Assembly (NCBI GenBank): GCA_035712365.1
Contig: DASTAW010000048.1
Location: 248,001-312,000, forward strand
DNA: 64,000 bases
Origin: Terriglobia bacterium
GTDB taxonomy: Bacteria; Acidobacteriota; Terriglobia; UBA7540
Reading direction: 5' to 3'
Each line of letters opens with the position of its first letter. The stretch's first letter is position 1. Below, in pieces: positions 1-64,000 of the stretch. A program made the translations under genes and the position numbers. Below the pieces are notes generated by a model. It made no database searches. It saw only the letters and a list, made by a program, of their open reading frames with translations, and was not told where the DNA came from.

Positions 1-1
1 G

Positions 2-640
2 GTGCCACGAGAGAAGCTCCGGTTGATTCCTTTTGGAGTTGATGCGCCCGCCGAATCCCTCAGCCAGGAGCGCCGTCTAGCGGAACGCGAGCAGCTTGTG
101 GGAAAAGGCAATGAGATGGTTCTTACCGTAGGCGTGATCCAAACAAGAAAGAACACTTTGAATGCTCTTAAGGCGCTCCGCTACCTGCCAGAGCGATACC
201 GCCTTGTGATCGCGGGCGGGAACGGCCATGGCAGTGAAGCAATCCATGCTTTTATACGGACCGAAGGCCTCAGCTCACGTGTGGTGTTGATGGGTTACGT
301 CCCAGCGGAGCAACTCGCCGTGCTGTACGACGTCGCAAGTGCGTTCCTCTTCCCGTCGTTCGAAGAAGGCTTCGGCCTTCCGGTACTTGAAGCCATGGCC
401 CACGGACTTCCGGTGGTGGCTTCAAAAACATCATCATTGCCGGAAGTCGGAGGTGACGCGGCCCTTTACATCGACCCGCACGACCCCAATGACATCGCCG
501 AGAAAGTCGCCAGCGCCGTCGAGGATGAGGGCCAACGGAGGCTGATGATTGAGCGTGGCAGAGCTCGCGCGCGTGTATTCACCTGGCGCCGTACCGCGGA
601 AGCCAATCTACAAGCCTATAATGAGGTTTTGGCGCTGTAA
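2..640 (+). CDS. Glycosyltransferase family 4, C-terminal part (cut by window edge)
   Basis: The reading frame is open at the window edge, so the true start lies outside and only the C-terminal nucleotide-sugar-binding Rossmann half is present (212 residues). Visible are a GVIQTRKN segment near residue 44 that matches the G-x4-KN loop of GT-B enzymes. An EEGFGLPVLEAMAHGLPVVAS stretch around 121-141 holds the E-x7-E pair that binds the donor sugar in GT4 enzymes. The family transfers sugars from nucleotide donors during exopolysaccharide, O-antigen or glycolipid assembly at the cytoplasmic face. The next gene makes GDP-4-keto-6-deoxymannose, so a role in surface polysaccharide synthesis is likely. 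The exact donor and acceptor cannot be told. Confidence 0.9.
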   Translation: MPREKLRLIPFGVDAPAESLSQERRLAEREQLVGKGNEMVLTVGVIQTRKNTLNALKALRYLPERYRLVIAGGNGHGSEAIHAFIRTEGLSSRVVLMGYVPAEQLAVLYDVASAFLFPSFEEGFGLPVLEAMAHGLPVVASKTSSLPEVGGDAALYIDPHDPNDIAEKVASAVEDEGQRRLMIERGRARARVFTWRRTAEANLQAYNEVLAL

Positions 641-738
641 CCCTGGCCATTTGTCAGCCGTACTGCGGTGGATCAGAATATTTTCGGCTGGCAACAGAAT
701 GGCGGCAAAGCGGAGCACATTGCAAGGATTTCTGAAAA

Positions 739-1737
739 ATGAAGAAGGCACTGATCACGGGAATATCGGGGCAGGACGGTAGTTACCTTGCCGAATACCT
801 GCTTGGCCTGGATTATGAAGTCTGGGGCCTCATTCGCCGTGAGCCGGCAACTTTGCGATGGCTTCAGCCCGTGGTTCACCGCATCGAGTTTGTCTACGGA
901 GACATGCGTGATGCGGAATCCCTTGCCGTCGCCTTCCAAAAGGCCTGGCCCGATGAACTCTACAACCTGGCCGGCCAGGTGTTTGTCCCTACAAGTTGGG
1001 AATGTCCAGCCGAAACAATGGACATCAATGCAGGAGGCTTGGCGCGCCTGCTCCAGGTGGTCGAACGCCAGAAGCCCGACACGCGCGTGTATCAGGCTTC
1101 AACCTCGGAGATGTTTGGAAACGCTGACGGTTCGCGCAGCGAGCAGACGCCATTACAACCGTTGTCTCCCTACGGAATTTCCAAGATGGCGGCCCACCGT
1201 ATGGCAGAAGTATACCGGAACCGCGGCCTTTACGTTGCTTCGGGCATTCTATTCAACCACGAGTCTCCGCGTCGCGGCCCGGAAATGGTAACTCGAAAGA
1301 TCACCCGCGCGGCCGCGCGTTGGGCGATGGGTGATAGGACGAAACTTAGGTTGGGGAATCTGCATTCCAGGCGCGACTGGGGCTTTGCGGGCGACTATGT
1401 GAAGGCCATGCACGCCATGTTGCAGAACGGGTCCGCTAAAGACTATGTGGTTGGAACAGGAATTTCGCACAGCGTGGAGGAATTCCTCCGGCAGGTACTC
1501 GTGGAACTCCACCGGATGACCGGCGGCTCCGTCCTTCCTTCTATCGAGGACTGGGTAGAAATTGACTCACATCTGTTGCGAACGGGAGAAATCCATGACC
1601 TGCGGGCCGACGCCACTCTAGCCTGTAAGGAGCTCGGCTGGAAGCCTACTGTCGACTTTCCCCGACTGGTCAGAATGATGCTGGAAGCCGACCTCTCTTC
1701 CGCCAGCGAAGCCATCGGGTCACCCAGCGAGGCATAA
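739..1737 (+). CDS. gmd: GDP-mannose 4,6-dehydratase
   Basis: This is an extended short-chain dehydrogenase of 332 residues, close to the usual 340-370. It converts GDP-D-mannose to GDP-4-keto-6-deoxy-D-mannose, the precursor of GDP-fucose, GDP-rhamnose and GDP-perosamine. The N-terminus carries the NADP-binding glycine motif in the family-specific form TGISGQDGSYLAEYL (residues 7-21). The catalytic residues appear as ASTSEMFG near 118 and SPYGISK near 140 (YxxxK). FNHESPRRG near 174 and the RRDWGFAGDYV block near 213 are characteristic of Gmd and contact the GDP-sugar. It follows a glycosyltransferase on the same strand after about 100 bp, consistent with a polysaccharide locus that extends beyond the left edge. 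No reductase or epimerase partner is visible. Confidence 0.95.
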   Translation: MKKALITGISGQDGSYLAEYLLGLDYEVWGLIRREPATLRWLQPVVHRIEFVYGDMRDAESLAVAFQKAWPDELYNLAGQVFVPTSWECPAETMDINAGGLARLLQVVERQKPDTRVYQASTSEMFGNADGSRSEQTPLQPLSPYGISKMAAHRMAEVYRNRGLYVASGILFNHESPRRGPEMVTRKITRAAARWAMGDRTKLRLGNLHSRRDWGFAGDYVKAMHAMLQNGSAKDYVVGTGISHSVEEFLRQVLVELHRMTGGSVLPSIEDWVEIDSHLLRTGEIHDLRADATLACKELGWKPTVDFPRLVRMMLEADLSSASEAIGSPSEA

Positions 1738-1872
1738 CCGAATCAGACAACCAATGTCCAGTAAGTTGTTTAGCTGCTGTCGCTTACAGACATAAACCAG
1801 GTGCCATGGCTATATAGTTGGTGACTTCATCGCCCTTTCCCAGGGACAAGCAGTGTCCCAAATTTGCACACA
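1738..1872. other. Convergent intergenic gap
   Basis: Gap between gmd and the convergent M48 protease gene. No convincing terminator hairpin or open reading frame with a ribosome binding site is seen. Confidence 0.5.
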
Positions 1873-3237
1873 TTAACGAGATCCGGTCAGCGAAACGAAC
1901 TGGAGGGGCTTGCCTTCCGCCCATGGTTTGTAGTTCAAGGCAAACTGGATCCGCCGATCGAGCGGCGGGTGACTGTAAAGCCAGAACACGATGAACGGAT
2001 TAGGGTCAGGGTCGGAAAGATCCTGCTCACCCAGGATTTGGAAAGCTCGAGCTTCAGCGGAATTGGGGTTCGGCACTACGCCATACGTCACTTCCAGCGC
2101 AAACTGGTCGGCCTGGTGTTCGTAGTGCCGCGAAATGGCGTTCACCAGGGGTGAGGAGAAGAACGTCAGGAGCGTGAGCACCAGCAGCATTACGGGCAGA
2201 GATGCCAGATCGTCTTCGCCTTCGATGCCGGTTCGGCCACCGTAGTGTTTGATCAACTTTTTGACGGTAAAAAACCCCAGCGCGAGAAAGAGTAGCACGA
2301 CCAGCTCAATCAGAACAAATTCCTTCATGATGTGGTGCAAGACATAGTGTCCGGTTTCATGCCCGAGCACCAGCAGGGTCTCATCATCGGCCATTTTTTT
2401 TAACGTGGTATCCCACACCACCACTCTCTTGCTCGCTCCCAGGCCTGAAACGTACGCGTTGAGCGTATTGGTTTTCGTGCTGGCATTCATCTCCAGAATG
2501 CGTCGTCGAGGAATCTTGAGGTGGGCGCGGTGGAGCATCATCTCGATGTGTGTGACCAGTGCGGGCCGGGTCGCATCAAGCGGCGTAAACCTGTAAAAAA
2601 GGGGTTCGACGACGAAGGGCCCGATGAAGATTACGAATAGCGTAATGGGGACCGTTACTGCCCAGAAGTAAAACCACCAGCGCCGCGGGCTCTGCCTCAC
2701 AATCCAGTAAAAAATGGCGACCATCAGGGTGCCAGCAACCAGGAACAGAATCAGGCCCTTGCCCCAGTCTGCCATCCACGACCCGAACCCTTGCGTCATA
2801 AGTCCGAATCTGTGCTCGATAACAAAATCCGCATAATAGTCAAATGGAAGCAGCAGCAGCCTGACCGTGAGAAAAAACAAGGGAGCGAAGACGAGGCACT
2901 GCACAAAATATCGGGAGGAGGTTCGGCGCGCCAGGTTGCGAAATAGCACCCCTAACCTTGCGCGCCACAAAAGGAAATAGATGAGGAGCAAAAGGACGAC
3001 GCCCGAAAAGTAGAGCTCATACTGGATGTGCGAATATGCAAGTGCCTCAGCTTTCTTCTGGGGTGAAAGTTTGTAACCTTTCGGGGCGGTCGGTGCCTCG
3101 ACTTTGGGCATGGCTGCGGAGGGCCGTTCCCGCTGTGCAGGGGATCGCTCTGCCTGAAGCACGCCGGCGCCCTTGGCCGGCGCTTGAAAACAAGCTGCCG
3201 ACAGGAGCAGCAATACGGCGAGCCTTCGCATTCGCAT
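1873..3237 (-). CDS. Ste24-like M48 family membrane metalloprotease
   Basis: A 454-residue integral membrane zinc protease. The motif HETGH, within VLGHETGHYVLHH, supplies the two zinc histidines and the catalytic Glu. The segment NASTKTNTLNAYVSGLG just before it is typical of M48A (Ste24/CAAX protease) enzymes. The downstream third zinc ligand is probably the Glu in YEHQADQFA. Several hydrophobic spans precede the catalytic part. The start at 3237 ([12 protein letters not shown], a signal-like peptide) overlaps the dcd stop in an ATGA arrangement, so translational coupling is likely. A longer open frame reaching 3456 exists but runs inside dcd and is rejected. In bacteria such proteases act in membrane protein quality control; the substrate is unknown. 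The functional link to dcd is not obvious. Confidence 0.88.
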   Translation of the reverse strand: MRMRRLAVLLLLSAACFQAPAKGAGVLQAERSPAQRERPSAAMPKVEAPTAPKGYKLSPQKKAEALAYSHIQYELYFSGVVLLLLIYFLLWRARLGVLFRNLARRTSSRYFVQCLVFAPLFFLTVRLLLLPFDYYADFVIEHRFGLMTQGFGSWMADWGKGLILFLVAGTLMVAIFYWIVRQSPRRWWFYFWAVTVPITLFVIFIGPFVVEPLFYRFTPLDATRPALVTHIEMMLHRAHLKIPRRRILEMNASTKTNTLNAYVSGLGASKRVVVWDTTLKKMADDETLLVLGHETGHYVLHHIMKEFVLIELVVLLFLALGFFTVKKLIKHYGGRTGIEGEDDLASLPVMLLVLTLLTFFSSPLVNAISRHYEHQADQFALEVTYGVVPNPNSAEARAFQILGEQDLSDPDPNPFIVFWLYSHPPLDRRIQFALNYKPWAEGKPLQFVSLTGSR

Positions 3238-3791
3238 CAAATTCGGGGCAGTACGATACCCTGCTGCGACTGATATTTGCCCTTCTTGTCCTTGTAGGAA
3301 GTTTCGCAAACCTCGTCGGACTCGAAAAACACAATCTGGCATAATCCTTCGTTCGAATACACACGTGCGGGCAAGGGTGTGGTGTTCGAGATTTCGAGCG
3401 TCACAAATCCTTCCCATTCTGGTTCCAGTGGCGTCACATTCACGATAATGCCACAACGGGCGTAAGTCGATTTACCCACGCAGATTGTCAAGACGCTGCG
3501 AGGAATCCTGAAGTATTCCACCGACCGCGCCAACGCAAAGGAATTGGGGGGAACAATGCAGACGGGCCCCTTGAACTCGACGAAGGAGCGCTCGTCAAAA
3601 CTCTTCGGATCCACGATCGAGTTGTTGACGTTGGTGAAAATCTTATATTCATCAGCCACTCGCAGGTCATAACCGTAGGAAGAGAGTCCGTACGAGATGA
3701 CGCCATCGCGTTTCTGGTTTTCAGCGAACGGCTCAATCATCCTGTTTTCCCGCACCATTCGGCGGATCCAGCGGTCATTTTTGACAGACAT
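3237..3791 (-). CDS. dcd: dCTP deaminase
   Basis: Deaminates dCTP to dUTP, or directly to dUMP in bifunctional forms, feeding thymidylate synthesis. The trimeric dUTPase-like fold is recognisable: [16 protein letters not shown] near residue 38, the [19 protein letters not shown] block, and [23 protein letters not shown], which contains the serine/arginine and catalytic Glu region of the family. The length of 184 residues is standard. The start at 3791 (MSVKND) is preferred over the ATG at 3803 because GGGAG lies five bases before it. The stop overlaps the start of the M48 protease gene. Whether it is mono- or bifunctional cannot be settled by eye. Confidence 0.94.
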
Positions 3792-3903
3792 CGACACTCC
3801 CATAGCTAGAATTGGCTGCGCGCAACTTAGCGATTTATCCTCGGGCGGGCGGCCTTTCCATGAAACTGGTAAAGCTCCGCATCATAATACAGGAGAAAAC
3901 AAC

Positions 3904-3932
3904 TTGACAACGCCGAACCGGCTTTTTACGAT
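3904..3932 (+). promoter_or_regulatory. Sigma-70-type promoter of the HU/IHF-like gene
   Basis: A perfect -35 TTGACA at 3904-3909 is followed by a 17-bp spacer and TACGAT at 3927-3932 as -10. The start codon of the HU-like gene lies 29 bp downstream behind a perfect AGGAGG. This is the best promoter visible in the window and fits a highly expressed nucleoid protein. Confidence 0.75.
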
Positions 3933-3960
3933 AAAATCCTGTGTTTTCAGGAGGTTCCTT

Positions 3961-4230
3961 TTGATTAAGCTCGACCTCGTCAACGATGTTGTCAACCGTA
4001 CTGGAATTACCAAGACCAAAGCTGAGATCGCCGTCGAGACTGTTTTTGGTTCGATGAAGAAGGCCCTGGCCAAGGGAGATCGAATAGAACTGCGCGGATT
4101 TGGCGTCTTCAATGTGAAGCCTCGCAAGACCGGAATTGGCAGAAACCCGCGCACCGGAGCCGAGGTCAATATCCAGCCTGGCAAGGCCGTCCGCTTCAAA
4201 CCCGGGAAAGAGCTGCAGTCGATTCCCTGA
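3961..4230 (+). CDS. HU/IHF family nucleoid DNA-binding protein
   Basis: An 89-residue protein of normal HU/IHF length. It shows the N-terminal helices (LDLVNDVVNRTG, VETVFGSMKKALAKGD), the GFGVFNVKPRKTGIGRNPRTG saddle and the arm with the RNPRTG sequence that intercalates at DNA kinks. It bends and compacts DNA as a dimer. The start is TTG at 3961: AGGAGG at 3949-3954 sits six bases upstream and the reading begins with MIKLDLV. An upstream in-frame ATG at 3697 would add an implausible 88 residues antisense to dcd. HU and IHF subunits cannot be told apart with certainty by eye. The strong promoter and perfect Shine-Dalgarno suggest abundant expression. Confidence 0.93.
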   Translation: MIKLDLVNDVVNRTGITKTKAEIAVETVFGSMKKALAKGDRIELRGFGVFNVKPRKTGIGRNPRTGAEVNIQPGKAVRFKPGKELQSIP

Positions 4231-4422
4231 ACCACCTGACTCCGTGTTGGGGCGCGAGTGACAGCCAGGATGGTTAAAGCGGGCCCTCTTGCGGTTGAGA
4301 CAAGCACGGATTCGCAGACCAGGAAAGAGGTTCGCCTGTCTCCTGGGAGCGCACGGCGTTTTCACCCACTACTGCCAGCGGAACGGCCGCACCGGCTGGG
4401 AGTCTCCGCGAGGCCGTATCGG

Positions 4423-6903
4423 CTACATTAGACTCGCCGGGTCCATGTCGATCGTCAGCGCATGTGACGGCACGCCCCACTGGCCGCACTCTTCCGCCAG
4501 CCGCCGAAGGATCGCGTTCAGTCTCGCGCGCGATGACGCCTTCAGCAGAAACTGGATGCGATAGAACCCTTCAATTCTGGCCAGCGGCGCGGGGCTGGGT
4601 CCCAGGATGCGAACTCCGCGAACCATGTCACCCAAACCCTCGAAGAACCTTCCAACCTCCGCCGCTAACTGCGCTGCGTGTTCGAGCCTCTTGTCCTGCA
4701 CCACGACATCAGCGAGCGCGGCGGCCGGAGGATAGTGCATCATGCGGCGAAAGTGTAATTCCTTGTTGAAGAACTTGCTGTAATTTTGTTCGGCGGCAAA
4801 TCGGATTGCGTAATGCTCCGGGTAGAAAGTCTGGACGAGCACCCTGCCGGGCGATTCGCCGCGCCCCGCGCGTCCCGCTGCCTGCGTCAAAAGCTGAAAC
4901 GTCCGCTCAGCAGCGCGAAAATCCGGCAGCGAAAGGGAAGTATCAGCGGAAACAATGCCCACCAGCGTCACGCCTGGGAAATCGTGCCCTTTGGCGATCA
5001 TCTGGGTCCCGACCAGGATATCAATTTTCCCTCCCCGAAAATCCGACAGGATTTTAAGGTACTGGCCCGGCCGCCGGGCTGCGTCGCGGTCGAGCCTTGC
5101 CACCCGTGCTGTGGGAAACATTTCGGCGAGCTTTTGTTCCAGCTTCTCTGTTCCTTCCCCGACATAATGCAGGTGTTCACTGCCGCACGACCGGCAGCGC
5201 GCCGGCACAGACGCCTGATAGCCGCAGTAGTGGCAGATCAGGCGGTTTTCACGCCGGTGATAGGTCAGTGAGATCGAGCAGTTTACGCATCGTTCCGTTT
5301 GTCCGCAGCTTCGGCAAAGCAGGAACCAGGAATAGCCGCGACGGTTAAGGAGAAACATGGTCTGTTGTCCGGCTCGCAGCTTGGCTTCCACCTCCTCCCT
5401 CAAGCGGCGCGAGATAGGCGCCTGCGTCTGCGTCTGCCGGAACTCTTCCCGCATGTCGATGATCTCCACGCGGGCAAGCGGGCGCCGGCCCACACGCTCG
5501 CTCAGCGTCACCTTGTGGTATTTCCCTTTTTCCGCGTTGGCGTAGCTTTCAAGCGACGGCGTGGCAGACCCGAGAACGACAAGCGCTTTCGACAACCGCG
5601 CGCGCACAACGGCCGTGTCCCGCCCATGATAACGCGGCGTCTGTTCCTGTTTGTAGCCGGATTCATGCTCTTCGTCCACGATGATGACGCCCAGGTTTTC
5701 CAGTGGAGCAAACACGGCGGAGCGCGTTCCCAGCACGACGCGGGCCTCGCCACGCCGCACGCGCCACCAGGCGTCGTGGCGCTGGCCCTCGGCAAGGCCG
5801 CTGTGCAACACGGCCATGGCGCTTCCGAAGCGCAGCCGAAACTGCTCGTGAAGGGCCGGAGTCAAAGCGATTTCTGGCACAAGAATCAAGGCGGTCTTAC
5901 CGGATTCAAGGCAGCTCTCAACCAGCCGCATGTAGATTTCCGTCTTGCCGCTTGCCGTGATGCCATGCAGCAACACGACGCTGAACTCGCCGCGATGCAG
6001 GCGATCCGTCAGATCTTCGAGAGCCAGTCTTTGGCATTCTGTCAGCGTGTGGCGAAATTCGGAAACCCCAGCGGGCTTGACATCTCCATCCACAGGATCG
6101 GTAAACTCGATCAATCCCTGCTCGTGCAGTTTCTCCAGGTGGGCCATGGAGCCGCGCGTGGATTTCAAAAGCTCCCGATGGTCGTTTATCTCTCCAGCGC
6201 GGCCGAGTTCCTCGATAATGCGGCGGGCCACCGGTGAGAGCTTCGTCGGCCCGCCGCCCAGAGGACCCGCAATACGGACGGCCATCACCTTTCTTTCGCG
6301 GCGTTCGCGCTCGACGCTCGCAATTTCCAGGAGGCGTTTCTCAATCGCCTGGCGGACAAGGCCGGGTGAAGTGGCTTCAAACCTCAGGCGTAGCGATTCA
6401 AGAGTTACTGCCGGGTGGTCTGACACATGCTTTAACAGCTTCAGCTCGGCGCTCTGCCGGGCTTCTTCCAGCAGGCTGTGTGACATCTCGCCCAGACGTT
6501 TTCGCCCCGTCTCCGTCAACCGAACTACCCGGACCCTGCGGGAGTGCGACCGCAAAGGCAGCATGGCGCGGAACACTTCACCAAGCGGCGAGACGTAGTA
6601 TTCTGCAATCCACAATCCCAGCGTCAGGAGTTCCGGCGAAAGCACCGGCTCGGGATCAAGCGCCTGAATTACCGGCCGCGCGTCAATGCCGGGGGGCAAC
6701 GGTGGAGCAGCGGCAACCGCGATGCCTGTGGCGCGTCGCGCGCCCACGGGAACCAGCACTCTCTGGCCGATCCGAATGTTCAGCGTTTCCGGCACAGAAT
6801 AGGTGAGCGGCCGCTGCAATGCTGCCAGCACGGCCACGTTCACCAGTGTGGGTCTGGATTTACTGCGGCGGCTGGTTTTCGGCCTGGATTGGGATTCACC
6901 CAT
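4423..6903 (-). CDS. priA: Primosomal protein N' (PriA helicase)
   Basis: A superfamily 2 DNA helicase of 826 residues that reloads the replisome at collapsed forks. Domain order is visible: an N-terminal 3'-DNA-binding barrel (YSVPETLNIRIGQRVLVPVG), the winged helix, then the helicase core. The core has Walker A LLHGITASGKTEIY near residue 330, the DEEH box VIIVDEEHESGYKQE, and motif III GSATPSLESY. Eight zinc-binding cysteines follow as CxxC pairs between about 540 and 590 (CRSCGQ, CVNC, CHYC, CRSC). A GTQMIAKGHDFPGVTLVG motif and an AGRAGR arginine-finger region close the core. Walker A has Ile-Thr-Ala in place of the more common Val-Thr-Gly, which should not matter. It stands alone on the minus strand. 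Confidence 0.96.
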   Translation of the reverse strand: MGESQSRPKTSRRSKSRPTLVNVAVLAALQRPLTYSVPETLNIRIGQRVLVPVGARRATGIAVAAAPPLPPGIDARPVIQALDPEPVLSPELLTLGLWIAEYYVSPLGEVFRAMLPLRSHSRRVRVVRLTETGRKRLGEMSHSLLEEARQSAELKLLKHVSDHPAVTLESLRLRFEATSPGLVRQAIEKRLLEIASVERERRERKVMAVRIAGPLGGGPTKLSPVARRIIEELGRAGEINDHRELLKSTRGSMAHLEKLHEQGLIEFTDPVDGDVKPAGVSEFRHTLTECQRLALEDLTDRLHRGEFSVVLLHGITASGKTEIYMRLVESCLESGKTALILVPEIALTPALHEQFRLRFGSAMAVLHSGLAEGQRHDAWWRVRRGEARVVLGTRSAVFAPLENLGVIIVDEEHESGYKQEQTPRYHGRDTAVVRARLSKALVVLGSATPSLESYANAEKGKYHKVTLSERVGRRPLARVEIIDMREEFRQTQTQAPISRRLREEVEAKLRAGQQTMFLLNRRGYSWFLLCRSCGQTERCVNCSISLTYHRRENRLICHYCGYQASVPARCRSCGSEHLHYVGEGTEKLEQKLAEMFPTARVARLDRDAARRPGQYLKILSDFRGGKIDILVGTQMIAKGHDFPGVTLVGIVSADTSLSLPDFRAAERTFQLLTQAAGRAGRGESPGRVLVQTFYPEHYAIRFAAEQNYSKFFNKELHFRRMMHYPPAAALADVVVQDKRLEHAAQLAAEVGRFFEGLGDMVRGVRILGPSPAPLARIEGFYRIQFLLKASSRARLNAILRRLAEECGQWGVPSHALTIDMDPASLM

Positions 6904-6995
6904 GGCAGGATTCTATGCTACACAAACCAGACTGGCTAGTGTGGGACCACGATGCTGATTCCTTCAAGAGATACCGGACTCCCAAGCCATCAGCA

Positions 6996-8759
6996 TCACA
7001 AGTCGATAATGAGGTCGCGTAGCGGCTGCGAGCAGCACGTCAACAGATTGCCGTCCGCAGGCGGCTCGAGCGGCGTTGGGTCATAACTGACGTCGCCCTC
7101 AATCAAGCCGCATTCGCAGCTATGGCACACTCCAGTGCGGCACGACCACTTCACCGGGACGTCGCAGGCCTCAGCGAGCTCGAGCAGGCTATGGAATGCA
7201 GGGCTCCAGCGAACTGCCAGGTTGCTGCGGGCGAAAGACACGCGAGGTCCAGTGCCGGGCGAGCTCACCGGCTGGTGCGGCAGCTTGTGAGGTCCATATA
7301 TCACTCCCGGCGTACTCGACTTGCCCGAGCCGAAGATTTCGGTGTTGATGTGTCCGTTGCTCACACCCCAGGATGCAAGGCCTGACCCCAGGTCCTCCAG
7401 AAATGCAGGAGGTCCGCACAAATAGAAGTCGGCCTCGCGTGGCGTCCCAAGCTTCTTAAGGACTGCTAAGTCGAGCCGCCCAGGGGCGTCGTAGTCCAAG
7501 CCCAGCCGATCATCAGGACCAGGGCGGCTGTATTGGACGTGGCTCCGGCTGTGCGGCAAGGCCTTCAGAAGGTCTCGTGACTCCTGGGCGAAGGGGTGGT
7601 TCTTCCGATTGCGCGCCCCAAACAACCACCAGACCTCTCGTTGCGAGTTCTCGCCAACCAGCGCGTGCAGCATCGCCATGACGGGCGTTGCTCCGATGCC
7701 CGCGCTGAGCAGCACCACCGGCCCACTGCCTGGCCGCAGCGTGAAACCGCCCCTTGGAGCGCTTACATCCAACACGTCACTGACCTTCGTTTGAGTATTG
7801 AAGTAAGCGCTTGCAGCACCGTTCGGCTCCAGCTTGATGCTTATGCGATAGCGGTCAATTCTGGGGGGGCCCGAGAGTGAGTAGCAGCGCAGCAGCGGCG
7901 CAGCGCTGGGTCCTGGTTGCAGGCGCAGGACCACGAACTGGCCAGGCAAGGGGAGGACGAGGGGGTGATCGTCCGCTGATTCTAATTCGAGGGAGACCAC
8001 AGAACTGCTTTCGCTTTCCTTCTGCGCAATTTGGAGTGGACGAAATCCCGTCCACGCAGGCGGTGGACTGCCGGGCGGAGCGAGCCCAGGATTCCCGGTG
8101 ACCGGCTTCCCACTCTGTTCTTCCTCCAGCAGGGTTAGAAAAGAAGCGCGCCACCCAGGACTAAGGGCGGAAACGCGTAACGCCCGCTCCAGTTCTACGG
8201 CCGGATGGCCGGGCAGGTACAAGAGGGCGTTGGTGGCAGCGACGGTCATGCGCTCAGGGCCGTCGGCCACCTTGACGATTTCGTCGCCTGCGCCAACCGC
8301 CCCCTCCTCCAGCACACGAAAATAGAATCCGGGTTTGCCACTCGCCGTAAGCAAGGCCGCCATCCGCGGCTCATCCATCCGAATGCCGACCCGATAGCAG
8401 GTGACGCGCGGCTGGGTCACCTCGAACAAGGCGCTCCCAATTCGATAACGATCACCAATGCACACGTCATCGTCAGGAAGGCCCTCGATGGTGAAATTTT
8501 CTCCGAATTGTCCATAGGTGAAATTTCTTCGCCGCAGTCGATCTTCCCAGTAGTGGTAAGAGTCCATCTGGTAAACGAAGACTGCTCGTTGCTCGCCTCC
8601 GTGGCCGGCTAAGTCTCCCTGCCCATCACCATCAATGTTGAGCCGACGCACCATCCGCCGGTCCTGAACGGAATGTTTCCAAACCGCGGTGTGGACCGTT
8701 CTGCCGCGCCATGCGATATCGCGCGGAAGACCAACGTTAACGGAAAGTAGTTGCGCCAT
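6996..8759 (-). CDS. MOSC domain / ferredoxin-NADP reductase-like / 2Fe-2S ferredoxin fusion
   Basis: One 587-residue polypeptide carries three units. Residues 1-170 resemble a YiiM-type MOSC domain (GDGQGDLAGHGGEQRAVFVY; YGQFGENFTIEGL; VTQPRVTCYRVGIRM with the conserved Cys). Residues 225-470 form an FAD- and NAD(P)-binding oxidoreductase (RCYSLSGPP for flavin, LLSAGIGATPVMAML for nucleotide). Residues 505-587 are a plant-type 2Fe-2S ferredoxin with CRTGVCHSC and a fourth Cys in LLTCCSQP. The arrangement implies electrons passing from NAD(P)H through FAD and the cluster to the MOSC unit, which in MOSC proteins contacts molybdenum cofactor or handles sulfur. By analogy with YiiM/YcbX it may reduce N-hydroxylated compounds; this is an inference. 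It ends 92 bp from priA. Confidence 0.9.
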   Translation of the reverse strand: MAQLLSVNVGLPRDIAWRGRTVHTAVWKHSVQDRRMVRRLNIDGDGQGDLAGHGGEQRAVFVYQMDSYHYWEDRLRRRNFTYGQFGENFTIEGLPDDDVCIGDRYRIGSALFEVTQPRVTCYRVGIRMDEPRMAALLTASGKPGFYFRVLEEGAVGAGDEIVKVADGPERMTVAATNALLYLPGHPAVELERALRVSALSPGWRASFLTLLEEEQSGKPVTGNPGLAPPGSPPPAWTGFRPLQIAQKESESSSVVSLELESADDHPLVLPLPGQFVVLRLQPGPSAAPLLRCYSLSGPPRIDRYRISIKLEPNGAASAYFNTQTKVSDVLDVSAPRGGFTLRPGSGPVVLLSAGIGATPVMAMLHALVGENSQREVWWLFGARNRKNHPFAQESRDLLKALPHSRSHVQYSRPGPDDRLGLDYDAPGRLDLAVLKKLGTPREADFYLCGPPAFLEDLGSGLASWGVSNGHINTEIFGSGKSSTPGVIYGPHKLPHQPVSSPGTGPRVSFARSNLAVRWSPAFHSLLELAEACDVPVKWSCRTGVCHSCECGLIEGDVSYDPTPLEPPADGNLLTCCSQPLRDLIIDL

Positions 8760-8983
8760 TCCTGCTGTCTCCGGCTGTCAGTTGTCGCGTGTTTTTCTGA
8801 CTTGTCGCAGCAATGTTCACCAGCGGATGGAGGGCAAAGCGCCGCAGCACTCACTCAGGCAACCAGCGCGGCAAACCACGCCTTCATGATGGTGAGGGCT
8901 TCCAGCAACAGAGCGTTCGGGCGCCAAAGGTACAGGTGAGAATTTGAAAGCACCAGGCGGCCAACGGGCAACGCCGTGGGACT

Positions 8984-9014
8984 GGAATGCATTCCTTCCC
9001 GCTTCTGTTACAAT
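8984..9014 (+). promoter_or_regulatory. Putative ppa promoter with overlapping palindrome
   Basis: An extended -10 (TGTTACAAT, 9006-9014) lies about 30 bp before the ppa start. No good -35 is present. Instead a perfect 12-bp palindrome, GGAATGCATTCC, occupies 8984-8995, where an activator or repressor dimer could bind. Both signals are visible by eye only. Confidence 0.45.
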
Positions 9015-9042
9015 ATAGCCTGAATTTGAGCGGGCGGAACAC

Positions 9043-9609
9043 ATGTCCAACCTGATACACGACCTTGATCCAGGTCCACACTCGCCGGAAATTGTGCGGA
9101 TGATTGTGGAAATCCCAAAGAACTCGTCGAACAAATACGAATACGATAAAACGCTCGGCGTGTTTCGTCTGGACCGTACTCTTTATTCCCCCATGCACTA
9201 CCCGGGCGACTACGGATTTATCCCCGGTACACTGGCGGAGGACAACGATCCGCTGGATGTCCTGGTCTCTGCCGACGAGGCGACGTTTACGGGCTGCATG
9301 CTGGAAGTACGCCCGCTGGGATTGCTGGCCATGGTGGATGACCAGGGGCCGGACACCAAGATTATTTCGGTGCCCGACCGCAATCCGCGCTACGACCAGA
9401 TTCACACCATCGACCAGATCTTCCCCCACGTTCTGACCGAAATCGAACACTTCTTCACCATCTACAAGGAGCTTGAGGGCAAGAAGACCCGCATGGAAGG
9501 CTGGAAAGGTCCACGGGAAGCCCGCAAGGCCATCCAGGAAAGCCGCGAGCGTTATCTCAACGATAGGGAAAAAACGCGCCGGGAACAAGCTGCCGCCGCT
9601 TCGTCCTGA
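9043..9609 (+). CDS. ppa: Inorganic pyrophosphatase, family I
   Basis: Soluble Mg-dependent pyrophosphatase that hydrolyses PPi and so pulls biosynthetic reactions forward. The family I signature EDNDPLDVLV is present near residue 65, with YPGDYGFIPGT before it and a KxxYDKTLG region near 35 for substrate contacts. At 188 residues it has normal bacterial length with a short basic C-terminal extension (YLNDREKTRREQAAA). The start at 9043 has GGCGGAA upstream at suitable spacing, and an extended -10 lies shortly before. It faces a convergent gene across a palindromic repeat. Confidence 0.96.
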   Translation: MSNLIHDLDPGPHSPEIVRMIVEIPKNSSNKYEYDKTLGVFRLDRTLYSPMHYPGDYGFIPGTLAEDNDPLDVLVSADEATFTGCMLEVRPLGLLAMVDDQGPDTKIISVPDRNPRYDQIHTIDQIFPHVLTEIEHFFTIYKELEGKKTRMEGWKGPREARKAIQESRERYLNDREKTRREQAAAASS

Positions 9610-9688
9610 GCCAATAACGCCTCATCCAAACAATTCATCTGTCCGGCTGATTAGCGAAGGTTGCATAATCTAGTGACACCTTGTTTTT

Positions 9689-9750
9689 GTAGCGCCGCTG
9701 TCTCGGCGGCATTTACCAAGGCCGGTCCCGCTTGGCGGGACCGGCGCTAC
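9689..9750. repeat. Nested palindromic intergenic repeat (GTAGCGCCG...CGGCGCTAC)
   Basis: Outer arms GTAGCGCCG (9689-9697) and CGGCGCTAC (9742-9750) enclose a second hairpin. Its arms CCGGTCCCGC (9722-9731) and GCGGGACCGG (9735-9744) are separated by only TTG. It sits between the convergent ppa and methylenetetrahydrofolate-reductase-like genes. Repeats with this core are common interspersed elements in acidobacterial genomes, by recollection. It could also terminate transcription from both sides, though no T-run follows. Confidence 0.7.
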
Positions 9751-9806
9751 GCGAAAACTTCGCTATATTTTGCAATCCTCAATAGAGGGCTGCCTTCTGG
9801 CGTGTT

Positions 9807-10742
9807 TCATACCAAGCTGGCGCGTCGGCGGGCCGCCACAAGATGGGCATAGAAAGTCCCGAGCTTGTCCAGCATTCGCACAGCAAAACCCATGTTTCGG
9901 CGGTTGATGTGCTCGATATTGATTCCAAGGGGCGGGGGATCAGGGGGGAGATTGTCAAAAACGTCCATCAGGATTCTCTGCGCGAGATTCAGGCAACGCT
10001 CGAAGGCTTCCTCAGCGTCGCGGGAAGAAGTTTCTCCACTGGTTTTATTATGGAGAAGAAAGCGATCGAGGTCGGCCGGAACATCGGCTCCCAGCCAGCG
10101 CAGGAATTCAATGTCACGGTGATGCGTGACGGGAGCAAAGCTCAGGAAGACACGGGCTTCAAGTCCGTTAAGGCGTTGAATCAGCCAGACGATGTCATTC
10201 GAGTCGAACAAAACCTGGGTGGTGAAAAAGCAGAGTCCCTCCGCCACCTTGCGCCGGATGCGGTCCACCTCATTGGCGCGGCTGGGAATGCTGATTCCTC
10301 CCAAGGCCGCCTGCAGACCCGCGGCGCGTATTTCTCGCGCCGTCTCGATGACACTGGGGCCGGCATACTGGATGTCGCTCGATTCCCCGCCGACGAGGAT
10401 TAAATTGCTGATGTCGAATTTCTCCTGCGTTTCTCGGACCCACCGGGCCTGATCGGGCTGGTACACCACGCAGCGATTGATCACAACATCCAAACCGAGC
10501 TCTTTGCGGATTTTCGCGCCGAGACGCCGCGGCTCAATTCTCTCAACGAATTTGAAGGTCCTTTCGCCGCCCCGGGACTCATCATGAATTTCGGGAAGAT
10601 TGATAGCGTCGGCCAGACCTTTAATTCTGGCGACCTCTGACATCGCAGACTTGAGCGCCTCCGGCTTCTCGGCGGGAGGAGATACCATCTCAAAAAATGT
10701 GACGGGGATAAGCGGATTCTGGATTTTGGCCTTGAGGTCCAT
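9807..10742 (-). CDS. Methylenetetrahydrofolate reductase-like protein
   Basis: A TIM-barrel protein of about 311 residues related to MetF, which reduces methylene-tetrahydrofolate to methyl-tetrahydrofolate for methionine synthesis. Family-like features are the N-terminal TFFEMVSPPAEKPEAL (the Glu matches the catalytic position near the N-terminus), NLILVGGESSDIQY, ALGGISIPSR and CFFTTQVLFDSNDIVWLI. The sequence diverges from classical MetF, and a role in one-carbon oxidation linked to a corrinoid pathway is also possible. The start is uncertain: ATG at 10742 (MDLKAKIQ) is chosen, while ATG at 10817 is in frame but lacks a ribosome binding site, and the frame stays open to 10922 into tandem repeats. 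Confidence 0.75.
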   Translation of the reverse strand: MDLKAKIQNPLIPVTFFEMVSPPAEKPEALKSAMSEVARIKGLADAINLPEIHDESRGGERTFKFVERIEPRRLGAKIRKELGLDVVINRCVVYQPDQARWVRETQEKFDISNLILVGGESSDIQYAGPSVIETAREIRAAGLQAALGGISIPSRANEVDRIRRKVAEGLCFFTTQVLFDSNDIVWLIQRLNGLEARVFLSFAPVTHHRDIEFLRWLGADVPADLDRFLLHNKTSGETSSRDAEEAFERCLNLAQRILMDVFDNLPPDPPPLGINIEHINRRNMGFAVRMLDKLGTFYAHLVAARRRASLV

Positions 10743-10861
10743 CAGAAAATCCAATTCGGACTGCCTGCCATTGGTCCCGTTTGCCTGCCGGCCCAGGAAA
10801 CAACGCGATACGACCATTCTAGCATCGTCTGCCGCAGGGCAGCCCGGAGAGCTGTGGGCGA

Positions 10862-10924
10862 ACGGAAGTAATGGCACAAAGTGACGGATGTTTTGGCACA
10901 AGTGACGGAAGTGCTGACACAAAG
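10862..10924. repeat. Three tandem degenerate repeats, possible end of a lost IS21-like element
   Basis: Three consecutive units begin ACGGAAGTAATGGCACAAAGTG (10862-10883), ACGGATGTTTTGGCACAAGTG (10884-10904) and ACGGAAGTGCTGACACAAAG (10905-10924), with a period of 22-20 bp. Multiple short terminal repeats containing a GTCA/TGAC core are typical of IS21-family ends, so this may be one end of a deleted insertion sequence. No istA/istB coding sequence is present. Confidence 0.5.
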
Positions 10925-11358
10925 GCTCGCAGATACAAGTAAGCGGCGGCGTGGAGGGCCTGTTTTAGAGGCTGTCGGCCCGGAACGCCAGCCGCGATCT
11001 CAATGACCTTTTACTGCGGCCTGGCCACCAACATCAGGCCAGGCAAAACCACAAGACCTCAGTGGAAGGACCGGCAAGCAACCATCCGATCGCGCTGGCT
11101 ACCCGAAATCCCGAATCAGCAGCTCGATCACGTTGCCGCGAACCCACAGGCCAAGGGCCTACCACAGTCACGCCTGCCGGATCGGCGCGGTGTGGCGCCA
11201 GAAGTTCCAGGGCCGGCGGTGCGGGCAGACCAGCCAGAAGTTGGGCGCGCCGCCAATGCCCCACACATCGTTCCCGAGACGCAAACCGTGACAGCGCCTC
11301 AGGGCCATCCTCTCTCCACATTTACAGAACAACTGTCCCATCTCACCGCCCTCGACGG
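10925..11358. other. Degraded non-coding stretch
   Basis: About 430 bp with only short overlapping frames and no ribosome binding site. A minus-strand frame reads WGIGGAPNFWLV, which looks like a fragment of the same exported protein family as the truncated gene just upstream (11359-11628), so the region is probably gene debris. Confidence 0.45.
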
Positions 11359-11628
11359 TTACGGATACGCCACGAGCGCACCGCTGGGCACAGTAGCCGT
11401 GGCCGTGGCCGCCGTGCCCTGAAAGACGACCGCGCCATCGGCGGCCGTGAACGTGCTGGTGGCCGAGATGACGATCTGGCCCGAGGGCAGCGATCCATCC
11501 GGAGCGTGAATGGTGTCGGAGATGGTGGTTTTTGCCTGGCAAAAGGCAGGAGCCGTGAGCCAGAGGCCGGAAGCCAGCAGGCAAACCACAATGATTACCC
11601 TTTTAACACTTGCTGAACAGCCTACCAT
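11359..11628 (-). pseudogene. Truncated exported protein of acidobacterial tail-fibre-like type
   Basis: An 89-residue product with a clear signal peptide (VKRVIIVVCLLASGLWLTAPAFCQA) followed by TISDTIHAPDGSLPSGQIVI and STFTAADGAVVFQGT. The latter resembles the N-terminal repeat-like domain of long hypothetical secreted or tail-fibre-like proteins that I associate with Acidobacteriota. It stops abruptly after a T/A-rich stretch, and fragments of a possible continuation occur in other frames downstream, so it is read as a remnant. It is divergent from the acyltransferase gene. A short genuine secreted protein cannot be ruled out. Confidence 0.45.
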
Positions 11629-11690
11629 CGGTTATCCTTTCGACGCCCTTTTGTCAGGCGCCTCCGCATCTGATGATGGAGCAGCACAAT

Positions 11691-12938
11691 ATGAAGCCAA
11701 GAAATCAGGCTCTCGACATCCTGCGCGGCGTCGCCATATTGCTCGTGGTGCTTTACCACTTCAGCCGCATTCGGGTTTTCTTTAATTTCGGCTGGACCGG
11801 TGTTGATCTCTTCTTCGTACTCTCCGGCTACCTGATTTCCGGCTTGTTGTTCGATGAATACAAGCGCGCAGGAACCCTTCAGGTAAAGCGATTCTGGATC
11901 CGTCGCGGCTTCAAAATCTATCCGTCGTTTTACGTGATGATGGCCCTGACCGGCGCCGCGCTTTTTGCCGCTCACAACACGCACCCAGGATTGCTCAATG
12001 AATGCCTTTTCATTCAGAATTATGGCGCGCACATCTGGGATCACACTTGGTCGCTCGCTGTCGAGGAACACTTTTACCTGCTCCTGCCGATTCTCCTTCT
12101 GGTCCTCCTGAAATTCTCTTCGAGCCGCTCCGATCCCTTTGCCGCGGTGCCCTGGATATTTGCCTTTCTTTTCTTTGCCTGCCTTGGCCTCCGTATCGCG
12201 GCACACGCCTACGGAATGAACTGGGTTGCAATTCACGCGGAGACTCAATTCCGGATTGACTCCCTTTTCGCGGGCGTTTTCCTCGGTTATCTCAAGCACT
12301 TTCGCGCACGGGCCTTTGCGTGGCTCACGCAAAAACCTCTGTGGGCAGTCGCAGTTCCGTTCCTGGTTCCAGCCCTGATGGTCCCTGCTTACAACGCGTT
12401 CATCAACGTCTATGGACCTACGCTGCTCTACATCGGCTATTCCTGCATCTTTCTGTCCGTCGTAGAAAGACCGGCTTCCAACGGCCCGTTGGCGCGCGCG
12501 ATGTCCTATATCGGAAAGCATTCCTACTCGATCTACCTTTGGCATGGGGTGACGTGGCCCCTGCTGTTCAAAGGGCGGTTCGACTTCCGCTTTCTGCTGA
12601 TGGGCCTGGCCGTTTCCATTCCCTCTGGCATATTGCTTTCCAAAGCCATCGAGATTCCGGCGCTGGCGCTGCGAGATCGTATTTTTCCTGCTTTGACTCA
12701 CAATCGTCTGCATAAATTACCGCAAGGTGAAGGCCAGTTTCGTGGCGATGCTATTGATAAGAGCAAGGCAAGCAGGCAGCACAGCTTCAGCGGGGTGAGT
12801 TCAGGAACTCGACGATCTTCTGAAAATCGTCGCGAAGGACCTTTTCTTCCCGCGGATTGCGGAGAACATAAGCAGGGTGAAATGTCGGCAGGGCTTTGGC
12901 CCCTTGAAAGTCGTAAAACTGCCCGCGAATCTTCGTAA
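11691..12938 (+). CDS. Acyltransferase 3 family membrane protein (OafA/YrhL type)
   Basis: A polytopic membrane O-acyltransferase that typically acetylates surface polysaccharide sugars. The family hallmarks are ALDILRGVAILLVVLYHF at the N-terminus with its catalytic-site R and H, FGWTGVDLFFVLSGYLISGLL near residue 35, WSLAVEEHFYLLLPILL near 120, and SYSIYLWHG near 285. About ten hydrophobic helices follow one another. The ATG at 11691 is chosen: GGAG precedes it by nine bases and the conserved core starts within ten residues; ATGs at 11673 and 11676 are alternatives. The conserved part ends near 12,710. The last 70 or so hydrophilic residues run antisense over the 3' end of the UDG gene for 152 bp and may not be native. 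Confidence 0.85.
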   Translation: MKPRNQALDILRGVAILLVVLYHFSRIRVFFNFGWTGVDLFFVLSGYLISGLLFDEYKRAGTLQVKRFWIRRGFKIYPSFYVMMALTGAALFAAHNTHPGLLNECLFIQNYGAHIWDHTWSLAVEEHFYLLLPILLLVLLKFSSSRSDPFAAVPWIFAFLFFACLGLRIAAHAYGMNWVAIHAETQFRIDSLFAGVFLGYLKHFRARAFAWLTQKPLWAVAVPFLVPALMVPAYNAFINVYGPTLLYIGYSCIFLSVVERPASNGPLARAMSYIGKHSYSIYLWHGVTWPLLFKGRFDFRFLLMGLAVSIPSGILLSKAIEIPALALRDRIFPALTHNRLHKLPQGEGQFRGDAIDKSKASRQHSFSGVSSGTRRSSENRREGPFLPADCGEHKQGEMSAGLWPLESRKTARESS

Positions 12939-13665
12939 TGCCTTCTTTGACCCCGAGGAGCGTCTTGACGGCCGGGGCCCCCAGGCAGCAGATCAGGCGA
13001 GGCTTGATCGTCCTGATCTGGCGCAGCAAAAACGGCGAGCAGGTTTCGATCTCGTCCGGAAGCGGCGTGCGATTGTCGGGCGGACGGCACTTCACGACGT
13101 TGCAGATATAAACGTCCTCGCGCTTCATGCCGGCCAGCTCGATCATGCGGTTCAGCAGACGACCGGCCCGGCCCACAAAGGGAAGTCCCTGGATGTCTTC
13201 GTCAGCTCCCGGACCTTCACCCACAAAAACCAGCTCGGCATGAGGGTTGCCCTGGCCGAAGACAATCGTGTGGCGGCCGGCGGCCAGGCGGCAGCGGCTG
13301 CAGTCACCCAGGTCTGCCCGGATTTCTTCCAGAGTTTCATGTTCCCGCGGAACCGTTGTCGGCGATACAGATTCAAACAGGCTCATGGACCGGGCCGCGG
13401 GGCCGGGCGCTGCGGCAGCCTGGGGCGTAGCGCCGGGTTTGTGCTGGGGGACCCCCGGTATCACAGGCGCATCCATAGGTTGCGGTCTGGATTCAGGTTT
13501 CATCTTCGCAGAGACGGTTTGTGTTGCCGCACTGGCGGGCACGGCCCGTTGGCGGCTGGGAGCTGCCTTCGCAACCTCAGTCCGCCGGATGTAGAACTCC
13601 TCGATGCCCAATTCCTCGTAGAACTCCAGCCTGGCCTTCACTTTTGCTCTCTGCCGTTCGTCCAT
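12787..13665 (-). CDS. Type 4 uracil-DNA glycosylase (4Fe-4S) with N-terminal extension
   Basis: Removes uracil from DNA in base-excision repair. The C-terminal 190 residues are a type 4 (UdgA) enzyme: CSRCRLA provides the first two cluster cysteines, [21 protein letters not shown] is motif A with the glycine-rich uracil pocket, VVKCRPP and ETCSPFL supply the other two cysteines, and HPAYVLRNP is the C-terminal motif. The first 100 residues are a basic start ([20 protein letters not shown]) and a Pro/Ala-rich linker absent from minimal enzymes. Such an extension is common in UDG/polymerase-related proteins and may mediate partner binding. It lies 26 bp downstream of coaBC and likely shares its transcript. 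Confidence 0.92.
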
Positions 13666-13691
13666 CGCCTGATGTCCCGAAAAAGACTGCC

Positions 13692-14915
13692 TTAGCGCTT
13701 GCCTGCCGCCGCGCGTTTTGAGCGCAACCCGATCGCTTCATCAAGAATGGCGTTCGCCACATCCAATTTGCTCATCTTTTCGAGCGGTTTCACCTGGCCG
13801 TCAGGAAAAACCAGCGTGACGATGTTGGTGTCAGACTCGAAACCCGCGCCGGCCTCGGTCACGTCATTCGCCACGATCATGTCCAGACTTTTCTCGCGCA
13901 CCTTCGCGGCCGCATTTTCGAGCAGGTGGTTCGTTTCCGCCGCAAAGCCGACGATGAGTTGATGGTCTGTCCGCCGGCGCGAAATCTCCGCAAGAATGTC
14001 CTGCGTTAGCTTAAATTCCAGGTTCATACCGCCGCGCCGCTTCTTGATCTTTTCGGTTTCGACGACGGCCGGCACAAAGTCCACCACCGCGGCAGCCATC
14101 AAAACCATCGTCGCCCGGTCAAGGCAGCGCAGCATAGCTTCGCTCATTTCGGCGGTAGTGCGGACATTTTCGACGACGACGCCGGCAGGCGGCGGAAGCC
14201 GCGTCGGGCCGCTGACCAGGATTACCGTGGCGCCTCGCCATCGGCATGCCTCGGCCAACGCATACCCCATCTTGCCGGAAGAACGGTTGGTGATATATCG
14301 GACCGGGTCCAGAGGTTCTTCGGTTGGACCTGCGCTGATCAGGACCGTTTCTTCCCTCAAGTCATCGCGCAGGTGCAGGGTTTCAAAAACAGCCTGAACA
14401 ATTGATTCGATCGAGGCGAGGCGGCCTGACCCGATCATTCCACAGGCCAGATAACCTTCGTCGGGTTCGAGGACCCGGATGCCGCGTGAGCGCAACGTTT
14501 GCAGGTTCCGCTGCGTCGCCTCGTTTTCCCACATATTGACGTTCATGGCGGGAGCGACAATGATCGGAGCTTTCGTTGCCAGACACAGCGTGGTGAGGAA
14601 ATCGTCAGCGATCCCGCCGGCCATTTTGGCAATGACATTCGCCGTTGCGGGCGCGATGACGAGAGCATCGATCCCTTGCGCCACGGCAATGTGCTCAATG
14701 GCGCTCTCGACGTTGGGCTCTTCGCCGCTTTCACCGAACAGTTCCGTGATGACCTTGTGGCCGGAGAGCGCCGCGAAAGTTAACGGTGTTACAAAGTTGC
14801 GCGCCCCGGCGGACATCACCACCTGAACGTCAAGGCCGCGGTCCTGAAGCATGCGAAGCAGTTCCGCCGCCTTATAAACGGCTATTCCGCCCGTAACTCC
14901 CAGCGCCACACGCAT
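13692..14915 (-). CDS. coaBC: Bifunctional phosphopantothenoylcysteine decarboxylase/phosphopantothenate-cysteine ligase
   Basis: Catalyses two steps of coenzyme A synthesis: ligation of cysteine to 4'-phosphopantothenate and decarboxylation to 4'-phosphopantetheine. The N-terminal flavoprotein half (CoaC) opens with MRVALGVTGGIAVYKAAELLR, has the IEHIAVAQGIDALVIAPATANVIAKMAGGIADDFLTT flavin/catalytic region containing the active His, and PAMNVNMWEN with the family Asn. The lid cysteine lies in GYLACGMIGSGR. The CoaB half starts around VLISAGPTEEPLDPVRYITNRSSGKMG. The ATG at 14915 with GAGGA seven bases upstream is preferred over the TTG at 14975; the product is then 407 residues. It follows rpoZ, as in many bacteria. 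Confidence 0.95.
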   Translation of the reverse strand: MRVALGVTGGIAVYKAAELLRMLQDRGLDVQVVMSAGARNFVTPLTFAALSGHKVITELFGESGEEPNVESAIEHIAVAQGIDALVIAPATANVIAKMAGGIADDFLTTLCLATKAPIIVAPAMNVNMWENEATQRNLQTLRSRGIRVLEPDEGYLACGMIGSGRLASIESIVQAVFETLHLRDDLREETVLISAGPTEEPLDPVRYITNRSSGKMGYALAEACRWRGATVILVSGPTRLPPPAGVVVENVRTTAEMSEAMLRCLDRATMVLMAAAVVDFVPAVVETEKIKKRRGGMNLEFKLTQDILAEISRRRTDHQLIVGFAAETNHLLENAAAKVREKSLDMIVANDVTEAGAGFESDTNIVTLVFPDGQVKPLEKMSKLDVANAILDEAIGLRSKRAAAGKR

Positions 14916-15057
14916 CACTTGGTCCTCAGCCGCGAAGTCCGGCGGGAAGTTCCTGGGCAGGGTTTGGTTTGGCAACCGGATGTCATCTGACGTTCAGTCC
15001 CCGAATCCTTGCACTCACGAAGCGTATGTCCCAGGCCAGGCTCCCGGCGGGCCAGCA

Positions 15058-15258
15058 TTAACCCTTGTCGCCCTCGGTTTTCGGTTCAATCACTTCGAAT
15101 GGGATCAGGCCGGCAGATACTTCCTGCTGCGCAACCTTGGTGGCCTTTTTCGTGTGCGTCTGGACGAGCGGCCTGACGCCCGACTGAAGCTGCCGGGCCC
15201 GCTTGGCGGCAATGAGAATGTAGCGGAATTTGCTGTCAATGTTGTTGGGTAACTCCAT
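15058..15258 (-). CDS. rpoZ: RNA polymerase omega subunit
   Basis: A 66-residue protein matching the short omega subunit that helps fold and stabilise the beta' subunit of RNA polymerase. SKFRYILIAAKRARQLQSG corresponds to the conserved helix of omega (family pattern R..L...A..RARQL..G), and QQEVSAGLIPFEV the following strand. The start is fixed by GGAGG four bases upstream, immediately after the gmk stop codon, with no intervening base. The order gmk-rpoZ-coaBC is widely conserved and supports the call. Confidence 0.9.
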   Translation of the reverse strand: MELPNNIDSKFRYILIAAKRARQLQSGVRPLVQTHTKKATKVAQQEVSAGLIPFEVIEPKTEGDKG

Positions 15259-15906
15259 CTATCCTCCAATAAACTTTCCAATAATCTCCCTGACGCGCCG
15301 GTCCTGACACCTGCGGCGCAAGCGCGAAGCAAGCACAATATTGCGGAGGGCCTGGGCAGCAGTGGAAAGCCGATCGTTCACAATCACGTAATCATACTCC
15401 TTCCAATGTGCCACTTCCCGGCGCGACATTGCAAGGCGTTCGGCAATAACCTCGGGAGGGTCCTCATGGCGGCGGCGAAGCCGTTCTTCAAGGTCAGCGA
15501 AGGACGGCGGCACCACAAAGACGCTCACGGTGTCCGGAATCCGCCGGCGCAGCTTTCTATGTCCCTGGACGTCGATATCCAGCAGAATGTCCTGGCCAAC
15601 TTCCTGAGCCTCCCGCAGCGTGCGCCAGGAAGTTCCGTAATATTGGCTGTGGACCCGCGCCCATTCCACGAATTCGCCTTGCGCCGCCCGCCGCCTGAAT
15701 TCCTGCTGCGAAACAAAAAAGTACTCGCGACCGTGTTTTTCTCCCGCGCGCGGAGGGCGCGTGGTGTAAGAGACGGAGAACACCAGACCGCGCACCGAGA
15801 CCCTGAGCTTCTGGATCAGGGTGGTCTTGCCCGCGCCCGAAGGCGCGGAGATCACGAAGACGCTGCCAAGCCTGCTGGGCAGCACGTTGGGTCCGGGTGG
15901 GCTCAC
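15259..15906 (-). CDS. gmk: Guanylate kinase
   Basis: Phosphorylates GMP to GDP with ATP, an essential step of purine nucleotide salvage and synthesis. The P-loop SAPSGAGKTTL (residues 20-30) is followed by VSYTTRPPRAGEKHGREYFFV for GMP recognition, FVEWARVHSQYYGT, and the LLDIDVQGHRKLRR region containing the family GxxQ-type motif. At 215 residues the size is typical. The start is GTG at 15906, overlapping the yicC stop in a GTGA arrangement, so the two genes are translationally coupled. The rpoZ start follows the stop codon directly. Confidence 0.95.
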   Translation of the reverse strand: MSPPGPNVLPSRLGSVFVISAPSGAGKTTLIQKLRVSVRGLVFSVSYTTRPPRAGEKHGREYFFVSQQEFRRRAAQGEFVEWARVHSQYYGTSWRTLREAQEVGQDILLDIDVQGHRKLRRRIPDTVSVFVVPPSFADLEERLRRRHEDPPEVIAERLAMSRREVAHWKEYDYVIVNDRLSTAAQALRNIVLASRLRRRCQDRRVREIIGKFIGG

Positions 15907-16796
15907 TCGATGTTTTGCACCTGCTCGCGTATCTTCTCAATTTCCGATTTCATTTCGATCGCCTGGCGTCCAACCTCCCCGCCGATCTGAGGTACGTCCG
16001 ACGTTTTTGACAGCAGCGTATTGGCTTCCCTGTTCAATTCCTGCAGCAGGAAATCGAGTTTCTTCCCTACCTCAGGGTTTTCGGCTATCAGTTGGCGCGC
16101 CTGGACCAGGTGGCTTTGAAAACGGGTCAGTTCCTCGGCGATGTCCGACCGCGAGACCAGATAAGCGACTTCCTGGGCAAGCCGCGCGGCGTCAACGTGT
16201 ACGGCGCCCAGCAGCTCGTGCAGGCGGTTCTCCAGCCGCTGTTGTGCGTATTGGGGTATGCGGCGGGCCAGTTTGCCGATGGATTTCCGCAGGGACTCCA
16301 GGCGGTCGAGGCGGTCGAGTATATCTTTCTCCAGCGCCGAGCCCTCGCGGTCCCGCATCGAATTCAGCGTTTCGAGCGCTTCCGTCAGGGCAGCTTCGAG
16401 AATCTTCCGGACTGCCGCCAGTTCCTTGTCTGAGAGCTCGTTTTCGTTCGACAAAACTCCGGGAACTCTCAGGAGCTGCACGATGTCCGGTCCGGCCGCG
16501 GAGCCCAGTTCATCCTGCACTTCGCGGCAAATCTTGATGTAGGCTTTCAACACCTCGCGGTTCACTTTCAATTCTTCCGCGCCCGCGGCATCCAGATTGA
16601 CGCTGACTTCCACATGCCCTCGGACGATGTGGCGTTTCACGATCCCGCGCAAGGCCGGTTCCATCGGCGAAAGCGCCATGGGCATTCGGAACTGCAGATC
16701 GAGAAAGCGATGGTTCACCGCCTTGACGGCGACGTTCAGGGACAACCCGCCATCTTCAAGCCGTACTTTACTATACCCTGTCATGCTCCGGACCAT
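15903..16796 (-). CDS. yicC: YicC family endoribonuclease/stress protein
   Basis: A 297-residue YicC protein. In Escherichia coli YicC is an RNase that affects small RNA turnover. The N-terminus MVRSMTGYSK is the universal signature of the family. NHRFLDLQFRMP near residue 30 and the C-terminal block LDFLLQELNREANTLLSKTSD, with IGGEVGRQAIEMKSEIEKIREQVQNIE at the end, are equally diagnostic. The gene is the usual partner of gmk and overlaps its start by four bases. It lies 48 bp downstream of the MsbA-like exporter gene. Confidence 0.95.
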   Translation of the reverse strand: MVRSMTGYSKVRLEDGGLSLNVAVKAVNHRFLDLQFRMPMALSPMEPALRGIVKRHIVRGHVEVSVNLDAAGAEELKVNREVLKAYIKICREVQDELGSAAGPDIVQLLRVPGVLSNENELSDKELAAVRKILEAALTEALETLNSMRDREGSALEKDILDRLDRLESLRKSIGKLARRIPQYAQQRLENRLHELLGAVHVDAARLAQEVAYLVSRSDIAEELTRFQSHLVQARQLIAENPEVGKKLDFLLQELNREANTLLSKTSDVPQIGGEVGRQAIEMKSEIEKIREQVQNIE

Positions 16797-16843
16797 TTTC
16801 GCTCACGCCACCCTTGCCACCGCCGCTTCCGCGTCTGGCAGGC

Positions 16844-18655
16844 CTACGCTTCGCTGTCCACGAATTGAAGTTCGTGCAGGCGCTGATATATTCCGCCACG
16901 CGTCACCAGGTCCTCGTGCGTGCCCACTTCCGAGATGGTCCCGCGGTCCAGCACCACGATGCGGTCCGCGCGCCGGACCGTGCTGAGCCGGTGGGCAATC
17001 ACAAGGACCGTTCGGCCCGACATCAGGTTTCCCAGCGCCTTTTGCACCAGGGCTTCGGATTCCGTATCCAGCTCCGACGTGGCTTCGTCCAGGATCAGAA
17101 TCGGAGAATTCTTCAGCAGCGCGCGAGCAATCGCCAGGCGCTGCCGCTGCCCGCCGGAAAGACGCTGGCCGCGCTCGCCGATCATGCCCTGGTATCCGCC
17201 GGGCCTCTCGGTAATGAAGTCGTGTGCCAGCGCGGCACGGGCCGCCTCTTCCACATCAGCCCGGGTCCGCGACCCGTTACCATAGCAGATGTTGTTGAAA
17301 ATGGTGTCGTTAAAAAGGATGGTTCCCTGCGTGACCATTCCGATCTGGGAGCGCAGCGAACCCAGTTTGAGATCACGCACGTTGTGGCCGTCAACCAGCA
17401 GCCGCCCGCGAGTAACATCATAGAACCTGGGGAGCAGGCTGGCCAGGGTTGTTTTTCCGGCCCCGCTCGATCCCACCAGCGCCACAACTTCACCCTTCCT
17501 GATTCTCAGATTGACGTCTTGCAGCAGCGGCACACCCGGTTCATATTCAAAGTCCACATCGTCAAAAACGATCTCATCCTTAAAAACGGGCAATTCTAGC
17601 GCGCTGTGTTTTTCTTTTACCTCGGGACTGATCTGCAGAAACTGGAAAACCTGTTCGGAAGCTCCAACGGCCTGCTGCACGGCGTTGTTGACGCCCGTCA
17701 ACCGCTTGATCGGCTCGTACATCTTGATCAGCGCATAAAGGAAAACGAGAAATCCGCCCATCGTCTGCGCATGGTGGAGAATTTCATTGCGCTCATATAG
17801 CAGAAGCCCGGCGACGGTGATCGCGCCCAGAAGTTCCATCAGCGGGGCCGTCACAGCCTGCGCCCTCACCCAGCGCATGTTGGTGTGGAGCAGCTTGTGT
17901 GTCGCCGCCTTGAACCGCGCGACTTCAAAGTGCTCCATCACAAAAGCCTTTACGATACCGATTCCCGTGAAAGTCTCCTGAACGAGGTTGTTGATGTCGG
18001 CCATTCTGTCCTGGCTGGAACGGCTGGAACGGCGGATCGATCTTCCGATGTTGGCTGATGGCAAAACCACCAGGGGGACCAGCAAAAGCGATGCCATGGC
18101 CAGTTTCCAATCGACGGAGAAGATGACTGCAAGTAACCCAATCAGGGTAAAGGAATATCTCAGGAAATCCGCAGACACCTGGGAAACCGCATACTGAATT
18201 TTGTCAGTGTCGTTGCTGATTGCCGACATCAGACGGCCAGTAGGGTTCCGCTTGAAAAAGGCCATCGACTGCTCAACGATTTTGGCGTAAAGCTGATTGC
18301 GAAGGTTCCGGACAGCGGATTGGCCAATAAAATTGATGCTGACCGTGGCGCTATACTGCGAGATGCCCTTCACAATGGAAACGGCGATGATCGCAAGCGC
18401 CACGACGGTCCAGACATTGTGGATGTGACCGGGGAAAAAGTCTTGCAGATAGACGGTGTGATGGTTCCAGGGAAGATCGAAAAGCCGGATGCCGGACGAA
18501 CTGGCCCCAGGTTTGAGGACATTGTCGCCCACAGGCTTGATGAGCAGGGCGGTAATCGCCTCGCAAGCGCCCACCACAGCCATCAGGACCACAGCCATGG
18601 CGAAACGCAGTCTGTAAGGTCGGAGAAATCCTAGCAGGCTTTGAACTTGGCTCAT
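16844..18655 (-). CDS. MsbA-like ABC exporter (lipid flippase type)
   Basis: A half-transporter of 603 residues with an N-terminal six-helix transmembrane domain and a C-terminal nucleotide-binding domain. In the latter are Walker A VGSSGAGKTTLA, the Q-loop IGMVTQGTILF, the signature LSGGQRQRLAIARAL, Walker B ILILDEATSELD and the H-loop VIAHRLSTVRRAD. FFKRNPTGRLMSAISNDTDKIQ is a typical coupling-helix region of MsbA-type exporters. It probably forms a homodimer that flips lipid A-core or another lipid in the inner membrane. The start at 18655 (MSQVQSLLG) has AGGA six bases upstream; the frame extends to 18760 without a convincing start. Lipid flippase versus multidrug pump cannot be settled by sequence alone. 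Confidence 0.9.
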   Translation of the reverse strand: MSQVQSLLGFLRPYRLRFAMAVVLMAVVGACEAITALLIKPVGDNVLKPGASSSGIRLFDLPWNHHTVYLQDFFPGHIHNVWTVVALAIIAVSIVKGISQYSATVSINFIGQSAVRNLRNQLYAKIVEQSMAFFKRNPTGRLMSAISNDTDKIQYAVSQVSADFLRYSFTLIGLLAVIFSVDWKLAMASLLLVPLVVLPSANIGRSIRRSSRSSQDRMADINNLVQETFTGIGIVKAFVMEHFEVARFKAATHKLLHTNMRWVRAQAVTAPLMELLGAITVAGLLLYERNEILHHAQTMGGFLVFLYALIKMYEPIKRLTGVNNAVQQAVGASEQVFQFLQISPEVKEKHSALELPVFKDEIVFDDVDFEYEPGVPLLQDVNLRIRKGEVVALVGSSGAGKTTLASLLPRFYDVTRGRLLVDGHNVRDLKLGSLRSQIGMVTQGTILFNDTIFNNICYGNGSRTRADVEEAARAALAHDFITERPGGYQGMIGERGQRLSGGQRQRLAIARALLKNSPILILDEATSELDTESEALVQKALGNLMSGRTVLVIAHRLSTVRRADRIVVLDRGTISEVGTHEDLVTRGGIYQRLHELQFVDSEA

Positions 18656-18784
18656 CCGGCGTCCTACCCACAGGCTGGAGAGCCCGCCGGGCGCGGAAAA
18701 TAAAATCTTAATCTTCGCGAGAAGCGAAGTCAAGCTGCGAGGCCGCGCACGGCACGGCACCGGCTATCCGCCGCCGGCATTTTT

Positions 18785-18827
18785 ACAGTTCGCAACTGTC
18801 GCCCCCACGGCATGGAAGCCATGCCGT
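18785..18827. repeat. Two adjacent perfect hairpins in the 334-bp gap before the methyltransferase gene
   Basis: ACAGTT-CGC-AACTGT (18785-18799) is followed by ACGGCATGG-AAG-CCATGCCGT (18807-18827), a perfect 9-bp stem. They lie in the intergenic stretch 18,656-18,989, which otherwise holds no gene that I can support. An extended -10-like TGTTAGAAT ends at 18968, shortly before the methyltransferase start. Confidence 0.6.
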
Positions 18828-18989
18828 TTGCGGGAACAGCTTTTCAAGCCATCGCAGCGAACTTTCACTCCTAACTTTCATTCATTAATCAGTCTTGGTC
18901 TGCCGATTATGCTAATCGGAGGGTTGGGTATGGGACACGCCGTGAGCGCGAGTCAATTTCTGTTAGAATACTGCACTGGCGGACATCCA

Positions 18990-19544
18990 ATGAACGGCAA
19001 TGGCAACGGCAACGGTTCGTACCGGCCGCTCAGCAGTGTGTGGGAGGGAACGGATGGTGAGCTCCTTGAGGCCATCTTCCGCTTTTACCCGACCATTCCG
19101 GTTGAGCCGATATTGGACTCTACGCATAACGCCGGCCGGTTCTGGAAAGGGTCCAAGCGGCGCGTCGTTTCGATGGATATAGACCCGCAATACAGGCCGA
19201 AGATCGTCGCGGATAATCGGATTATGAAAGGGGTCAGGTCTTCCCAATTTGGCGCCATCGTCTACGATCCGCCGCATGTAGGGCCTCAACGACGGGATAA
19301 GAGCCGCAAGCGTTTCGATGTGGATTTCGGAGCTTTCGTGGAATGCGGCAAGGAGCAAGACTGGAATCTGAGCTACCTCTATCCACCCTTTCTGAAACAA
19401 GCCAGGCGCGTCCTGAAGCCGAACGGGCTCCTGCTCGCCAAGATCACGGACAAGGTGAACAACCACAAGTCCAAGTGGCCGCACTGTGACTTTGGCTTGA
19501 GGCTGCTCCATGCGAGACCCCCCTCTGCCTTTTCAGCGGTGTGA
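18990..19544 (+). CDS. DNA methyltransferase-like protein with DPPH motif, C-terminally truncated
   Basis: An SAM-dependent methyltransferase of the phage-associated type. It begins MNGNGNGNGSYRPLSSVWEG; PILDSTHNAGRFWKG replaces the usual SAM-binding loop, MDIDPQYRPKIVADN holds the acidic residue for SAM ribose, and IVYDPPHVG is the catalytic DPPx motif. FNLSYLYPPF-type (here WNLSYLYPPF) and LKPNGLLLAKITD blocks follow. After KWPHCDF the protein ends in 16 unrelated residues, whereas relatives I recall continue with 50-60 more residues. It is therefore probably broken and inactive. ATG at 18990 matches the usual N-terminus. An in-frame ATG at 18930 has a better GGAGGG Shine-Dalgarno and is an alternative start. 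Confidence 0.75.
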   Translation: MNGNGNGNGSYRPLSSVWEGTDGELLEAIFRFYPTIPVEPILDSTHNAGRFWKGSKRRVVSMDIDPQYRPKIVADNRIMKGVRSSQFGAIVYDPPHVGPQRRDKSRKRFDVDFGAFVECGKEQDWNLSYLYPPFLKQARRVLKPNGLLLAKITDKVNNHKSKWPHCDFGLRLLHARPPSAFSAV

Positions 19545-19593
19545 GAACAAAGGTTCAGCGCGACGGCTGTCCATCCGCACTCGGAGGTTCTCC

Positions 19594-19902
19594 ATGAGGT
19601 ATTTAGCGCTCGGTGTAGACAGAGATGACTGCGGATTCGACCCGCCGAGCCTTGGAATCTTTTACATCGAAGCGCCTAATTGGCGAAAGGCCCGAGACGC
19701 AGCGGAGAAGCGTGACAAGAATTTTCTTTGCGTCGGATGCCTGGACGCTGCTCGCTTGCGGGAGCTCGCGGACGAAGTTGAGGGGCTGAGGCCGCACATA
19801 ATAGTCAGGGACTCGCCTCGGGGCGAAAGGCGGCGTCCGAAGGTGGGTCCACCTCCCCGGGAGCCAAACCCCGGTCGTCAGCGCAGAAGGGGACGCCGGT
19901 AA
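19594..19902 (+). CDS. Small protein of unknown function in accessory island
   Basis: A 102-residue product, supported by GGAGG six bases before the ATG at 19594 and by being the only long frame in this stretch. The first 70 residues (YLALGVDRDDCGFDPPSLGIFYIEAP, KNFLCVGCLDAARLRELADEVEGL) look like a compact alpha/beta domain. The last 30 are a Pro/Arg-rich basic tail ending in RRRGRR. I do not recognise the family. It lies between a truncated methyltransferase and a convergent HNH nuclease, so it may be a nuclease-island accessory protein, but nothing in the sequence proves a role. Confidence 0.5.
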   Translation: MRYLALGVDRDDCGFDPPSLGIFYIEAPNWRKARDAAEKRDKNFLCVGCLDAARLRELADEVEGLRPHIIVRDSPRGERRRPKVGPPPREPNPGRQRRRGRR

Positions 19903-19981
19903 CGTCGGCTCCTTAGTAGAGGGCGGAACCGAAAGCGAGAGGGGCGTAATGCCAGAAGCAACCCACTGATCCCGGGGGAAT

Positions 19982-20899
19982 TCATTCCCAAATACGGTTT
20001 CGAGCGGGTCCCTTCCGGGCTTGGGAGAACGCGAGAGCAAGCAACAATGCGAGCCCCACCCTTCGGACCGGGTCATGAGCGAGGGTCTGCCGGATCCGGA
20101 AGCGCTTGCCGTTAATGGTTACTCCAACAAGCCAGTTCCCAATCCACTTAAGGTCGGTTATCTCGGCGTGCTCGAATTGGGCATGACAGTTGGGACACAC
20201 CACCAGCAGGTTGGTCGGATGGTGCCCCAGATTCGGGTCAAGGTGGTGGACTTCAAAGTAGGGTTCGCCGTCCCTCATCTGAAATGTAAATGAGCAGATC
20301 TGACACTTTCCACTGTACAGCTCCCGAAGCAATACCCGGATACCTGGCGGCGTGCTTGCGCGCCGGCCCGCTGCCGCTACAGCCGTTTCGGGGCGCGGAC
20401 GCCGTTCGGAGGATTGTGCGATTCGTAAAAGTTCGCCCTGAGCCACCTCGCTCAGTCTCCGTCGAGTGAGCTTAGCCAGCGCGCCCAATTGACGGTACGC
20501 CTCAGGGTCAGATGGCGCGCTGTGCAGGCTCCGCCGGGCCTTCTGCTCTTCTTGTTCCTGCAGATAACGGTCCAGCGATACGCGATAGAGAAGTGCGCTT
20601 CGGTCCTCGACCGATATCGAGATCAGGTCACCCTCACGCACGCCCCTAGAGGAGAACCACCTTCCCAAGCCGAATATTCGGCTTTCCTTTGCCGAGGTGT
20701 CATATGGACGAAAGGTGAGGCCCCTTGCGCGCTCTTCGTCGTCGAAAGCGACCTGTATCTCTCGTGTGTCAGGCGGGAACCAACTGTCGAACTTGCGCGG
20801 TATCGCCAGCAGCCCCTTCGCGAGGCGACTAGATGTCGCGGTGATCGTGAAACTTTTCTGTCGAACCCGCCGGCCGCCCGCCTTGCTGTTCGAGTCCAT
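19982..20899 (-). CDS. HNH endonuclease with B3-like N-terminal DNA-binding domain
   Basis: A 305-residue protein. Residues 15-110 read ITATSSRLAKGLLAIPRKF, WFPPDTREIQVAFDDE, SRIFGLGRWFSSRGVREGDLISI, closely following the pattern of the B3/EcoRII-N DNA-binding pseudobarrel (IP..F, GW..F....L..GD). The C-terminal part is an HNH nuclease: CQICSF and CPNCHAQFEHA give the zinc-binding CxxC pairs, FEVHHLDPN carries the catalytic His, and HHPTNLLVVC the Asn. Such a protein may recognise a specific or modified DNA site and cut it, like type II or type IV restriction enzymes. The gene is 29 bp downstream of the Eco29kI-like nuclease gene on the same strand. The B3 assignment is by pattern only. Confidence 0.75.
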   Translation of the reverse strand: MDSNSKAGGRRVRQKSFTITATSSRLAKGLLAIPRKFDSWFPPDTREIQVAFDDEERARGLTFRPYDTSAKESRIFGLGRWFSSRGVREGDLISISVEDRSALLYRVSLDRYLQEQEEQKARRSLHSAPSDPEAYRQLGALAKLTRRRLSEVAQGELLRIAQSSERRPRPETAVAAAGRRASTPPGIRVLLRELYSGKCQICSFTFQMRDGEPYFEVHHLDPNLGHHPTNLLVVCPNCHAQFEHAEITDLKWIGNWLVGVTINGKRFRIRQTLAHDPVRRVGLALLLALAFSQARKGPARNRIWE

Positions 20900-20928
20900 T
20901 GGTGTCCATTAAAAGATATACGCCGATT

Positions 20929-21351
20929 TCAGTCAGATGAGTCGGGCCGCTGAACTGCGGGACATTCGCCCCTTCCTTCAGAGAATGCCTCTCCTATGTT
21001 GGCAAGCTCCGCTGCGAACACCCACCACTCGCTTTTAAAGATCAGATATCGGCACTTCATATCGGCGAGGGATATGTTTCTCCTGTCCTGGATTTTTCCG
21101 ACGTGCTCGACAAAGCGTGTGCGGAGAGTGTGCTTGCTTTTGGTGGTTCCCTTAGACGCCTTGCCCACATAAACCAGTTTTCCCTTATAGTAGAGCGCGT
21201 ATATGCCGCTCTCCTGCGGGCCGACATCTTTGGTAAGCGGCAATAATGGGCTGGACTCCAACTTTTCAACGACTTGCTCGCGGATTCCACGATCAAGATC
21301 AAAATCAAAAAAATGCGGGTTCTCGGTCGGATCAGGCATAGCGGCCCGCAT
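20929..21351 (-). CDS. Eco29kI-like GIY-YIG restriction endonuclease, C-terminally truncated
   Basis: A 140-residue protein resembling the Eco29kI family of type II restriction enzymes: FDFDLDRGIREQVVEKLESS at the N-terminus, SGIYALYYKGKLVYVGKA as the GIY-YIG motif with both tyrosines, and LRTRFVEHVGKI with the catalytic Arg and His. ISLADMKCRYLIFKSEWWVFAAE supplies the metal-binding Glu. Eco29kI itself is over 200 residues, and the C-terminal region with the expected PxWN-type Asn is absent; the last 20 residues do not match. It is therefore probably inactive. No intact cognate cytosine methyltransferase lies nearby. Start codon choice (21351 or 21339) is open. Confidence 0.7.
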   Translation of the reverse strand: MRAAMPDPTENPHFFDFDLDRGIREQVVEKLESSPLLPLTKDVGPQESGIYALYYKGKLVYVGKASKGTTKSKHTLRTRFVEHVGKIQDRRNISLADMKCRYLIFKSEWWVFAAELANIGEAFSEGRGECPAVQRPDSSD

Positions 21352-21485
21352 ATTATCACAGATAACGAGGGTGGAACTGACCGCCGGGGCTGCGGTTTCT
21401 CAGACACTAAACGGTGACATATCAGCAATTCATTGAAAACAGGTGTCTTATCACGTCCTGCCGCCGCTTTCTGGCGGCAATCACT

Positions 21486-22439
21486 TCAGGCAAGTTCCAG
21501 GGCCAGGGCCGCGGCGCCGTAAAGAGGCGAATAATTGCCCAGTCCAGCCTGGACGACTGTGGTCGAGTGCTCGAGCATTGAGGCTGAGCATTCACCCAGG
21601 TACTCGTGGACAGGACCCAGCAGGACAGCGCCTGAGAGGGCCACACCGCCTCCCAGAATGATGACATCGGGATTCAGGATGCGGATAGCGGTCAGCAGGC
21701 CCCTGGCCAGCGCCCGCGCCGCTTCTCGCACGATGATCTGCGGGCCATTTTCGCCTTCTCCGGCAGCGCGGAAGACCAATTCAGCCGTAATCCGATCCGG
21801 GTTACCGCCGGCAAGCTCGATGGTCCTGGCCATCACCTCCGGCTTTCTCCGCGCAAACCCGCGCGCCCGCAGTTCGATGGCAGTTCCCGAAGCGACGGTT
21901 TCCAGGCATCCTCGCGCACCGCAGGAGCACAAGGCGCCCGGGTCTGACACCTGGATGTGGCCCAATTCTCCGGCCAGCGAGTCCTTGCCTCGATGCACTC
22001 TGCCGCCGCAAATCACTCCTCCGCCGATGCCCGTGCTGATGGTGAGGTAAACCATCGATTCCGTGCCGCGCCCGGCGCCATAACGAAACTCGCCCAAAGC
22101 CCCGGCATTGGCGTCGTTGTCCACCTGACACCTGAGGCTGAAATTATCTTCCACCCATTGGGCCAGCCGGAAACCCTGCCACCCGGAGACATGCATTGAA
22201 CTGACCTGTTGCCGCCCATAGTCAACCGGCCCGCCAAAACTGATGCCGCAGGACTGGACAGGCTGGTCCGACTTTGCGATCAGGTCATCGGCGCGCTTTC
22301 GCAGCTCACTCAGCATCCATTCGCGCCCGCCAGAGGGTTCGGTCCGGCCTTCTGAGAGAACAAGGCGATGGCCCCCGGAGTCAAAGAGGCCCAGGCGGAA
22401 ATGGGTCCCGCCGATGTCTACGGCCAGCACATTGCTCAT
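21486..22439 (-). CDS. ROK family sugar kinase (glucokinase-like)
   Basis: A 317-residue ROK kinase without the DNA-binding domain of ROK repressors. VDIGGTHFRLGLFD is the phosphate 1 ATP-binding motif, DNDANAGALGE holds the catalytic Asp, and ISTGIGGGVI the phosphate 2 region. GELGHIQV with CSCGARGCLE gives the ROK zinc-binding His and three Cys. ILGGGV near the C-terminus binds adenosine. It phosphorylates glucose or a related hexose or N-acetyl sugar using ATP. It is the last gene of the lptC-lptB-rpoN-hpf-rapZ run, 63 bp after rapZ, where many bacteria carry phosphotransferase genes instead. Confidence 0.9.
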   Translation of the reverse strand: MSNVLAVDIGGTHFRLGLFDSGGHRLVLSEGRTEPSGGREWMLSELRKRADDLIAKSDQPVQSCGISFGGPVDYGRQQVSSMHVSGWQGFRLAQWVEDNFSLRCQVDNDANAGALGEFRYGAGRGTESMVYLTISTGIGGGVICGGRVHRGKDSLAGELGHIQVSDPGALCSCGARGCLETVASGTAIELRARGFARRKPEVMARTIELAGGNPDRITAELVFRAAGEGENGPQIIVREAARALARGLLTAIRILNPDVIILGGGVALSGAVLLGPVHEYLGECSASMLEHSTTVVQAGLGNYSPLYGAAALALELA

Positions 22440-22502
22440 CGGGTGGAAAGCCTTCTAAGATTCTGCCCGGTTCGGGTGTGACGCATTAACCGGCATCCGT
22501 TT

Positions 22503-23402
22503 TCACTCAGCGTGGTTCCGTTCGAGGTCGCGATGGACGACTTTGGTTTTGAAGCCCTCTTCCTCCAGAAATTCGCCGATATGCTCGGCCAGCGCCACGG
22601 ACCGGTGGCGTCCGCCGGTGCAGCCGATGGCAATGGTAAGATAACTTTTGCCCTCGCGGACATAGTTCGGCAGCAGAAAGAGGAGCAAGTCCGAAACGCG
22701 GCTGATAAATTCGCGAGTGAGGGCCTGCGACTCCACATATTCCCGTACGTCGGGGTCGATTCCGGACTTTTCCCGCAGCCCTGTCACAAAATTCGGGTTG
22801 GGCAAAAAACGGACGTCGAACACCAGATCAGCATCATGCGGGACCCCGTGCTTGAACCCGAACGACAGGACGGACACCAGCATGGTCTTGCGGCGGCGGC
22901 CTCCAAACCGGTCCTGAATCAACTCGCGAAGCTCGTGAACGTTCATCCGGCTGGTGTCGATCACAGTGTCGGCAAGATGCCGCATGGGCTTAAGCAGAGA
23001 GCGCTCAAGGCGGATGCCTTCCCGGACTGGCAGATTTCGGCCCAGGGGGTGGGGCCGGCGGGTCTCCTCGAATCGGTGGATCAGCGCCTCATCGGAAGCT
23101 TCAAGAAAAAGCAGCGCCACATTGAGACCATCGCGTCCCAGGCGCTGATAGGTGACGGGAAGCTGGCTGAGGGATTCTCCTTCGCGAATATCAACAACCA
23201 CGGCAGAACGCCGGATGCGGCTTCCGTGCGCCGCGCACATGTCAGCGAACCTGGGAATCAACCCCACCGGAAGGTTGTCAACGCAATAGTAGCCCAGATC
23301 TTCGAAGGCCTTCAGCGCCGATCCCTTTCCCGAACCGCTGAGGCCTGTGATCACAACAAGCCGGCGGGTTACCTTGCCGGGATGGCGCCTCTTAGTCTTC
23401 AT
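22503..23402 (-). CDS. rapZ: RapZ/YvcJ-type nucleotide-binding RNase adapter
   Basis: A 299-residue P-loop protein. In enterobacteria RapZ binds the small RNA GlmZ and directs RNase E to it, linking glucosamine-6-phosphate level to GlmS synthesis; in other bacteria (YvcJ) it is a GTP/ATP-binding protein of less clear role. The Walker A is ITGLSGSGKGSALKAFEDLGYYCVDNLP, with the family-specific DNLP. The C-terminal half carries DVRFLPNPNFV and AIGCTGGRHRSVALAE, the uridine diphosphate-sugar/metabolite-binding pocket of the family. It sits in the classical rpoN-hpf-rapZ neighbourhood. Confidence 0.95.
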   Translation of the reverse strand: MKTKRRHPGKVTRRLVVITGLSGSGKGSALKAFEDLGYYCVDNLPVGLIPRFADMCAAHGSRIRRSAVVVDIREGESLSQLPVTYQRLGRDGLNVALLFLEASDEALIHRFEETRRPHPLGRNLPVREGIRLERSLLKPMRHLADTVIDTSRMNVHELRELIQDRFGGRRRKTMLVSVLSFGFKHGVPHDADLVFDVRFLPNPNFVTGLREKSGIDPDVREYVESQALTREFISRVSDLLLFLLPNYVREGKSYLTIAIGCTGGRHRSVALAEHIGEFLEEEGFKTKVVHRDLERNHAE

Positions 23403-23479
23403 GCGCGCTGAATGCGATGGCGATGACGTTGCACGAATGGCGGCGTCCCATCGCCACGATAACCAGTTGAGGCTGGATT

Positions 23480-24016
23480 TCAGGATTCTGGCTCGACGAG
23501 ACCCAGTTTTCCGTCGGGCCGCCGATAGATAACGTTCACCCGCTCACTTTCGGAGTTGCGAAAGACAACGAGTCCGCTGGCGACCGCCTCCAGCGATTCG
23601 ATGGCCTCCTCAAGGCTCATCGGCTTCACCGGAAGGCGCTCGGACTCAATCGCTACGCGTTCCTCGTGGTCAACCCGGCTGCTCTGGAAAACGTTCAGTG
23701 TGATGTTCGCCGTCGGTTTGGGGCGGCGCTTCTTCGTCCGCCTTCGCGCCAGACGCTTGACCGCCTGCCGCTCGAGCTTGTCGAGCGCTCCCTTGATGGC
23801 GCTTCGATTGTCAACCGCCTCCATCACGCTGACGAGCGTCTGGTCAGGAAAAGTCGCGGTGATTTCTGCCGTGCGCCCGTGCTTTTCCGCGATGAGTATA
23901 ACATGCAGTTTGGGATGGCCTGGAAGCAATCTGCCAAGTTTCCTGAGGCGCTGGTGAGTGTACTGGCGCAGCCCGGCAGTCACATTCACCTGACGTCCTG
24001 TGAAATCAACGTCCAT
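23480..24016 (-). CDS. hpf: Long-form ribosome hibernation-promoting factor
   Basis: A 178-residue long HPF that joins two 70S ribosomes into inactive 100S particles in stationary phase. The N-terminal S30AE domain starts MDVDFTGRQVNVTAGLRQYTHQRL and the C-terminal dimerisation domain is visible as PMSLEEAIESLEAVASGLVVFRNSES followed by VIYRRPDGKLGLVEP. The start at 24016 has GAGGAGG seven bases upstream; the in-frame ATG at 24070 would overlap rpoN and is not preferred. A basic linker (KRLARRRTKKRRPKP) joins the domains. Position behind rpoN is conserved in many bacteria. Confidence 0.94.
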   Translation of the reverse strand: MDVDFTGRQVNVTAGLRQYTHQRLRKLGRLLPGHPKLHVILIAEKHGRTAEITATFPDQTLVSVMEAVDNRSAIKGALDKLERQAVKRLARRRTKKRRPKPTANITLNVFQSSRVDHEERVAIESERLPVKPMSLEEAIESLEAVASGLVVFRNSESERVNVIYRRPDGKLGLVEPES

Positions 24017-24066
24017 AACAGCGCCTCCTCTGACCGTCTTTCGAATTGGCGATGCGTCAGGATTGT

Positions 24067-25524
24067 TCATCCCTTGACCCGGCGCTGGTGTGTGCTGGGG
24101 ATCTTCATGTCTTCACGGTATTTCGCCACTGTCCGGCGGGTGACATCGAAACCCTGTTCACGCAGATGCTGCATGATGCTTTCGTCGGTAAGGGGATGGG
24201 CAGGTTCTTCGTCTTCAATCATCTGTTTCACAATCCGCTTCAGGCGGATCAGCGAGGTGTTGCCTCCCCGCGGCCCTTGCACGGATTCAGAAAAGAAATA
24301 GCGGAGCTCGTAAACGCCCTGCGGCGTGTGAGCATATTTATTGGCAACCGCGCGGCTGACGGTCGAGGGATGCACCCCGACTTCTTCGGCCACCTCTTTG
24401 ATCATCATGGGCCGCAAAAAATCGATTCCCTTCTCGAGGAATTCCACCTGGCGTTGAATGATGGACTCACACACCCGCGCAATCGTATGCTTGCGCTGCT
24501 CGATGTTCTTGATGAGCTGCAATGCGGAATTGCAGCGCTCCTTCACATAGCTGCGCACCTCGCGCGTTGCCGCCAGGTCCGAGAGCAGGCGCCGGTATTG
24601 CCGGCTGAGCCTCAACTGGGGCAGTCCGTCCTCGTTCAGGCGGACTTCGTACCCGTTGCTGGTCTTGACGATAAAAACGTCCGGCTCGATCAATTGCGGC
24701 TGCGTCTTGTTGTAACGCTGGCCTGGACGCGGATCGAGCTTACGGATCACCTCAACAGCCCTCTCGACGGCCGGGACCGGCCGGTCAAGGGCGCGAGCAA
24801 TCTCCCGGTAATGCTTGTTCTGAACCAGTTTCAGATGGTCGGAAACGATCTGGGCGGCCAGGCTGCTTTCAGGGGCCATCGTGCGGAGCTGAATCAGAAG
24901 GCACTCGCGGACATCCCTTGCCGCCACGCCGAGCGGATCAAATTCCTGGACCAGCGCCAGGGCAGCTTCCACGTCGCCCTGCTCATGGCCTCCGGTCCGG
25001 GCGATCTCTTCCACCGAAGTCGTCAGATAACCGTCTTCATTCAGGTTTCCAACGATTGAGTCCGCCGCGCTCCGCACCGCTTCTGAGCACTTGGAAACGC
25101 TTAATTGCCATTCCAGATGGTCAGCCAACGAGGATGGCTGGGAGAGAAAGTTTTCGAAAGAAGTCTTTTCGTAAATCTCGCCGGCAGGCGCCTTGAATCC
25201 CGGATCCAGGTAATCGCGGAAGAAAGACCCGAAATCAATCTCCTCAAACGAATCCCGATTTCCGTTTTCGGCAGAATTCTCACCAGGAACAAGGTCCGGA
25301 GTTCCGTTGGCCTCAACTTTTTGCGCCACCTCCTCCATCGAGGGAGCGTCCTCAGGAACTTCTTCGAGGACGGGATTGGCGATCATTTCCTCATTGATCA
25401 TCTCTCGCAATTCGAGCCGGTTGAGGGCCAGGACGCTGACCATCTGCACAAGGCCAGGCGTCAGGATCTGCTTCTGCGCCACCTTGAGGTTGAGGCCGAT
25501 TCTGGGTTGAGGTCCGCCCATCAC
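24067..25524 (-). CDS. rpoN: RNA polymerase sigma-54 factor
   Basis: Alternative sigma factor that recognises -24/-12 promoters and needs enhancer-binding ATPases. It has the Gln/Leu-rich region I ([31 protein letters not shown]), an acidic region II, the core-binding region, and the promoter-binding helix-turn-helix ([16 protein letters not shown]). The RpoN box is RRTVAKYRE near the C-terminus, matching [10 protein letters not shown] except for the first residue. The length of 485 residues is normal. The start overlaps the lptB stop by four bases (25521-25524), indicating coupling. No clear sigma-54 promoter was recognised in the window. Confidence 0.96.
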
Positions 25525-26249
25525 ACTACCAGCTTGAAGTTGTCGCCGAGATAAATTCGCTTCACTTCAGCGTCGTTCCCCAGCTCTTCGGGAGAGCCGG
25601 CCCGAAAGATTCTTCCGTTATTAATGATATAAGCGCGGTCGGTCACCCGCAGGGTCTCCCGTACGTTATGGTCCGTTACCAATACCCCGATGCCGCTATC
25701 CTTTAACCGGATGATAATTTCCTGGATATCGAGGACGGTTAAGGGATCAATGCCGGAAAACGGCTCATCTAGAAGTATAAACGATGGTGAGATCACGAGG
25801 GAACGTGCAATTTCCACCCGCCGCCTTTCACCTCCCGAGAGCAGATACCCGTGGCTGCGCCTAACGTGTTGTAAACCGAGGTCTTCAAGCAATTCTTCGA
25901 GGCGCTCGCGCCGCTGATGATTGGTGAGCGGAAGTGTTTCCAGAACGGCGAGAACGTTATCCTCCACCGTCAGCTTACGAAAGATCGAAGGCTCCTGCGG
26001 CAGGTAGCTGATCCCGCTCCTGGCCCTCAGGTACATGGGGTAGGTCGTAATGTCCGTGTCGTCAAGGACGACCTGCCCGGAATCCGGGCTGACCAGACCG
26101 ACGATGATGTAAAAGGTGGTTGTTTTGCCCGCGCCGTTCGGGCCCAGCAGGCCGACAACTTCGCCCTGAGCGATGGTCAGGCTGATGTTATCAACCACCT
26201 TGCGGCCTTTGTAGGCCTTGGCCAGGTCAACCGTAGAGAGAGTATGCAT
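25521..26249 (-). CDS. lptB: LPS export ABC transporter ATP-binding protein
   Basis: The cytoplasmic ATPase of the LptB2FGC machine that extracts lipopolysaccharide from the inner membrane. [20 protein letters not shown] is Walker [18 protein letters not shown] the Q-loop with the LptB-specific [26 protein letters not shown] the signature, [13 protein letters not shown] Walker B and [10 protein letters not shown] the H-loop. The 242-residue length is standard. It follows the LptC/OstA fusion by six bases and overlaps rpoN. LptF and LptG are not in the window. Confidence 0.96.
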
Positions 26250-26255
26250 CGTCGC

Positions 26256-28604
26256 TCACTGCGCGACACGGTGTTTGGATATAGCCGGGGAATTGGCGCT
26301 TCCATCCACGAGCAACCGGTCATTGTGAATATAGAAGGTCAAACGTTGCCCCGTGATCGTTCCTTTTTCCGTGTCGTAAACGGTCGGCGGTCCACCCGTC
26401 ATCACAACTTTTCCTGTCTGCGCGTCATAGACGGCGTTCTCACCCTTAGCATACCGCATGGGCTGCACGATCTTCACATGTCCTTCGGCTTCGGCGTTAT
26501 CGACTTCTGAATCCGCCGGCGTCTTGCCGGCTGAAAAATGAACGTCCAGCCGGTCTGATTGAATCCGCGTATCTTCCGTGTCGAACTCGACGTTACCGGC
26601 ATAGCGGGCCTTGCGGCCCTCATCAAAGTAGTCAAGCCGGTCGGCCCCAATCGTCACCGGCCTCAGGCCTGACGCGGCACCCTTCTGCGCATCGGCTTTG
26701 CCAGACGCGGCCTGAAGGTGGGAGGTTAGCACCCGCGAATTCGTGCTCACACGCCGCGCATTCCGATAAACATCCAGCGACTGCGATTCAATCACGTCCG
26801 TCCCGCGCCAGGCACGAACGTGCCCTTCGTAATGGACCACCTGGCTGCGGCGGTCAGCCGTCATGCGCTCGGCAATCACGCTGGTGGGAAGCGCCGAGGG
26901 ATCCTTCGGATCAGTGTGGATGGCATGCACGCTGCCGATTCCCTCCGCCGTGTTCGAAGCAAGGGCCAGCACAATCTGGTCAGCGCGCGTCCGAGTGCTC
27001 GAATCCCAGACTTCCGGCCTCCCCGTCAGGACCACTTTCTGCTCGCGCGCAAGGTCGCGGGCCCGGTCGGCCTTCGCCTCCAGCGTCCCGTTGTTGAAAT
27101 GGAAATCCCCGGCCTGTTCGACCGATAGTACAACTTCAGTCGCCGGATCAAACGTCGCCAGCATCTCGCGTGCAGTCGAAACCGCCGGACGCTGGTTCCG
27201 TGAATTCGCAGGCGGAGCGGAGACGATCTGCGTCCCGCCGGTTCCGCGAAGCGATTCGAGGTGACTCGCCGAGTCGAAGGCCATCAGGAATTTCGCCGCG
27301 GTTATCGTCCTGCTGCCGGCCTTGGGGTTATCAGGATAAAGGACCAGCGTTCCGGATCCTGCGGTCTCGGCCGCCTTCAGATTTTTTCCCCTTGGTCGAA
27401 AAGCGAAATCGATCTTTTCAGTTGCGAGGTCTTCCCTCGAGACCTTTCCGCCCGGCATCTGCGGCGCTGAAGGATCACCTTGCCGGCGCGTTGCCTGGGT
27501 AATGGTCAGGCGGACGCCACCCATCGCCACGCCATTGGCGGGAACGTGAGTGGTGGGATCGAAGTTCAAGACCACCTCATGCGCTTTGATCTGGCTCAGC
27601 GCGCCGCCCTGAGTTGATTGGCCCCGCGCGTGCCCCGACGCGACGAGCGTGGCGAGGCGGCTGGTGACGGGATCAAGCTGTCCGCGCATCAGGTCCGACT
27701 CCAGCTTCAGTTCGCCGGTTCGCGTTCTATCGAGCGCATGAGCATTGCCTTGCAGCAGGACCTCTGTAATCCGGTTCTGCTCGTTCATTGAAATCAATCC
27801 CTTGCTTGCCGTAACCACCCGATCAGCCTGGCGGATTTTCACCGGCCCCCACAGTTGCACACCTTCCGCAGGCCCGGCATAGTGAAGGCGGCTGGCGGAC
27901 ACCTCTATCGGAGCGCCCGCGTGCGCTTCTTTGGCGGGATGGAACACCGCCTGCACATCCTCCTTCAGGGTGATCTCGCTGGTGTCGCTGCCGTAAATGA
28001 GTCCCCGCGCAGACCCTGAAACGTCCCCCAGACGGAACCGCACCGGAGTGTCGCTCTCAAGCTGCGTCCCGTGCTCAGTGGAAGTCACCTTTGATGTTCT
28101 GAGATACACCGGCTGGCGTGCGGCATCCGCGACGGCGGGCTTCTGATCGATGGGCTGGTCAGGTTTTGCTGCCAGGTCTTTCAGTTGGCGGGGCGAGGCG
28201 TTCAGCACCAGCTCAACATCGCCGGGCGTCGAAAGGTTCCCGGTCGTCTGATTGTATTCGCCTTCCGGTGTTCGAAGGATGTCGTGGCGTTTTTCCGAGC
28301 GCCCGAAGAACTCCACGTAAACGTCCTGCAGCAAAGTCGCGCCACCTTGCTTGTAGGCCAGCGTGCGCGCCGCGTGGATTACAAAGAGCTGCCGTCCGTT
28401 ATCTGAGCGGGAAAAGGTGACTCCGGAAAGCTGCTGGTTGACGTCCTTTGGAAGCCCGGGAGGTTTGGGCAGCGCCGCTTGTCGTTGGGACCTGCCCACC
28501 CAGTAGGCGCCCAACACAATTCCCGCCGTGATCACCAGCCCCGCTCCGGTCAGCAGCTTGATCCACCGCCTACCCCGGACGTGTCGTTGAATTCTGTCGT
28601 TCAC
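26256..28604 (-). CDS. LptC fused to OstA/LptA-like repeats
   Basis: A 782-residue envelope protein. A cytoplasmic basic start is followed by one transmembrane helix (LLTGAGLVITAGIVLGAYWVG, about 17-37) and a periplasmic region built of repeated beta-jellyroll (OstA-like) units. The first unit (GVTFSRSDNGRQLFVIHAARTLAYKQG, DILRTPEGEYNQTTGN) matches LptC. Later units contain the recurrent 'DRLDYFDEGRKARYAGNVEFDTEDTRIQSDRLDVHF' type pattern and a C-terminal GENAVYDAQTGKVVMTGGPPTVYD segment typical of LptA. LptC alone is about 190 residues and LptA about 180, so this protein may be a pre-assembled stretch of the periplasmic LPS bridge. It heads the lptB-rpoN operon. Individual unit borders are approximate. 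Confidence 0.87.
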   Translation of the reverse strand: MNDRIQRHVRGRRWIKLLTGAGLVITAGIVLGAYWVGRSQRQAALPKPPGLPKDVNQQLSGVTFSRSDNGRQLFVIHAARTLAYKQGGATLLQDVYVEFFGRSEKRHDILRTPEGEYNQTTGNLSTPGDVELVLNASPRQLKDLAAKPDQPIDQKPAVADAARQPVYLRTSKVTSTEHGTQLESDTPVRFRLGDVSGSARGLIYGSDTSEITLKEDVQAVFHPAKEAHAGAPIEVSASRLHYAGPAEGVQLWGPVKIRQADRVVTASKGLISMNEQNRITEVLLQGNAHALDRTRTGELKLESDLMRGQLDPVTSRLATLVASGHARGQSTQGGALSQIKAHEVVLNFDPTTHVPANGVAMGGVRLTITQATRRQGDPSAPQMPGGKVSREDLATEKIDFAFRPRGKNLKAAETAGSGTLVLYPDNPKAGSRTITAAKFLMAFDSASHLESLRGTGGTQIVSAPPANSRNQRPAVSTAREMLATFDPATEVVLSVEQAGDFHFNNGTLEAKADRARDLAREQKVVLTGRPEVWDSSTRTRADQIVLALASNTAEGIGSVHAIHTDPKDPSALPTSVIAERMTADRRSQVVHYEGHVRAWRGTDVIESQSLDVYRNARRVSTNSRVLTSHLQAASGKADAQKGAASGLRPVTIGADRLDYFDEGRKARYAGNVEFDTEDTRIQSDRLDVHFSAGKTPADSEVDNAEAEGHVKIVQPMRYAKGENAVYDAQTGKVVMTGGPPTVYDTEKGTITGQRLTFYIHNDRLLVDGSANSPAISKHRVAQ

Positions 28605-28988
28605 TTTCCCGCGTGCAGCCTCCCGCTACTATTCTAAACCCGCCGGGAAGTAATCTCCTCGATTCCAGTGGTCCGCACGGTGCTAGCCCAAAGGCCGCAG
28701 CCAGGTAGAATTTTCCCACTGTTCGCAAATTGAACAACAATTTGAAAAATGGCGCAGGCGAGTGACGTTAAATATTAATAACGTATGTATTATCAATCTC
28801 TTAGATTTTTACAAAAAATCGTCTCATAAATCCCATACGTCCCAATGCAGGCCCAATCCGAATTAAGTAGGCTACTAATGTTTGACTCCGTGATTTCCGA
28901 TCTCCCATCAGGCACTCCAAGAACCCCACAGGTGCGATCGCTGGCCGCTACCGTGTGCTACACTCTGCGGAGCATCACGGCAGGCGGC
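28605..28988. other. AT-rich divergent intergenic region
   Basis: This 384-bp gap separates the divergent lptC/ostA and TonB-C genes. The stretch 28,730-28,840 is markedly AT-rich compared with its surroundings and holds an imperfect palindrome, ACGTTAAATATTAATAACGT (28765-28784), with a TATTAT hexamer at 28788-28793. It probably contains promoters for both directions, but no complete -35/-10 pair is convincing. Confidence 0.4.
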
Positions 28989-30071
28989 ATGGGATTTCAC
29001 AGTCTATCTAGAAGGTTCTTAATTTTTTTCGTAGTGTGTGCAGGGCTGGTAGAGGGCCCTTCGCTCAGTTCCCGAACCCGTGCGGACAGGAATGAGACCG
29101 AACTCAACCGCTTTTACCTAGTGGCCCACCACGTTTCGGATGCGAGTCCCTTCTGGTTTGATTACATTTTTGACGTAAAGCCGGACGGCAAGAACGTTAT
29201 TGTCCGGAGCATTCGCATAGCGCCAGAGAATGCGTATTGCACCGGATTCGTTGAAGTGAAGGCAGTGGAAACACGGCTGCTGGGCACCTCGGTACGGGAA
29301 GCGGCCGACCGCATCGACCTATGTTCCATTCGAGAAGACGATGTGGACCGTGCCATTGCGGACGCCAAGGCGAGAACAATCAACAGCATTTTCGATAGCG
29401 AGCGATTCGGAATAGTCGCCCGGTGTCGTGACTCAGAAAGGCTGTTCACGCTGCCTTATCCTGAGACGTTGGACATGGCAGCGCTGAAACGGAATGCACC
29501 GAGGGTCGCTGTACTCTATGGTTTGGAATCAGAGATATACAAGCGTGCTTTTGGGGACAAAGATATTTTTCATGATATAACGCCGGGTGAGGATCTTGAA
29601 CTGCAACGCTTCGGGGCGTCGCTGGTCACGGAATTACGGGATGGAATGTACGATCTTGGCTTCGCAGACGAAAACGAAAGGGGATTGTGTCAAGCCAACG
29701 CTCCATGCGATTTGGGTTTGACCCGGGACCTGCTCAAGGGCTACGAAGGGCCTGCCCACAAGCCGCACGAACCCACAGCAACATTACTCGATCCAGAAAA
29801 ATACCATTTGGTCAGATATGTCCCACCCCGATACCCGCCGCTCGCGTTGATGGCGAAAATCGAGGGGAAGGTTGAAGTTAAGATCAGCGTGGACAACGCA
29901 AGCGGAACCGTGAAACAGGTGCGCGCCATATCGGGCCATCCGAAGTTGCAAAAGTCCGCGGAGGATGCCGTAAAGAACTGGGGGTTTCGCCCTACTCGAA
30001 TTCCCATTACAGGGCCCGTCTCCGCCGTGCTGAACTTTTCGCTTGGTTGCGTGGGCTCCCCACACGAATAG
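28989..30071 (+). CDS. Exported protein with C-terminal TonB domain
   Basis: About 360 residues with a signal-like N-terminus (SLSRRFLIFFVVCAGLVEG). The middle 200 residues are not recognised. The C-terminal 90 residues form a TonB_C/energy transducer fold: YVPPRYPPLALMAKIEGKVEVKISVD, then ISGHPKLQKSAEDAVKNWGF and PVSAVLNFSLGC. Such single-copy TonB-C proteins without the N-terminal transmembrane helix and Pro-rich spacer are numerous in Acidobacteriota and their function is unknown. ATG at 28989 is chosen because it begins just ahead of the signal peptide; the frame is open to 28845. Base composition and spacing suggest a stand-alone gene, with a terminator-like hairpin directly after the stop. 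Confidence 0.7.
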   Translation: MGFHSLSRRFLIFFVVCAGLVEGPSLSSRTRADRNETELNRFYLVAHHVSDASPFWFDYIFDVKPDGKNVIVRSIRIAPENAYCTGFVEVKAVETRLLGTSVREAADRIDLCSIREDDVDRAIADAKARTINSIFDSERFGIVARCRDSERLFTLPYPETLDMAALKRNAPRVAVLYGLESEIYKRAFGDKDIFHDITPGEDLELQRFGASLVTELRDGMYDLGFADENERGLCQANAPCDLGLTRDLLKGYEGPAHKPHEPTATLLDPEKYHLVRYVPPRYPPLALMAKIEGKVEVKISVDNASGTVKQVRAISGHPKLQKSAEDAVKNWGFRPTRIPITGPVSAVLNFSLGCVGSPHE

Positions 30072-30126
30072 CAGGTAGCAAGGACCTCCGTTTTTGAGGT
30101 CCGCGATTTTTCTTAGCCCCGAGCTC
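30071..30126 (+). repeat. Dispersed repeat, copy A (left part only)
   Basis: AGCAGGTAGCAAGGACCTCC followed by TTTTT and GAGGTCCGCGATTTTTC matches the left half of the copy at 40,806-40,901 (GCTGGTAGCGAGGACCACC ... GGAGGTCCGC). The right half of the family, containing ATCCGCAGACCGC, is not present here, so this is a partial copy. Confidence 0.55.
30082..30114 (+). terminator. Rho-independent-like terminator after the TonB-C gene
   Basis: GGACCTC (30082-30088) pairs with GAGGTCC (30096-30102) around a CGTTTTT loop and is followed by a T-rich run (30107-30114). It lies 11 bp after the stop codon. The hairpin is also the left part of a dispersed repeat seen at 34,188 and 40,806, so it may be a repeat co-opted as a terminator. 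Confidence 0.6.
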
Positions 30127-30225
30127 CGAGCCCCCATCGGGGGCGCAAGATTTTAGCTCATGACACAAGCCATGGGACAGCGCGCCATCGAAACGCCACC
30201 CAGCTCCGAGCGCCGCGCGACGCCG

Positions 30226-31335
30226 TCACTTGCTGGTGGTTTGGCCTTTTTCCCAGCCGTAGGCGGCCATCATGATGTGAAACAGGTCGGTGTTCCGGAT
30301 GAAGCCGTGGACGCGCTCTGCTCCGGGCCCCTGGGCCGCCGCCAGGACCTGCTCGCCCGAGTGGCTGTCGCTGACTGCGATGTCGGGCTCAGGCGGCTTG
30401 GCGCCTGCGGGTGCGGGTGTCGGCAGCAGCAACGGCTCGCCTCGTTTTCCGTTCAGCAAGCGGATATCGAACGAGTGGTCCGCCGTAAAGATCACGAGCG
30501 TATCCTTGCCCACCGATTGAGCGGTTTGCCGGACGACGTTGTCCATTTCGATGGCGTGCCGCAGCCCGCTCTCCACGTTGTCGGTGTGCATGTCCCATTC
30601 CACCATCAAAAAATAACCCCGCTTGTTCTGCGAGAGGATGTGGATGGCGCGGCTGGTGGCGTCCTCGACGTTGAAATCGCCGGTCGGAGCCAGGACGATC
30701 ACGCGCTTGTCTGACGGCGAAATCTCCTGAATGGATGAGTAGAAGGCATATCCCTTCTGGCGCGCCACCGATTCCACGTTGAGGCCCGCCTTTGCGGCTG
30801 CGGCCAGAACGTCATCCCGCCCGGAACCGATTGCCACCTCCACTCCATTGCCAAAGCGCGGCTTGAGCATCTGGCCCATGATGTCTGCCGATTTGCCGCG
30901 GTCGTCTACGTGGGCATAGCAGGCCGCGGGAGTTGCGTCGGTGAGATTCATGTTGGTCAGCACGCCCGTGGAAAGCCCGTGTTGCTCGGCATACTCCAAA
31001 ACGGTCTTCAGGGCTTCACCGTCTTTTTTTCCAAGAATGGCGGCAGAAGATTCAGAGAGAACACCGTTGTTGGTTTTCTGGCCGGTCACAATGGCCGTCA
31101 TGCCGGCGGCCGAGTCGGTGACCCATTCATCCGCCGCGGAGGTATCGGAAAGGGCGATGTTCGGCATGTGCTGGATGAACAGTTTCTGGGGATCATCGTA
31201 CTGGCGAATGCTCGCGATGTTCAGAGTGGGAATCCCGCCAGCGTCACCCAGAAAGAGAATTACGTTCCTGGCCCGCGCATAACACACCTGCGCCGTCAGA
31301 ACCAGGAACACGAAAAGGCAAATCCGCTGTCGCAT
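30226..31335 (-). CDS. Alkaline phosphatase (PhoA type), exported
   Basis: A 369-residue periplasmic phosphomonoesterase, made as a precursor with signal peptide MRQRICLFVFLVLTAQVCYA. VILFLGDAGGIPTLN carries a metal-binding Asp, and WVTDSAAGMTAIVTGQKTNNG contains the D-S-A active-site serine that becomes phosphorylated. MVEWDMHTDN and FTADHSFD supply further Zn-binding Asp and His residues. The final metal His probably lies in DSHSGEQV. It releases phosphate from organic esters outside the cytoplasm. ATG at 31335 has AGGAG eight bases upstream and is preferred over the ATG at 31371. It stands alone; no phosphate-regulon box was identified. Confidence 0.92.
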   Translation of the reverse strand: MRQRICLFVFLVLTAQVCYARARNVILFLGDAGGIPTLNIASIRQYDDPQKLFIQHMPNIALSDTSAADEWVTDSAAGMTAIVTGQKTNNGVLSESSAAILGKKDGEALKTVLEYAEQHGLSTGVLTNMNLTDATPAACYAHVDDRGKSADIMGQMLKPRFGNGVEVAIGSGRDDVLAAAAKAGLNVESVARQKGYAFYSSIQEISPSDKRVIVLAPTGDFNVEDATSRAIHILSQNKRGYFLMVEWDMHTDNVESGLRHAIEMDNVVRQTAQSVGKDTLVIFTADHSFDIRLLNGKRGEPLLLPTPAPAGAKPPEPDIAVSDSHSGEQVLAAAQGPGAERVHGFIRNTDLFHIMMAAYGWEKGQTTSK

Positions 31336-31440
31336 GTCGCTTTCTCCTGGAAGTTCGGTCTTTTGATGCAATCATTTTAAGAATCCTTATTCGTCCAGGC
31401 ATTTCCCCTGCCCGGACGATTCCATAGGCGCGCCGCGCGT

Positions 31441-31526
31441 GTCATTCTGAGGCCGGTTTCTGGGCGAAGAATCTGTTTTGTTCTTCTTGCCGAGAACAGC
31501 AGATTCCTCGCTTCGCTCGGAATGAC
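31441..31526. repeat. MITE-like palindromic repeat with GTCATTC termini, copy 1
   Basis: Arms GTCATTCTGAG (31441-31451) and CTCGGAATGAC (31516-31526) pair with one mismatch. Inside, a GAAGAATCTG block is mirrored by CAGATTCCTC. A related element lies at 53,244-53,334. These short non-coding inverted-repeat elements (about 85-95 bp) are very common in intergenic regions of many soil bacteria and Acidobacteriota. It sits between the alkaline phosphatase gene and the mini-gene of the nucleotidyltransferase pair. Confidence 0.7.
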
Positions 31527-31570
31527 GGGGCGCACCTTCCTTCGGCCCACAGAACTCCGCGGCACTACCG

Positions 31571-31735
31571 TTAAATCTTATGCTGCTGGCCCGTTCGTAA
31601 TGGACTCCGGGCGATCGCCAGGCTTCGGTCGCGAAGCCTTTCCAGAATCCTGACCTTTTCGGAGAATGAGAGTGCCTGAAGCTGCCGCCGAGCAGCGCGT
31701 TTGCTTTCCAGTAGCTTGCGCATCCAGTCGTTCAC
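31571..31735 (-). CDS. 54-residue basic protein coupled to nucleotidyltransferase
   Basis: A small gene with GTG start at 31735, overlapping the TGA of the nucleotidyltransferase gene in a GTGA arrangement. The product begins VNDWMRKLLESKRAARRQLQ, continues ALSFSEKVRILERLRDRSLA and ends IARSPLRTGQQHKI. It is helical and basic, with the shape of a short coiled DNA- or RNA-binding or partner-binding protein. Small proteins of this kind (KLLESKRAARRKLAAL-type start, FSEKV..LE.LRDRS) accompany AbiEii-type nucleotidyltransferases in other genomes, by recollection. Its role, perhaps as antitoxin or adapter, is not established. Confidence 0.7.
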   Translation of the reverse strand: MNDWMRKLLESKRAARRQLQALSFSEKVRILERLRDRSLAIARSPLRTGQQHKI

Positions 31736-32253
31736 GCGTTACCTCGGAGGAATTTACGCTCGAACTGCTCCCATTTCTCAATGAGCCCGTGCCGCTTGAG
31801 AACGGCATCAAGCTTCGCCGCATCCAAAGCACCGCTTTCGACAAACTGAAGGATCCGCGCCAAATCTTTGGCGCGACCTGTCCTGAGAGCCACGGCCACC
31901 AGATGCTCAGCCGTCATCACCCGGGTGCGCGCTCCCTCCACGTCCGTTTCCACGGCCTGCTCAATCCCCTCGTGCTCGAGCGCACTGGAAGCCGGAAGGA
32001 ACTGCACCGGCCAGCCTTCAATAAGCACGTGCTCCCTCTCAGCCCTATAGCCGCGCGAGCGCAGATGGTCATAAACCTGCCCAAGAGTGACGAGCGGACT
32101 GCCTTGAGGATTCTCCAACGCCACGAAGATATCGATATCCAGCGTGGCGGAGGGTTCGAGATAAAATGTCGCTCCCACAGCGCCTCCGATAGCATATTGG
32201 CCGATCACTCGCTCCACCTGCATCTGATTGATCACCTCCAGGGTTTCTTTCAT
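31732..32253 (-). CDS. AbiEii-like nucleotidyltransferase
   Basis: A 173-residue nucleotidyltransferase-fold protein. YAIGGAVGATFYLEPSATLDIDIFV carries the GG..x..DxD catalytic pattern, and the C-terminal part (TAEHLVAVALRTGRAKDLARILQFVES) resembles the helical part of AbiEii/type IV toxin families. Candidate activities are transfer of nucleotides to tRNA or protein. ATG at 32253 is chosen since the conserved motif starts ten residues later; the frame runs to 32382 through a palindrome, which is implausible coding. The gene is co-transcribed with a 54-residue partner by a GTGA overlap. It lies downstream of recJ, with 167 bp between them. Confidence 0.8.
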   Translation of the reverse strand: MKETLEVINQMQVERVIGQYAIGGAVGATFYLEPSATLDIDIFVALENPQGSPLVTLGQVYDHLRSRGYRAEREHVLIEGWPVQFLPASSALEHEGIEQAVETDVEGARTRVMTAEHLVAVALRTGRAKDLARILQFVESGALDAAKLDAVLKRHGLIEKWEQFERKFLRGNA

Positions 32254-32297
32254 TATGCTCTCTCGACGACGAATAATCGCGGCTGGCGCAAACGAAT

Positions 32298-32320
32298 CCC
32301 ATCCCGCAAGGCGGGATGGG
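32298..32320. repeat. Perfect 10-bp inverted repeat before the nucleotidyltransferase gene
   Basis: CCCATCCCGC (32298-32307) and GCGGGATGGG (32311-32320) are separated by AAG. A second hairpin, GGCCC-TCC-GGGCC, follows within 20 bp. The segment is a likely interspersed palindromic repeat, and may also end recJ transcription on the minus strand or act as a leader structure. Confidence 0.6.
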
Positions 32321-32420
32321 CTAAAGTCTTTCGGCCCTCCGGGCCTGGGAACGCGGGCCATCAGACGGCGCTTCCCAGTCACTTCCGGAGTACAAAGGTC
32401 CGCAGGCCGCGAGGGCCTTG

Positions 32421-34115
32421 CTATCGGGCGCTCAACTGCAAATCCTTAATCACCATTTGCAGTGACGACATTCCCTGCCATGTGTTTTCATCCAGAGTGA
32501 AGGCCAGGTCGAAGGCGGCGCAGGCCTCGAGCAATTTGGCCTGCCCGGCTTGTCGCCACCCGATGGCGTCCCAGTTGCGCGAGCCGTTGGCAACCCGGAG
32601 CTTCAAATGTTTTTCGTTCAGCACCCGAGGCGGCTGCGTCAGCCGCAGCCCGCGCGCCACAAACACCGGAGTGGGATTTCCCATGCCAAACGGTTCCATG
32701 CGCTTCAACTGCTCATACACTGGCCAATCCATCTGGTCGAGCTCGACCTCGGCATCGACGCGCAGCAGCGCCACCAAGTCCTCGGGTGCCAAGGACTTTC
32801 TGGCGTAGGCTTCGAAGCGCTCCGTCAATTCCGCGATGCGGCTGGACGGCAAAGCAAATCCCGCCGCGGCCGCGTGACCACCGAAGCGCTCAAAAATATT
32901 CTCGCAATCTGTCAGCGCATTCAGCAGGTGGAAGTTTGCAATCGAGCGGCCGGAGCCCTGTCCGCTGCCGTTCTCGATGCCAATCACCAGCGTGGGACGG
33001 TAATGCCGCTCCACCAGGCGCTGCGCCACGATTCCAATCACGCCGCGGTGCCAGCCGGCGCCCGCGAACACCAGGCTGTAACGCCCGCCGAATTCCGGCT
33101 GCGCCTTCACCATAGCGTCAATCTCGTTCAGGATGGATTCTTCCGCGCGCTGCCGTTCGCTGTTCAACTGGTCGAGATGTCCGGCAATCTGCCGCGCCTT
33201 GATGACGTCCGTGGTGCGCAGCAGTTCGATCACCGCGCGGGCGTCTTCCATGCGTCCGGCGGCGTTCATGCGCGGCGCAATGCGGAAGGCGATGTCGCCC
33301 GCCGTGGGCGCGCGGCCATCCAGGCGCGCCACCTCCATCAGCGCCGTCAGCCCCGCCGCGACGGGCCGCCGCAATCCTTCCAGGCCAAACTTCGCAATCA
33401 CGCGGTTCTCGCCCACCAGCGGAACCACGTCGGCAATGGCGCCGATGGCCACAATCTTCAAAAACGAATGCAGCAGCGCGTCGGTCATCCCGTCGCCCAG
33501 CAGGCCCTGCACCAGCTTGAAGGCCACGCCCACGCCCGAAAGATTTTTGTCGGGGTACCGGCAGTCGGGCCGCTGCGGGTTGAGCAGGGCGTGCGCCGGC
33601 GGCAGCGAATCCTTCGGCAGGTGATGGTCGGTGATGATGCAGTCGATTCCCAGTTGCTGCGCGCGGGCCACCACCTCGTGCTCGCGGACCCCGGTGTCCA
33701 CGCTGAGCAGCACGGTGACGCCCTCGGCCGCCGCGCGCTCCACCACCGGCAGGCGCATGCCGTAGCCGTCTTTCAGCCGGTAGGGAATGTGGACGTCCAC
33801 GCGCGCGCCAAGCCGCTCGAGCGCAGCCAGCAGCACCACCACGGCCGTCGTCCCATCCACGTCATAGTCGCCGTAAATCAGGATTTTTTCCTGGCTGGCC
33901 ACGGCCCGCTTCAGCCGCTCGACTGCCTCGCGCATGCCGGCCATCAGAAAGGGATTGTGAAGCTGATCGAGACAGGGATTCAGAAAATTGTGCGCCGCTT
34001 CAGGGTCCGTAATGCCGCGCATCACCAGCAGCCGCCCCAGCAGCGGAGATATTTCCAGCTCCAGCGCCAGCAGCGCCGCCTGCTCGTTGTCAGTTGTGCT
34101 CAGTTCCCACCGCAT
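32421..34115 (-). CDS. recJ: Single-strand-specific exonuclease RecJ
   Basis: A 5'-3' single-stranded DNA exonuclease of the DHH phosphoesterase family acting in recombination and base-excision or mismatch repair. DYDVDGTTA near residue 100, a DTGVREH segment, and the DHH box in CIITDHHLPKDSLP supply the metal ligands. FKLVQGLLG and RIAPRMNAAGRM (motif V region) follow, and the C-terminal DHHA1 domain contains FGGHAAAAGFAL. The 564-residue length is normal. The product ends with an OB-like domain (MEPFGMGNPTPVF). It stands on the minus strand between a nucleotidyltransferase and the RloB-like pair. Confidence 0.95.
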   Translation of the reverse strand: MRWELSTTDNEQAALLALELEISPLLGRLLVMRGITDPEAAHNFLNPCLDQLHNPFLMAGMREAVERLKRAVASQEKILIYGDYDVDGTTAVVVLLAALERLGARVDVHIPYRLKDGYGMRLPVVERAAAEGVTVLLSVDTGVREHEVVARAQQLGIDCIITDHHLPKDSLPPAHALLNPQRPDCRYPDKNLSGVGVAFKLVQGLLGDGMTDALLHSFLKIVAIGAIADVVPLVGENRVIAKFGLEGLRRPVAAGLTALMEVARLDGRAPTAGDIAFRIAPRMNAAGRMEDARAVIELLRTTDVIKARQIAGHLDQLNSERQRAEESILNEIDAMVKAQPEFGGRYSLVFAGAGWHRGVIGIVAQRLVERHYRPTLVIGIENGSGQGSGRSIANFHLLNALTDCENIFERFGGHAAAAGFALPSSRIAELTERFEAYARKSLAPEDLVALLRVDAEVELDQMDWPVYEQLKRMEPFGMGNPTPVFVARGLRLTQPPRVLNEKHLKLRVANGSRNWDAIGWRQAGQAKLLEACAAFDLAFTLDENTWQGMSSLQMVIKDLQLSAR

Positions 34116-34187
34116 CGCGTTCGAAATATGTTGACAGGATGCGCCGGCGGTTGCAATGAGAAATGGAGGAATGTGGTAGATGGCAGG

Positions 34188-34281
34188 TGGCAGCGAGGAA
34201 ATCCGTTCTTAAGGTCAGTGGTTATTTGATCAACGAGGATAGAATCCGCAGACCGCAAGTGCGGCAGTTTGCGCTGTCCCG
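34188..34281 (+). repeat. Dispersed repeat, copy B
   Basis: The right half GAGGATAGAATCCGCAGACC followed by GCAAGTGCGGCAGTTTGCGC aligns to the copy at 40,806-40,901 with few changes, and GCAGCGAGG at the left aligns with TAGCGAGG there. The middle is more diverged. The copy lies in the gap between the divergent recJ and AbiL-like genes. Confidence 0.65.
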
Positions 34282-34344
34282 TTGCATGTGAAGCGTGAGG
34301 GTGAATATAGCCACCAGGTTTATTTCATGGTCATTCGGGGAAGT

Positions 34345-35001
34345 TTAGCGGCGGGTGTGCTGATGTTTTTTCAGTTGCTCTTCACGTCCGAGTTCCTTAA
34401 CTCGCTCGGTAAGCCGATGCACACCCGTTGAAGGGTTCCCGCCCTGATTGCCACGTGTCGCCTGCCAGTGTTCTAAATCCCATGCCCTTTGAACGGCGAG
34501 CTGATAGAACGGAAATATCTGGTTGAACGGAACTTCCTTTTCATACCTTGGCATGTGACCGCGGCAACATGATTGCGCTTGCTGGCGCTCTATATGAGCA
34601 GTCCTGTTCTCGAAGTGCAATAACAGCCAGAGTTCAAAGCACGGATTCGAAATTGCCAGATGAATTCCGTTGGCGTTTGCTTTCTGCTTCGCATCCGGTA
34701 TGTGGGCGTGTGAGTCTACGTCAAACACGCACCAAACCTCGTCATACTCGAGGTTCGCGTCACCGCTCTTGCGAGCCTCACGCTCAGATCTCCTCTTCTC
34801 ATCGACCGCATAGTCAACAAGTTTCTTGGGGTCTTGGCCTACCGGAACAACCTGAATACGCACGAGGCGAATCCTCAACTCATTCTTAAGTCCGTTCAGG
34901 TAGGTTGGCTCCGTAACTTCGCCCTCGCAACAAATGAGTACGCTTGGGCGAGGCTCCGTAAACGCCCTGCGCCGCCGCAGGTCATCGCGTCTACGTGGCA
35001 T
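34345..35001 (-). CDS. RloB/AbiLii-like TOPRIM nuclease
   Basis: A 218-residue RloB-domain protein. VLICCEGEVTEPTYLNGL carries the TOPRIM glutamate, and VWCVFDVDSHAHI the DxD metal motif; NPCFELWLLLHF is a further family block. TOPRIM enzymes of this type cut DNA or tRNA. The N-terminal RRRDDLRRRRAF is strongly basic. The gene starts one base into the stop codon of the upstream ATPase gene (TAATG), so both act together. AbiLii of the lactococcal abortive-infection system and AriB of PARIS are comparable two-gene effectors; the label AbiL-like is inferred from this pairing. Confidence 0.82.
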   Translation of the reverse strand: MPRRRDDLRRRRAFTEPRPSVLICCEGEVTEPTYLNGLKNELRIRLVRIQVVPVGQDPKKLVDYAVDEKRRSEREARKSGDANLEYDEVWCVFDVDSHAHIPDAKQKANANGIHLAISNPCFELWLLLHFENRTAHIERQQAQSCCRGHMPRYEKEVPFNQIFPFYQLAVQRAWDLEHWQATRGNQGGNPSTGVHRLTERVKELGREEQLKKHQHTRR

Positions 35002-36335
35002 TATTCCGTAGCCCCTTCCTGCTTCGTGTCAGAAAATAAGTCGGTCGAACCAACAAACGGTATCGCTCCGTACCGACCCTGAAGGTAGCCGCGCTCAAGG
35101 TTCTCGTTCTTTCTAGTGGTGAAATCCGTAAGCGGGTAGAGATGGGTACCGCCCTGGTCATCCTTCTCAGTGAACCAGACCTGGTCCCGCCTCAAAGAGG
35201 ATCGGTCCAGGACATTTGTATCATGGGTAGTGAAAATAATTTGTGCCGCGCTTGGGTTGAGTTTTGGATCGTTGAAGAGACGGACGACCTCCAGTACCAA
35301 CAAGGGGTGAAGGCTAGAATCGAGCTCATCCACGCAAATGGTCCCCCCAGATGACAATGCTCTGAGCACGGGGCCCAAGAGCCCGAAGAAGGCTAATGTC
35401 CCGTCGGACTCGTTCTCCTCTCCTAGTAACACGCCAGCTTCAGACGAGCTCCGGTGAATGAGGGATAGCGCCTGCCTCTTTTCCCATGATTTCAAAGTGC
35501 GCTCATCTTCCTCACTCAATCGACCAACAAATTTTCGAAGGGACGCGAAAAACTCTTCTGCGACAGCCTTTTGGTCAGCATCCAATCCGGGTGGTAGTGC
35601 AAACAAGTCTACCTCGTCTACGCTTAGCCCAATAATTCCCAAATCTGCTGCTTTTAGCATTCTCAGCACGAGAGGCTTATGTCGGGAGTCTTGACACATC
35701 TCTGCAGTTTGTTGACGAAGAGAGTGGCGTTCTCTGGACAGGCACGTAAGTCGTTCTGCAAACCACCTGTAAATGGGTAGCAATGCCTCGTGGTTGTTTT
35801 GGGCCGCAGCCGAAAGAAATAGGCTGTTTGGTCTCGTGAGGCGCTCGATCGCTTGGTTATCACCGGTTAGCTTCTTTCCGAAAGTGAAAGCTCTGCGCTC
35901 GCGCCGGAACCACATCTGCTTCCTATTAGGCCGTTTTGAGGTTGGGTATGCATTGAGCCACTCCCTAACGATCTCATGATCGTTCAGCACGAAGCCATAC
36001 GAGTAGCGTGTCCCATCAGTCAGCACGTCAGCTTCAAAAAAAGATCCCGCGCTCTTAGATTGCGCGTCAAGAAGGAAGGGATTACGAGGGATAGGCCCCT
36101 CGGGCGGCCATTGCCTTTGCGAGTTTAAAACTGCGCCACGCATATACGCAAGTGCCTTGAGAACATTTGTTTTTCCCGAGGCATTCGCACCATAGATCGC
36201 AGCAGCTCGGAGGAGTCCTAGGTTGAGGCCTTCAACTTGCGTTACGGCCTCGGACGAATCCGTTAGTGAGCCAGCCACCATCGAGAGCTCTTGTTCCTCC
36301 TTAAGAGAGCGGAAATTTTGGACACGGAACCTCAT
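35001..36335 (-). CDS. AAA15-family ATPase of AbiL/RloA type
   Basis: A 444-residue ABC-like ATPase. MRFRVQNFRSLKEEQELSM at the N-terminus is the typical FRS(F/L) opening of AAA15/OLD-like proteins. Walker A is AIYGANASGKTNVLKAL, and near the C-terminus ICVDELDSSLHP is Walker B with IFTTHDTNVLD as H-loop. It is expected to sense phage infection and activate the adjacent RloB-like nuclease, as AbiLi or AriA do. The ATG at 36335 precedes the conserved opening; the frame continues to a TTG at 36374 within a palindrome. The pair thus forms a probable bicistronic defence operon. The codon usage is similar to its neighbours but GC is lower than in housekeeping genes. Confidence 0.85.
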   Translation of the reverse strand: MRFRVQNFRSLKEEQELSMVAGSLTDSSEAVTQVEGLNLGLLRAAAIYGANASGKTNVLKALAYMRGAVLNSQRQWPPEGPIPRNPFLLDAQSKSAGSFFEADVLTDGTRYSYGFVLNDHEIVREWLNAYPTSKRPNRKQMWFRRERRAFTFGKKLTGDNQAIERLTRPNSLFLSAAAQNNHEALLPIYRWFAERLTCLSRERHSLRQQTAEMCQDSRHKPLVLRMLKAADLGIIGLSVDEVDLFALPPGLDADQKAVAEEFFASLRKFVGRLSEEDERTLKSWEKRQALSLIHRSSSEAGVLLGEENESDGTLAFFGLLGPVLRALSSGGTICVDELDSSLHPLLVLEVVRLFNDPKLNPSAAQIIFTTHDTNVLDRSSLRRDQVWFTEKDDQGGTHLYPLTDFTTRKNENLERGYLQGRYGAIPFVGSTDLFSDTKQEGATE

Positions 36336-36360
36336 TAGCAAGGTGGGCCTCACTCGTTCT

Positions 36361-36385
36361 GTACGGTACTTCAAAGATACCGTAC
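36361..36385. promoter_or_regulatory. Palindrome at the AbiL-like operon promoter
   Basis: GTACGGTA (36361-36368) and TACCGTAC (36378-36385) form a perfect 8-bp inverted repeat with a 9-bp spacer, 26 bp upstream of the ATPase start. On the minus strand a TATCTT hexamer lies within it, so a repressor bound here could block transcription. The site is visible; its function is inferred. Confidence 0.45.
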
Positions 36386-36745
36386 AAAGCTAAATTTGCA
36401 CGAAATTGTCGAAAAAGCAATCTTAAAACAGAGAGTAAATATTTTAGAAGTGCGTGCCGCAGGGCACACGATCAGCAATTCTTCGAGCTATTTGTTCCTG
36501 CTCCGCATGCCCCTCCGGCACCCTCTCGGCAAGGTAAAGGAAAAAGGCTTTTGGGGGGCGCAGTGGGGCAGCCTCCCTGGATTTGAGATTCAAGATCATT
36601 GGAAATATGATGATTGACAATTCATAATTACTGGCTTGGTGCCCTTTGCAAGCTGTCTAAAGTTGTCAACGTGTTTCGTGATCGTCGAAGTGCTACCCGC
36701 GAAAAAAAGTGCAACCCGAAGCCCGAACAGAGCATCTTGCGGAAG
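36386..36745. other. Intergenic region before radical SAM gene
   Basis: A 360-bp gap between divergent transcription units. It is AT-richer than its surroundings at 36,386-36,450. No gene is supported; the frame of the radical SAM gene continues back to 36,614 from a TTG, but the protein there shows no recognisable similarity. Confidence 0.35.
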
Positions 36746-37831
36746 GTGACCTCTATTAAGCCAAAGCCAAGCCTGACGCCTGCCGGGATGCTGTTTGCCT
36801 GGGGCAGAGTGTTGACCGGCAGGGTCCCGATGCTCTCCATTGAGATCACGCGGGAGTGCCCGCTGAGCTGTCCCGGATGCTACGCGTATGGAGAAGGCCA
36901 CCTGGGCGGCGGAACCACTCTGAGTGAACTGAACGACCTGCGCGGGGATGAGCTGGTGGAGGGCGTTCTGCGGCTGGTGCGCCGGCACAAACCTCTGCAG
37001 GTTTCGCTGGTTGGCGGAGAGCCGATGGTGCGGCATCGCGAGCTCAGCAGAATCCTTCCAGCGCTCGGCGAGATGGGTGTGTTTACGATGGTGGTGACCA
37101 GCGGCGTTGTTCCCGTTCCGAGGGAGTGGATGGACATCCCGCGGCTGCGCATTGCCATTTCAGTGGACGGCCTGCCGGAACATCACGACATCCGAAGGAA
37201 GCCGGCGACCTACCAGCGCATCCTGAAGAACGTGGAAGGCCGCGAGTTCAACGTGCATTGGGTGATTACCCGCCCGATGCTCGAACGCGAAGGCTACCTG
37301 GAAGAGTACGTAAATTTCTGGAGCGCGCGCCCGGAAGTGAACCGCATCTGGGTAAGCGTTTACACTCCGCAAATCGGCGAGCAGAGCCCTGAAGTGCTGG
37401 CACCGGCGGACCGCGCCACCCTGGCCGCGCAATTGCCTGCGCTGGCCAGACGATACCGGAAGCTCCTTTTCACTGAAGGCCTTGGCCAGGCCCTTCTCCG
37501 CCCGCCCGAAAATCCCGGCGACTGCGTCTTCGCCAAGATGTCAGCCAATTATTCAGCCGACCTTGAAACCCGCGTGGAGCCCTGCGTCTTTGGCGGGACG
37601 CCCGACTGCGCCCAATGCGGGTGCGCCATCAGCAGCGGCTTGCACTGGATCAGGAACATTAAACTGGCGGGCCCGGTGAAGATTGATCACTTCATTGCCG
37701 CCTCGGTGGGCGTCGGGCTCCTGATGAGCCGGCTGCGATCACGCGCGGCACGCCCGACTCGATGGAAACCTTCCGCCATTCGTCCACATTCCGAAACCGA
37801 GTTGATAAAAATTCGGCCCCCAAGGGCGTAG
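36746..37831 (+). CDS. Radical SAM protein
   Basis: A SAM radical enzyme. IEITRECPLSCPGCYAYGEGH carries the C-x3-C-x2-C cluster motif, followed by VSLVGGEPMV (the GGE loop), IAISVDGLPEHHD and other TIM-barrel elements. Near the C-terminus a second group, CVFGGTPDCAQCGCAIS, may bind an auxiliary iron-sulfur cluster as in SPASM-like enzymes. The reaction is unknown; peptide modification and lipid methylation/rearrangement are possible. The start is uncertain: GTG at 36746 (VTSIKPKPSLTPAG) is chosen because a conserved-looking region begins there, while ATG at 36788 is the first ATG before the motif. It is single, facing HigBA-like genes. Confidence 0.75.
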   Translation: MTSIKPKPSLTPAGMLFAWGRVLTGRVPMLSIEITRECPLSCPGCYAYGEGHLGGGTTLSELNDLRGDELVEGVLRLVRRHKPLQVSLVGGEPMVRHRELSRILPALGEMGVFTMVVTSGVVPVPREWMDIPRLRIAISVDGLPEHHDIRRKPATYQRILKNVEGREFNVHWVITRPMLEREGYLEEYVNFWSARPEVNRIWVSVYTPQIGEQSPEVLAPADRATLAAQLPALARRYRKLLFTEGLGQALLRPPENPGDCVFAKMSANYSADLETRVEPCVFGGTPDCAQCGCAISSGLHWIRNIKLAGPVKIDHFIAASVGVGLLMSRLRSRAARPTRWKPSAIRPHSETELIKIRPPRA

Positions 37832-37942
37832 CAACAGGCAGCGATACCTCTGCGAATTTTCGCTGATTTCAAAATCAAGAACCGCTGAGTCTCGCAGGCG
37901 CAGGTCCTGCGCTGCGCGGTCTTTACTGTGCCATCGGCGAGT

Positions 37943-38290
37943 TTATGCCGCTGCTCTTTTCGCCTTGCGGCGCGCCGGCCGGCGAATTTCTTCAAACTGG
38001 TTGATGCGCACAACGCCGGCGGGCAGTACGGCGCGGATTTCGAGTTCGCCGCCCATCGCCTGGATCATCTTTCGAAGTGTGCTGATCAGCATATCGGTTC
38101 GCTTCTCCACTTTTGAGACGGCGGCCTGGTTGATGTGCAGGTTTTCAGCCAGAGATTCCTGGGTGAGCTTCAAAGCCTCGCGAAGCTCGTCCAGGGCCAT
38201 TTCCGCGATCATTCGGTCAGCCTTGGCCCGGGAGCGGGCGCGGGCTGCGGGCGGCATCTTCGCCTGAAGTTCCTTGAAATTCCTAGCCAT
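37943..38290 (-). CDS. HigA-type XRE antitoxin
   Basis: A 115-residue helix-turn-helix protein. LKLTQESLAENLHINQAAVSKVEKRTDMLISTLRKMIQAMGGELEIRA is a XRE-type helix-turn-helix domain followed by the short beta segment usual in HigA-type antitoxins. It probably neutralises the adjacent HigB-like toxin and represses the operon. ATG at 38290 lies inside the 3' end of the toxin gene (eight-base overlap), giving the toxin-first order characteristic of HigBA. The upstream frame to 38392 lacks a start with a binding site and overlaps the toxin. Confidence 0.85.
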   Translation of the reverse strand: MARNFKELQAKMPPAARARSRAKADRMIAEMALDELREALKLTQESLAENLHINQAAVSKVEKRTDMLISTLRKMIQAMGGELEIRAVLPAGVVRINQFEEIRRPARRKAKRAAA

Positions 38291-38648
38291 CGGTTGGTCC
38301 CTCCTTTCGCAATGCGGCCAGGTGCTCATCGTAGAGCTTGTCCGCAAGTGGAACGAATTTTTCATACCATCTGTCATCGCCAGTCTTGTCACCGCCGATC
38401 AGCAGGATGGCGCATCGCCGCGGGTCAAACGCATAAAGCAGCCGGCAGGGGCGGCCTGCGTGCTGAACGATCAACTCCTTCATGTTGGGATGTCTTGAGG
38501 AAGCAATCGGGCCGGAGTGCGGGCGCCTGAGCGCCGGGCCAAATCGCTGGAGCAAAATCACTTTGGCATCGACACCTTCCTGTTCGCCTTCAGAGAGGCC
38601 GGCCCACCACTCCGCAAATTCATTGGTGAACTCAACATCTCATTCCAT
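38283..38648 (-). pseudogene. HigB-like RelE/Gp49 toxin with in-frame TGA at codon 3
   Basis: From codon 4 the frame reads DVEFTNEFAEWWAGLSEGEQ, then GPALRRPHSGPIASSRHPNM, KELIVQHAGRPCRLLYAFDP, RRCAILLIGGDKTGDDRWYE and KFVPLADKLYDEHLAALRK. This is a full-length RelE-superfamily (phage Gp49-like) mRNA interferase. But ATG GAA is followed by TGA at 38640-38642 where related toxins have a tryptophan codon (TGG, MxWDVE). The first start in frame beyond it is GTG at 38561, which would lack the first 26 conserved residues. The gene is read as nonsense-mutated, or as one base error in assembly. The antitoxin gene overlaps its 3' end. Confidence 0.75.
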
Positions 38649-38882
38649 GTAGGGAATATAACCTTTATGGAATATGATTGTCAAAGTGAGCGCGAGAGGG
38701 CCCGGCCGCGGGGGCATGCTGCGGGATTTGAGATTGGACATTTCAGATGGTAGAAAACGGAAGATTGGAACATCGTGGAATGGCGGTGGCGCAATTGCCC
38801 GCCTCGACTTTTCTAATTCTTCCGCCCCCTTTCGGGGCCGTTTACCCGCCACCGCCCTTTTTCATCCTTCACACTTCATCCT

Positions 38883-39344
38883 TCAGTCTGATTTTTCGCG
38901 TTTGTACTCGAAGATGCCCTGGCCGGAACCTTTGCCGGCGGCGAACGTCTTGGGATAGATGCGGCCGGTGAGGTCAAAACAGATGCGCAGCCGGTCGCCG
39001 GAGAGTTCATAGATGCCGGTCAGCGTTCCACCCCAGAATCCCTGGCTGGCGAGCGGACTTTCATCATGGTGGAAAACCCAGATGGTGTTGGGGCCGGCGG
39101 TCCCAAGCTTGAAGACGGATGGCGTCAGGTTCCCCTCGTAAATCATGATGTACTGATCGCCGTGGATGGTCAGGCTGGCGTCGCCGGACAGTCGCTCGCC
39201 GCTGAAAATCGCCCGGGTGAGCTTCCAGGTGCCTTGCAGCTTTTTTGCATCGTCCGGGGGCGTATGAGTGGGCGAAACGCCGGTTTTCGAGCAGGCGTTC
39301 ATCGCCAGCAGACTGCCGGCGAGAATGACGGTTAGCATGCGCAT
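38883..39344 (-). CDS. TIGR03067-like lipoprotein
   Basis: A 153-residue exported lipoprotein. The signal peptide MRMLTVILAGSLLAMNAC ends in a lipobox-like LAMNAC. The mature part starts with DDAKKLQGTWKLTRAIFSGERL, which is the typical 'LQGTW' opening of TIGR03067 domain proteins, and ends KGSGQGIFEYKREKSD. Function is unknown; members occur mainly in Planctomycetes and Acidobacteriota. It faces upstream a 240-bp gap and lies downstream, without obvious coupling, of an unrelated exported protein gene. Confidence 0.7.
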   Translation of the reverse strand: MRMLTVILAGSLLAMNACSKTGVSPTHTPPDDAKKLQGTWKLTRAIFSGERLSGDASLTIHGDQYIMIYEGNLTPSVFKLGTAGPNTIWVFHHDESPLASQGFWGGTLTGIYELSGDRLRICFDLTGRIYPKTFAAGKGSGQGIFEYKREKSD

Positions 39345-39583
39345 GGCCCGCTAACTCCGGGATGGAAGATTTGATTCGTCGCTGAGGCCCGATGCCCGTG
39401 GCTGGTGGGCAGGCTTGCGAAAGGGCCTCAGCCCTGGTCCGTCGTTGCGGATTGTAGCATAACGAGCGCCGTTTTGAGCCCCAGGTTTTGGACAGAGGGC
39501 CAGCTCGCAATGAAAACGCGGTCCAGTTGCTTTCTGCGCTGCTCCTGCTGCCAGGCCTCGCCGCCTGCGCCTTCCCCTGAAGG

Positions 39584-40678
39584 TCAGGGTGAAAACCTGC
39601 CCACCTGGTAGGGAAGTATTTTCGCCAGTGAATTCGCCTCTCTGATTTCCATGCCGCTGCCTGGGCCTTCGACCGACAAAGACTTGAGGGGCAGACGCAG
39701 GTCCAGAAACCGATCGTGCATGGCAATCAAAGGATCGAATGTGTCGCGCGTACTGCCGGAAAAGAGGGTTGCGCCTGCGGCATTCTTCACCGTGAACGAG
39801 TACTGCACAAAGAAACGATTGCTGGTTGCGCGGCCTGCCTCATCGAAGGTGGCGCGGGTCATGGGATTGGAGCTTAAGATGATGGAGAAATTCTTTCCAT
39901 TGGGAGTCCTGATCACCATGACGTTCGGCGAGGGCGGAATTTCTTTGAGCGTCGCTTTCGCCGGAAGCTCGGCGCCTGGCGTGGGTAAAGGCGCCCTCGC
40001 CTCGAACCGGACGTAAACGAATGATTCATCTGTTGTCGCCTGCAACTCCCATTCAACTTCGCTCGGTTTGAACCATTTTGCGTTGATCGCTGCATATGGG
40101 ACCTTGCTCCAGGGCGATCCCGAGCGCGAAAAAGCTCCGCCCTCAGGCGGTATGGCCGCTTCCAGGGCCGAAGCGCCGATGGGTTCCTGGTCAAGCAGAT
40201 CCTCCGCAATCTTCCAAGAGCCTTTTTCAAGCACCAATTTCCCCAGATAGTACTGTGGAGCGGGGCTGGTGGAACGAGTGATTTTTCCCAACACCGCGGC
40301 GTGGCCATTCCTGATCCGGACGCCCATCAACGTGTAGCGGACCGCGGGATCGGGAGGAAATCCTTTACTGAACTGCTGGATGAATTTTTCTCCCGCTTCG
40401 TCCAGTTTTCTCCTGGACTGCACGCTCAGATACAGCTTCCCGTTTCCTGTCTGCTCGGACTTTTCCAGCGACCGGAATACGGCGACGACAGCATTCCTGG
40501 AAGAATTGTCTCGAGTGGCTGGAACCGGAGGCGTTTCGCTGCGTCCCTTGGAACTCCAAGAATGGACCGGCGTTGCAAGCACCAGGATCAACACAAAAGC
40601 AAAAAGCCGGTTCTGATATTTCAGGTCCGCTCGTTGCGATCCGCGTCTGTCTTTGCTGTCGAGCATCGGGTCTCTCAT
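39584..40678 (-). CDS. Exported protein of unknown function
   Basis: A 364-residue product with a hydrophobic N-terminal segment (LFAFVLILVLATPVHSW) after a charged start, so probably secreted. Residues 60-150 resemble a small NTF2-like or stress-type domain (VVAVFRSLEKSEQTGNGKLYLSVQSRRKLDEAGE). The C-terminal half (WELQATTDESFVYVRFEARAPLP, PNGKNFSIILSSNP) looks beta-rich, like a carbohydrate-binding or DOMON-like fold. I do not recognise the family. ATG at 40678 or at 40666 could be the start. It is flanked by the TIGR03067-like gene and the foldase gene. Confidence 0.55.
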   Translation of the reverse strand: MRDPMLDSKDRRGSQRADLKYQNRLFAFVLILVLATPVHSWSSKGRSETPPVPATRDNSSRNAVVAVFRSLEKSEQTGNGKLYLSVQSRRKLDEAGEKFIQQFSKGFPPDPAVRYTLMGVRIRNGHAAVLGKITRSTSPAPQYYLGKLVLEKGSWKIAEDLLDQEPIGASALEAAIPPEGGAFSRSGSPWSKVPYAAINAKWFKPSEVEWELQATTDESFVYVRFEARAPLPTPGAELPAKATLKEIPPSPNVMVIRTPNGKNFSIILSSNPMTRATFDEAGRATSNRFFVQYSFTVKNAAGATLFSGSTRDTFDPLIAMHDRFLDLRLPLKSLSVEGPGSGMEIREANSLAKILPYQVGRFSP

Positions 40679-41049
40679 GATTCTTCACTCCCAGGCGGTC
40701 AGATCCGAACACCGGCGGGCCGATACCCTGCGGCCTGTTGCGGAGTTCAAAATCAAGAACAGCATAGCAAAAAGGCAGGCCGTGGAACACCCCAGCTAAC
40801 GAAGAGCTGGTAGCGAGGACCACCTTTTTGGAGGTCCGCAGTGTTCGATCGAATGAGGATAAAATCCGCAGACCGCGGATGCGGCGGTTTGCGCTATCCC
40901 TGCTTCTTCGAGCGGCGGGTCGGTGTGGCGCGGCACGCGCGAAGCGGAATGTCAAATTTGAAAGCCCAGATTTCAGATGTCTGTTCGGTGCGGCGAGCCG
41001 CGGGCGGGAGCTGAGATCAGCCCCGAAATGGCGCGCCGAGCTGGGGCAA
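40679..41049. other. Intergenic stretch with dispersed repeat
   Basis: This 371-bp gap between the exported protein gene and the foldase gene contains repeat copy C and no supported gene. Confidence 0.5.
40806..40901 (+). repeat. Dispersed repeat, copy C (most complete)
   Basis: It opens GCTGGTAGCGAGGACCACC, TTTTT, GGAGGTCCGCAG (a hairpin with one mismatch), and continues GAGGATAAAATCCGCAGACC then GCGGATGCGGCGGTTTGCGC. Copy B at 34,188-34,281 shares most of the right half, copy A at 30,071-30,126 the left half. Together they define a family about 95 bp long. Confidence 0.65.
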
Positions 41050-42981
41050 TTATTGAGTTGAATAGGAAGCCAGGAAGGTTTTCATTCCCTGCTCGTTCAT
41101 TTTGAGCTGGCCGGAGGCGATAAGTTCCTTCTTGAGGTTCTGGCGGTAGATCTCATACGCGAGGGCGCGCTTCTGGGTCAGAAGCTGTTCGCGGATCTCG
41201 GTTTGCTGCGCAGCGAAGCCGCTTTCATCCGGAGGAGTGTGAGTCAGGACGTGGATCACGACGTCATTACCCTCCGCCGTAAGCACTCCGCTAGTCTGGC
41301 CAGGCTGGAGCGTGAAGGCTTCCGGCACGCCCTGGCCGGGTCCGAGATTGGGGACGGTGTCCTGCTGGGTAAAATCATTGCTCTCCTGCAAGTTGTAACC
41401 GCCGGCCTTGGCAAGCTTGGCAAAGTCGCCCTTTTTGGCAGCCTCGGCGAAAGCCTGCGCTTTCTGGTGGGCCAGGGTCTGGGACTGCGCCGCGCGGTAA
41501 TCCTCTTCCACGCGGGCGCGAACGTCGTCGAGCTTGGGCGTGTGGGCAGGGACAATCTGCGTCACCTGGATGATGGCCGTGCCTTTGGGAACGGTGATCG
41601 GCTGGCCCACTTCGTCCTGGCGCAACTGGAATGAGAGGTTCTGGAAGGCATCGTTCGAGCCGAAGTCGGGAACGGTCTGGTTGTACTGGTAGAGAGGGGT
41701 CTGCTTGACCTCGAGCCCGGCCTGTTTGGCGACGGACGCAAACTGCTTGGGGTTGGCCTTGAGTTTGGTTTCAAGCTGGTCTGCATAGGCCTCGAGCGCG
41801 GCAGCCATTTTTTGCTTCATCAGCATGTCGTGGATGGCGCCCTGGACATCGTTGAAGGATTGCAGGTGTGCGGTCTGCTTGTCGAAAACCTTGATGATGT
41901 GGATGCCGTAGGTGGTGTGCACCAGCCCGCTGACCTGCCCGGGGGCCATGTTGAACGCCGTGTCTTCAAACTCCTTCACGGTCTGCCCGTGCGTGATCCA
42001 GCCGATGTCGCCGCCGTTTGAGGCGCTGGTGTCTTCCGAATATTTTTTCGCCATGTCGGCGAAGTTGGCGCCCGCCTTGATTTTGGCCAGCACGTCGGCC
42101 GCAGTCTTTTCCAGTTGCTTAACCTGCTCCGGGGTCTTGCCCGTGGTCTTGAAGAGAATGTGCGAGACCTTCACGCGGTCCGGCACGCGGTAATCTTCAA
42201 GGTGGCTGGTGTAATACTGCTTCATTTCAGCGTCGCTGACGTTGACGTTGGCGCGCACGTCGTCGGGAGTGATGAGGACGTACTGGGCCTGCCGCTGCTC
42301 TTTCTGCTGATAGCGGGCGGCGTTTTTCTGGAAATAAGCCTGCAGGTCCTTCTCGGTGACGGGGACGGCCTTCAAAAACTTGCTGGGATCAAAAACCACG
42401 TACTGAATTTTCGCTTTCATGTAGTGCTGGTTATAGTCCTCGTGCACCTCGGCAGGCGCGACCGCAACGCCGTCGGACACCACCGCCTGGATCTTCTGGA
42501 TCAGCAGGCTCTGACGAATCTCGTCCTCGAACTCCTGGGTGGAAATGCCCATCTGCTGGCTGACGAAGTTCTGGTATTGCTGCATGCCGATAAAATTGCC
42601 GTTGGGATAGAGCCAGGGCAACTGTCGCATCGCGGCCCTCAGTTCCTGGTCGGAGACCTCCAGGCCCATTTTCCTGGCCTGCATCGCCATGGCCTGGTTC
42701 AGGACCATCTCGTCCAGCATGGTGCCGGCGATGACGGGCACAAGCTGCGGATTGCTCCCCAGCGAGGAGTTGCGCAGGCGGGTATCGATGCGGTCTCTGA
42801 GGTCCTGCATGGTGATTTTGACGCCGCCAATGCTCGCCAAAACGTCGCTTGAACCCTGCTGAATGTCCCCGCCGCCGAGCGGCGTGAACACCAGAATCAT
42901 GCCGAGAGAAACGATGGTGAGGAAAAAGACCAGCAGGTACTTTTTCACCCGCTCCCGGTGTTTTTGAAAGAGTCTGAACAT
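41050..42981 (-). CDS. PpiD/SurA-like periplasmic peptidyl-prolyl isomerase
   Basis: A 643-residue membrane-anchored foldase. An N-terminal inner-membrane helix (YLLVFFLTIVSLGMILVF, residues 15-32) is followed by a SurA_N-type chaperone domain (VLASIGGVKITMQDLRDRI; FVSQQMGISTQEFEDEIRQSLLI). A parvulin-type rotamase domain starts around residue 265 (RVKVSHILFKTTGKTPEQ, FADMAKKYSEDTSASNGGDIGWI, FNMAPGQVSGLVHTTYGIHIIKV). A second, weaker SurA-like segment occupies the last 250 residues. It helps outer-membrane and exported proteins fold, as PpiD does. The gene is transcribed away from the cell-shape cluster. Confidence 0.88.
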   Translation of the reverse strand: MFRLFQKHRERVKKYLLVFFLTIVSLGMILVFTPLGGGDIQQGSSDVLASIGGVKITMQDLRDRIDTRLRNSSLGSNPQLVPVIAGTMLDEMVLNQAMAMQARKMGLEVSDQELRAAMRQLPWLYPNGNFIGMQQYQNFVSQQMGISTQEFEDEIRQSLLIQKIQAVVSDGVAVAPAEVHEDYNQHYMKAKIQYVVFDPSKFLKAVPVTEKDLQAYFQKNAARYQQKEQRQAQYVLITPDDVRANVNVSDAEMKQYYTSHLEDYRVPDRVKVSHILFKTTGKTPEQVKQLEKTAADVLAKIKAGANFADMAKKYSEDTSASNGGDIGWITHGQTVKEFEDTAFNMAPGQVSGLVHTTYGIHIIKVFDKQTAHLQSFNDVQGAIHDMLMKQKMAAALEAYADQLETKLKANPKQFASVAKQAGLEVKQTPLYQYNQTVPDFGSNDAFQNLSFQLRQDEVGQPITVPKGTAIIQVTQIVPAHTPKLDDVRARVEEDYRAAQSQTLAHQKAQAFAEAAKKGDFAKLAKAGGYNLQESNDFTQQDTVPNLGPGQGVPEAFTLQPGQTSGVLTAEGNDVVIHVLTHTPPDESGFAAQQTEIREQLLTQKRALAYEIYRQNLKKELIASGQLKMNEQGMKTFLASYSTQ

Positions 42982-43115
42982 TATTGCTCCGGACGCATAG
43001 TGTCGATCTTAACCATTATAAGTCAGCCCGAAAGGGCTAACAACTGAAAGGAATGAGCGGATTGAAGGACAAATCGGATTGCAGGCTCCCGAGAGGCTCA
43101 AACCAGGGAAAACTG

Positions 43116-43142
43116 CTTGACCCAATTTAACCTTTGGTCAAG
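43116..43142. promoter_or_regulatory. Inverted repeat upstream of FecR-domain gene
   Basis: CTTGACC (43116-43122) and GGTCAAG (43136-43142) form a perfect 7-bp inverted repeat with 13-bp spacer, 22 bp before the start of the FecR-domain gene. TTGACC within the left arm could be a -35, but no clear -10 is present at 16-18 bp. An operator or a promoter is possible. Confidence 0.35.
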
Positions 43143-43164
43143 AATGCTCTAGGGTGTTGGCCGA

Positions 43165-44463
43165 ATGGCTCTGAAATCACGAGTTTCAGGCCCCGAACAA
43201 GGACATAAAGTCGAGGTCGAATGGACGACCGTCAGCTATCGCACCATCGCTTTCTATGCTGTGCTCGGCCTGGTCGCGGTGGGTTTTATCCTCTACCTTA
43301 TAGCGCCGGATTACTTTGCCCGGAGGGCCCGAGGCGCGCTCGACGCCCTGACGGCGGGGGTGGTGGAGAATGGAGCGGCAAACGATGCGTCGTCAAAGCG
43401 CGATGCACACTTCGTGAACCTTGACGGGACGGTCCGCGTAAAGAAGGCCCAGTCGCCTCAATGGGTGCAGGCGAATTACAATACCAATCTCGCCACCGGA
43501 GACTTCATCCAGACCGGCAGCGACGGAGTGGCCAGAATCATTTTTGCAGACGGGACCAATTACGTCATTAAGCCAGACTCCCTGATTGCAGTGGAGGAAA
43601 GCGGCGAAGACCCGGTGACCCGGGCGACGCGGGTGTCCGTGCAGGTAACTTCCGGCGCCGTAGACCTGTCCACGGGAAAGTTTGAGGTCCCGGGTTCCAC
43701 CTCCAAAGTGGCCTTCGCGGATGCGCTGGCCAGCCTGGGCGAGGAAAGCCGTGCCGTGGTGCAGAACGATCCAAAGCGGAACATCCACCAGATGACCATG
43801 GACCAGGGCGACGCGCGCCTGACTCGAGGGTCAACCACTGTGCAACTGGGACAATATGACAAGGTAGCTTTCTCCGCCAGCCGGCCCGGCCTGCTTCGTG
43901 AGAAGGTGATTGCGCCGCCGGACCTCTTGTTGCCCGCCAACATGGCCCTGAGCGTCGTCCAGAATACGCGATCAACCAGAATTGAATTCAGGTGGTCAGC
44001 CGTGGAGGGCGCCCGGGCATACGTGCTGGAGGTTTCGCCTTCCGGCATGTTCTCGAACCTGGTGGTGAACCGGAAAGTGGAGGGGACCTCGGCGGAGGTG
44101 TCGGGGCTTGACGAAGGGGTTTACTATTGGCTTGTTAAGTCGATCGACGGGAGCGGGAATGAGAGCCAGCCGTCCCTGCCCAACCGGTTCGACCTTGTTC
44201 AGCAGATTTCAGAAAACCACCAGGCGTTTCTCGAGGTCACGAACATCACCCAGCACGGCCGCGTCGTGGAAGTTGTGGGCCGCACGGAACCGGGTTCCAC
44301 GGTGATTATCAACAATCAGCAGGTGTTTAATATTGCGGCGGACGGGACGTTCCGGCACTTTACGTCTCCGCTGGCCAGAAAGGGCTCAAACCAGATCACG
44401 ATTACGGCGCAGGACCGGAAAGGCAATACCAAGACCATCCGCAAAGCGGTCGTGATCGAGTAG
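43165..44463 (+). CDS. FecR-domain membrane protein with FN3/Big-type domains
   Basis: A 432-residue protein with one transmembrane helix (AFYAVLGLVAVGFILYLIAP, residues 28-47) and an extracytoplasmic part. A FecR domain (FVNLDGTVRVKKAQSPQWVQA, GDFIQTGSDGVARIIFADGTNYVIKPDS) occupies about residues 88-145. A fibronectin type III-like unit follows (STRIEFRWSAVEGARAYVLEVS, VYYWLVKSID) and a C-terminal glucodextranase/Big-like repeat (GRTEPGSTVIINNQQV, GSNQITITAQDRKGN). It precedes mreB by 47 bp on the same strand. FecR domains without a sigma factor partner are common in Acidobacteriota; a role in sensing or supporting the cell-wall machinery is inferred. Confidence 0.78.
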   Translation: MALKSRVSGPEQGHKVEVEWTTVSYRTIAFYAVLGLVAVGFILYLIAPDYFARRARGALDALTAGVVENGAANDASSKRDAHFVNLDGTVRVKKAQSPQWVQANYNTNLATGDFIQTGSDGVARIIFADGTNYVIKPDSLIAVEESGEDPVTRATRVSVQVTSGAVDLSTGKFEVPGSTSKVAFADALASLGEESRAVVQNDPKRNIHQMTMDQGDARLTRGSTTVQLGQYDKVAFSASRPGLLREKVIAPPDLLLPANMALSVVQNTRSTRIEFRWSAVEGARAYVLEVSPSGMFSNLVVNRKVEGTSAEVSGLDEGVYYWLVKSIDGSGNESQPSLPNRFDLVQQISENHQAFLEVTNITQHGRVVEVVGRTEPGSTVIINNQQVFNIAADGTFRHFTSPLARKGSNQITITAQDRKGNTKTIRKAVVIE

Positions 44464-44510
44464 CAAAAACCGAATCGCTATTCGTTTCCAGAAAGGGACC
44501 CGTTAAAAGA

Positions 44511-45536
44511 ATGAGTTTTCGTTCTCTCTTCAGCGTTTTTTCTTCAGACCTGGCCATTGATCTCGGCACGGCCAACACCCTGGTTTTTGCGAAAGGGAAG
44601 GGCGTGATCGTCAACGAGCCCTCGATTGTCGCCATCAACAAGGTCAACGGCGACATCGAGGCTGTGGGCCGCGATGCCAAGGAGATGCTGGGGCGCACGC
44701 CCGGCAACATTGTGGCCATCCGCCCCCTGAAAGACGGCGTGATTGCAGACTTCAAAGTAACCGAGAAGATGCTGAATCATTTCATCCAGAAGGCGCACAA
44801 CCGCAAAGTTTTTGTCCATCCGCGCATCGTGATCGGCGTGCCCTCGGAAATCACCCAGGTGGAAAAACGCGCCGTGCAGGACTCGGCGTTCCGGGCCAAG
44901 GCCAGCGAAGTCTATCTGGTGGAACAGGGCATGATGGCCGCCATCGGTTCCGGCCTGCCCATCACCGAACCTTCCGGCAGCATGATCGTGGACGTCGGCG
45001 GAGGCACCACCGACATCGCGGTGATTTCGCTTTCGGGCATTGTGTACAGCCGGTCGGTGCGGGTTGCCGGAAACGAAATGGACGAGGCCATCACCGCCTA
45101 TTTGAAGCGCCGTTACAACCTGCTGGTGGGCGAGCGTACGGCCGAGGGGATCAAGATGGAAATCGGCTCCGCCTATCCGCTGGAAAAGCCCCAGACCATG
45201 GAGATCAAGGGGCGGCATCTGCTGGAAGGCGTTCCCAAAACCATCACCATCGACGATTCAGAAATCCGCGACGCGCTCTCGGAATGCGTCGCCACCATCG
45301 TCAACGCCATCCGCGTGGCGCTGGAGCGAACGCCGCCGGAACTCTCCGCGGACATTTCAGACCGCGGCATCGTGATCACCGGCGGAGGCGCTCTGCTGAA
45401 AAATCTTGACAAGCGCATCCGCGAGGAAACCGGCCTGCCCGTTTCGATTGCCGAGGACCCGCTGGCATCCGTGGTTCTGGGAACGGGACGAATGTTAACT
45501 GATTTTAACCTGCTGCGGCGGGTTGCTATAGAATAG
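44511..45536 (+). CDS. mreB: Rod shape-determining actin homologue MreB
   Basis: A 341-residue bacterial actin that guides the elongasome. SSDLAIDLGTANTLVFAKGKGVIVNEPS is the phosphate 1 loop, VDVGGGTTDIAVISLSGIV the phosphate 2 loop with the catalytic Asp region, and ITGGGALLKNLDKRI near the C-terminus the adenosine motif. The membrane-binding N-terminal amphipathic stretch (SFRSLFSVFSSD) is present. The order mreB-mreC-mreD-mrdA-rodA follows directly, all on the plus strand, so they form the cell-shape operon. Confidence 0.97.
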   Translation: MSFRSLFSVFSSDLAIDLGTANTLVFAKGKGVIVNEPSIVAINKVNGDIEAVGRDAKEMLGRTPGNIVAIRPLKDGVIADFKVTEKMLNHFIQKAHNRKVFVHPRIVIGVPSEITQVEKRAVQDSAFRAKASEVYLVEQGMMAAIGSGLPITEPSGSMIVDVGGGTTDIAVISLSGIVYSRSVRVAGNEMDEAITAYLKRRYNLLVGERTAEGIKMEIGSAYPLEKPQTMEIKGRHLLEGVPKTITIDDSEIRDALSECVATIVNAIRVALERTPPELSADISDRGIVITGGGALLKNLDKRIREETGLPVSIAEDPLASVVLGTGRMLTDFNLLRRVAIE

Positions 45537-45682
45537 AAGGTCCTCCGGGCTGCCGGACCAGAGACCCCGGCGCCTGGAAGGAATGGCCGGCGCCGAGAAA
45601 GGAACGGAGCGATAGACGACGAAAGGCGCGACCTGTAAGCACTCTTCAGTGATCTGCCAGGGCCCGGATTGAAGCGGCTGCA

Positions 45683-46576
45683 TTGAAACGAACTGCCTTT
45701 GCACAATTCGACAAGAGCGCCTGGCTGCCGGACGTTGTAGTAAGGCACGCGTCCTTTTTTGTGCTGCTGGGAGTTCTGCTCGCCCAGCTTCTGCTGCTCT
45801 CGATTCAGGTCACGCGAAACCAGAACGTAAAGCTCATCAACGTCTGGGCCGCGGAATCTTTCGGTCCTTTTGAGCGCGGCTTGCACGGCGCCATCGGAGG
45901 CACGGTGGAAGCCTGGGCATCCGTTCACGACCTGTGGGCTTACAAGCAGGCCAACAAGCAACTGGGTTCAGAACTGGTGGTTGCCCGGTCGCGGATTCAG
46001 CAGCTCTCAGAACGAGCTTCTGAGGTAGACCGGCTGAAAGCCCTGCTGCAATTCAAGGAACAATCGCCTTACAAGACCGTCGCTGCGCAGGTGATTGCCG
46101 CAAGTCCGCAAGACAGTTCCAACACGATCACCATTGACCGGGGCAAGGATGCGGGCATTGAAGCTGATATGCCCGTCATTACGCCGGAAGGCGTAGTGGG
46201 CAAGGTTGTCACCGCTTATGCCCATACGGCGCAGATCCTGCTGATCACGGACAGCATGAGCGGCGTCGGCTGCATGTTGGAGGAAAGCCGCATCCAGGGG
46301 GTTTTGAAGGGCGGCAGCCGGAACCAGTGCGAACTTCATTACGTGATGGACGACCAGAAAGTGCCTGCCGGCGAGGCCGTCATCACCTCCGGCCTGGACC
46401 AGGTTTATCCCAAGGGCCTGCTGGTGGGACACGTCGTCCGCTCGGAAGAGGGCAACATTTACCGGCAGATTACCGTGAAGCCGGCAGCTTCCCTCAACCG
46501 GCTCGAGAACGTTCTGGTCCTTTTCAAGCCAGCCACGGCGCAGGAAGAAGAAGTGGCGCAACACGGGCGTCGATAA
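45683..46576 (+). CDS. mreC: Rod shape-determining protein MreC
   Basis: A 297-residue bitopic inner-membrane protein of the elongasome. A short cytoplasmic tail and one helix (FFVLLGVLLAQLLLLSIQV) are followed by a coiled coil (ANKQLGSELVVARSRIQQLSERASEVDRLKALLQF) and the double beta-barrel MreC domain (VAAQVIAASPQDSSNTITIDRGKDAGIEADMPVITPEGVVGKV). It links MreB to PBP2 and RodA. The reading starts at TTG 45683, since no ATG or GTG occurs nearby in frame before the conserved transmembrane region. It follows mreB after 146 bp. Confidence 0.92.
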   Translation: MKRTAFAQFDKSAWLPDVVVRHASFFVLLGVLLAQLLLLSIQVTRNQNVKLINVWAAESFGPFERGLHGAIGGTVEAWASVHDLWAYKQANKQLGSELVVARSRIQQLSERASEVDRLKALLQFKEQSPYKTVAAQVIAASPQDSSNTITIDRGKDAGIEADMPVITPEGVVGKVVTAYAHTAQILLITDSMSGVGCMLEESRIQGVLKGGSRNQCELHYVMDDQKVPAGEAVITSGLDQVYPKGLLVGHVVRSEEGNIYRQITVKPAASLNRLENVLVLFKPATAQEEEVAQHGRR

Positions 46577-46683
46577 GGACGGGGCCGGGAACGTCTGCCT
46601 TGCCAGCCCAATCGCATTCTTAGCGGCGGCCGGGCCGTTTGTTTCCTGAATCCCGTTGCGCATAACGGGCCAATGCACCGCGG

Positions 46684-47205
46684 GTGGATGAAATGGAGCT
46701 CTACCGCCATCGACCGAAAGAGGCTTTCCGGGCCCACCCTGTAGTCCTGTCACTGATTGTTTTCGCCAGCCTCCTGCTGGAAGTCACGCTGCCGCCCGCC
46801 CTGCCGGTCGCCCGGCTGTTTCAGCTTCCCCTGCTCGTCACCATTTATTTCTCGATGATCCGGGAGAACCAGGTGTTTGGCACGGCCTTTGGCACCATCG
46901 TGGGACTGCTGGAAGACGCGCTCTCGCACGGTTACCTGGGCCAGATGGGTATGGCCAAGGCCCTGGTGGGCTATCTGGCCGCAACGGCGGGGCTGAAGCT
47001 CGAATTCGATAACCTTCTGGTGCGGGGATTTCTAATTGGCGCACTCGTTGCCGTCCACAACAGCTTTGTTTATCTGCTGACCCGCCAACTGCTGGGCTTG
47101 CCAGCCCCCTTTGAGCCTCTCCACATTTTGACCAGCACGCTGGTTAACGTCGCCCTCGGCCTGGCTCTGTTTCCCCTGTTCGACCGCCTCAGAAAGAGGG
47201 CCTGA
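46684..47205 (+). CDS. mreD: Rod shape-determining protein MreD
   Basis: A 173-residue polytopic membrane protein of the elongasome. About five hydrophobic helices alternate with short loops, with the family-like 'TAFGTIVGLLEDALS...GYLGQMGMAKALVGYL' pattern (residues 60-95). LFPLFDRLRKRA closes the protein. It has little sequence conservation, but its length, topology and position between mreC and mrdA support the call. Translation may begin with GTG at 46684 or with ATG at 46693. Confidence 0.88.
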   Translation: MDEMELYRHRPKEAFRAHPVVLSLIVFASLLLEVTLPPALPVARLFQLPLLVTIYFSMIRENQVFGTAFGTIVGLLEDALSHGYLGQMGMAKALVGYLAATAGLKLEFDNLLVRGFLIGALVAVHNSFVYLLTRQLLGLPAPFEPLHILTSTLVNVALGLALFPLFDRLRKRA

Positions 47206-47391
47206 AATTACAGCTCGCGAAGCGGGGACAATTGCTTTATTTTGCTCAGGCTGGTGTGTTATCGTGTGGGCTGGTTGGGAGGGGAAATTCTGTATTGCTC
47301 CTTGCCGCGCCGGTCATCGGGATGAAATCCGGACGCGAGAGGAGTGGCGGCCCTGTTGTCTCTGAAGGACGCCTGACGGAAGTTTCTGGTA

Positions 47392-49278
47392 ATGCAGGTT
47401 CGATTCCCCGAGGACGAGCGGTTTCCCTCCTGGAAGATTACCTTCCTCGAATATTTCGTCGCGGCGGCCTTTATCGGTCTGCTGGTGGGTTACTGGCGCC
47501 TGCAGGTCGGGCAGCACGTGCAAATGCTGGAACAGGCCGAGCACAACCGGATTCGCGAGCTTCCCATCATTGCTCCACGGGGCCGCATCCTTGACCGGCA
47601 GGGGCGCGTCCTGGTGGACAACTTCCCGTCGTTTACCATCCTGCTAAATCGCGAAAACGCTTCGCAACTCCGCGATGCCCATCTTGAGAAGCTCTCCCGG
47701 GCACTGGACCTTGATCCTGGCGATGTCGAGGACATGGTGAAGCGCTCCGTGAAGCTGCCCCGTTACCAGCCCATCGTGCTGAAGCAGGCGGCCACCTTGA
47801 AGGACGTTGCCTTCATTGACGCGCACCGGTCCGAGCTGCCTGAAGTCGACGTCATCCAATCACAGCAGCGTTTTTATCCCAAGCATAGCGTCGCCTCGGC
47901 GGTGTTGGGCTACGTCGGGGAAGTATCTCAGGCTGACCTGGCGCGGCCCGGAGCAAATTACCGCGCCGGCGACCTGATCGGAAAATTCGGCATCGAGAGG
48001 GAATACAATTCCATCCTGCGCGGGCGCGACGGGATGAAGCGCGTGGTGGTCAACAGCCGCGGCCAGGAAGTTGGAACGCTTGGAACGGTAAACGCACTGC
48101 CGGGCCACGATCTGCGTTTGACGTTGGATCTGGACGTGCAACTCACCGCCGAAGCCGCGCTGGGAGACAGGCCGGGCGCCGTGGTGGCGCTGGATCCGCG
48201 CACCGGAGAAGTGCTGGCCATGGTCAGCCATCCTACCTTTGATCCCAATGACTTCACGCACCACATCCCCGTGGCGACCTGGAAGCAGCTCACCAGTGAC
48301 CCGATGCATCCGCTGATGAACAAGGCGATCCAGGCGCAGCTTGCGCCGGGGTCGATCTTCAAAATCATTACAGGGACTGCGGCGCTCGAGACCGGGACCA
48401 TCACGCCGGACTTCAAGGTCCTCTGCGACGGCAAAGTGACCATATACGGACACACGTATCACGACTGGACGTGGTGGACGCTCCACGGAGGCCACGGGAC
48501 CGTCGATCTCCATCGAGGGATTGTGGTTTCCTGCGATGTCTACTTTTATACGCTGGGCAAGATGCTGGGCATCGACAAGATCGACTACTTTGCCGAACGC
48601 CTGGGTCTGGGCCATCGGACAGGCATTGATCTTCCGGACGAGGATGCCGGACTGATCCCGTCGCCGGCCTGGGTCCGAAAGGTTTTTCACCACCCCTGGT
48701 GGCCGGGCGTCACCATGTCCGTTGCCATCGGACAGGGGGCCGTGCAGGCTACGCCCTTGCAGATTGCGTACGTGATTGGGGGCATCGCATCGGGCGGCGA
48801 CTTTGCGCGGCCTCATCTGGCATTTGGCCGGGAGCTTGAAAATCTGGGCGTCGATCCACCGGCGAATTCCACCGTGCGCTTTCCGCTTCATGAGAGTACG
48901 GTGCAGGCCGTGACCAGCGCGATGTGGGGCGTCGTGAATGAACCCGGAGGAACCGGAGCAAGCGCCCGGTGCCAGGGGCTGAACGTCGCCGGAAAGACGG
49001 GGACCGCCCAGGTGGTCAGCACCAGCCTGGAGGCGGCCTCCCACAACGCGGAATACAGGAACAACGCCTGGTTTGTGGGCTATTCGCCCTCGCCGGACCC
49101 CGGCATTGTGGTGGCTGTCCTGGTGATGCAGGGTGAACACTCCTCGGTGGCGGCGCCCATAGCCGGGGATGTCATCAGGGCGTATTACCATGAGAAAGGC
49201 CAGGCGCCGAATCCAGACCAGTTAGTGAGCCAGGTGACCGGCAAAGCGAAGCCGGGGGCCGCGCCCCGGCAGCCCTGA
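47392..49278 (+). CDS. mrdA: Penicillin-binding protein 2 (peptidoglycan transpeptidase)
   Basis: A 628-residue class B penicillin-binding protein for side-wall peptidoglycan crosslinking. One N-terminal transmembrane helix (EYFVAAAFIGLLVGYWRLQ) precedes the pedestal domain (RGRILDRQGRVLVDNFPSF near residue 63). The transpeptidase domain contains the active-site SxxK box in LAPGSIFKIITG, SCD in IVVSCDVYFYTLG, and KTG in VAGKTGTAQVV. Such proteins work as a pair with RodA, whose gene starts 16 bp downstream. The start at 47392 (MQVRFPEDERFPSW) is consistent with a short cytoplasmic tail. Confidence 0.95.
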   Translation: MQVRFPEDERFPSWKITFLEYFVAAAFIGLLVGYWRLQVGQHVQMLEQAEHNRIRELPIIAPRGRILDRQGRVLVDNFPSFTILLNRENASQLRDAHLEKLSRALDLDPGDVEDMVKRSVKLPRYQPIVLKQAATLKDVAFIDAHRSELPEVDVIQSQQRFYPKHSVASAVLGYVGEVSQADLARPGANYRAGDLIGKFGIEREYNSILRGRDGMKRVVVNSRGQEVGTLGTVNALPGHDLRLTLDLDVQLTAEAALGDRPGAVVALDPRTGEVLAMVSHPTFDPNDFTHHIPVATWKQLTSDPMHPLMNKAIQAQLAPGSIFKIITGTAALETGTITPDFKVLCDGKVTIYGHTYHDWTWWTLHGGHGTVDLHRGIVVSCDVYFYTLGKMLGIDKIDYFAERLGLGHRTGIDLPDEDAGLIPSPAWVRKVFHHPWWPGVTMSVAIGQGAVQATPLQIAYVIGGIASGGDFARPHLAFGRELENLGVDPPANSTVRFPLHESTVQAVTSAMWGVVNEPGGTGASARCQGLNVAGKTGTAQVVSTSLEAASHNAEYRNNAWFVGYSPSPDPGIVVAVLVMQGEHSSVAAPIAGDVIRAYYHEKGQAPNPDQLVSQVTGKAKPGAAPRQP

Positions 49279-49293
49279 GGTTGGCGGCAGTTC

Positions 49294-50382
49294 ATGCGAA
49301 ATTCGTTCAATTTTCATGATTTTGACTGGGTCCTGTTCGGGCTGGTGCTGCTGATTGCCGGCATTGGGCTCCTTGAAATTTACAGCACTACCACACTGAC
49401 GCCGCTGGCCGGCCAGTTTCAGAAGCAGATTTACTGGCTCCTGCTGGGCTGCGCCCTGACCGTGATCGTGAGCCAGTTGGATTACCATCTGGTTCTGGCC
49501 CATATTCCCTGGATTTATTTTCTCGCCGTGCTCACCCTGGGCGCCGTTCTGCTGCTGGGGCCGCGCCTGGCCGGAACCCATCGGTGGATACAGGTGGGCG
49601 GGTTTACTTTACAGGTGTCAGAACTCGCCAAGTTGGTTATAATATTAGCGGTGGCCGCAGCGTTCACCAGGAGGCGAAACCGGGCCTTCACCTGGGGAGA
49701 ATTAGCCAGGCTGGGGCTCCTGGCCGGTGTGCCGGGAATCCTGGTTGCGCTGGAGCCGGATCTTGGGACCGCGTTGACCTTTCTGCCGATTGTGGCAGCA
49801 GGGGCATTCATGGCAGGCATCCGGCGCCGGCAAGTGATGGTTTTGGGACTGATAGGGATATTGGCATTGCCCGCCGGCTGGTTTGTGTTACGCCCTTACC
49901 AGCGTGAGCGGCTGGAAGCTTTTGTGCATCCCAAGCAGAACACCCAAGGCTCCAGTTACCAGGTAACCCAAACCAAGATAGCAATCGGCTCGGGTGGTTT
50001 GTGGGGCCGGGGACTTGGGAACGGCACCCAAAGCCAACTGGGGTTCATTCCGGTTTCCCACGCAGATGCCATTTTTGCCGCGTTTTCTGAAGAACGGGGC
50101 TTTATTGGCACGCTGGCCGTTTTTGTGCTTTATGCTATTCTGCTCTTGCGTTTGCTTGAAGGCGCAAGGACGGCGGCTGACCAGGCGGGAAGCTTCCTCC
50201 TGATCGGTTTCGCTTCGGTCCTGTTTTTTCAGGTTGCTGTAAACGTGGGGATGATGATTGGCCTGTTTCCAATCACCGGCATCCCGTTACCGCTCATGAG
50301 CGAGGGCGGGTCTTCGATGCTCTTTATTTTTCTGGGGCTCGGGCTCGTTATGAGCGTCAAGAAGCAACGGTTTGTGAATTAG
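49294..50382 (+). CDS. rodA: SEDS family peptidoglycan glycosyltransferase RodA
   Basis: A 362-residue polytopic membrane protein that polymerises glycan strands in the elongasome together with PBP2. Hallmarks are DFDWVLFGLVLLIAGIGLLEIYSTT at the N-terminus, RWIQVGGFTLQVSELAKLVII, ALEPDLGTALTFLPI, and SSYQVTQTKIAIGSGGLWGRGLGNGTQSQLGFIPVSHADAIFAAFSEERGFIG with the catalytic Asp region. A final GIPLPLMSEGGSSML motif is typical of the SEDS family. About ten helices are visible. It lies 16 bp after mrdA. Confidence 0.96.
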   Translation: MRNSFNFHDFDWVLFGLVLLIAGIGLLEIYSTTTLTPLAGQFQKQIYWLLLGCALTVIVSQLDYHLVLAHIPWIYFLAVLTLGAVLLLGPRLAGTHRWIQVGGFTLQVSELAKLVIILAVAAAFTRRRNRAFTWGELARLGLLAGVPGILVALEPDLGTALTFLPIVAAGAFMAGIRRRQVMVLGLIGILALPAGWFVLRPYQRERLEAFVHPKQNTQGSSYQVTQTKIAIGSGGLWGRGLGNGTQSQLGFIPVSHADAIFAAFSEERGFIGTLAVFVLYAILLLRLLEGARTAADQAGSFLLIGFASVLFFQVAVNVGMMIGLFPITGIPLPLMSEGGSSMLFIFLGLGLVMSVKKQRFVN

Positions 50383-50663
50383 CTGAAGATTGAACGCGAA
50401 AAGTGGCAGCAGCTTTTGGATTAAGTTTTCGGACCCAGATGTTTTGGGACGGCTCAAAGCAGCCGGATATTTTTTAGTGATGGTTCGGGCACGCTCACCC
50501 GAGGCCCGCACGGTCTGGTCGGGGACCTCCGGGAGGTTTCCCAAGACTGGCCGGACGTGCGTAGCGAAAGAAAGGGCGTGTGCGGCCGGACCCGGGACAA
50601 TCGAAGTTGATCTCCGCATTTGCGGATTGATCCTTCCCGATTGCCCGGTATAAAGGAGTTTCC

Positions 50664-53177
50664 ATGAACAAGGAGATGTTTATTTCATCGTCTCCACACG
50701 AGACGAAGGTGGCCGTGTGCGAAGACGGTCAACTGGTTGAAATTTATTTTGAGCGGGACACCGACGTGGGTCTGGTGGGGGGCATTTACAAGGGCCGTGT
50801 CAACCGCGTGCTGCCCGGAATGCAATCGGCTTTCGTCGATATCGGGCTCGAACGGGACGCCTTCCTGTACGTTTCCGATTTCTCGCTCCAGGACCAGGAT
50901 GAGTTTGAAGGCGTCCTGGATGAATCGCAAACGCGGGGTGCCACCCTTGAGGTAGAACCCCCAAAGCCTCTCGCCGAAACAGCGGCCCCAGCCGGCCCGG
51001 AGAAGCCCGAGGCCGGGCGACCCACCGCAGCGGGTCGCGAGGCAGTGGAGCCGGCGGAGGTGAAGGAAAAACCTGCCGTCGCGTCAGCCACCCAGCCGTC
51101 CACCACAGATTCGGCCACGGCGCGCCACTCCGGCCCTCCCACGGAACCCTCCGGCGAGGGCAGGGATTTTCATCGCCGCTCTCATCGGGGCCGCAGGCGC
51201 CGCGGACGTCGCGGACGCGGAGGCTTTGGCGACCGTCGCCCCGAACGCCACGCTGAGCCGCAGGCGGAAGTTCCTAGTCCCCAGCCGCCCGCTCAAACCG
51301 ATGATTTCGAAATTCTACCTGGTGAGTCACTGGCCAAGCATAGACATCCTTCCGCCGAGGCGACGGCCTCCGCCAGAGGCGCTGCGAATCCAACGTTCGA
51401 GGAACCGGGTCCAGCAATCGTAACGGGCCGGACAACGGCAGACTTCGATGCGCATGCTCACGACGCAGGGCTGGGCGACGATTCGGAAGCGGAAGAATAT
51501 CGCGCGGAAGTGGCGGGCGAAATCGGCGCTGAATTCGATCAAGAAGGGCCGGAGCCTGGCGCTACTGATTTCGACGACCCTGTCCCCGATTTTTCCTCCG
51601 CAGCTCGCGCGCAGGACGAGGATGCTCCGGAAGAGTCGGAGCGCGCCCATGAGTTCGCGGCCGAAACCGAGCCAGAGGATTCAGATACCGAAGAAGCCGT
51701 GTGGTCCAAACCATACGAGGATTCCAGGCTGGAAGCGTCCCTGACCGGGGACGAGGATTCCGGCGCCGACGATGGCTCCCAGGCAGAGGAACAGGCCGCC
51801 GGGACTCCTGAAGGGGCCGGCGAGCCATCCGAGCGCTCTTTTACGCTGCGCGAACCTCATGGACGACCGCATTTTGCGCCACGCAGAGGACGCCGTGGAC
51901 GCCGCCGCACGGGCAGGAATTCCCGCCGCAACGTCGGCCGCGAGCGCGAGTCGGCGCGGCCAGGCGGCCAGCAGGGGCTGCTGATTTCCGAACTCCTCAA
52001 AGAAGGCCAGGAAATCATTGTCCAGATCGCCAAGGAGCCGCTGGGAACCAAGGGCGCCCGCATCACCTCGCATGTGGCCTTGCCGGGGCGCTACGTCGTC
52101 TACATGCCGACCATCACCCACATCGGGGTTTCGCGCAAAATCGCCTCCGAGCAGGAGCGGCTGCGGCTGCGAAACATCGTGATGGAGCACAAGGGTGCGC
52201 TGACCGGCGGGTTCATCGTTCGCACGGCCGGAGAAGGCCGCTCGGACGAAGAAATCAAGGCCGATCTCAGGTTCCTGACGAACCTCTGGAACGATGTCCG
52301 CACGCGCGCCGAGCAGGTGAAGGCCCCGGCGCTGCTCTACCGCGACCTCGACCTGGCGCAGCGGCTGATGCGCGACCTTGTGACTCCGGACTTCAAATCC
52401 ATCTGGCTGGATAACGAGGCCGACTACGAGCGCGTGGTGGAATTTATAAACCGGCTGCAGCCCTCGCTGGTGGGATGCGCCAAACTCCACACCCGGCTGA
52501 CCTCGCTCTTTGAAGAACACGGAATCGAAGATGAAGTTGCCAAGGCGCTCAAGCCGAAAGTATGGCTGAAATCCGGTGGCTATATCGTCATCAACCAGAC
52601 CGAGGCGCTGGTAGCCATTGACGTCAACACCGGCAAGTACGTCGGCAAGACCAACCGGCTCGAGGACACCATCGTCAAGACCAACATTGACGCGGTCAAC
52701 GAAATCGTGCGGCAGATCCGCGTGCGCGACCTGGGCGGGATTATCGTGATCGATTTCATTGATATGGATGAACGCCGCAACCGCAACAAGGTGGTGCAGG
52801 CGCTCGAAGAAGCAATGCGCCGCGACCGCGCTCCGACCAAGGTGCTCTCCTTTAATGATTTTGGCCTGGTCGCGGTGACGCGCAAGCGCGTGAAGCAATC
52901 GCTGGAACGCACTCTATGCGATCCCTGCGCCTACTGTAACGGATCAGGCTGGGTGAAGTCCGTCAGCACCGTCACCAACGAAATCATGGCTGAAGCGCGC
53001 AAGATGGCCGATGAAATCGAGGGAAAGACGATGACGCTGCGGGTGAACCCCGAGGTTGCCAAGGAACTGAAATCGAAGGATGGAACCTTCATCCGGGAAA
53101 TCGAAGCTCTTACCCACAAGAACCTGGTGATCAAGAGCGACCCGGCCATTCATCAGGAACGATTTGAGATCTTCTAA
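50664..53177 (+). CDS. RNase E/G family ribonuclease with long inserted domain
   Basis: An 837-residue Rne/Rng family endoribonuclease for mRNA decay and rRNA maturation. The N-terminal RNase H-like start (FISSSPHETKVAVCEDGQLVE) and first S1 half (VGGIYKGRVNRVLPGMQSAFVDIG, DAFLYVSDF) are normal. An insert of about 345 residues follows (roughly 92-437). It contains two Arg/Gly-rich blocks (RGRRRRGRRGRGG near 180; RRGRRGRRRTGR near 405) flanking an acidic stretch, then the S1 half resumes (LLKEGQEIIVQIAKEPLGTKGARIT). The catalytic core is VAIDVNTGKYVGK with GGIIVIDFIDMD, and the zinc-link is CDPCAYC. ATG at 50664 has GGAG at eight bases. Confidence 0.92.
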   Translation: MNKEMFISSSPHETKVAVCEDGQLVEIYFERDTDVGLVGGIYKGRVNRVLPGMQSAFVDIGLERDAFLYVSDFSLQDQDEFEGVLDESQTRGATLEVEPPKPLAETAAPAGPEKPEAGRPTAAGREAVEPAEVKEKPAVASATQPSTTDSATARHSGPPTEPSGEGRDFHRRSHRGRRRRGRRGRGGFGDRRPERHAEPQAEVPSPQPPAQTDDFEILPGESLAKHRHPSAEATASARGAANPTFEEPGPAIVTGRTTADFDAHAHDAGLGDDSEAEEYRAEVAGEIGAEFDQEGPEPGATDFDDPVPDFSSAARAQDEDAPEESERAHEFAAETEPEDSDTEEAVWSKPYEDSRLEASLTGDEDSGADDGSQAEEQAAGTPEGAGEPSERSFTLREPHGRPHFAPRRGRRGRRRTGRNSRRNVGRERESARPGGQQGLLISELLKEGQEIIVQIAKEPLGTKGARITSHVALPGRYVVYMPTITHIGVSRKIASEQERLRLRNIVMEHKGALTGGFIVRTAGEGRSDEEIKADLRFLTNLWNDVRTRAEQVKAPALLYRDLDLAQRLMRDLVTPDFKSIWLDNEADYERVVEFINRLQPSLVGCAKLHTRLTSLFEEHGIEDEVAKALKPKVWLKSGGYIVINQTEALVAIDVNTGKYVGKTNRLEDTIVKTNIDAVNEIVRQIRVRDLGGIIVIDFIDMDERRNRNKVVQALEEAMRRDRAPTKVLSFNDFGLVAVTRKRVKQSLERTLCDPCAYCNGSGWVKSVSTVTNEIMAEARKMADEIEGKTMTLRVNPEVAKELKSKDGTFIREIEALTHKNLVIKSDPAIHQERFEIF

Positions 53178-53243
53178 TCAGGATGCCTGAAGGGCGCCTG
53201 CTTTTATGAGACGGTCTGCTTCTCATCTCTGAAAGCACGACGC

Positions 53244-53334
53244 GTCATTCCGATCCCGCAAAGCGGGAGAGGAATCTGTTTTTTCCGGGCAGTACCCTTC
53301 GATGCAGCAGATCCTTCGCTTCGCTCAGGATGAC
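53244..53334. repeat. MITE-like palindromic repeat with GTCATTC termini, copy 2
   Basis: It opens GTCATTCCGAT with AGAGGAATCTG following, and closes with CAGATCCTTCGCTTCGCTCA then GGATGAC (53328-53334), paralleling the copy at 31,441-31,526 (GTCATTCTGAG and CTCGGAATGAC). It also has an inner CCCGC/GCGGG hairpin. It lies in the convergent gap between the RNase E/G gene and the flavoprotein gene and could help separate the two transcripts. Confidence 0.65.
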
Positions 53335-53387
53335 GTTGGCCAACGGATGTGATTTTTCGCATCCGCCGTTTATCTCACTGCAGCTAC

Positions 53388-54572
53388 TTAGCTGAGTTCT
53401 GCTTCCGCATTTCCGCGCCAGCGCGTCTCGCGAACCAGACGCCGCCCAAGCCAGGGAAGCGGCGCAGTCACCAGGCCGTGCGCCCAGTCGGGGCAGTGAA
53501 TCAGTCCGCGGGCCAGGCCTGCAATCCAGTAACTTCGCCGCACGGCCTCCGACAGGCTCCGGGTGTAATTCTCGGCCGCTGCTTGAGCATCGAATCCTTC
53601 GATCAGCGTGCCTGCGACCGCCTGCGCGGCCAGTCTGCCACTGTGCAAGGCCATTGAAATCCCCTCGCCGGTGAAAGGATCGAGAAAGCCCGACGCATCG
53701 CCCACCATCAACGCCCCGTCCTGCGCGGCCTGGCGCCGGGCCAGGCGTACCGGGGCCGTTGTTACCACGGGAGAAACCTGCGCCGCGCCGCGCAACCGGG
53801 TTTCAAGGGCAGGTAAATGGGACACCTGCGCCAACCACGCGGCGAAATCCTCCTGCACCTTCAGGCCCGCTTGCCGGGCGTGCCGGCGATGCACCAGGCA
53901 GCAGACGTTACAGGCCCCATCTTCCACCGGAGCCAGCCCGCAATAACCCCCGCGGAACAGATACATTTCAACCTTGTCGCGGCGTGCAATGCCGGCAAAA
54001 TGCGCCTTGGCTCCAATCCAATCGCCGCGGCCTGGAAGCCCAGGCCGGCCCGCAGGCGAGCACAAACCCTCGATTGCCCACCAGCGCCCGCAGGCGACAA
54101 TCAACGATCTTGCCTTTCGTCTACACCCGGCGGCAGTTTCAATTTCCCAAAGGCCGGCCCCGTTGCTCCCGCACTCTGGCGCGCGCACCCTGCACACGGC
54201 TTCGCCTTCATACGCCTCGACGCCAGCCGCTTCCGCCGCCTTCCAGAGCTCGTGGTCAAGGCGGCGGCGCGACAGCCCCATTGCAGGCCGTGGCAAGCCG
54301 AAAGTCCGCGACACGCCGCGGTGGGTGATGAATTGGGCGCCGTGAATTTCAGCGCCATCGGTGATGGCTGAGGGAATATAGTTTTCCAGAATGGGACGGG
54401 CTTCGGAAGAAATGAACTCGCCGCAAACTTTGTCGCGCGGAAAACGGTCCCGCTCCCACAGGGCGGCCCGCAGGCCATGGTGGCGGGCTTCCAGCGCCGA
54501 GATGGTTCCGGCGGGGCCTCCGCCGATGATCGCCAGATCGAGAATGCCTGAAGGCGGCGTCAATTTTTCCAT
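53388..54572 (-). CDS. Geranylgeranyl-reductase-like FAD-dependent oxidoreductase (1)
   Basis: A 394-residue flavoprotein. LDLAIIGGGPAGTISALEARHHGLRAALWERDRFPRDKVCGEFIS is the N-terminal dinucleotide fold with the GxGxxG-like motif and the RDKVCGE segment common to geranylgeranyl reductase/halogenase-type enzymes. GALMVGDASGFLDPFTGEGISMAL is the FAD-binding GD box. Substrate is unknown; reduction of prenyl double bonds or oxidation of a polyketide/lipid are both possible. The start overlaps the methyltransferase gene by 13 bp, indicating one transcript with the methyltransferase and the ketosynthase. Confidence 0.85.
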   Translation of the reverse strand: MEKLTPPSGILDLAIIGGGPAGTISALEARHHGLRAALWERDRFPRDKVCGEFISSEARPILENYIPSAITDGAEIHGAQFITHRGVSRTFGLPRPAMGLSRRRLDHELWKAAEAAGVEAYEGEAVCRVRAPECGSNGAGLWEIETAAGCRRKARSLIVACGRWWAIEGLCSPAGRPGLPGRGDWIGAKAHFAGIARRDKVEMYLFRGGYCGLAPVEDGACNVCCLVHRRHARQAGLKVQEDFAAWLAQVSHLPALETRLRGAAQVSPVVTTAPVRLARRQAAQDGALMVGDASGFLDPFTGEGISMALHSGRLAAQAVAGTLIEGFDAQAAAENYTRSLSEAVRRSYWIAGLARGLIHCPDWAHGLVTAPLPWLGRRLVRETRWRGNAEAELS

Positions 54573-55243
54573 AGTAAAAGTCCCAGCCGGTAGGCAGGAA
54601 GCCGCTCGACTTCAAAATCGGTGAAGCCGGCGCGCGCGGCCAGAGCTGCCAACTCGACCTTCGTGTATGCCTGGCGCACGCTGGCCGCGCCGTCATGGCG
54701 TGTGATGCGGCTGCGCGCAAAGGGCCAGGCGAGACGGATGAAAATATAGGGTAGAAGATTTCGCTCGAGGTCGTTGATCAGCACGGCTCGAGAGGCGATG
54801 CCGGCAAGAGTGCGCAGTAACCGAACGGCTTCATCGCCGGAAAAGTGGTGCAGAAAAAGATTGCAGATGACCACATCAAAAGACCCGCCTGCGAAAGGAA
54901 GCTGGAAAACGTCAGCGACGATCTGTGACAACTTGCCGGAGGGACCGTTCCGGTTGCGCAGATGGCTAAGGCGGCGGTCGAGCGCCACAAACCGGGCGCT
55001 CCGGTTGGACCGCGCCAGCTCGGATTCGAGATGCGCCGCAAGCCGCGAATCGCCCGCGCCCACGTCGAGGATGCGCGCGTGCCGGGAACCGCTGCGCGCG
55101 AAATAGCGGTCCAGCAGATGCAGACAGCCGGATACGCCTCCCAGCCAGCGGTTGATTCGCCACAGGTCGTCAAAGCTCTGCCGGATTTCCTCGGGTGTGC
55201 CGAGGTCATCGTCAAGCCATTCCTGTGAGGGAGCGCGAAGCAC
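54560..55243 (-). CDS. Class I SAM-dependent methyltransferase
   Basis: A 227-residue Rossmann methyltransferase. ARILDVGAGDSRLAAHLESELA is motif I (SAM binding), LSQIVADVFQLPFAGGSFDVVICNLFLHHFS combines motifs II-IV, and the C-terminal half has VLINDLERNLLPYIFIRLAWPF. The substrate cannot be deduced, but similar enzymes act on lipids, quinones and polyketides. It lies 14 bp downstream of the ketosynthase gene and overlaps the flavoprotein gene, so the three genes are one unit. Context suggests methylation of a ketosynthase-derived product. Confidence 0.85.
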   Translation of the reverse strand: MLRAPSQEWLDDDLGTPEEIRQSFDDLWRINRWLGGVSGCLHLLDRYFARSGSRHARILDVGAGDSRLAAHLESELARSNRSARFVALDRRLSHLRNRNGPSGKLSQIVADVFQLPFAGGSFDVVICNLFLHHFSGDEAVRLLRTLAGIASRAVLINDLERNLLPYIFIRLAWPFARSRITRHDGAASVRQAYTKVELAALAARAGFTDFEVERLPAYRLGLLLWKN

Positions 55244-55257
55244 GGAGCCATCCTTCT

Positions 55258-56529
55258 CTACGCGGCCCGCGAAACCACCAGCGCGGAATTTTTTGACCCG
55301 AACGCGATGCAGTTGCAGAGGGCGTGTTCAATTTCAATCTGACGCGACTGGTGCGGCACGTAATCCAGGTCGCACTCCGGGTCGGGCACATCGACGTTGA
55401 GGGTGGGAGCGGCACGCCCGTCGCGCATGGCCAGCAAGGTTGCGGCGAGTCCCGCCGCGCCGGAAGCTCCCTGGGGGTGTCCAATCATGGACTTCAGCGC
55501 CGAAGCGGGCACGCGATAGGCGCGATCGCCAAGGGCCAGCTTGAGCGCCCGGGTCTCGATGCGGTCATTGAGCACCGTGGACGTGCCGTGAAGGTTCACG
55601 TAATCCACCTGGTCCGGGCCGATCCTCGCCTGCTCCATTGCCAGGCGCATGGCGCGCGCCGGCTCTTCGCCGTTTTCTTCGAGGCGCACACGGTGGAAAG
55701 CTTCGCAGGTGGAACCGTAACCTGAAATTTCACCATAGCTGCGCGCGCCCCGTGCCTGGGCGTGCTCGTCAGCTTCAAGAACAAACATCCAGGCGCCCTC
55801 GCCCAGCACAAAACCGTCACGGTCGGCCGAAAACGGCCGCGAGCCACGTTCCGGCTGACTGTTCCATGAAGAAGTGAGGATGCGCATCAGAGAGAAGCCT
55901 TTCATGATTAAGGGCGCCAGAGGAGCGTCGGCCCCGCCGCACACCACCACGTCCGCCATTCCGCATCGGATGTTCTGCGCGGCGTAACCGATTGCGTCGG
56001 TCGATGAGGTGCAGCCGGTCGAGATGAGGTGGCTGAAACCGCGAAAGCCGAAGTGCATTGAGATCTCACTGGCAAGCGTTCCGATGGTCGCGGAGGGGAT
56101 CGTATAAACGCTGCATTGACGCGCCTGCCCGGAGTAGTAGAGTGCAAATTGATGCTCGACAAATTCCTGGCCGCCGCCGCCTGAGCCCAAGAGTACGGCG
56201 ACGCGGCGCCGGTCTTCCACCGCCATTTTGGACGGGTCGAGCCCGGCGTCCGAGACGGCCTCATGCGTGGCCGCAATCGCCAGGGGCACCACGCGGCTGA
56301 CATTCGTCGTGTCCTTTTCACTGATGTAGCGAGTTGGTTCAAAACCTACAACTTCACCCGCGATCTGAACAGTGAGCATCGACGGATCGAAACGCTGGAT
56401 GCGGCGAACGCCGCTCCTGCCCTGGCAGCATGCCTGCCAGAAGGCCTCGCGACCGAGCCCGTTGGGGCTTACCACGCCGATGCCTGTCACCACAACACGG
56501 CGGCTCAATTGGCCCTCCTGACGATGCAA
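55258..56529 (-). CDS. Beta-ketoacyl-ACP synthase (FabF-like)
   Basis: A 423-residue condensing enzyme. RRVVVTGIGVVSPNGLG opens the thiolase-fold as in KAS II. The catalytic triad is complete: the Cys in LISTGCTSSTDAIGYA, the His in VNLHGTSTVLNDRIE and the His in MIGHPQGASGAAG. It condenses acyl-ACP with malonyl-ACP. It differs from housekeeping FabF by the position beside a methyltransferase and two flavoproteins, and by the absence of an ACP gene nearby, so a dedicated lipid or polyketide function is inferred. Whether the Cys and the two His select short- or long-chain substrates is not visible. Confidence 0.92.
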   Translation of the reverse strand: MHRQEGQLSRRVVVTGIGVVSPNGLGREAFWQACCQGRSGVRRIQRFDPSMLTVQIAGEVVGFEPTRYISEKDTTNVSRVVPLAIAATHEAVSDAGLDPSKMAVEDRRRVAVLLGSGGGGQEFVEHQFALYYSGQARQCSVYTIPSATIGTLASEISMHFGFRGFSHLISTGCTSSTDAIGYAAQNIRCGMADVVVCGGADAPLAPLIMKGFSLMRILTSSWNSQPERGSRPFSADRDGFVLGEGAWMFVLEADEHAQARGARSYGEISGYGSTCEAFHRVRLEENGEEPARAMRLAMEQARIGPDQVDYVNLHGTSTVLNDRIETRALKLALGDRAYRVPASALKSMIGHPQGASGAAGLAATLLAMRDGRAAPTLNVDVPDPECDLDYVPHQSRQIEIEHALCNCIAFGSKNSALVVSRAA

Positions 56530-56643
56530 CAGATTACCTTCTCATCTGGTTTTCGGCTGTTTATAAAATAAGAACGACGGCCGGGGAAAATAATCCTGAG
56601 GTACCCAAAGCGACACAACGGTGCGCGAGAGGAAATCGCGCGC

Positions 56644-57363
56644 TCAGCGGATGCGGTCGAGGACAATGTTGTAGGTGACCTCAAAATCATTTTTTATCTT
56701 AACCGTTCCGAATGCGGTGCTAAAGGGTTGGATGTTGAAATTGGTCAGTTTGAACGTCGTTTTTCCCCGAATTTGCAATTTATCGCCAATTTGTTGACAA
56801 TCCAGCGAAAATTGCTCCCTGCGGGTGACGCCGTGAAGCTCGACGGCGGCCGTCATGCGCCAGGCGGCGTCCTGCTCCGTCGGACTAAACGAGACCGAGC
56901 GGAGCTTGATCACAGGAAAGTTTTTCACGTCAAGCTGGGTGGGCCCGAGCATTGTCTCTTGCACCTCCTTGCGATCGGCAGCGCCTGCCCACGGGTCAAT
57001 CACCGCGAGAGACGCCGACTCACCCAGCAGTTCGGCTGCCCAGCCATCGGCCGGCGAAAAATTTGCTTTGCCTGAAAAATGATCCAGAGTGATCAGGTGA
57101 TTGCCTCCCAATCCGCCCAGCAGCCCGCCTCTGAAGAGGTGAATTTCAATCCGGCTTTCTTTCGCATCGACCCGGTAGCACCCCGGGCCCTGAGCTGGCA
57201 GCATCCTCGGTGCGGCGGGAAACGACGCCAGAGTAAGAAAGAACAACAGGAGCGCCCGTCTGGCAGGAGCAATTGTCGAACACGCGCAAAACCTGTTTTG
57301 AAGATCAATTCCGGCGGTTCGCAGTCGCCTGCCGCGGGAACCAGGGGAAATTTGATTATCCAA
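56644..57363 (-). CDS. YceI-family exported lipid-binding protein
   Basis: A 239-residue protein with an N-terminal hydrophobic signal (ALLLFFLTLASFPAAPRMLPAQG). The mature part is a YceI lipocalin-like domain that binds polyisoprenoids in characterised members: YRVDAKESRIEIHLFRGGLLGGLGGNHLI, then GVTRREQFSLDCQQIGDKLQIRGKTTF and DFEVTYNIVLDRIR. It lies 114 bp upstream of the ketosynthase gene and 93 bp downstream of another flavoprotein gene on the same strand. A role in carrying or sequestering a lipid intermediate is inferred. The start codon may lie further in, as the first 30 residues are not conserved-looking. Confidence 0.82.
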   Translation of the reverse strand: MDNQISPGSRGRRLRTAGIDLQNRFCACSTIAPARRALLLFFLTLASFPAAPRMLPAQGPGCYRVDAKESRIEIHLFRGGLLGGLGGNHLITLDHFSGKANFSPADGWAAELLGESASLAVIDPWAGAADRKEVQETMLGPTQLDVKNFPVIKLRSVSFSPTEQDAAWRMTAAVELHGVTRREQFSLDCQQIGDKLQIRGKTTFKLTNFNIQPFSTAFGTVKIKNDFEVTYNIVLDRIR

Positions 57364-57456
57364 TCGCTGTCGCTCACTCCTCAGGAACTGCGCACGACAT
57401 CACCCGCACCCGCAGGCCAAACGCCGCCTCAATCTTAGAGGCAAGGGGGACCCAAA

Positions 57457-58686
57457 TCAACAGGAAGAACCCGGAAAAACAGGGTGTCGGCCCCGACTAC
57501 TGCCCGAGAGCTGGAACGAGCGCAGGAGGGTTACAACCGAGGGGTTTTCCCCGTACAGGAACGCCCTGCCAGCAATTCGCGGGACGAGTGGGAATTTGAA
57601 AATCATTTCAATACGGCCTCGGGTCTGACTTTCCCGATCGCCTCCCGGTAGCCTCTTAACATAGTCGCCCAATTTCCGGCGCCATTTCGTATTGTAAGTT
57701 TCAAGCACGGCTGCAGGCGAAGGTCCCTTCAGCGCCTGGTGGACGACATCAACGGCGACCTCTGCGCTCACCATGGCCGGATATATTCCTTCTCCCGTCG
57801 AGCCGGAAACAAAGCCAGCCGCATCGCCAATCAGCATCACGCGACCGCGCGCCAGGGCGGGAAGGCGGTAAACGCCTCCCACAGGATCGAGATCGAAATA
57901 AATCTTTTCCTCTGGCAGATCGTCTGGGACCTGTTTCTTCTCACGAAGCGCGCGGACAAACTCGCGAAAAAGCGGCTGAATCGAGCGGCCGTCCTTCAAA
58001 AGAGCGCCAATGCCGATGCAGACGTGCCGGCGCTTGGGGAAGACCCAGCCGTAGCCTTGAATGTCCCTGAACTCCAGGAACACCTTGAAGGGAAACCTCT
58101 CGCCGTAAAATGCTCTGATGCGCTCGGGTGGGAATGGAACGTCGGTGTTGGCGCACAACACGTAATCGCCCGGCGACCATCCTTTGTGCAGACCCGCCTT
58201 GACGGCAACCCGGCTGGACGCGCCATCGGCGCCGATAAGGACACGCCCTGTAACTTCCCTGCCGCCCTCAAGCCGCACGCGGACACAGTCCCGCTCCTCC
58301 ACCAGGTCAGCAACGGCCGAGCCGCCCATGAACTGCGCACCCGCCTCCATCGCGATCCGGCGCAGTCCGTCGTCGAATTTGGACCTCAAGGACAGATAGC
58401 CGGACGGACGGCCTTCCACGTACCGGGCCTGCCTCTCAATCGCGCGATCATAAAATGCCACGCCATAGAACGGGTTCTCGACCAGCTCTGAAAGCGAACT
58501 CTGTAGATAGGTGAACCGTTCAAAGGCCAGGCGGTTGATCCAGCTTGCGCAGGTCTTGTGACGGGGAAAATTCGACCGGTCAACGAGGAGTGTGGAATAG
58601 CCGCGATCTGCGAGCAATCTGGCTGCGGTGGAACCGGCTGGCCCCGCTCCAACCACGATGACATCTGCACCATTATTCATCGCCAC
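57457..58686 (-). CDS. Geranylgeranyl-reductase-like FAD-dependent oxidoreductase (2)
   Basis: A 409-residue flavoprotein of the same broad family as the one at 53,388-54,572. DVIVVGAGPAGSTAARLLADRGYSTLLVDRSNFPRHKTCASWINRLAFERF is the FAD-binding start with HKTC-type Cys, VLIGADGASSRVAVKAGL the second FAD-contact region, and RVMLIGDAAGFVSGSTGEGIYPAMVSAEVA the GD box. Prenyl reductases, halogenases and monooxygenases share this layout. The C-terminus is longer than in most relatives and ends in SGSSRGRHPVFPGSSC. It is the first gene of the five-gene minus-strand run with YceI, ketosynthase, methyltransferase and flavoprotein 1. Confidence 0.85.
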   Translation of the reverse strand: MAMNNGADVIVVGAGPAGSTAARLLADRGYSTLLVDRSNFPRHKTCASWINRLAFERFTYLQSSLSELVENPFYGVAFYDRAIERQARYVEGRPSGYLSLRSKFDDGLRRIAMEAGAQFMGGSAVADLVEERDCVRVRLEGGREVTGRVLIGADGASSRVAVKAGLHKGWSPGDYVLCANTDVPFPPERIRAFYGERFPFKVFLEFRDIQGYGWVFPKRRHVCIGIGALLKDGRSIQPLFREFVRALREKKQVPDDLPEEKIYFDLDPVGGVYRLPALARGRVMLIGDAAGFVSGSTGEGIYPAMVSAEVAVDVVHQALKGPSPAAVLETYNTKWRRKLGDYVKRLPGGDRESQTRGRIEMIFKFPLVPRIAGRAFLYGENPSVVTLLRSFQLSGSSRGRHPVFPGSSC

Positions 58687-58825
58687 TAACCGTCATGTCC
58701 GCACAGAAACACGCAAAGGGAAGTGTCACGGCAAGCCTGCCCCGAAAGCACCCGCGGTCTCACAATAAAGTTCAGTGGCATTTTCATCCGTCTGCGGGAG
58801 TCCGGGCTTCAACTCACGTGGCGCT

Positions 58826-60112
58826 TCACGCTTTTTCGCTGCTTTCGGGAGCCCGGATGAGAATAAGGACGATGGCAGTCGCCAGCAGTGGAACGGTACC
58901 GGCGGCTACGAAAGCGGGAAAGTAAGAAAACTTGTCAACAATATATCCAATCAGAAGCGTAAAAGCGGTGCTCACCAGTCCCGCGCCCAGCCCGCTGAGT
59001 CCGGTGACAGAAGCAACCACATCCTGCGGAAAGAGGTCGGAAGGAAATGTCAGCCCCATGGTGGACCAGCTCGCGTATCCCCACGTGGCAAGGCTGATCA
59101 GCAACAGAGCGGACATCGCGCTGTGAGCGGTGGCGGCAGGGATGCCGGCAAGAATGGGCACTGAACTCAAAATGCACACCAGCTTGCGCGAGCGAATCAC
59201 GGGCATTCCGCGCTTGATGAAAAATCCGGTCGCAAACCCTCCGGTGAAGTTTCCAATATCGGCGGCAAGAAAAGGGATCCAGGCAAACGCGCCAATCTGT
59301 TGCAGGCTGAACCCGCGGGCCTCGCTGAGGTATGCCGGGAGCCAGAACACGTAGAACCACCAGATTGGATCGGTCAATGAGCGCCCCAGGACGATGCCCC
59401 AGACGTTCCTTTCCTTCAACAGGCTCAACCAGCGTTGGGCGCCCTTCAGCGCCGAGGGGCCTGGCGTGCCCCGGCGCTCCTGGATCATTTTTCGCTCCTC
59501 TTCGCCCAGCCGGGGATGCGAGTTGAAGGGATGATAAAAATACAGCCACGGAATGAGCCAGATGAAGCCCAGAAGCCCTGCGGCCACGAATGAGTATCGC
59601 CATCCAAATTCATAGGCGATGAACGCCACGAAGGGCGGCGCGATAACGGCGCCAACGCTCGAGCCGCTGTCAAAGATGGCCACGGCAAGCCCGCGCTCAT
59701 CAGCAGGAAACCACTCCGCCACGGTCTTGCTGGCCCCCGGCCAGTTGAAGCCCTCGCCGATTCCCAGCATGAAGCGGAAGACGGCAAGCGAAAACACGGA
59801 ACTGGCCATCGAATGCACCATGCTCGAAATCGACCACCAGATCATGGCCAGGGTCAGCCCGCGCCGCGTGCCGATGATGTCAATGATGATGCCGCCGATC
59901 AGCCACATGCCTGCATAAGCAATCTGGAATGCCGACACAACGTAGGAGTAGTCCTCGTGGGTCATGTGGAACTGCTGCATGATGACGGGAGCGAGGACGG
60001 AAAGGGTCTGCCGGTTGATGTAATTAATGACCGTCGAGCAGAAAAGCGTCCAGACAATAAACCATCGCAGGCGCTTAATCGGTTTGGCTTTGTCGTCCAG
60101 CATGCGGTTCAA
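58826..60112 (-). CDS. MFS transporter of hexuronate/anion:cation symporter type
   Basis: A 428-residue twelve-helix major facilitator. The signature between helices is GGIIIDIIGTRRGLTLAMIWWSISSMVHS, and FMLGIGEGFNWPGASKTVAEWFPADERGLAVAIFDSGSSVG resembles the ExuT/GudP/ACS-type family that carries hexuronates and other sugar acids. It probably imports the substrate of the downstream enzymes. It follows the glucosamine-6-phosphate-deaminase-like gene by 33 bp on the same strand. The exact substrate is not visible. Confidence 0.85.
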   Translation of the reverse strand: MNRMLDDKAKPIKRLRWFIVWTLFCSTVINYINRQTLSVLAPVIMQQFHMTHEDYSYVVSAFQIAYAGMWLIGGIIIDIIGTRRGLTLAMIWWSISSMVHSMASSVFSLAVFRFMLGIGEGFNWPGASKTVAEWFPADERGLAVAIFDSGSSVGAVIAPPFVAFIAYEFGWRYSFVAAGLLGFIWLIPWLYFYHPFNSHPRLGEEERKMIQERRGTPGPSALKGAQRWLSLLKERNVWGIVLGRSLTDPIWWFYVFWLPAYLSEARGFSLQQIGAFAWIPFLAADIGNFTGGFATGFFIKRGMPVIRSRKLVCILSSVPILAGIPAATAHSAMSALLLISLATWGYASWSTMGLTFPSDLFPQDVVASVTGLSGLGAGLVSTAFTLLIGYIVDKFSYFPAFVAAGTVPLLATAIVLILIRAPESSEKA

Positions 60113-60145
60113 ACTTCAAGCAAATCAGTTTGCCTCATCGAGCAG

Positions 60146-60925
60146 TCATTGCGGTAACTCGGCAGACGAGGCAGGGTCAAGATATACGGTCGTGTTGGGA
60201 TGCTTCCGCATGATGGTGGCCGGGCAGCGGGTGGAAATCTCTTCGGTCAGCGTGCGGCGGACAATGTGCGCCTTCCGCTCTCCGGGAACCGACGCGATCA
60301 GCCGGGGGACGCGAAGCAGAGTGGGAATGGTCAGGGTGATCGCTCGCGTGGGCACCGCCGCGAGATTTGGAAACCAGCCTTCGTTCACCTGCTGCTGACG
60401 ACATTCCGCGTCGAGGGAAACGATCTTGATGTCTAGCGGGTCCTCGAAATTCGCTTCAGCCGGATCGTTAAAAGCCAGATGTCCGTTTTCCCCGATCCCC
60501 AGCAGGCACAATTGCGGTTTCAGCTCCCGCAACAGGTCCGCGTATTTCCGGCACGTCTCTTCAGGATTGGCGCTGGTGCCGTCAACGCCGTGAAACTCAC
60601 GCATCTTCACCTTGCTCGTGAGCCGTTCGCGCAGATAGCGTCGGAACGACGCAGGATGATCGTCCGGAATTCCGAGATACTCATCCATATGAAAACCTAT
60701 AACCTTGTCCCAGGGCAAACCTGGAATGGACGTCAAAGCCTCGAGAGTTGCCATTTGGGAAGCCCCGGTTGCAAAAATCACAGCGACGGTCTCGTTCTGC
60801 GCCGCCAGCGAGCGCAGGCTCTCGGCGGCGGACTCGGCCGCGGCCTTACCCATTGCCTCGATGCTTTCATATGACTCCACTTTCAGGCGTTCCACCTTAA
60901 GAGATCTGATGATGCTCGTGCTCAT
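60146..60925 (-). CDS. Glucosamine-6-phosphate deaminase-like protein
   Basis: A 259-residue NagB/6-phosphogluconolactonase family enzyme. VIFATGASQMATLEAL is the phosphate-binding loop, VIGFHMDEYLGIPDDHPASFRRYLRERL includes the family DEY(L/V) block, and LCLLGIGENGHLAFNDPAEANFEDPLDIKIV carries the catalytic GIGENGH motif. It would convert glucosamine-6-phosphate to fructose-6-phosphate and ammonia or a related reaction. ATG at 60925 has AAGGAG eight bases upstream and is chosen over ATG at 61018. The proposed role in sugar catabolism agrees with the neighbouring transporter. Confidence 0.88.
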   Translation of the reverse strand: MSTSIIRSLKVERLKVESYESIEAMGKAAAESAAESLRSLAAQNETVAVIFATGASQMATLEALTSIPGLPWDKVIGFHMDEYLGIPDDHPASFRRYLRERLTSKVKMREFHGVDGTSANPEETCRKYADLLRELKPQLCLLGIGENGHLAFNDPAEANFEDPLDIKIVSLDAECRQQQVNEGWFPNLAAVPTRAITLTIPTLLRVPRLIASVPGERKAHIVRRTLTEEISTRCPATIMRKHPNTTVYLDPASSAELPQ

Positions 60926-61036
60926 TGCATTAGCTCCTTGCTGATAGGTGTAAGATTCATCCGCCACGACAAGCTCAGTCCATGGCATCGTAAGAACCGG
61001 CACTATAAAAGCGGGCATCCCGGGCTCATTGACCCG

Positions 61037-61942
61037 TCATTTCGAGGCCATGGCTTCCTGTTGTTGTTGGAGGATGTGCCACAGGGTACCACTGAAGATC
61101 ATGGCCTGGGACTGCTGCGACACCCCGCAGGCGTCGAGCATTTCGTGATACCGCTTCAGCTCGCGGTCAAACTCCTCCAGCTCTCCGCCGAACACGTCGG
61201 AACCGAACACCAGCTTTTCAAAAGCGCTGTGCTCGGATTTGGGCGTGTGCGGACTTACAACCCCTGACCACCAGAAAATGGATTTAAAGAAGGTGTAATC
61301 GTTCTGCTTCTTGAGCAGAGATGATCCGGAAAGGTCTACGTAAAAGTTGGGGTTCCACCGGGCGATTTCCGCACCCCAGGCGTAATCGGGATTGCCCATA
61401 TGTGCCGCGACAACGGTGAGCTTCGGAAACTTTCTGGCGATCAGGTCTAACCGCATGACCTGCATTCGCGCGATGCTTACGTCCATCGACACATTCGGAT
61501 GTTCGCGGTTCACGATGCCGGTATGGAACAGAGCGATCATGTGGTACTGTTCAGCGCGTTTGTAAATGGGAAAATAAACTGGATCGTCATAATTGTGCAG
61601 GACGTATTCCAGTTCGCCGATGCCGCGAAATCCGGCTTCATGGGCCAGGTCGATGTCCTCGAGAGCGTGCGGGCTGTCCATGTCGATTTCGGCAAAGCCC
61701 ACAAAGCGGTCAGGATGCGCGTGGATGAAGGGCACCGCCGTTTCCATATCCGAAGGAGGAACCAACAGAAACGCCATGCCGTCCACCGACTCCATTTTCG
61801 CCAGCACCTTCTGCAGAAAGGCCGGGTCGCCGTTATAATGGAGATGCCCGTCGATGATTTTGGGCTGAGCGGACTGCGCCCAACCCGGGCCGCAAACAAA
61901 AATGCACGTCATTATAGCGAACAGCAGGCTGATCTTCTTCAT
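61037..61942 (-). CDS. Exported amidohydrolase-2 family protein
   Basis: A 301-residue metal-dependent hydrolase with signal peptide MKKISLLFAIMTCIFVCGPGWAQ. IIDGHLHYNGD carries the HxH metal motif, VVAAHMGNPDYAW a further His, and KLVFGSDVFGGELEEF the Asp at the end of the barrel. AHEAGFRGIGELEYV is a typical amidohydrolase-2 internal pattern. Substrates of exported members in Acidobacteriota are mostly unknown; cleavage of lactones or amides of sugar derivatives is one possibility. It is the second gene of the minus-strand catabolic run. Confidence 0.85.
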   Translation of the reverse strand: MKKISLLFAIMTCIFVCGPGWAQSAQPKIIDGHLHYNGDPAFLQKVLAKMESVDGMAFLLVPPSDMETAVPFIHAHPDRFVGFAEIDMDSPHALEDIDLAHEAGFRGIGELEYVLHNYDDPVYFPIYKRAEQYHMIALFHTGIVNREHPNVSMDVSIARMQVMRLDLIARKFPKLTVVAAHMGNPDYAWGAEIARWNPNFYVDLSGSSLLKKQNDYTFFKSIFWWSGVVSPHTPKSEHSAFEKLVFGSDVFGGELEEFDRELKRYHEMLDACGVSQQSQAMIFSGTLWHILQQQQEAMASK

Positions 61943-62170
61943 CTTCCCTCCTGATAATTGTCACAATTCGGTTTACGGCTGGCCTGGTTCCCGCGCAAAG
62001 CAATCGTCGAGCCAGGACCAAATCCGGCCGACAGCATCAATTTGAATAAAAACGGTCGCGATACTCCCTGCACCCGTTGGCAGGCGTTTCATTGATGAGG
62101 CACCGTTGAAACGCGACTGGCCGCATTTTACCATTCGATCAGGCAGTGACAAGACTTGTCTTTGCCACCT

Positions 62171-63604
62171 TCACACCTCTTCCGGAACCGTGAATGGCGC
62201 GCGATAGCCGCGTCCGCCGTCTCGCACCAGTTCTGCGGCCTCCTCATCGCCAACCACCTCCTGAGTTTCGGGGTTAAAGTTCACCGTGCGCTTGAGGCGA
62301 TAGGAGGCGTTCGCCAGGTGTACCAGCGCACAGGACATGTGCCCCTCCTCGATGGGCGCGTTCAGGTCTTCCTTCTTTCGGCTGACGACACAATCGACAA
62401 AATTCTGGAAATGGACCACTTCATCGTCGTCGTACCGGCCCTCCGTACCGGGCCGCTGCTCCTTGCCCAGCCAGGTCCTGTAGTTTTCAGGTTCATCGCC
62501 ATCCGCAAGCGCGATGTAGCCTTTCGAGCCGTAGAAGAGGTTGCCGATCGCGTTATGGGTTCCGGACAACGGACCCAACTTGGGTTGGTCGCCCGAGGCA
62601 GCCGACCGGTTGCCTGCCCCCACCACCGCCTCGCCGTTGGTGATCCAATGCCGGACTTCGAATTCCAGCATGCGGGTCTTGCCGTCGGGCATGTCGTACT
62701 CGAAGGCGCAGGTCACCGTATTAGGAGTCTCCTGGTCGTCATCAAACATGAAGTGGCCGCCCAGCGCGGTTGCCCGGTTGGGGAACCCCAGCCCCAGGCC
62801 CCAGCGTGCCACGTCCACCTGGTGGATTCCCTGGTTGCCCAGATCGCCGTTGCCGTAATACCAGAACCAGTGCCAGTTATAGTGGAATCGGTTGTGGGTG
62901 AAGGCGTGCTCGGGGGCCGGACCGGTCCACAGGTCATAGTGCACCCCGGCGGGCACCGGAGCGACGGGAGCGCGGCCAATCGTGTCCCGCCACTTATAGC
63001 ACAAGCCGCGGCTCAGATAGATTTCTCCGATCTCGCCGTTGTGGACCCGTTCGATCGCTTCCCTGGCCGTCTTGCTTGAGCGCGACTGCGTGCCGTGCTG
63101 GACAATCCGGTTGTACCGGTTGGCAGCCTGCACCAGTTGCCGCCCTTCCCAGAGATTGTGCGAACACGGCTTCTCAACATAAACGTCTTTGCCGGCCTGG
63201 CAGCCCCAGATGGCCATCAGCGTATGCCAGTGGTTCGGGGTGGCAATGGATATGGCATCGATCGATTTGTCCTCAAGCAGTTTCCGCACATCGTAGTAAA
63301 TCTTCGGCCGGGGTATTCCCTTTTTTTCCATCTCCCCCACGCGCTGGCCCGCCACGTTCTCATCGATGTCGCAGATTGCGGCGATCTCCGCGTTGCGGAT
63401 CTTGGCGTAGTTCTCAACGTGGTCGAAGCCCCGGCCATGGACGCCGCAGATAGCTACGCGGACACGGTCATTCGCGCCAAAGATCTTCTCCGGGCGGGTG
63501 AAGAAGCTGACGCTCGAGAGCGCGGCCAATCCTGCCGAGGCACCCGCGCCGGTCTTCAGAAAATCTCGGCGGCTTACTTCTGGCTTGTTGGATTCTTCTG
63601 GCAT
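62171..63604 (-). CDS. TAT-exported Gfo/Idh/MocA family oxidoreductase
   Basis: A 477-residue NAD(P)-dependent oxidoreductase with an N-terminal twin-arginine signal (SRRDFLKTGAGASAGLAALSSVSFF). The Rossmann part starts with RVRVAICGVHGRGFDHVE, and VYVEKPCSHNLWEGRQLVQAANR supplies the EKP catalytic Lys. The C-terminal half (GNGDLGNQGIHQVDVARWGLGLGFPNRA) belongs to the beta-sheet substrate domain. Exported Gfo/Idh proteins oxidise or epimerise sugars outside the cytoplasm and are abundant in this phylum. It starts 48 bp downstream of a DUF6807-like gene on the same strand. Confidence 0.92.
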   Translation of the reverse strand: MPEESNKPEVSRRDFLKTGAGASAGLAALSSVSFFTRPEKIFGANDRVRVAICGVHGRGFDHVENYAKIRNAEIAAICDIDENVAGQRVGEMEKKGIPRPKIYYDVRKLLEDKSIDAISIATPNHWHTLMAIWGCQAGKDVYVEKPCSHNLWEGRQLVQAANRYNRIVQHGTQSRSSKTAREAIERVHNGEIGEIYLSRGLCYKWRDTIGRAPVAPVPAGVHYDLWTGPAPEHAFTHNRFHYNWHWFWYYGNGDLGNQGIHQVDVARWGLGLGFPNRATALGGHFMFDDDQETPNTVTCAFEYDMPDGKTRMLEFEVRHWITNGEAVVGAGNRSAASGDQPKLGPLSGTHNAIGNLFYGSKGYIALADGDEPENYRTWLGKEQRPGTEGRYDDDEVVHFQNFVDCVVSRKKEDLNAPIEEGHMSCALVHLANASYRLKRTVNFNPETQEVVGDEEAAELVRDGGRGYRAPFTVPEEV

Positions 63605-63652
63605 GGCATCCCCTTTCCTGTCATCGTTCCCAGGACCAAACGTGCCCCTGGC

Positions 63653-64000
63653 TCACTTCTCCTGGGCGGCATACTTCTGGTAGGCGCCTGCTACGTCGGC
63701 CTGCTTATAGTCGCCGTGGTGAATAAAGACGCGGTAACGGAAAAGCAAAGACTTACCCTCATGCACGGTCCAACTGCCGTCCTGCTTGGGATCACGGGTG
63801 AAAAAGCTGAGCCCGAACGGGTTGGCCGCGAACAGGCCGTAACCGCGAGCGTGCCAGTAGGTGGGATGGCGGAAGCTTCGCGGGCTGTCGAAGACGGCAA
63901 TTCCCAGGTTTTCACCCTTCACCGTCCCGTCGTAGTTTACCCAGTTGGCGCGAGTCCCCCAGATGCCCTTCTCTCCCTCCGCGCCATTTGAATCGACCAT
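63653..64000 (-). CDS. DUF6807/PmoA-like protein, C-terminal part (cut by window edge)
   Basis: Only the last 115 residues are inside the window; the frame is open at the right edge. GIWGTRANWVNYDGTVKGENLGIAVFDSPRSFRHPTYWHARGYGLFAANPFG and SLLFRYRVFIHHGDYKQADVAGAYQKY match the C-terminal part of PmoA/DUF6807 family proteins, which often accompany Gfo/Idh oxidoreductases. The function is unknown. The name PmoA here does not mean methane monooxygenase. The ATG at the edge is not assumed to be the start. Confidence 0.75.
   Translation of the reverse strand: MVDSNGAEGEKGIWGTRANWVNYDGTVKGENLGIAVFDSPRSFRHPTYWHARGYGLFAANPFGLSFFTRDPKQDGSWTVHEGKSLLFRYRVFIHHGDYKQADVAGAYQKYAAQEK

Follow-up and report, generated by a model that had tools for sequence, protein, structure and literature searches.

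A predicted B3-HNH nuclease gene among the remains of an Eco29kI-like restriction-modification module in a Terriglobia genome

In the restriction enzymes EcoRII, BfiI, UbaLAI and LlaJI, the B3 domain reads a specific DNA sequence rather than a modification, and it is combined with PD-(D/E)XK, PLD or AAA+ partners. A different plan is found in VcaM4I (EVE-HNH), TagI (SRA-HNH) and EcoKMcrA (NEco-HNH), which are proteins of about 290-310 residues with an N-terminal reader, a helical linker and a C-terminal Cys4 HNH nuclease, and which have no partner methyltransferase. The GIY-YIG fold occurs in a further group of restriction enzymes, represented by Eco29kI and Cfr42I. Restriction genes may also be lodged within other systems, as in the mcrBC units that occur as inserts in restriction-modification (R-M) complexes (PMC2614495, Fukuda 2008).

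The locus described here lies in a window of 64,000 nucleotides, the whole stretch of DNA analysed, from the genome of a Terriglobia bacterium. It codes for an HNH protein that shares the size range and domain order of the above HNH enzymes, and the arrangement of reader, linker helices and HNH described for VcaM4I (PMC7897488); like them it has no partner methyltransferase, and its HNH region is homologous to those of EcoKMcrA and TagI. Unlike these three enzymes, its reader is a predicted B3 pseudobarrel, not an SRA, EVE or NEco domain, it bears an additional hydrophobic C-terminal helix, and its modification dependence is putative. With EcoRII, BfiI, UbaLAI and LlaJI.R1 it has in common the B3 fold as the DNA-reading domain, whereas the partner domain is HNH. 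As with the McrBC inserts, a putative restriction gene lies as an insert in an R-M complex, but here it is a single B3-HNH gene rather than a motor nuclease, and both of the R-M genes have lost their 3' ends. In our view the protein belongs to a known kind of enzyme but combines its domains in a new way, and its mechanism is one that we infer; no B3-HNH enzyme was found in the literature searched.

The gene is carried on an island of 2.67 kb (18749-21417), located between an msbA-like gene and a ROK/glucokinase gene. The island is missing from both same-genus genomes (G002, locus L051, and G001, locus L052), in which the flanks are contiguous, being only about 25-30 bp apart. By this empty-site comparison, the island exceeds the 2.4 kb (18990-21351) assigned to it in an earlier note on this DNA. 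It contains four ORFs: a methyltransferase-like (MT) fragment and a 102-codon ORF on the forward strand, followed by the HNH and GIY-YIG genes on the reverse strand. No terminal inverted repeats or target duplications of at least 14 nt were detected at the island ends or at two of the other HNH loci (L035 and L038), although shorter duplications could be missed, and the island contains no Rfam match. The empty site in two same-genus genomes and the presence of intact homologues elsewhere support the view of an inactivated R-M pair on an acquired island, which the earlier note took for a mobile defence island. The description of the island as decayed applies to two of its four genes, which are truncated, and not to the HNH gene, which is intact; the island is thus acquired and half-dead, with a dead R-M pair and a surviving HNH nuclease gene.

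The MT fragment (18933-19493, forward strand; the start may be at 18993) is the 5' part of an amino-methyltransferase-like gene with a DPPH motif. It matches phrog_24333 (E 8.5e-11), and its identity with the intact L030 protein is 82% across residues 8-166 of 223, after which homology is absent; the suggested truncation after KWPHCDF proved exact, in that homology to the intact relatives stops precisely there, at 19493. A second gene of this MT family is present elsewhere in the same genome (G000:C33:75037-75507), with an open frame and 45% identity.

The GIY-YIG gene (20929-21351, reverse strand; homologous part 21001-21351) is truncated at its 3' end as well. Its product scores 31.6 bits against the Pfam family RE_Eco29kI (cut-off 30.8), a family that its intact relatives also match, and it is 66-73% identical to the intact GIY-YIG protein of L027. 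Homology stops at 21001, such that about 30 residues are missing, among them the Asn of a PEWN motif (the counterpart of the catalytic N154 of Eco29kI) and the tail SGFGSxxPGxGRPG, which leaves the Eco29kI-like catalytic set incomplete. In Eco29kI, the N154L substitution leaves about 10% of the activity (PMC1952068). The loss amounts to a fifth of the protein; the C-terminal third originally proposed was an overestimate, because the intact relatives are only 144-152 residues long. These relatives differ from Eco29kI and Cfr42I in being shorter and in converging with the amino-methyltransferase-like gene, and the copy in the window differs further in its truncation and its lack of the N154 counterpart.

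In the relatives, the MT (about 220-245 residues) and GIY-YIG genes are intact and convergent. Such HNH-free pairs abut directly or enclose only a 98-codon gene (L027-L030 and L032; the 98-codon gene lies between the two in L027, L029 and L030), and the intact MT2 of L032 has 448 residues. In the window, both genes are truncated, and the intact MT and intact endonuclease of a Type II R-M system are therefore lacking. The 98-residue protein encoded after the MT in intact modules (L030 3584-3880, L029 784-1080, L033 6455-6751) is basic (pI about 10), matches no Pfam family above its cut-off, and is possibly a component or regulator of the MT/GIY-YIG system. Decay of the family is also seen where the HNH gene is absent: L033 (6008-7700) has an in-frame TAG in the GIY-YIG gene and a split MT2, and in L031 (15686-16222) just the last 28 MT codons were detected beside a second GIY-YIG gene.

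Compared with the intact relatives, the MT and GIY-YIG genes of the window both lack their 3' ends, and in place of these stands a segment of 1.5 kb (19494-21000), bounded by the end of MT homology at 19493 and that of GIY-YIG homology at 21001. The limits of this segment are not those of the HNH gene, since 101 nt and 488 nt of unassigned DNA separate the gene from the two break points. The segment also includes the 102-codon ORF (19594-19902, forward strand), which codes for a basic product (pI 10.2). The earlier note regarded it as a gene with a strong ribosome binding site, and the ORF and an upstream GGAGG are indeed present; it may nevertheless not be a real gene, because no relatives were found in 151 genomes, Pfam, PHROGs, PADLOC, NCBIfam or viral contigs.

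The HNH gene (19982-20899, reverse strand) codes for a predicted nuclease of 305 residues. An AF2 model, built on an alignment (A2) of the six full-length members of the family, agrees with the suggestion that its N-terminus fits the B3/EcoRII-N pseudobarrel. The region of residues 14-112 (20564-20860) is modelled with a pLDDT of about 92 (best Foldseek E 1.4e-5), and its fold, of the plant-type B3 kind, matches solved B3 domains, with structural Z scores of 11.7 for FUS3, 9.6 for LlaJI.R1, 9.5 for BfiI, 7.1 for UbaLAI and 6.5 for EcoRII. The HNH region (residues 185-262; 20114-20347) is poorly modelled (pLDDT about 50), and its assignment to the McrA/TagI type comes from homology: 22.2 bits against the Pfam HNH family (cut-off 21.4), and phmmer matches to EcoKMcrA (E 4e-6) and TagI (E 3e-4). 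The H-N-H residues (H218/H219, N230 and H239) and two CxxC pairs are invariant in all six members. The hydrophobic helix at the C-terminus (residues 277-295; 20015-20071), also present in all six, may serve in membrane contact or dimerisation.

A scan of 84,980 species genomes yielded five loci, which together with the window give six distinct full-length members, five from Acidobacteriota (window included) and one from Planctomycetes (Planctomycetales). No further full-length members were found in phages, plasmids, viral contigs or up to 399 class-level and 396 phylum-level genomes; plasmid and phage matches span the HNH part only, and in the 399 class-level genomes a B3 domain of this type was seen only joined to this HNH. 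The ORF is intact in every member, with omega values of 0.06-0.14 where dS could be estimated, and the family is under purifying selection. The HNH protein had been viewed as part of the decay, or as a further restriction enzyme belonging to that system; neither view is supported, since the protein is intact and under purifying selection, and has apparently replaced the R-M genes.

All six B3-HNH genes adjoin fragments, or one lone gene, of the same R-M family, and the neighbourhood expected by the earlier note is thereby recovered in other genomes: in five of the six loci the nuclease adjoins broken pieces of such genes, and in the sixth (L039) a lone gene resembling the 98-codon one directly follows the HNH gene. 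The remains in the window are those of GIY-A and MT, both truncated. In L035, the GIY-B gene ends after PEWN, about 25 nt before the HNH gene, and MT2 homology stops at the stop codon of a downstream ORF of 85 codons. Residues 1-53 of GIY-B lie beside the HNH gene in L041, a divergent, 5'-truncated C-terminal half of an Eco29kI-like gene is found in L038, and in L040 an MT fragment stops some 5 nt short of the HNH start. By the searches made, none of the six HNH genes adjoins an intact MT or GIY-YIG gene. The GIY-YIG core is intact in eight of the nine HNH-free loci but in none of the four that carry HNH (Fisher p 0.007); a strict count gives seven of nine (p 0.02), that is, two of the nine HNH-free loci are damaged too, and with so few loci both p values are rough. 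The adjacency estimate is likewise rough, as it assumes random placement, and the six loci come mostly from unfinished metagenome assemblies in which some contigs end nearby.

The explanation that we favour, with moderate confidence, is that the MT/GIY-YIG module was killed by a segment carrying a B3-HNH, stand-alone restriction-like nuclease, most likely Type IV-like, which repeatedly replaces such R-M genes. The convergent 3' ends of the module, and anything between them, would have been replaced, probably by illegitimate recombination, by an incoming segment that bore the intact nuclease gene. In the encoded protein, the B3 domain would read the DNA and the C-terminal HNH, beyond the helical linker, would cut it. 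The nuclease would be modification-dependent, with B3 standing in for SRA, EVE or NEco, and its gene would repeatedly take over the place of R-M genes of this family. There is precedent for such replacement in the mcrBC inserts noted above, and in a published conflict between an R-M system and an HNH enzyme that depends on methylation and has no methylase close by (PMC8989522).

Selection-limited decay would account for much of the same evidence. The HNH gene would once have belonged to a larger R-M island with several defence genes, and R-M genes that were no longer needed would have been lost by deletions reaching as far as the selected HNH gene, with no replacement or mobility. The break points often fall only a few nucleotides from the HNH start or from the stop of the 85-codon ORF, as expected if deletions that cross into these genes are lost; the six intact HNH genes and the missing terminal repeats are in keeping with this as well. 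This account is simpler and explains the edges nearly as well, but it leaves unexplained the position of the segment between convergent genes: the HNH-free pairs abut or hold only the 98-codon gene, and the HNH segment thus had to enter between them. Furthermore, no locus was found with intact R-M genes together with HNH, and several kinds of R-M gene (GIY-A, GIY-B, GIY-C, MT and MT2) are affected. We regard decay of this sort as possible, if rather unlikely.

The modification dependence that forms part of the replacement account is most likely because no locus of the six keeps an intact adjacent MT that could protect a Type II-type site. The adjacent MT is broken in the window, L035 and L040, and none was detected beside HNH at the other loci; next to HNH, Pfam N6_N4_Mtase was matched only by the truncated MT2 of L035, and C5 methylases were found in only two of the six genomes. 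By these searches, the lack of an intact adjacent methyltransferase, as in Type IV enzymes, is common to all six. The fold does not in itself imply such dependence, since the predicted domain is of the B3 kind, which in the characterised restriction enzymes reads sequence and is not an established modification reader. A protecting methylase could also act in trans, because elsewhere in the genome of the window there are several N6/N4 methylases and one of the C5 type.

A sequence-specific, Type II-like B3-HNH enzyme is accordingly conceivable, having replaced GIY-YIG as the partner of the MT or being restrained, where present, by the product of the 85-codon ORF. This ORF lies 3' of HNH in L035 (4821-5078), L041 (6936-7193) and L038 (1815-2069), is confined to HNH-bearing genomes among 151 searched, and codes for an acidic protein (net charge -11), the nuclease being basic (net +11 to +16). 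Against this, the adjacent MT genes are broken or undetected, as described, and no relative of the 85-codon ORF was detected in the window island or in L040; we find the proposal distinctly unlikely. Least probable of all is a homing-type mobile gene whose product would cleave R-M genes so that the gene is copied into them. HNH is common in homing nucleases, and at several loci the gene lies against broken R-M genes of a single kind; yet of each broken gene just one part was recovered rather than both halves around an insert, the break points vary in gene and codon, and neither a common target sequence nor terminal repeats came to light.

The protein brings together a predicted B3 reader and an HNH cutter, both familiar from restriction biology, in a pairing on which no paper was found, and six natural loci have a restriction-like nuclease standing on the remains of one R-M family. 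Two questions can thereby be put to the test: can a B3 domain act as a sensor of DNA modification, and are R-M systems displaced by stand-alone nucleases because the two are incompatible? A bolder reading, tentative and on present evidence unlikely, is that the B3-HNH proteins form a new class of restriction enzyme that senses modification, with the sensor being the B3 fold, known for reading sequence in plants and in restriction enzymes; such enzymes would survive by displacing one R-M family at its own loci, a conflict between R-M and Type IV systems recorded in the genome.

Some minor features of the other HNH loci may be added. The 85-residue protein, which might at a guess be an antidote, is predicted to be alpha/beta, and a fold search gave nothing convincing (best Z 6.1). 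An ORF of 78 codons upstream of HNH in L039 was considered as a member of the same family and rejected (19% identity, hhalign probability 0.4). No match was found for an ORF of 180 codons downstream in L038, which for this reason is not claimed to be truncated. In L041, a palindromic repeat-like sequence (cattcccgtttgcgcgggaatga) lies at about 5885-5915, between the remaining piece of GIY-YIG and the HNH gene.
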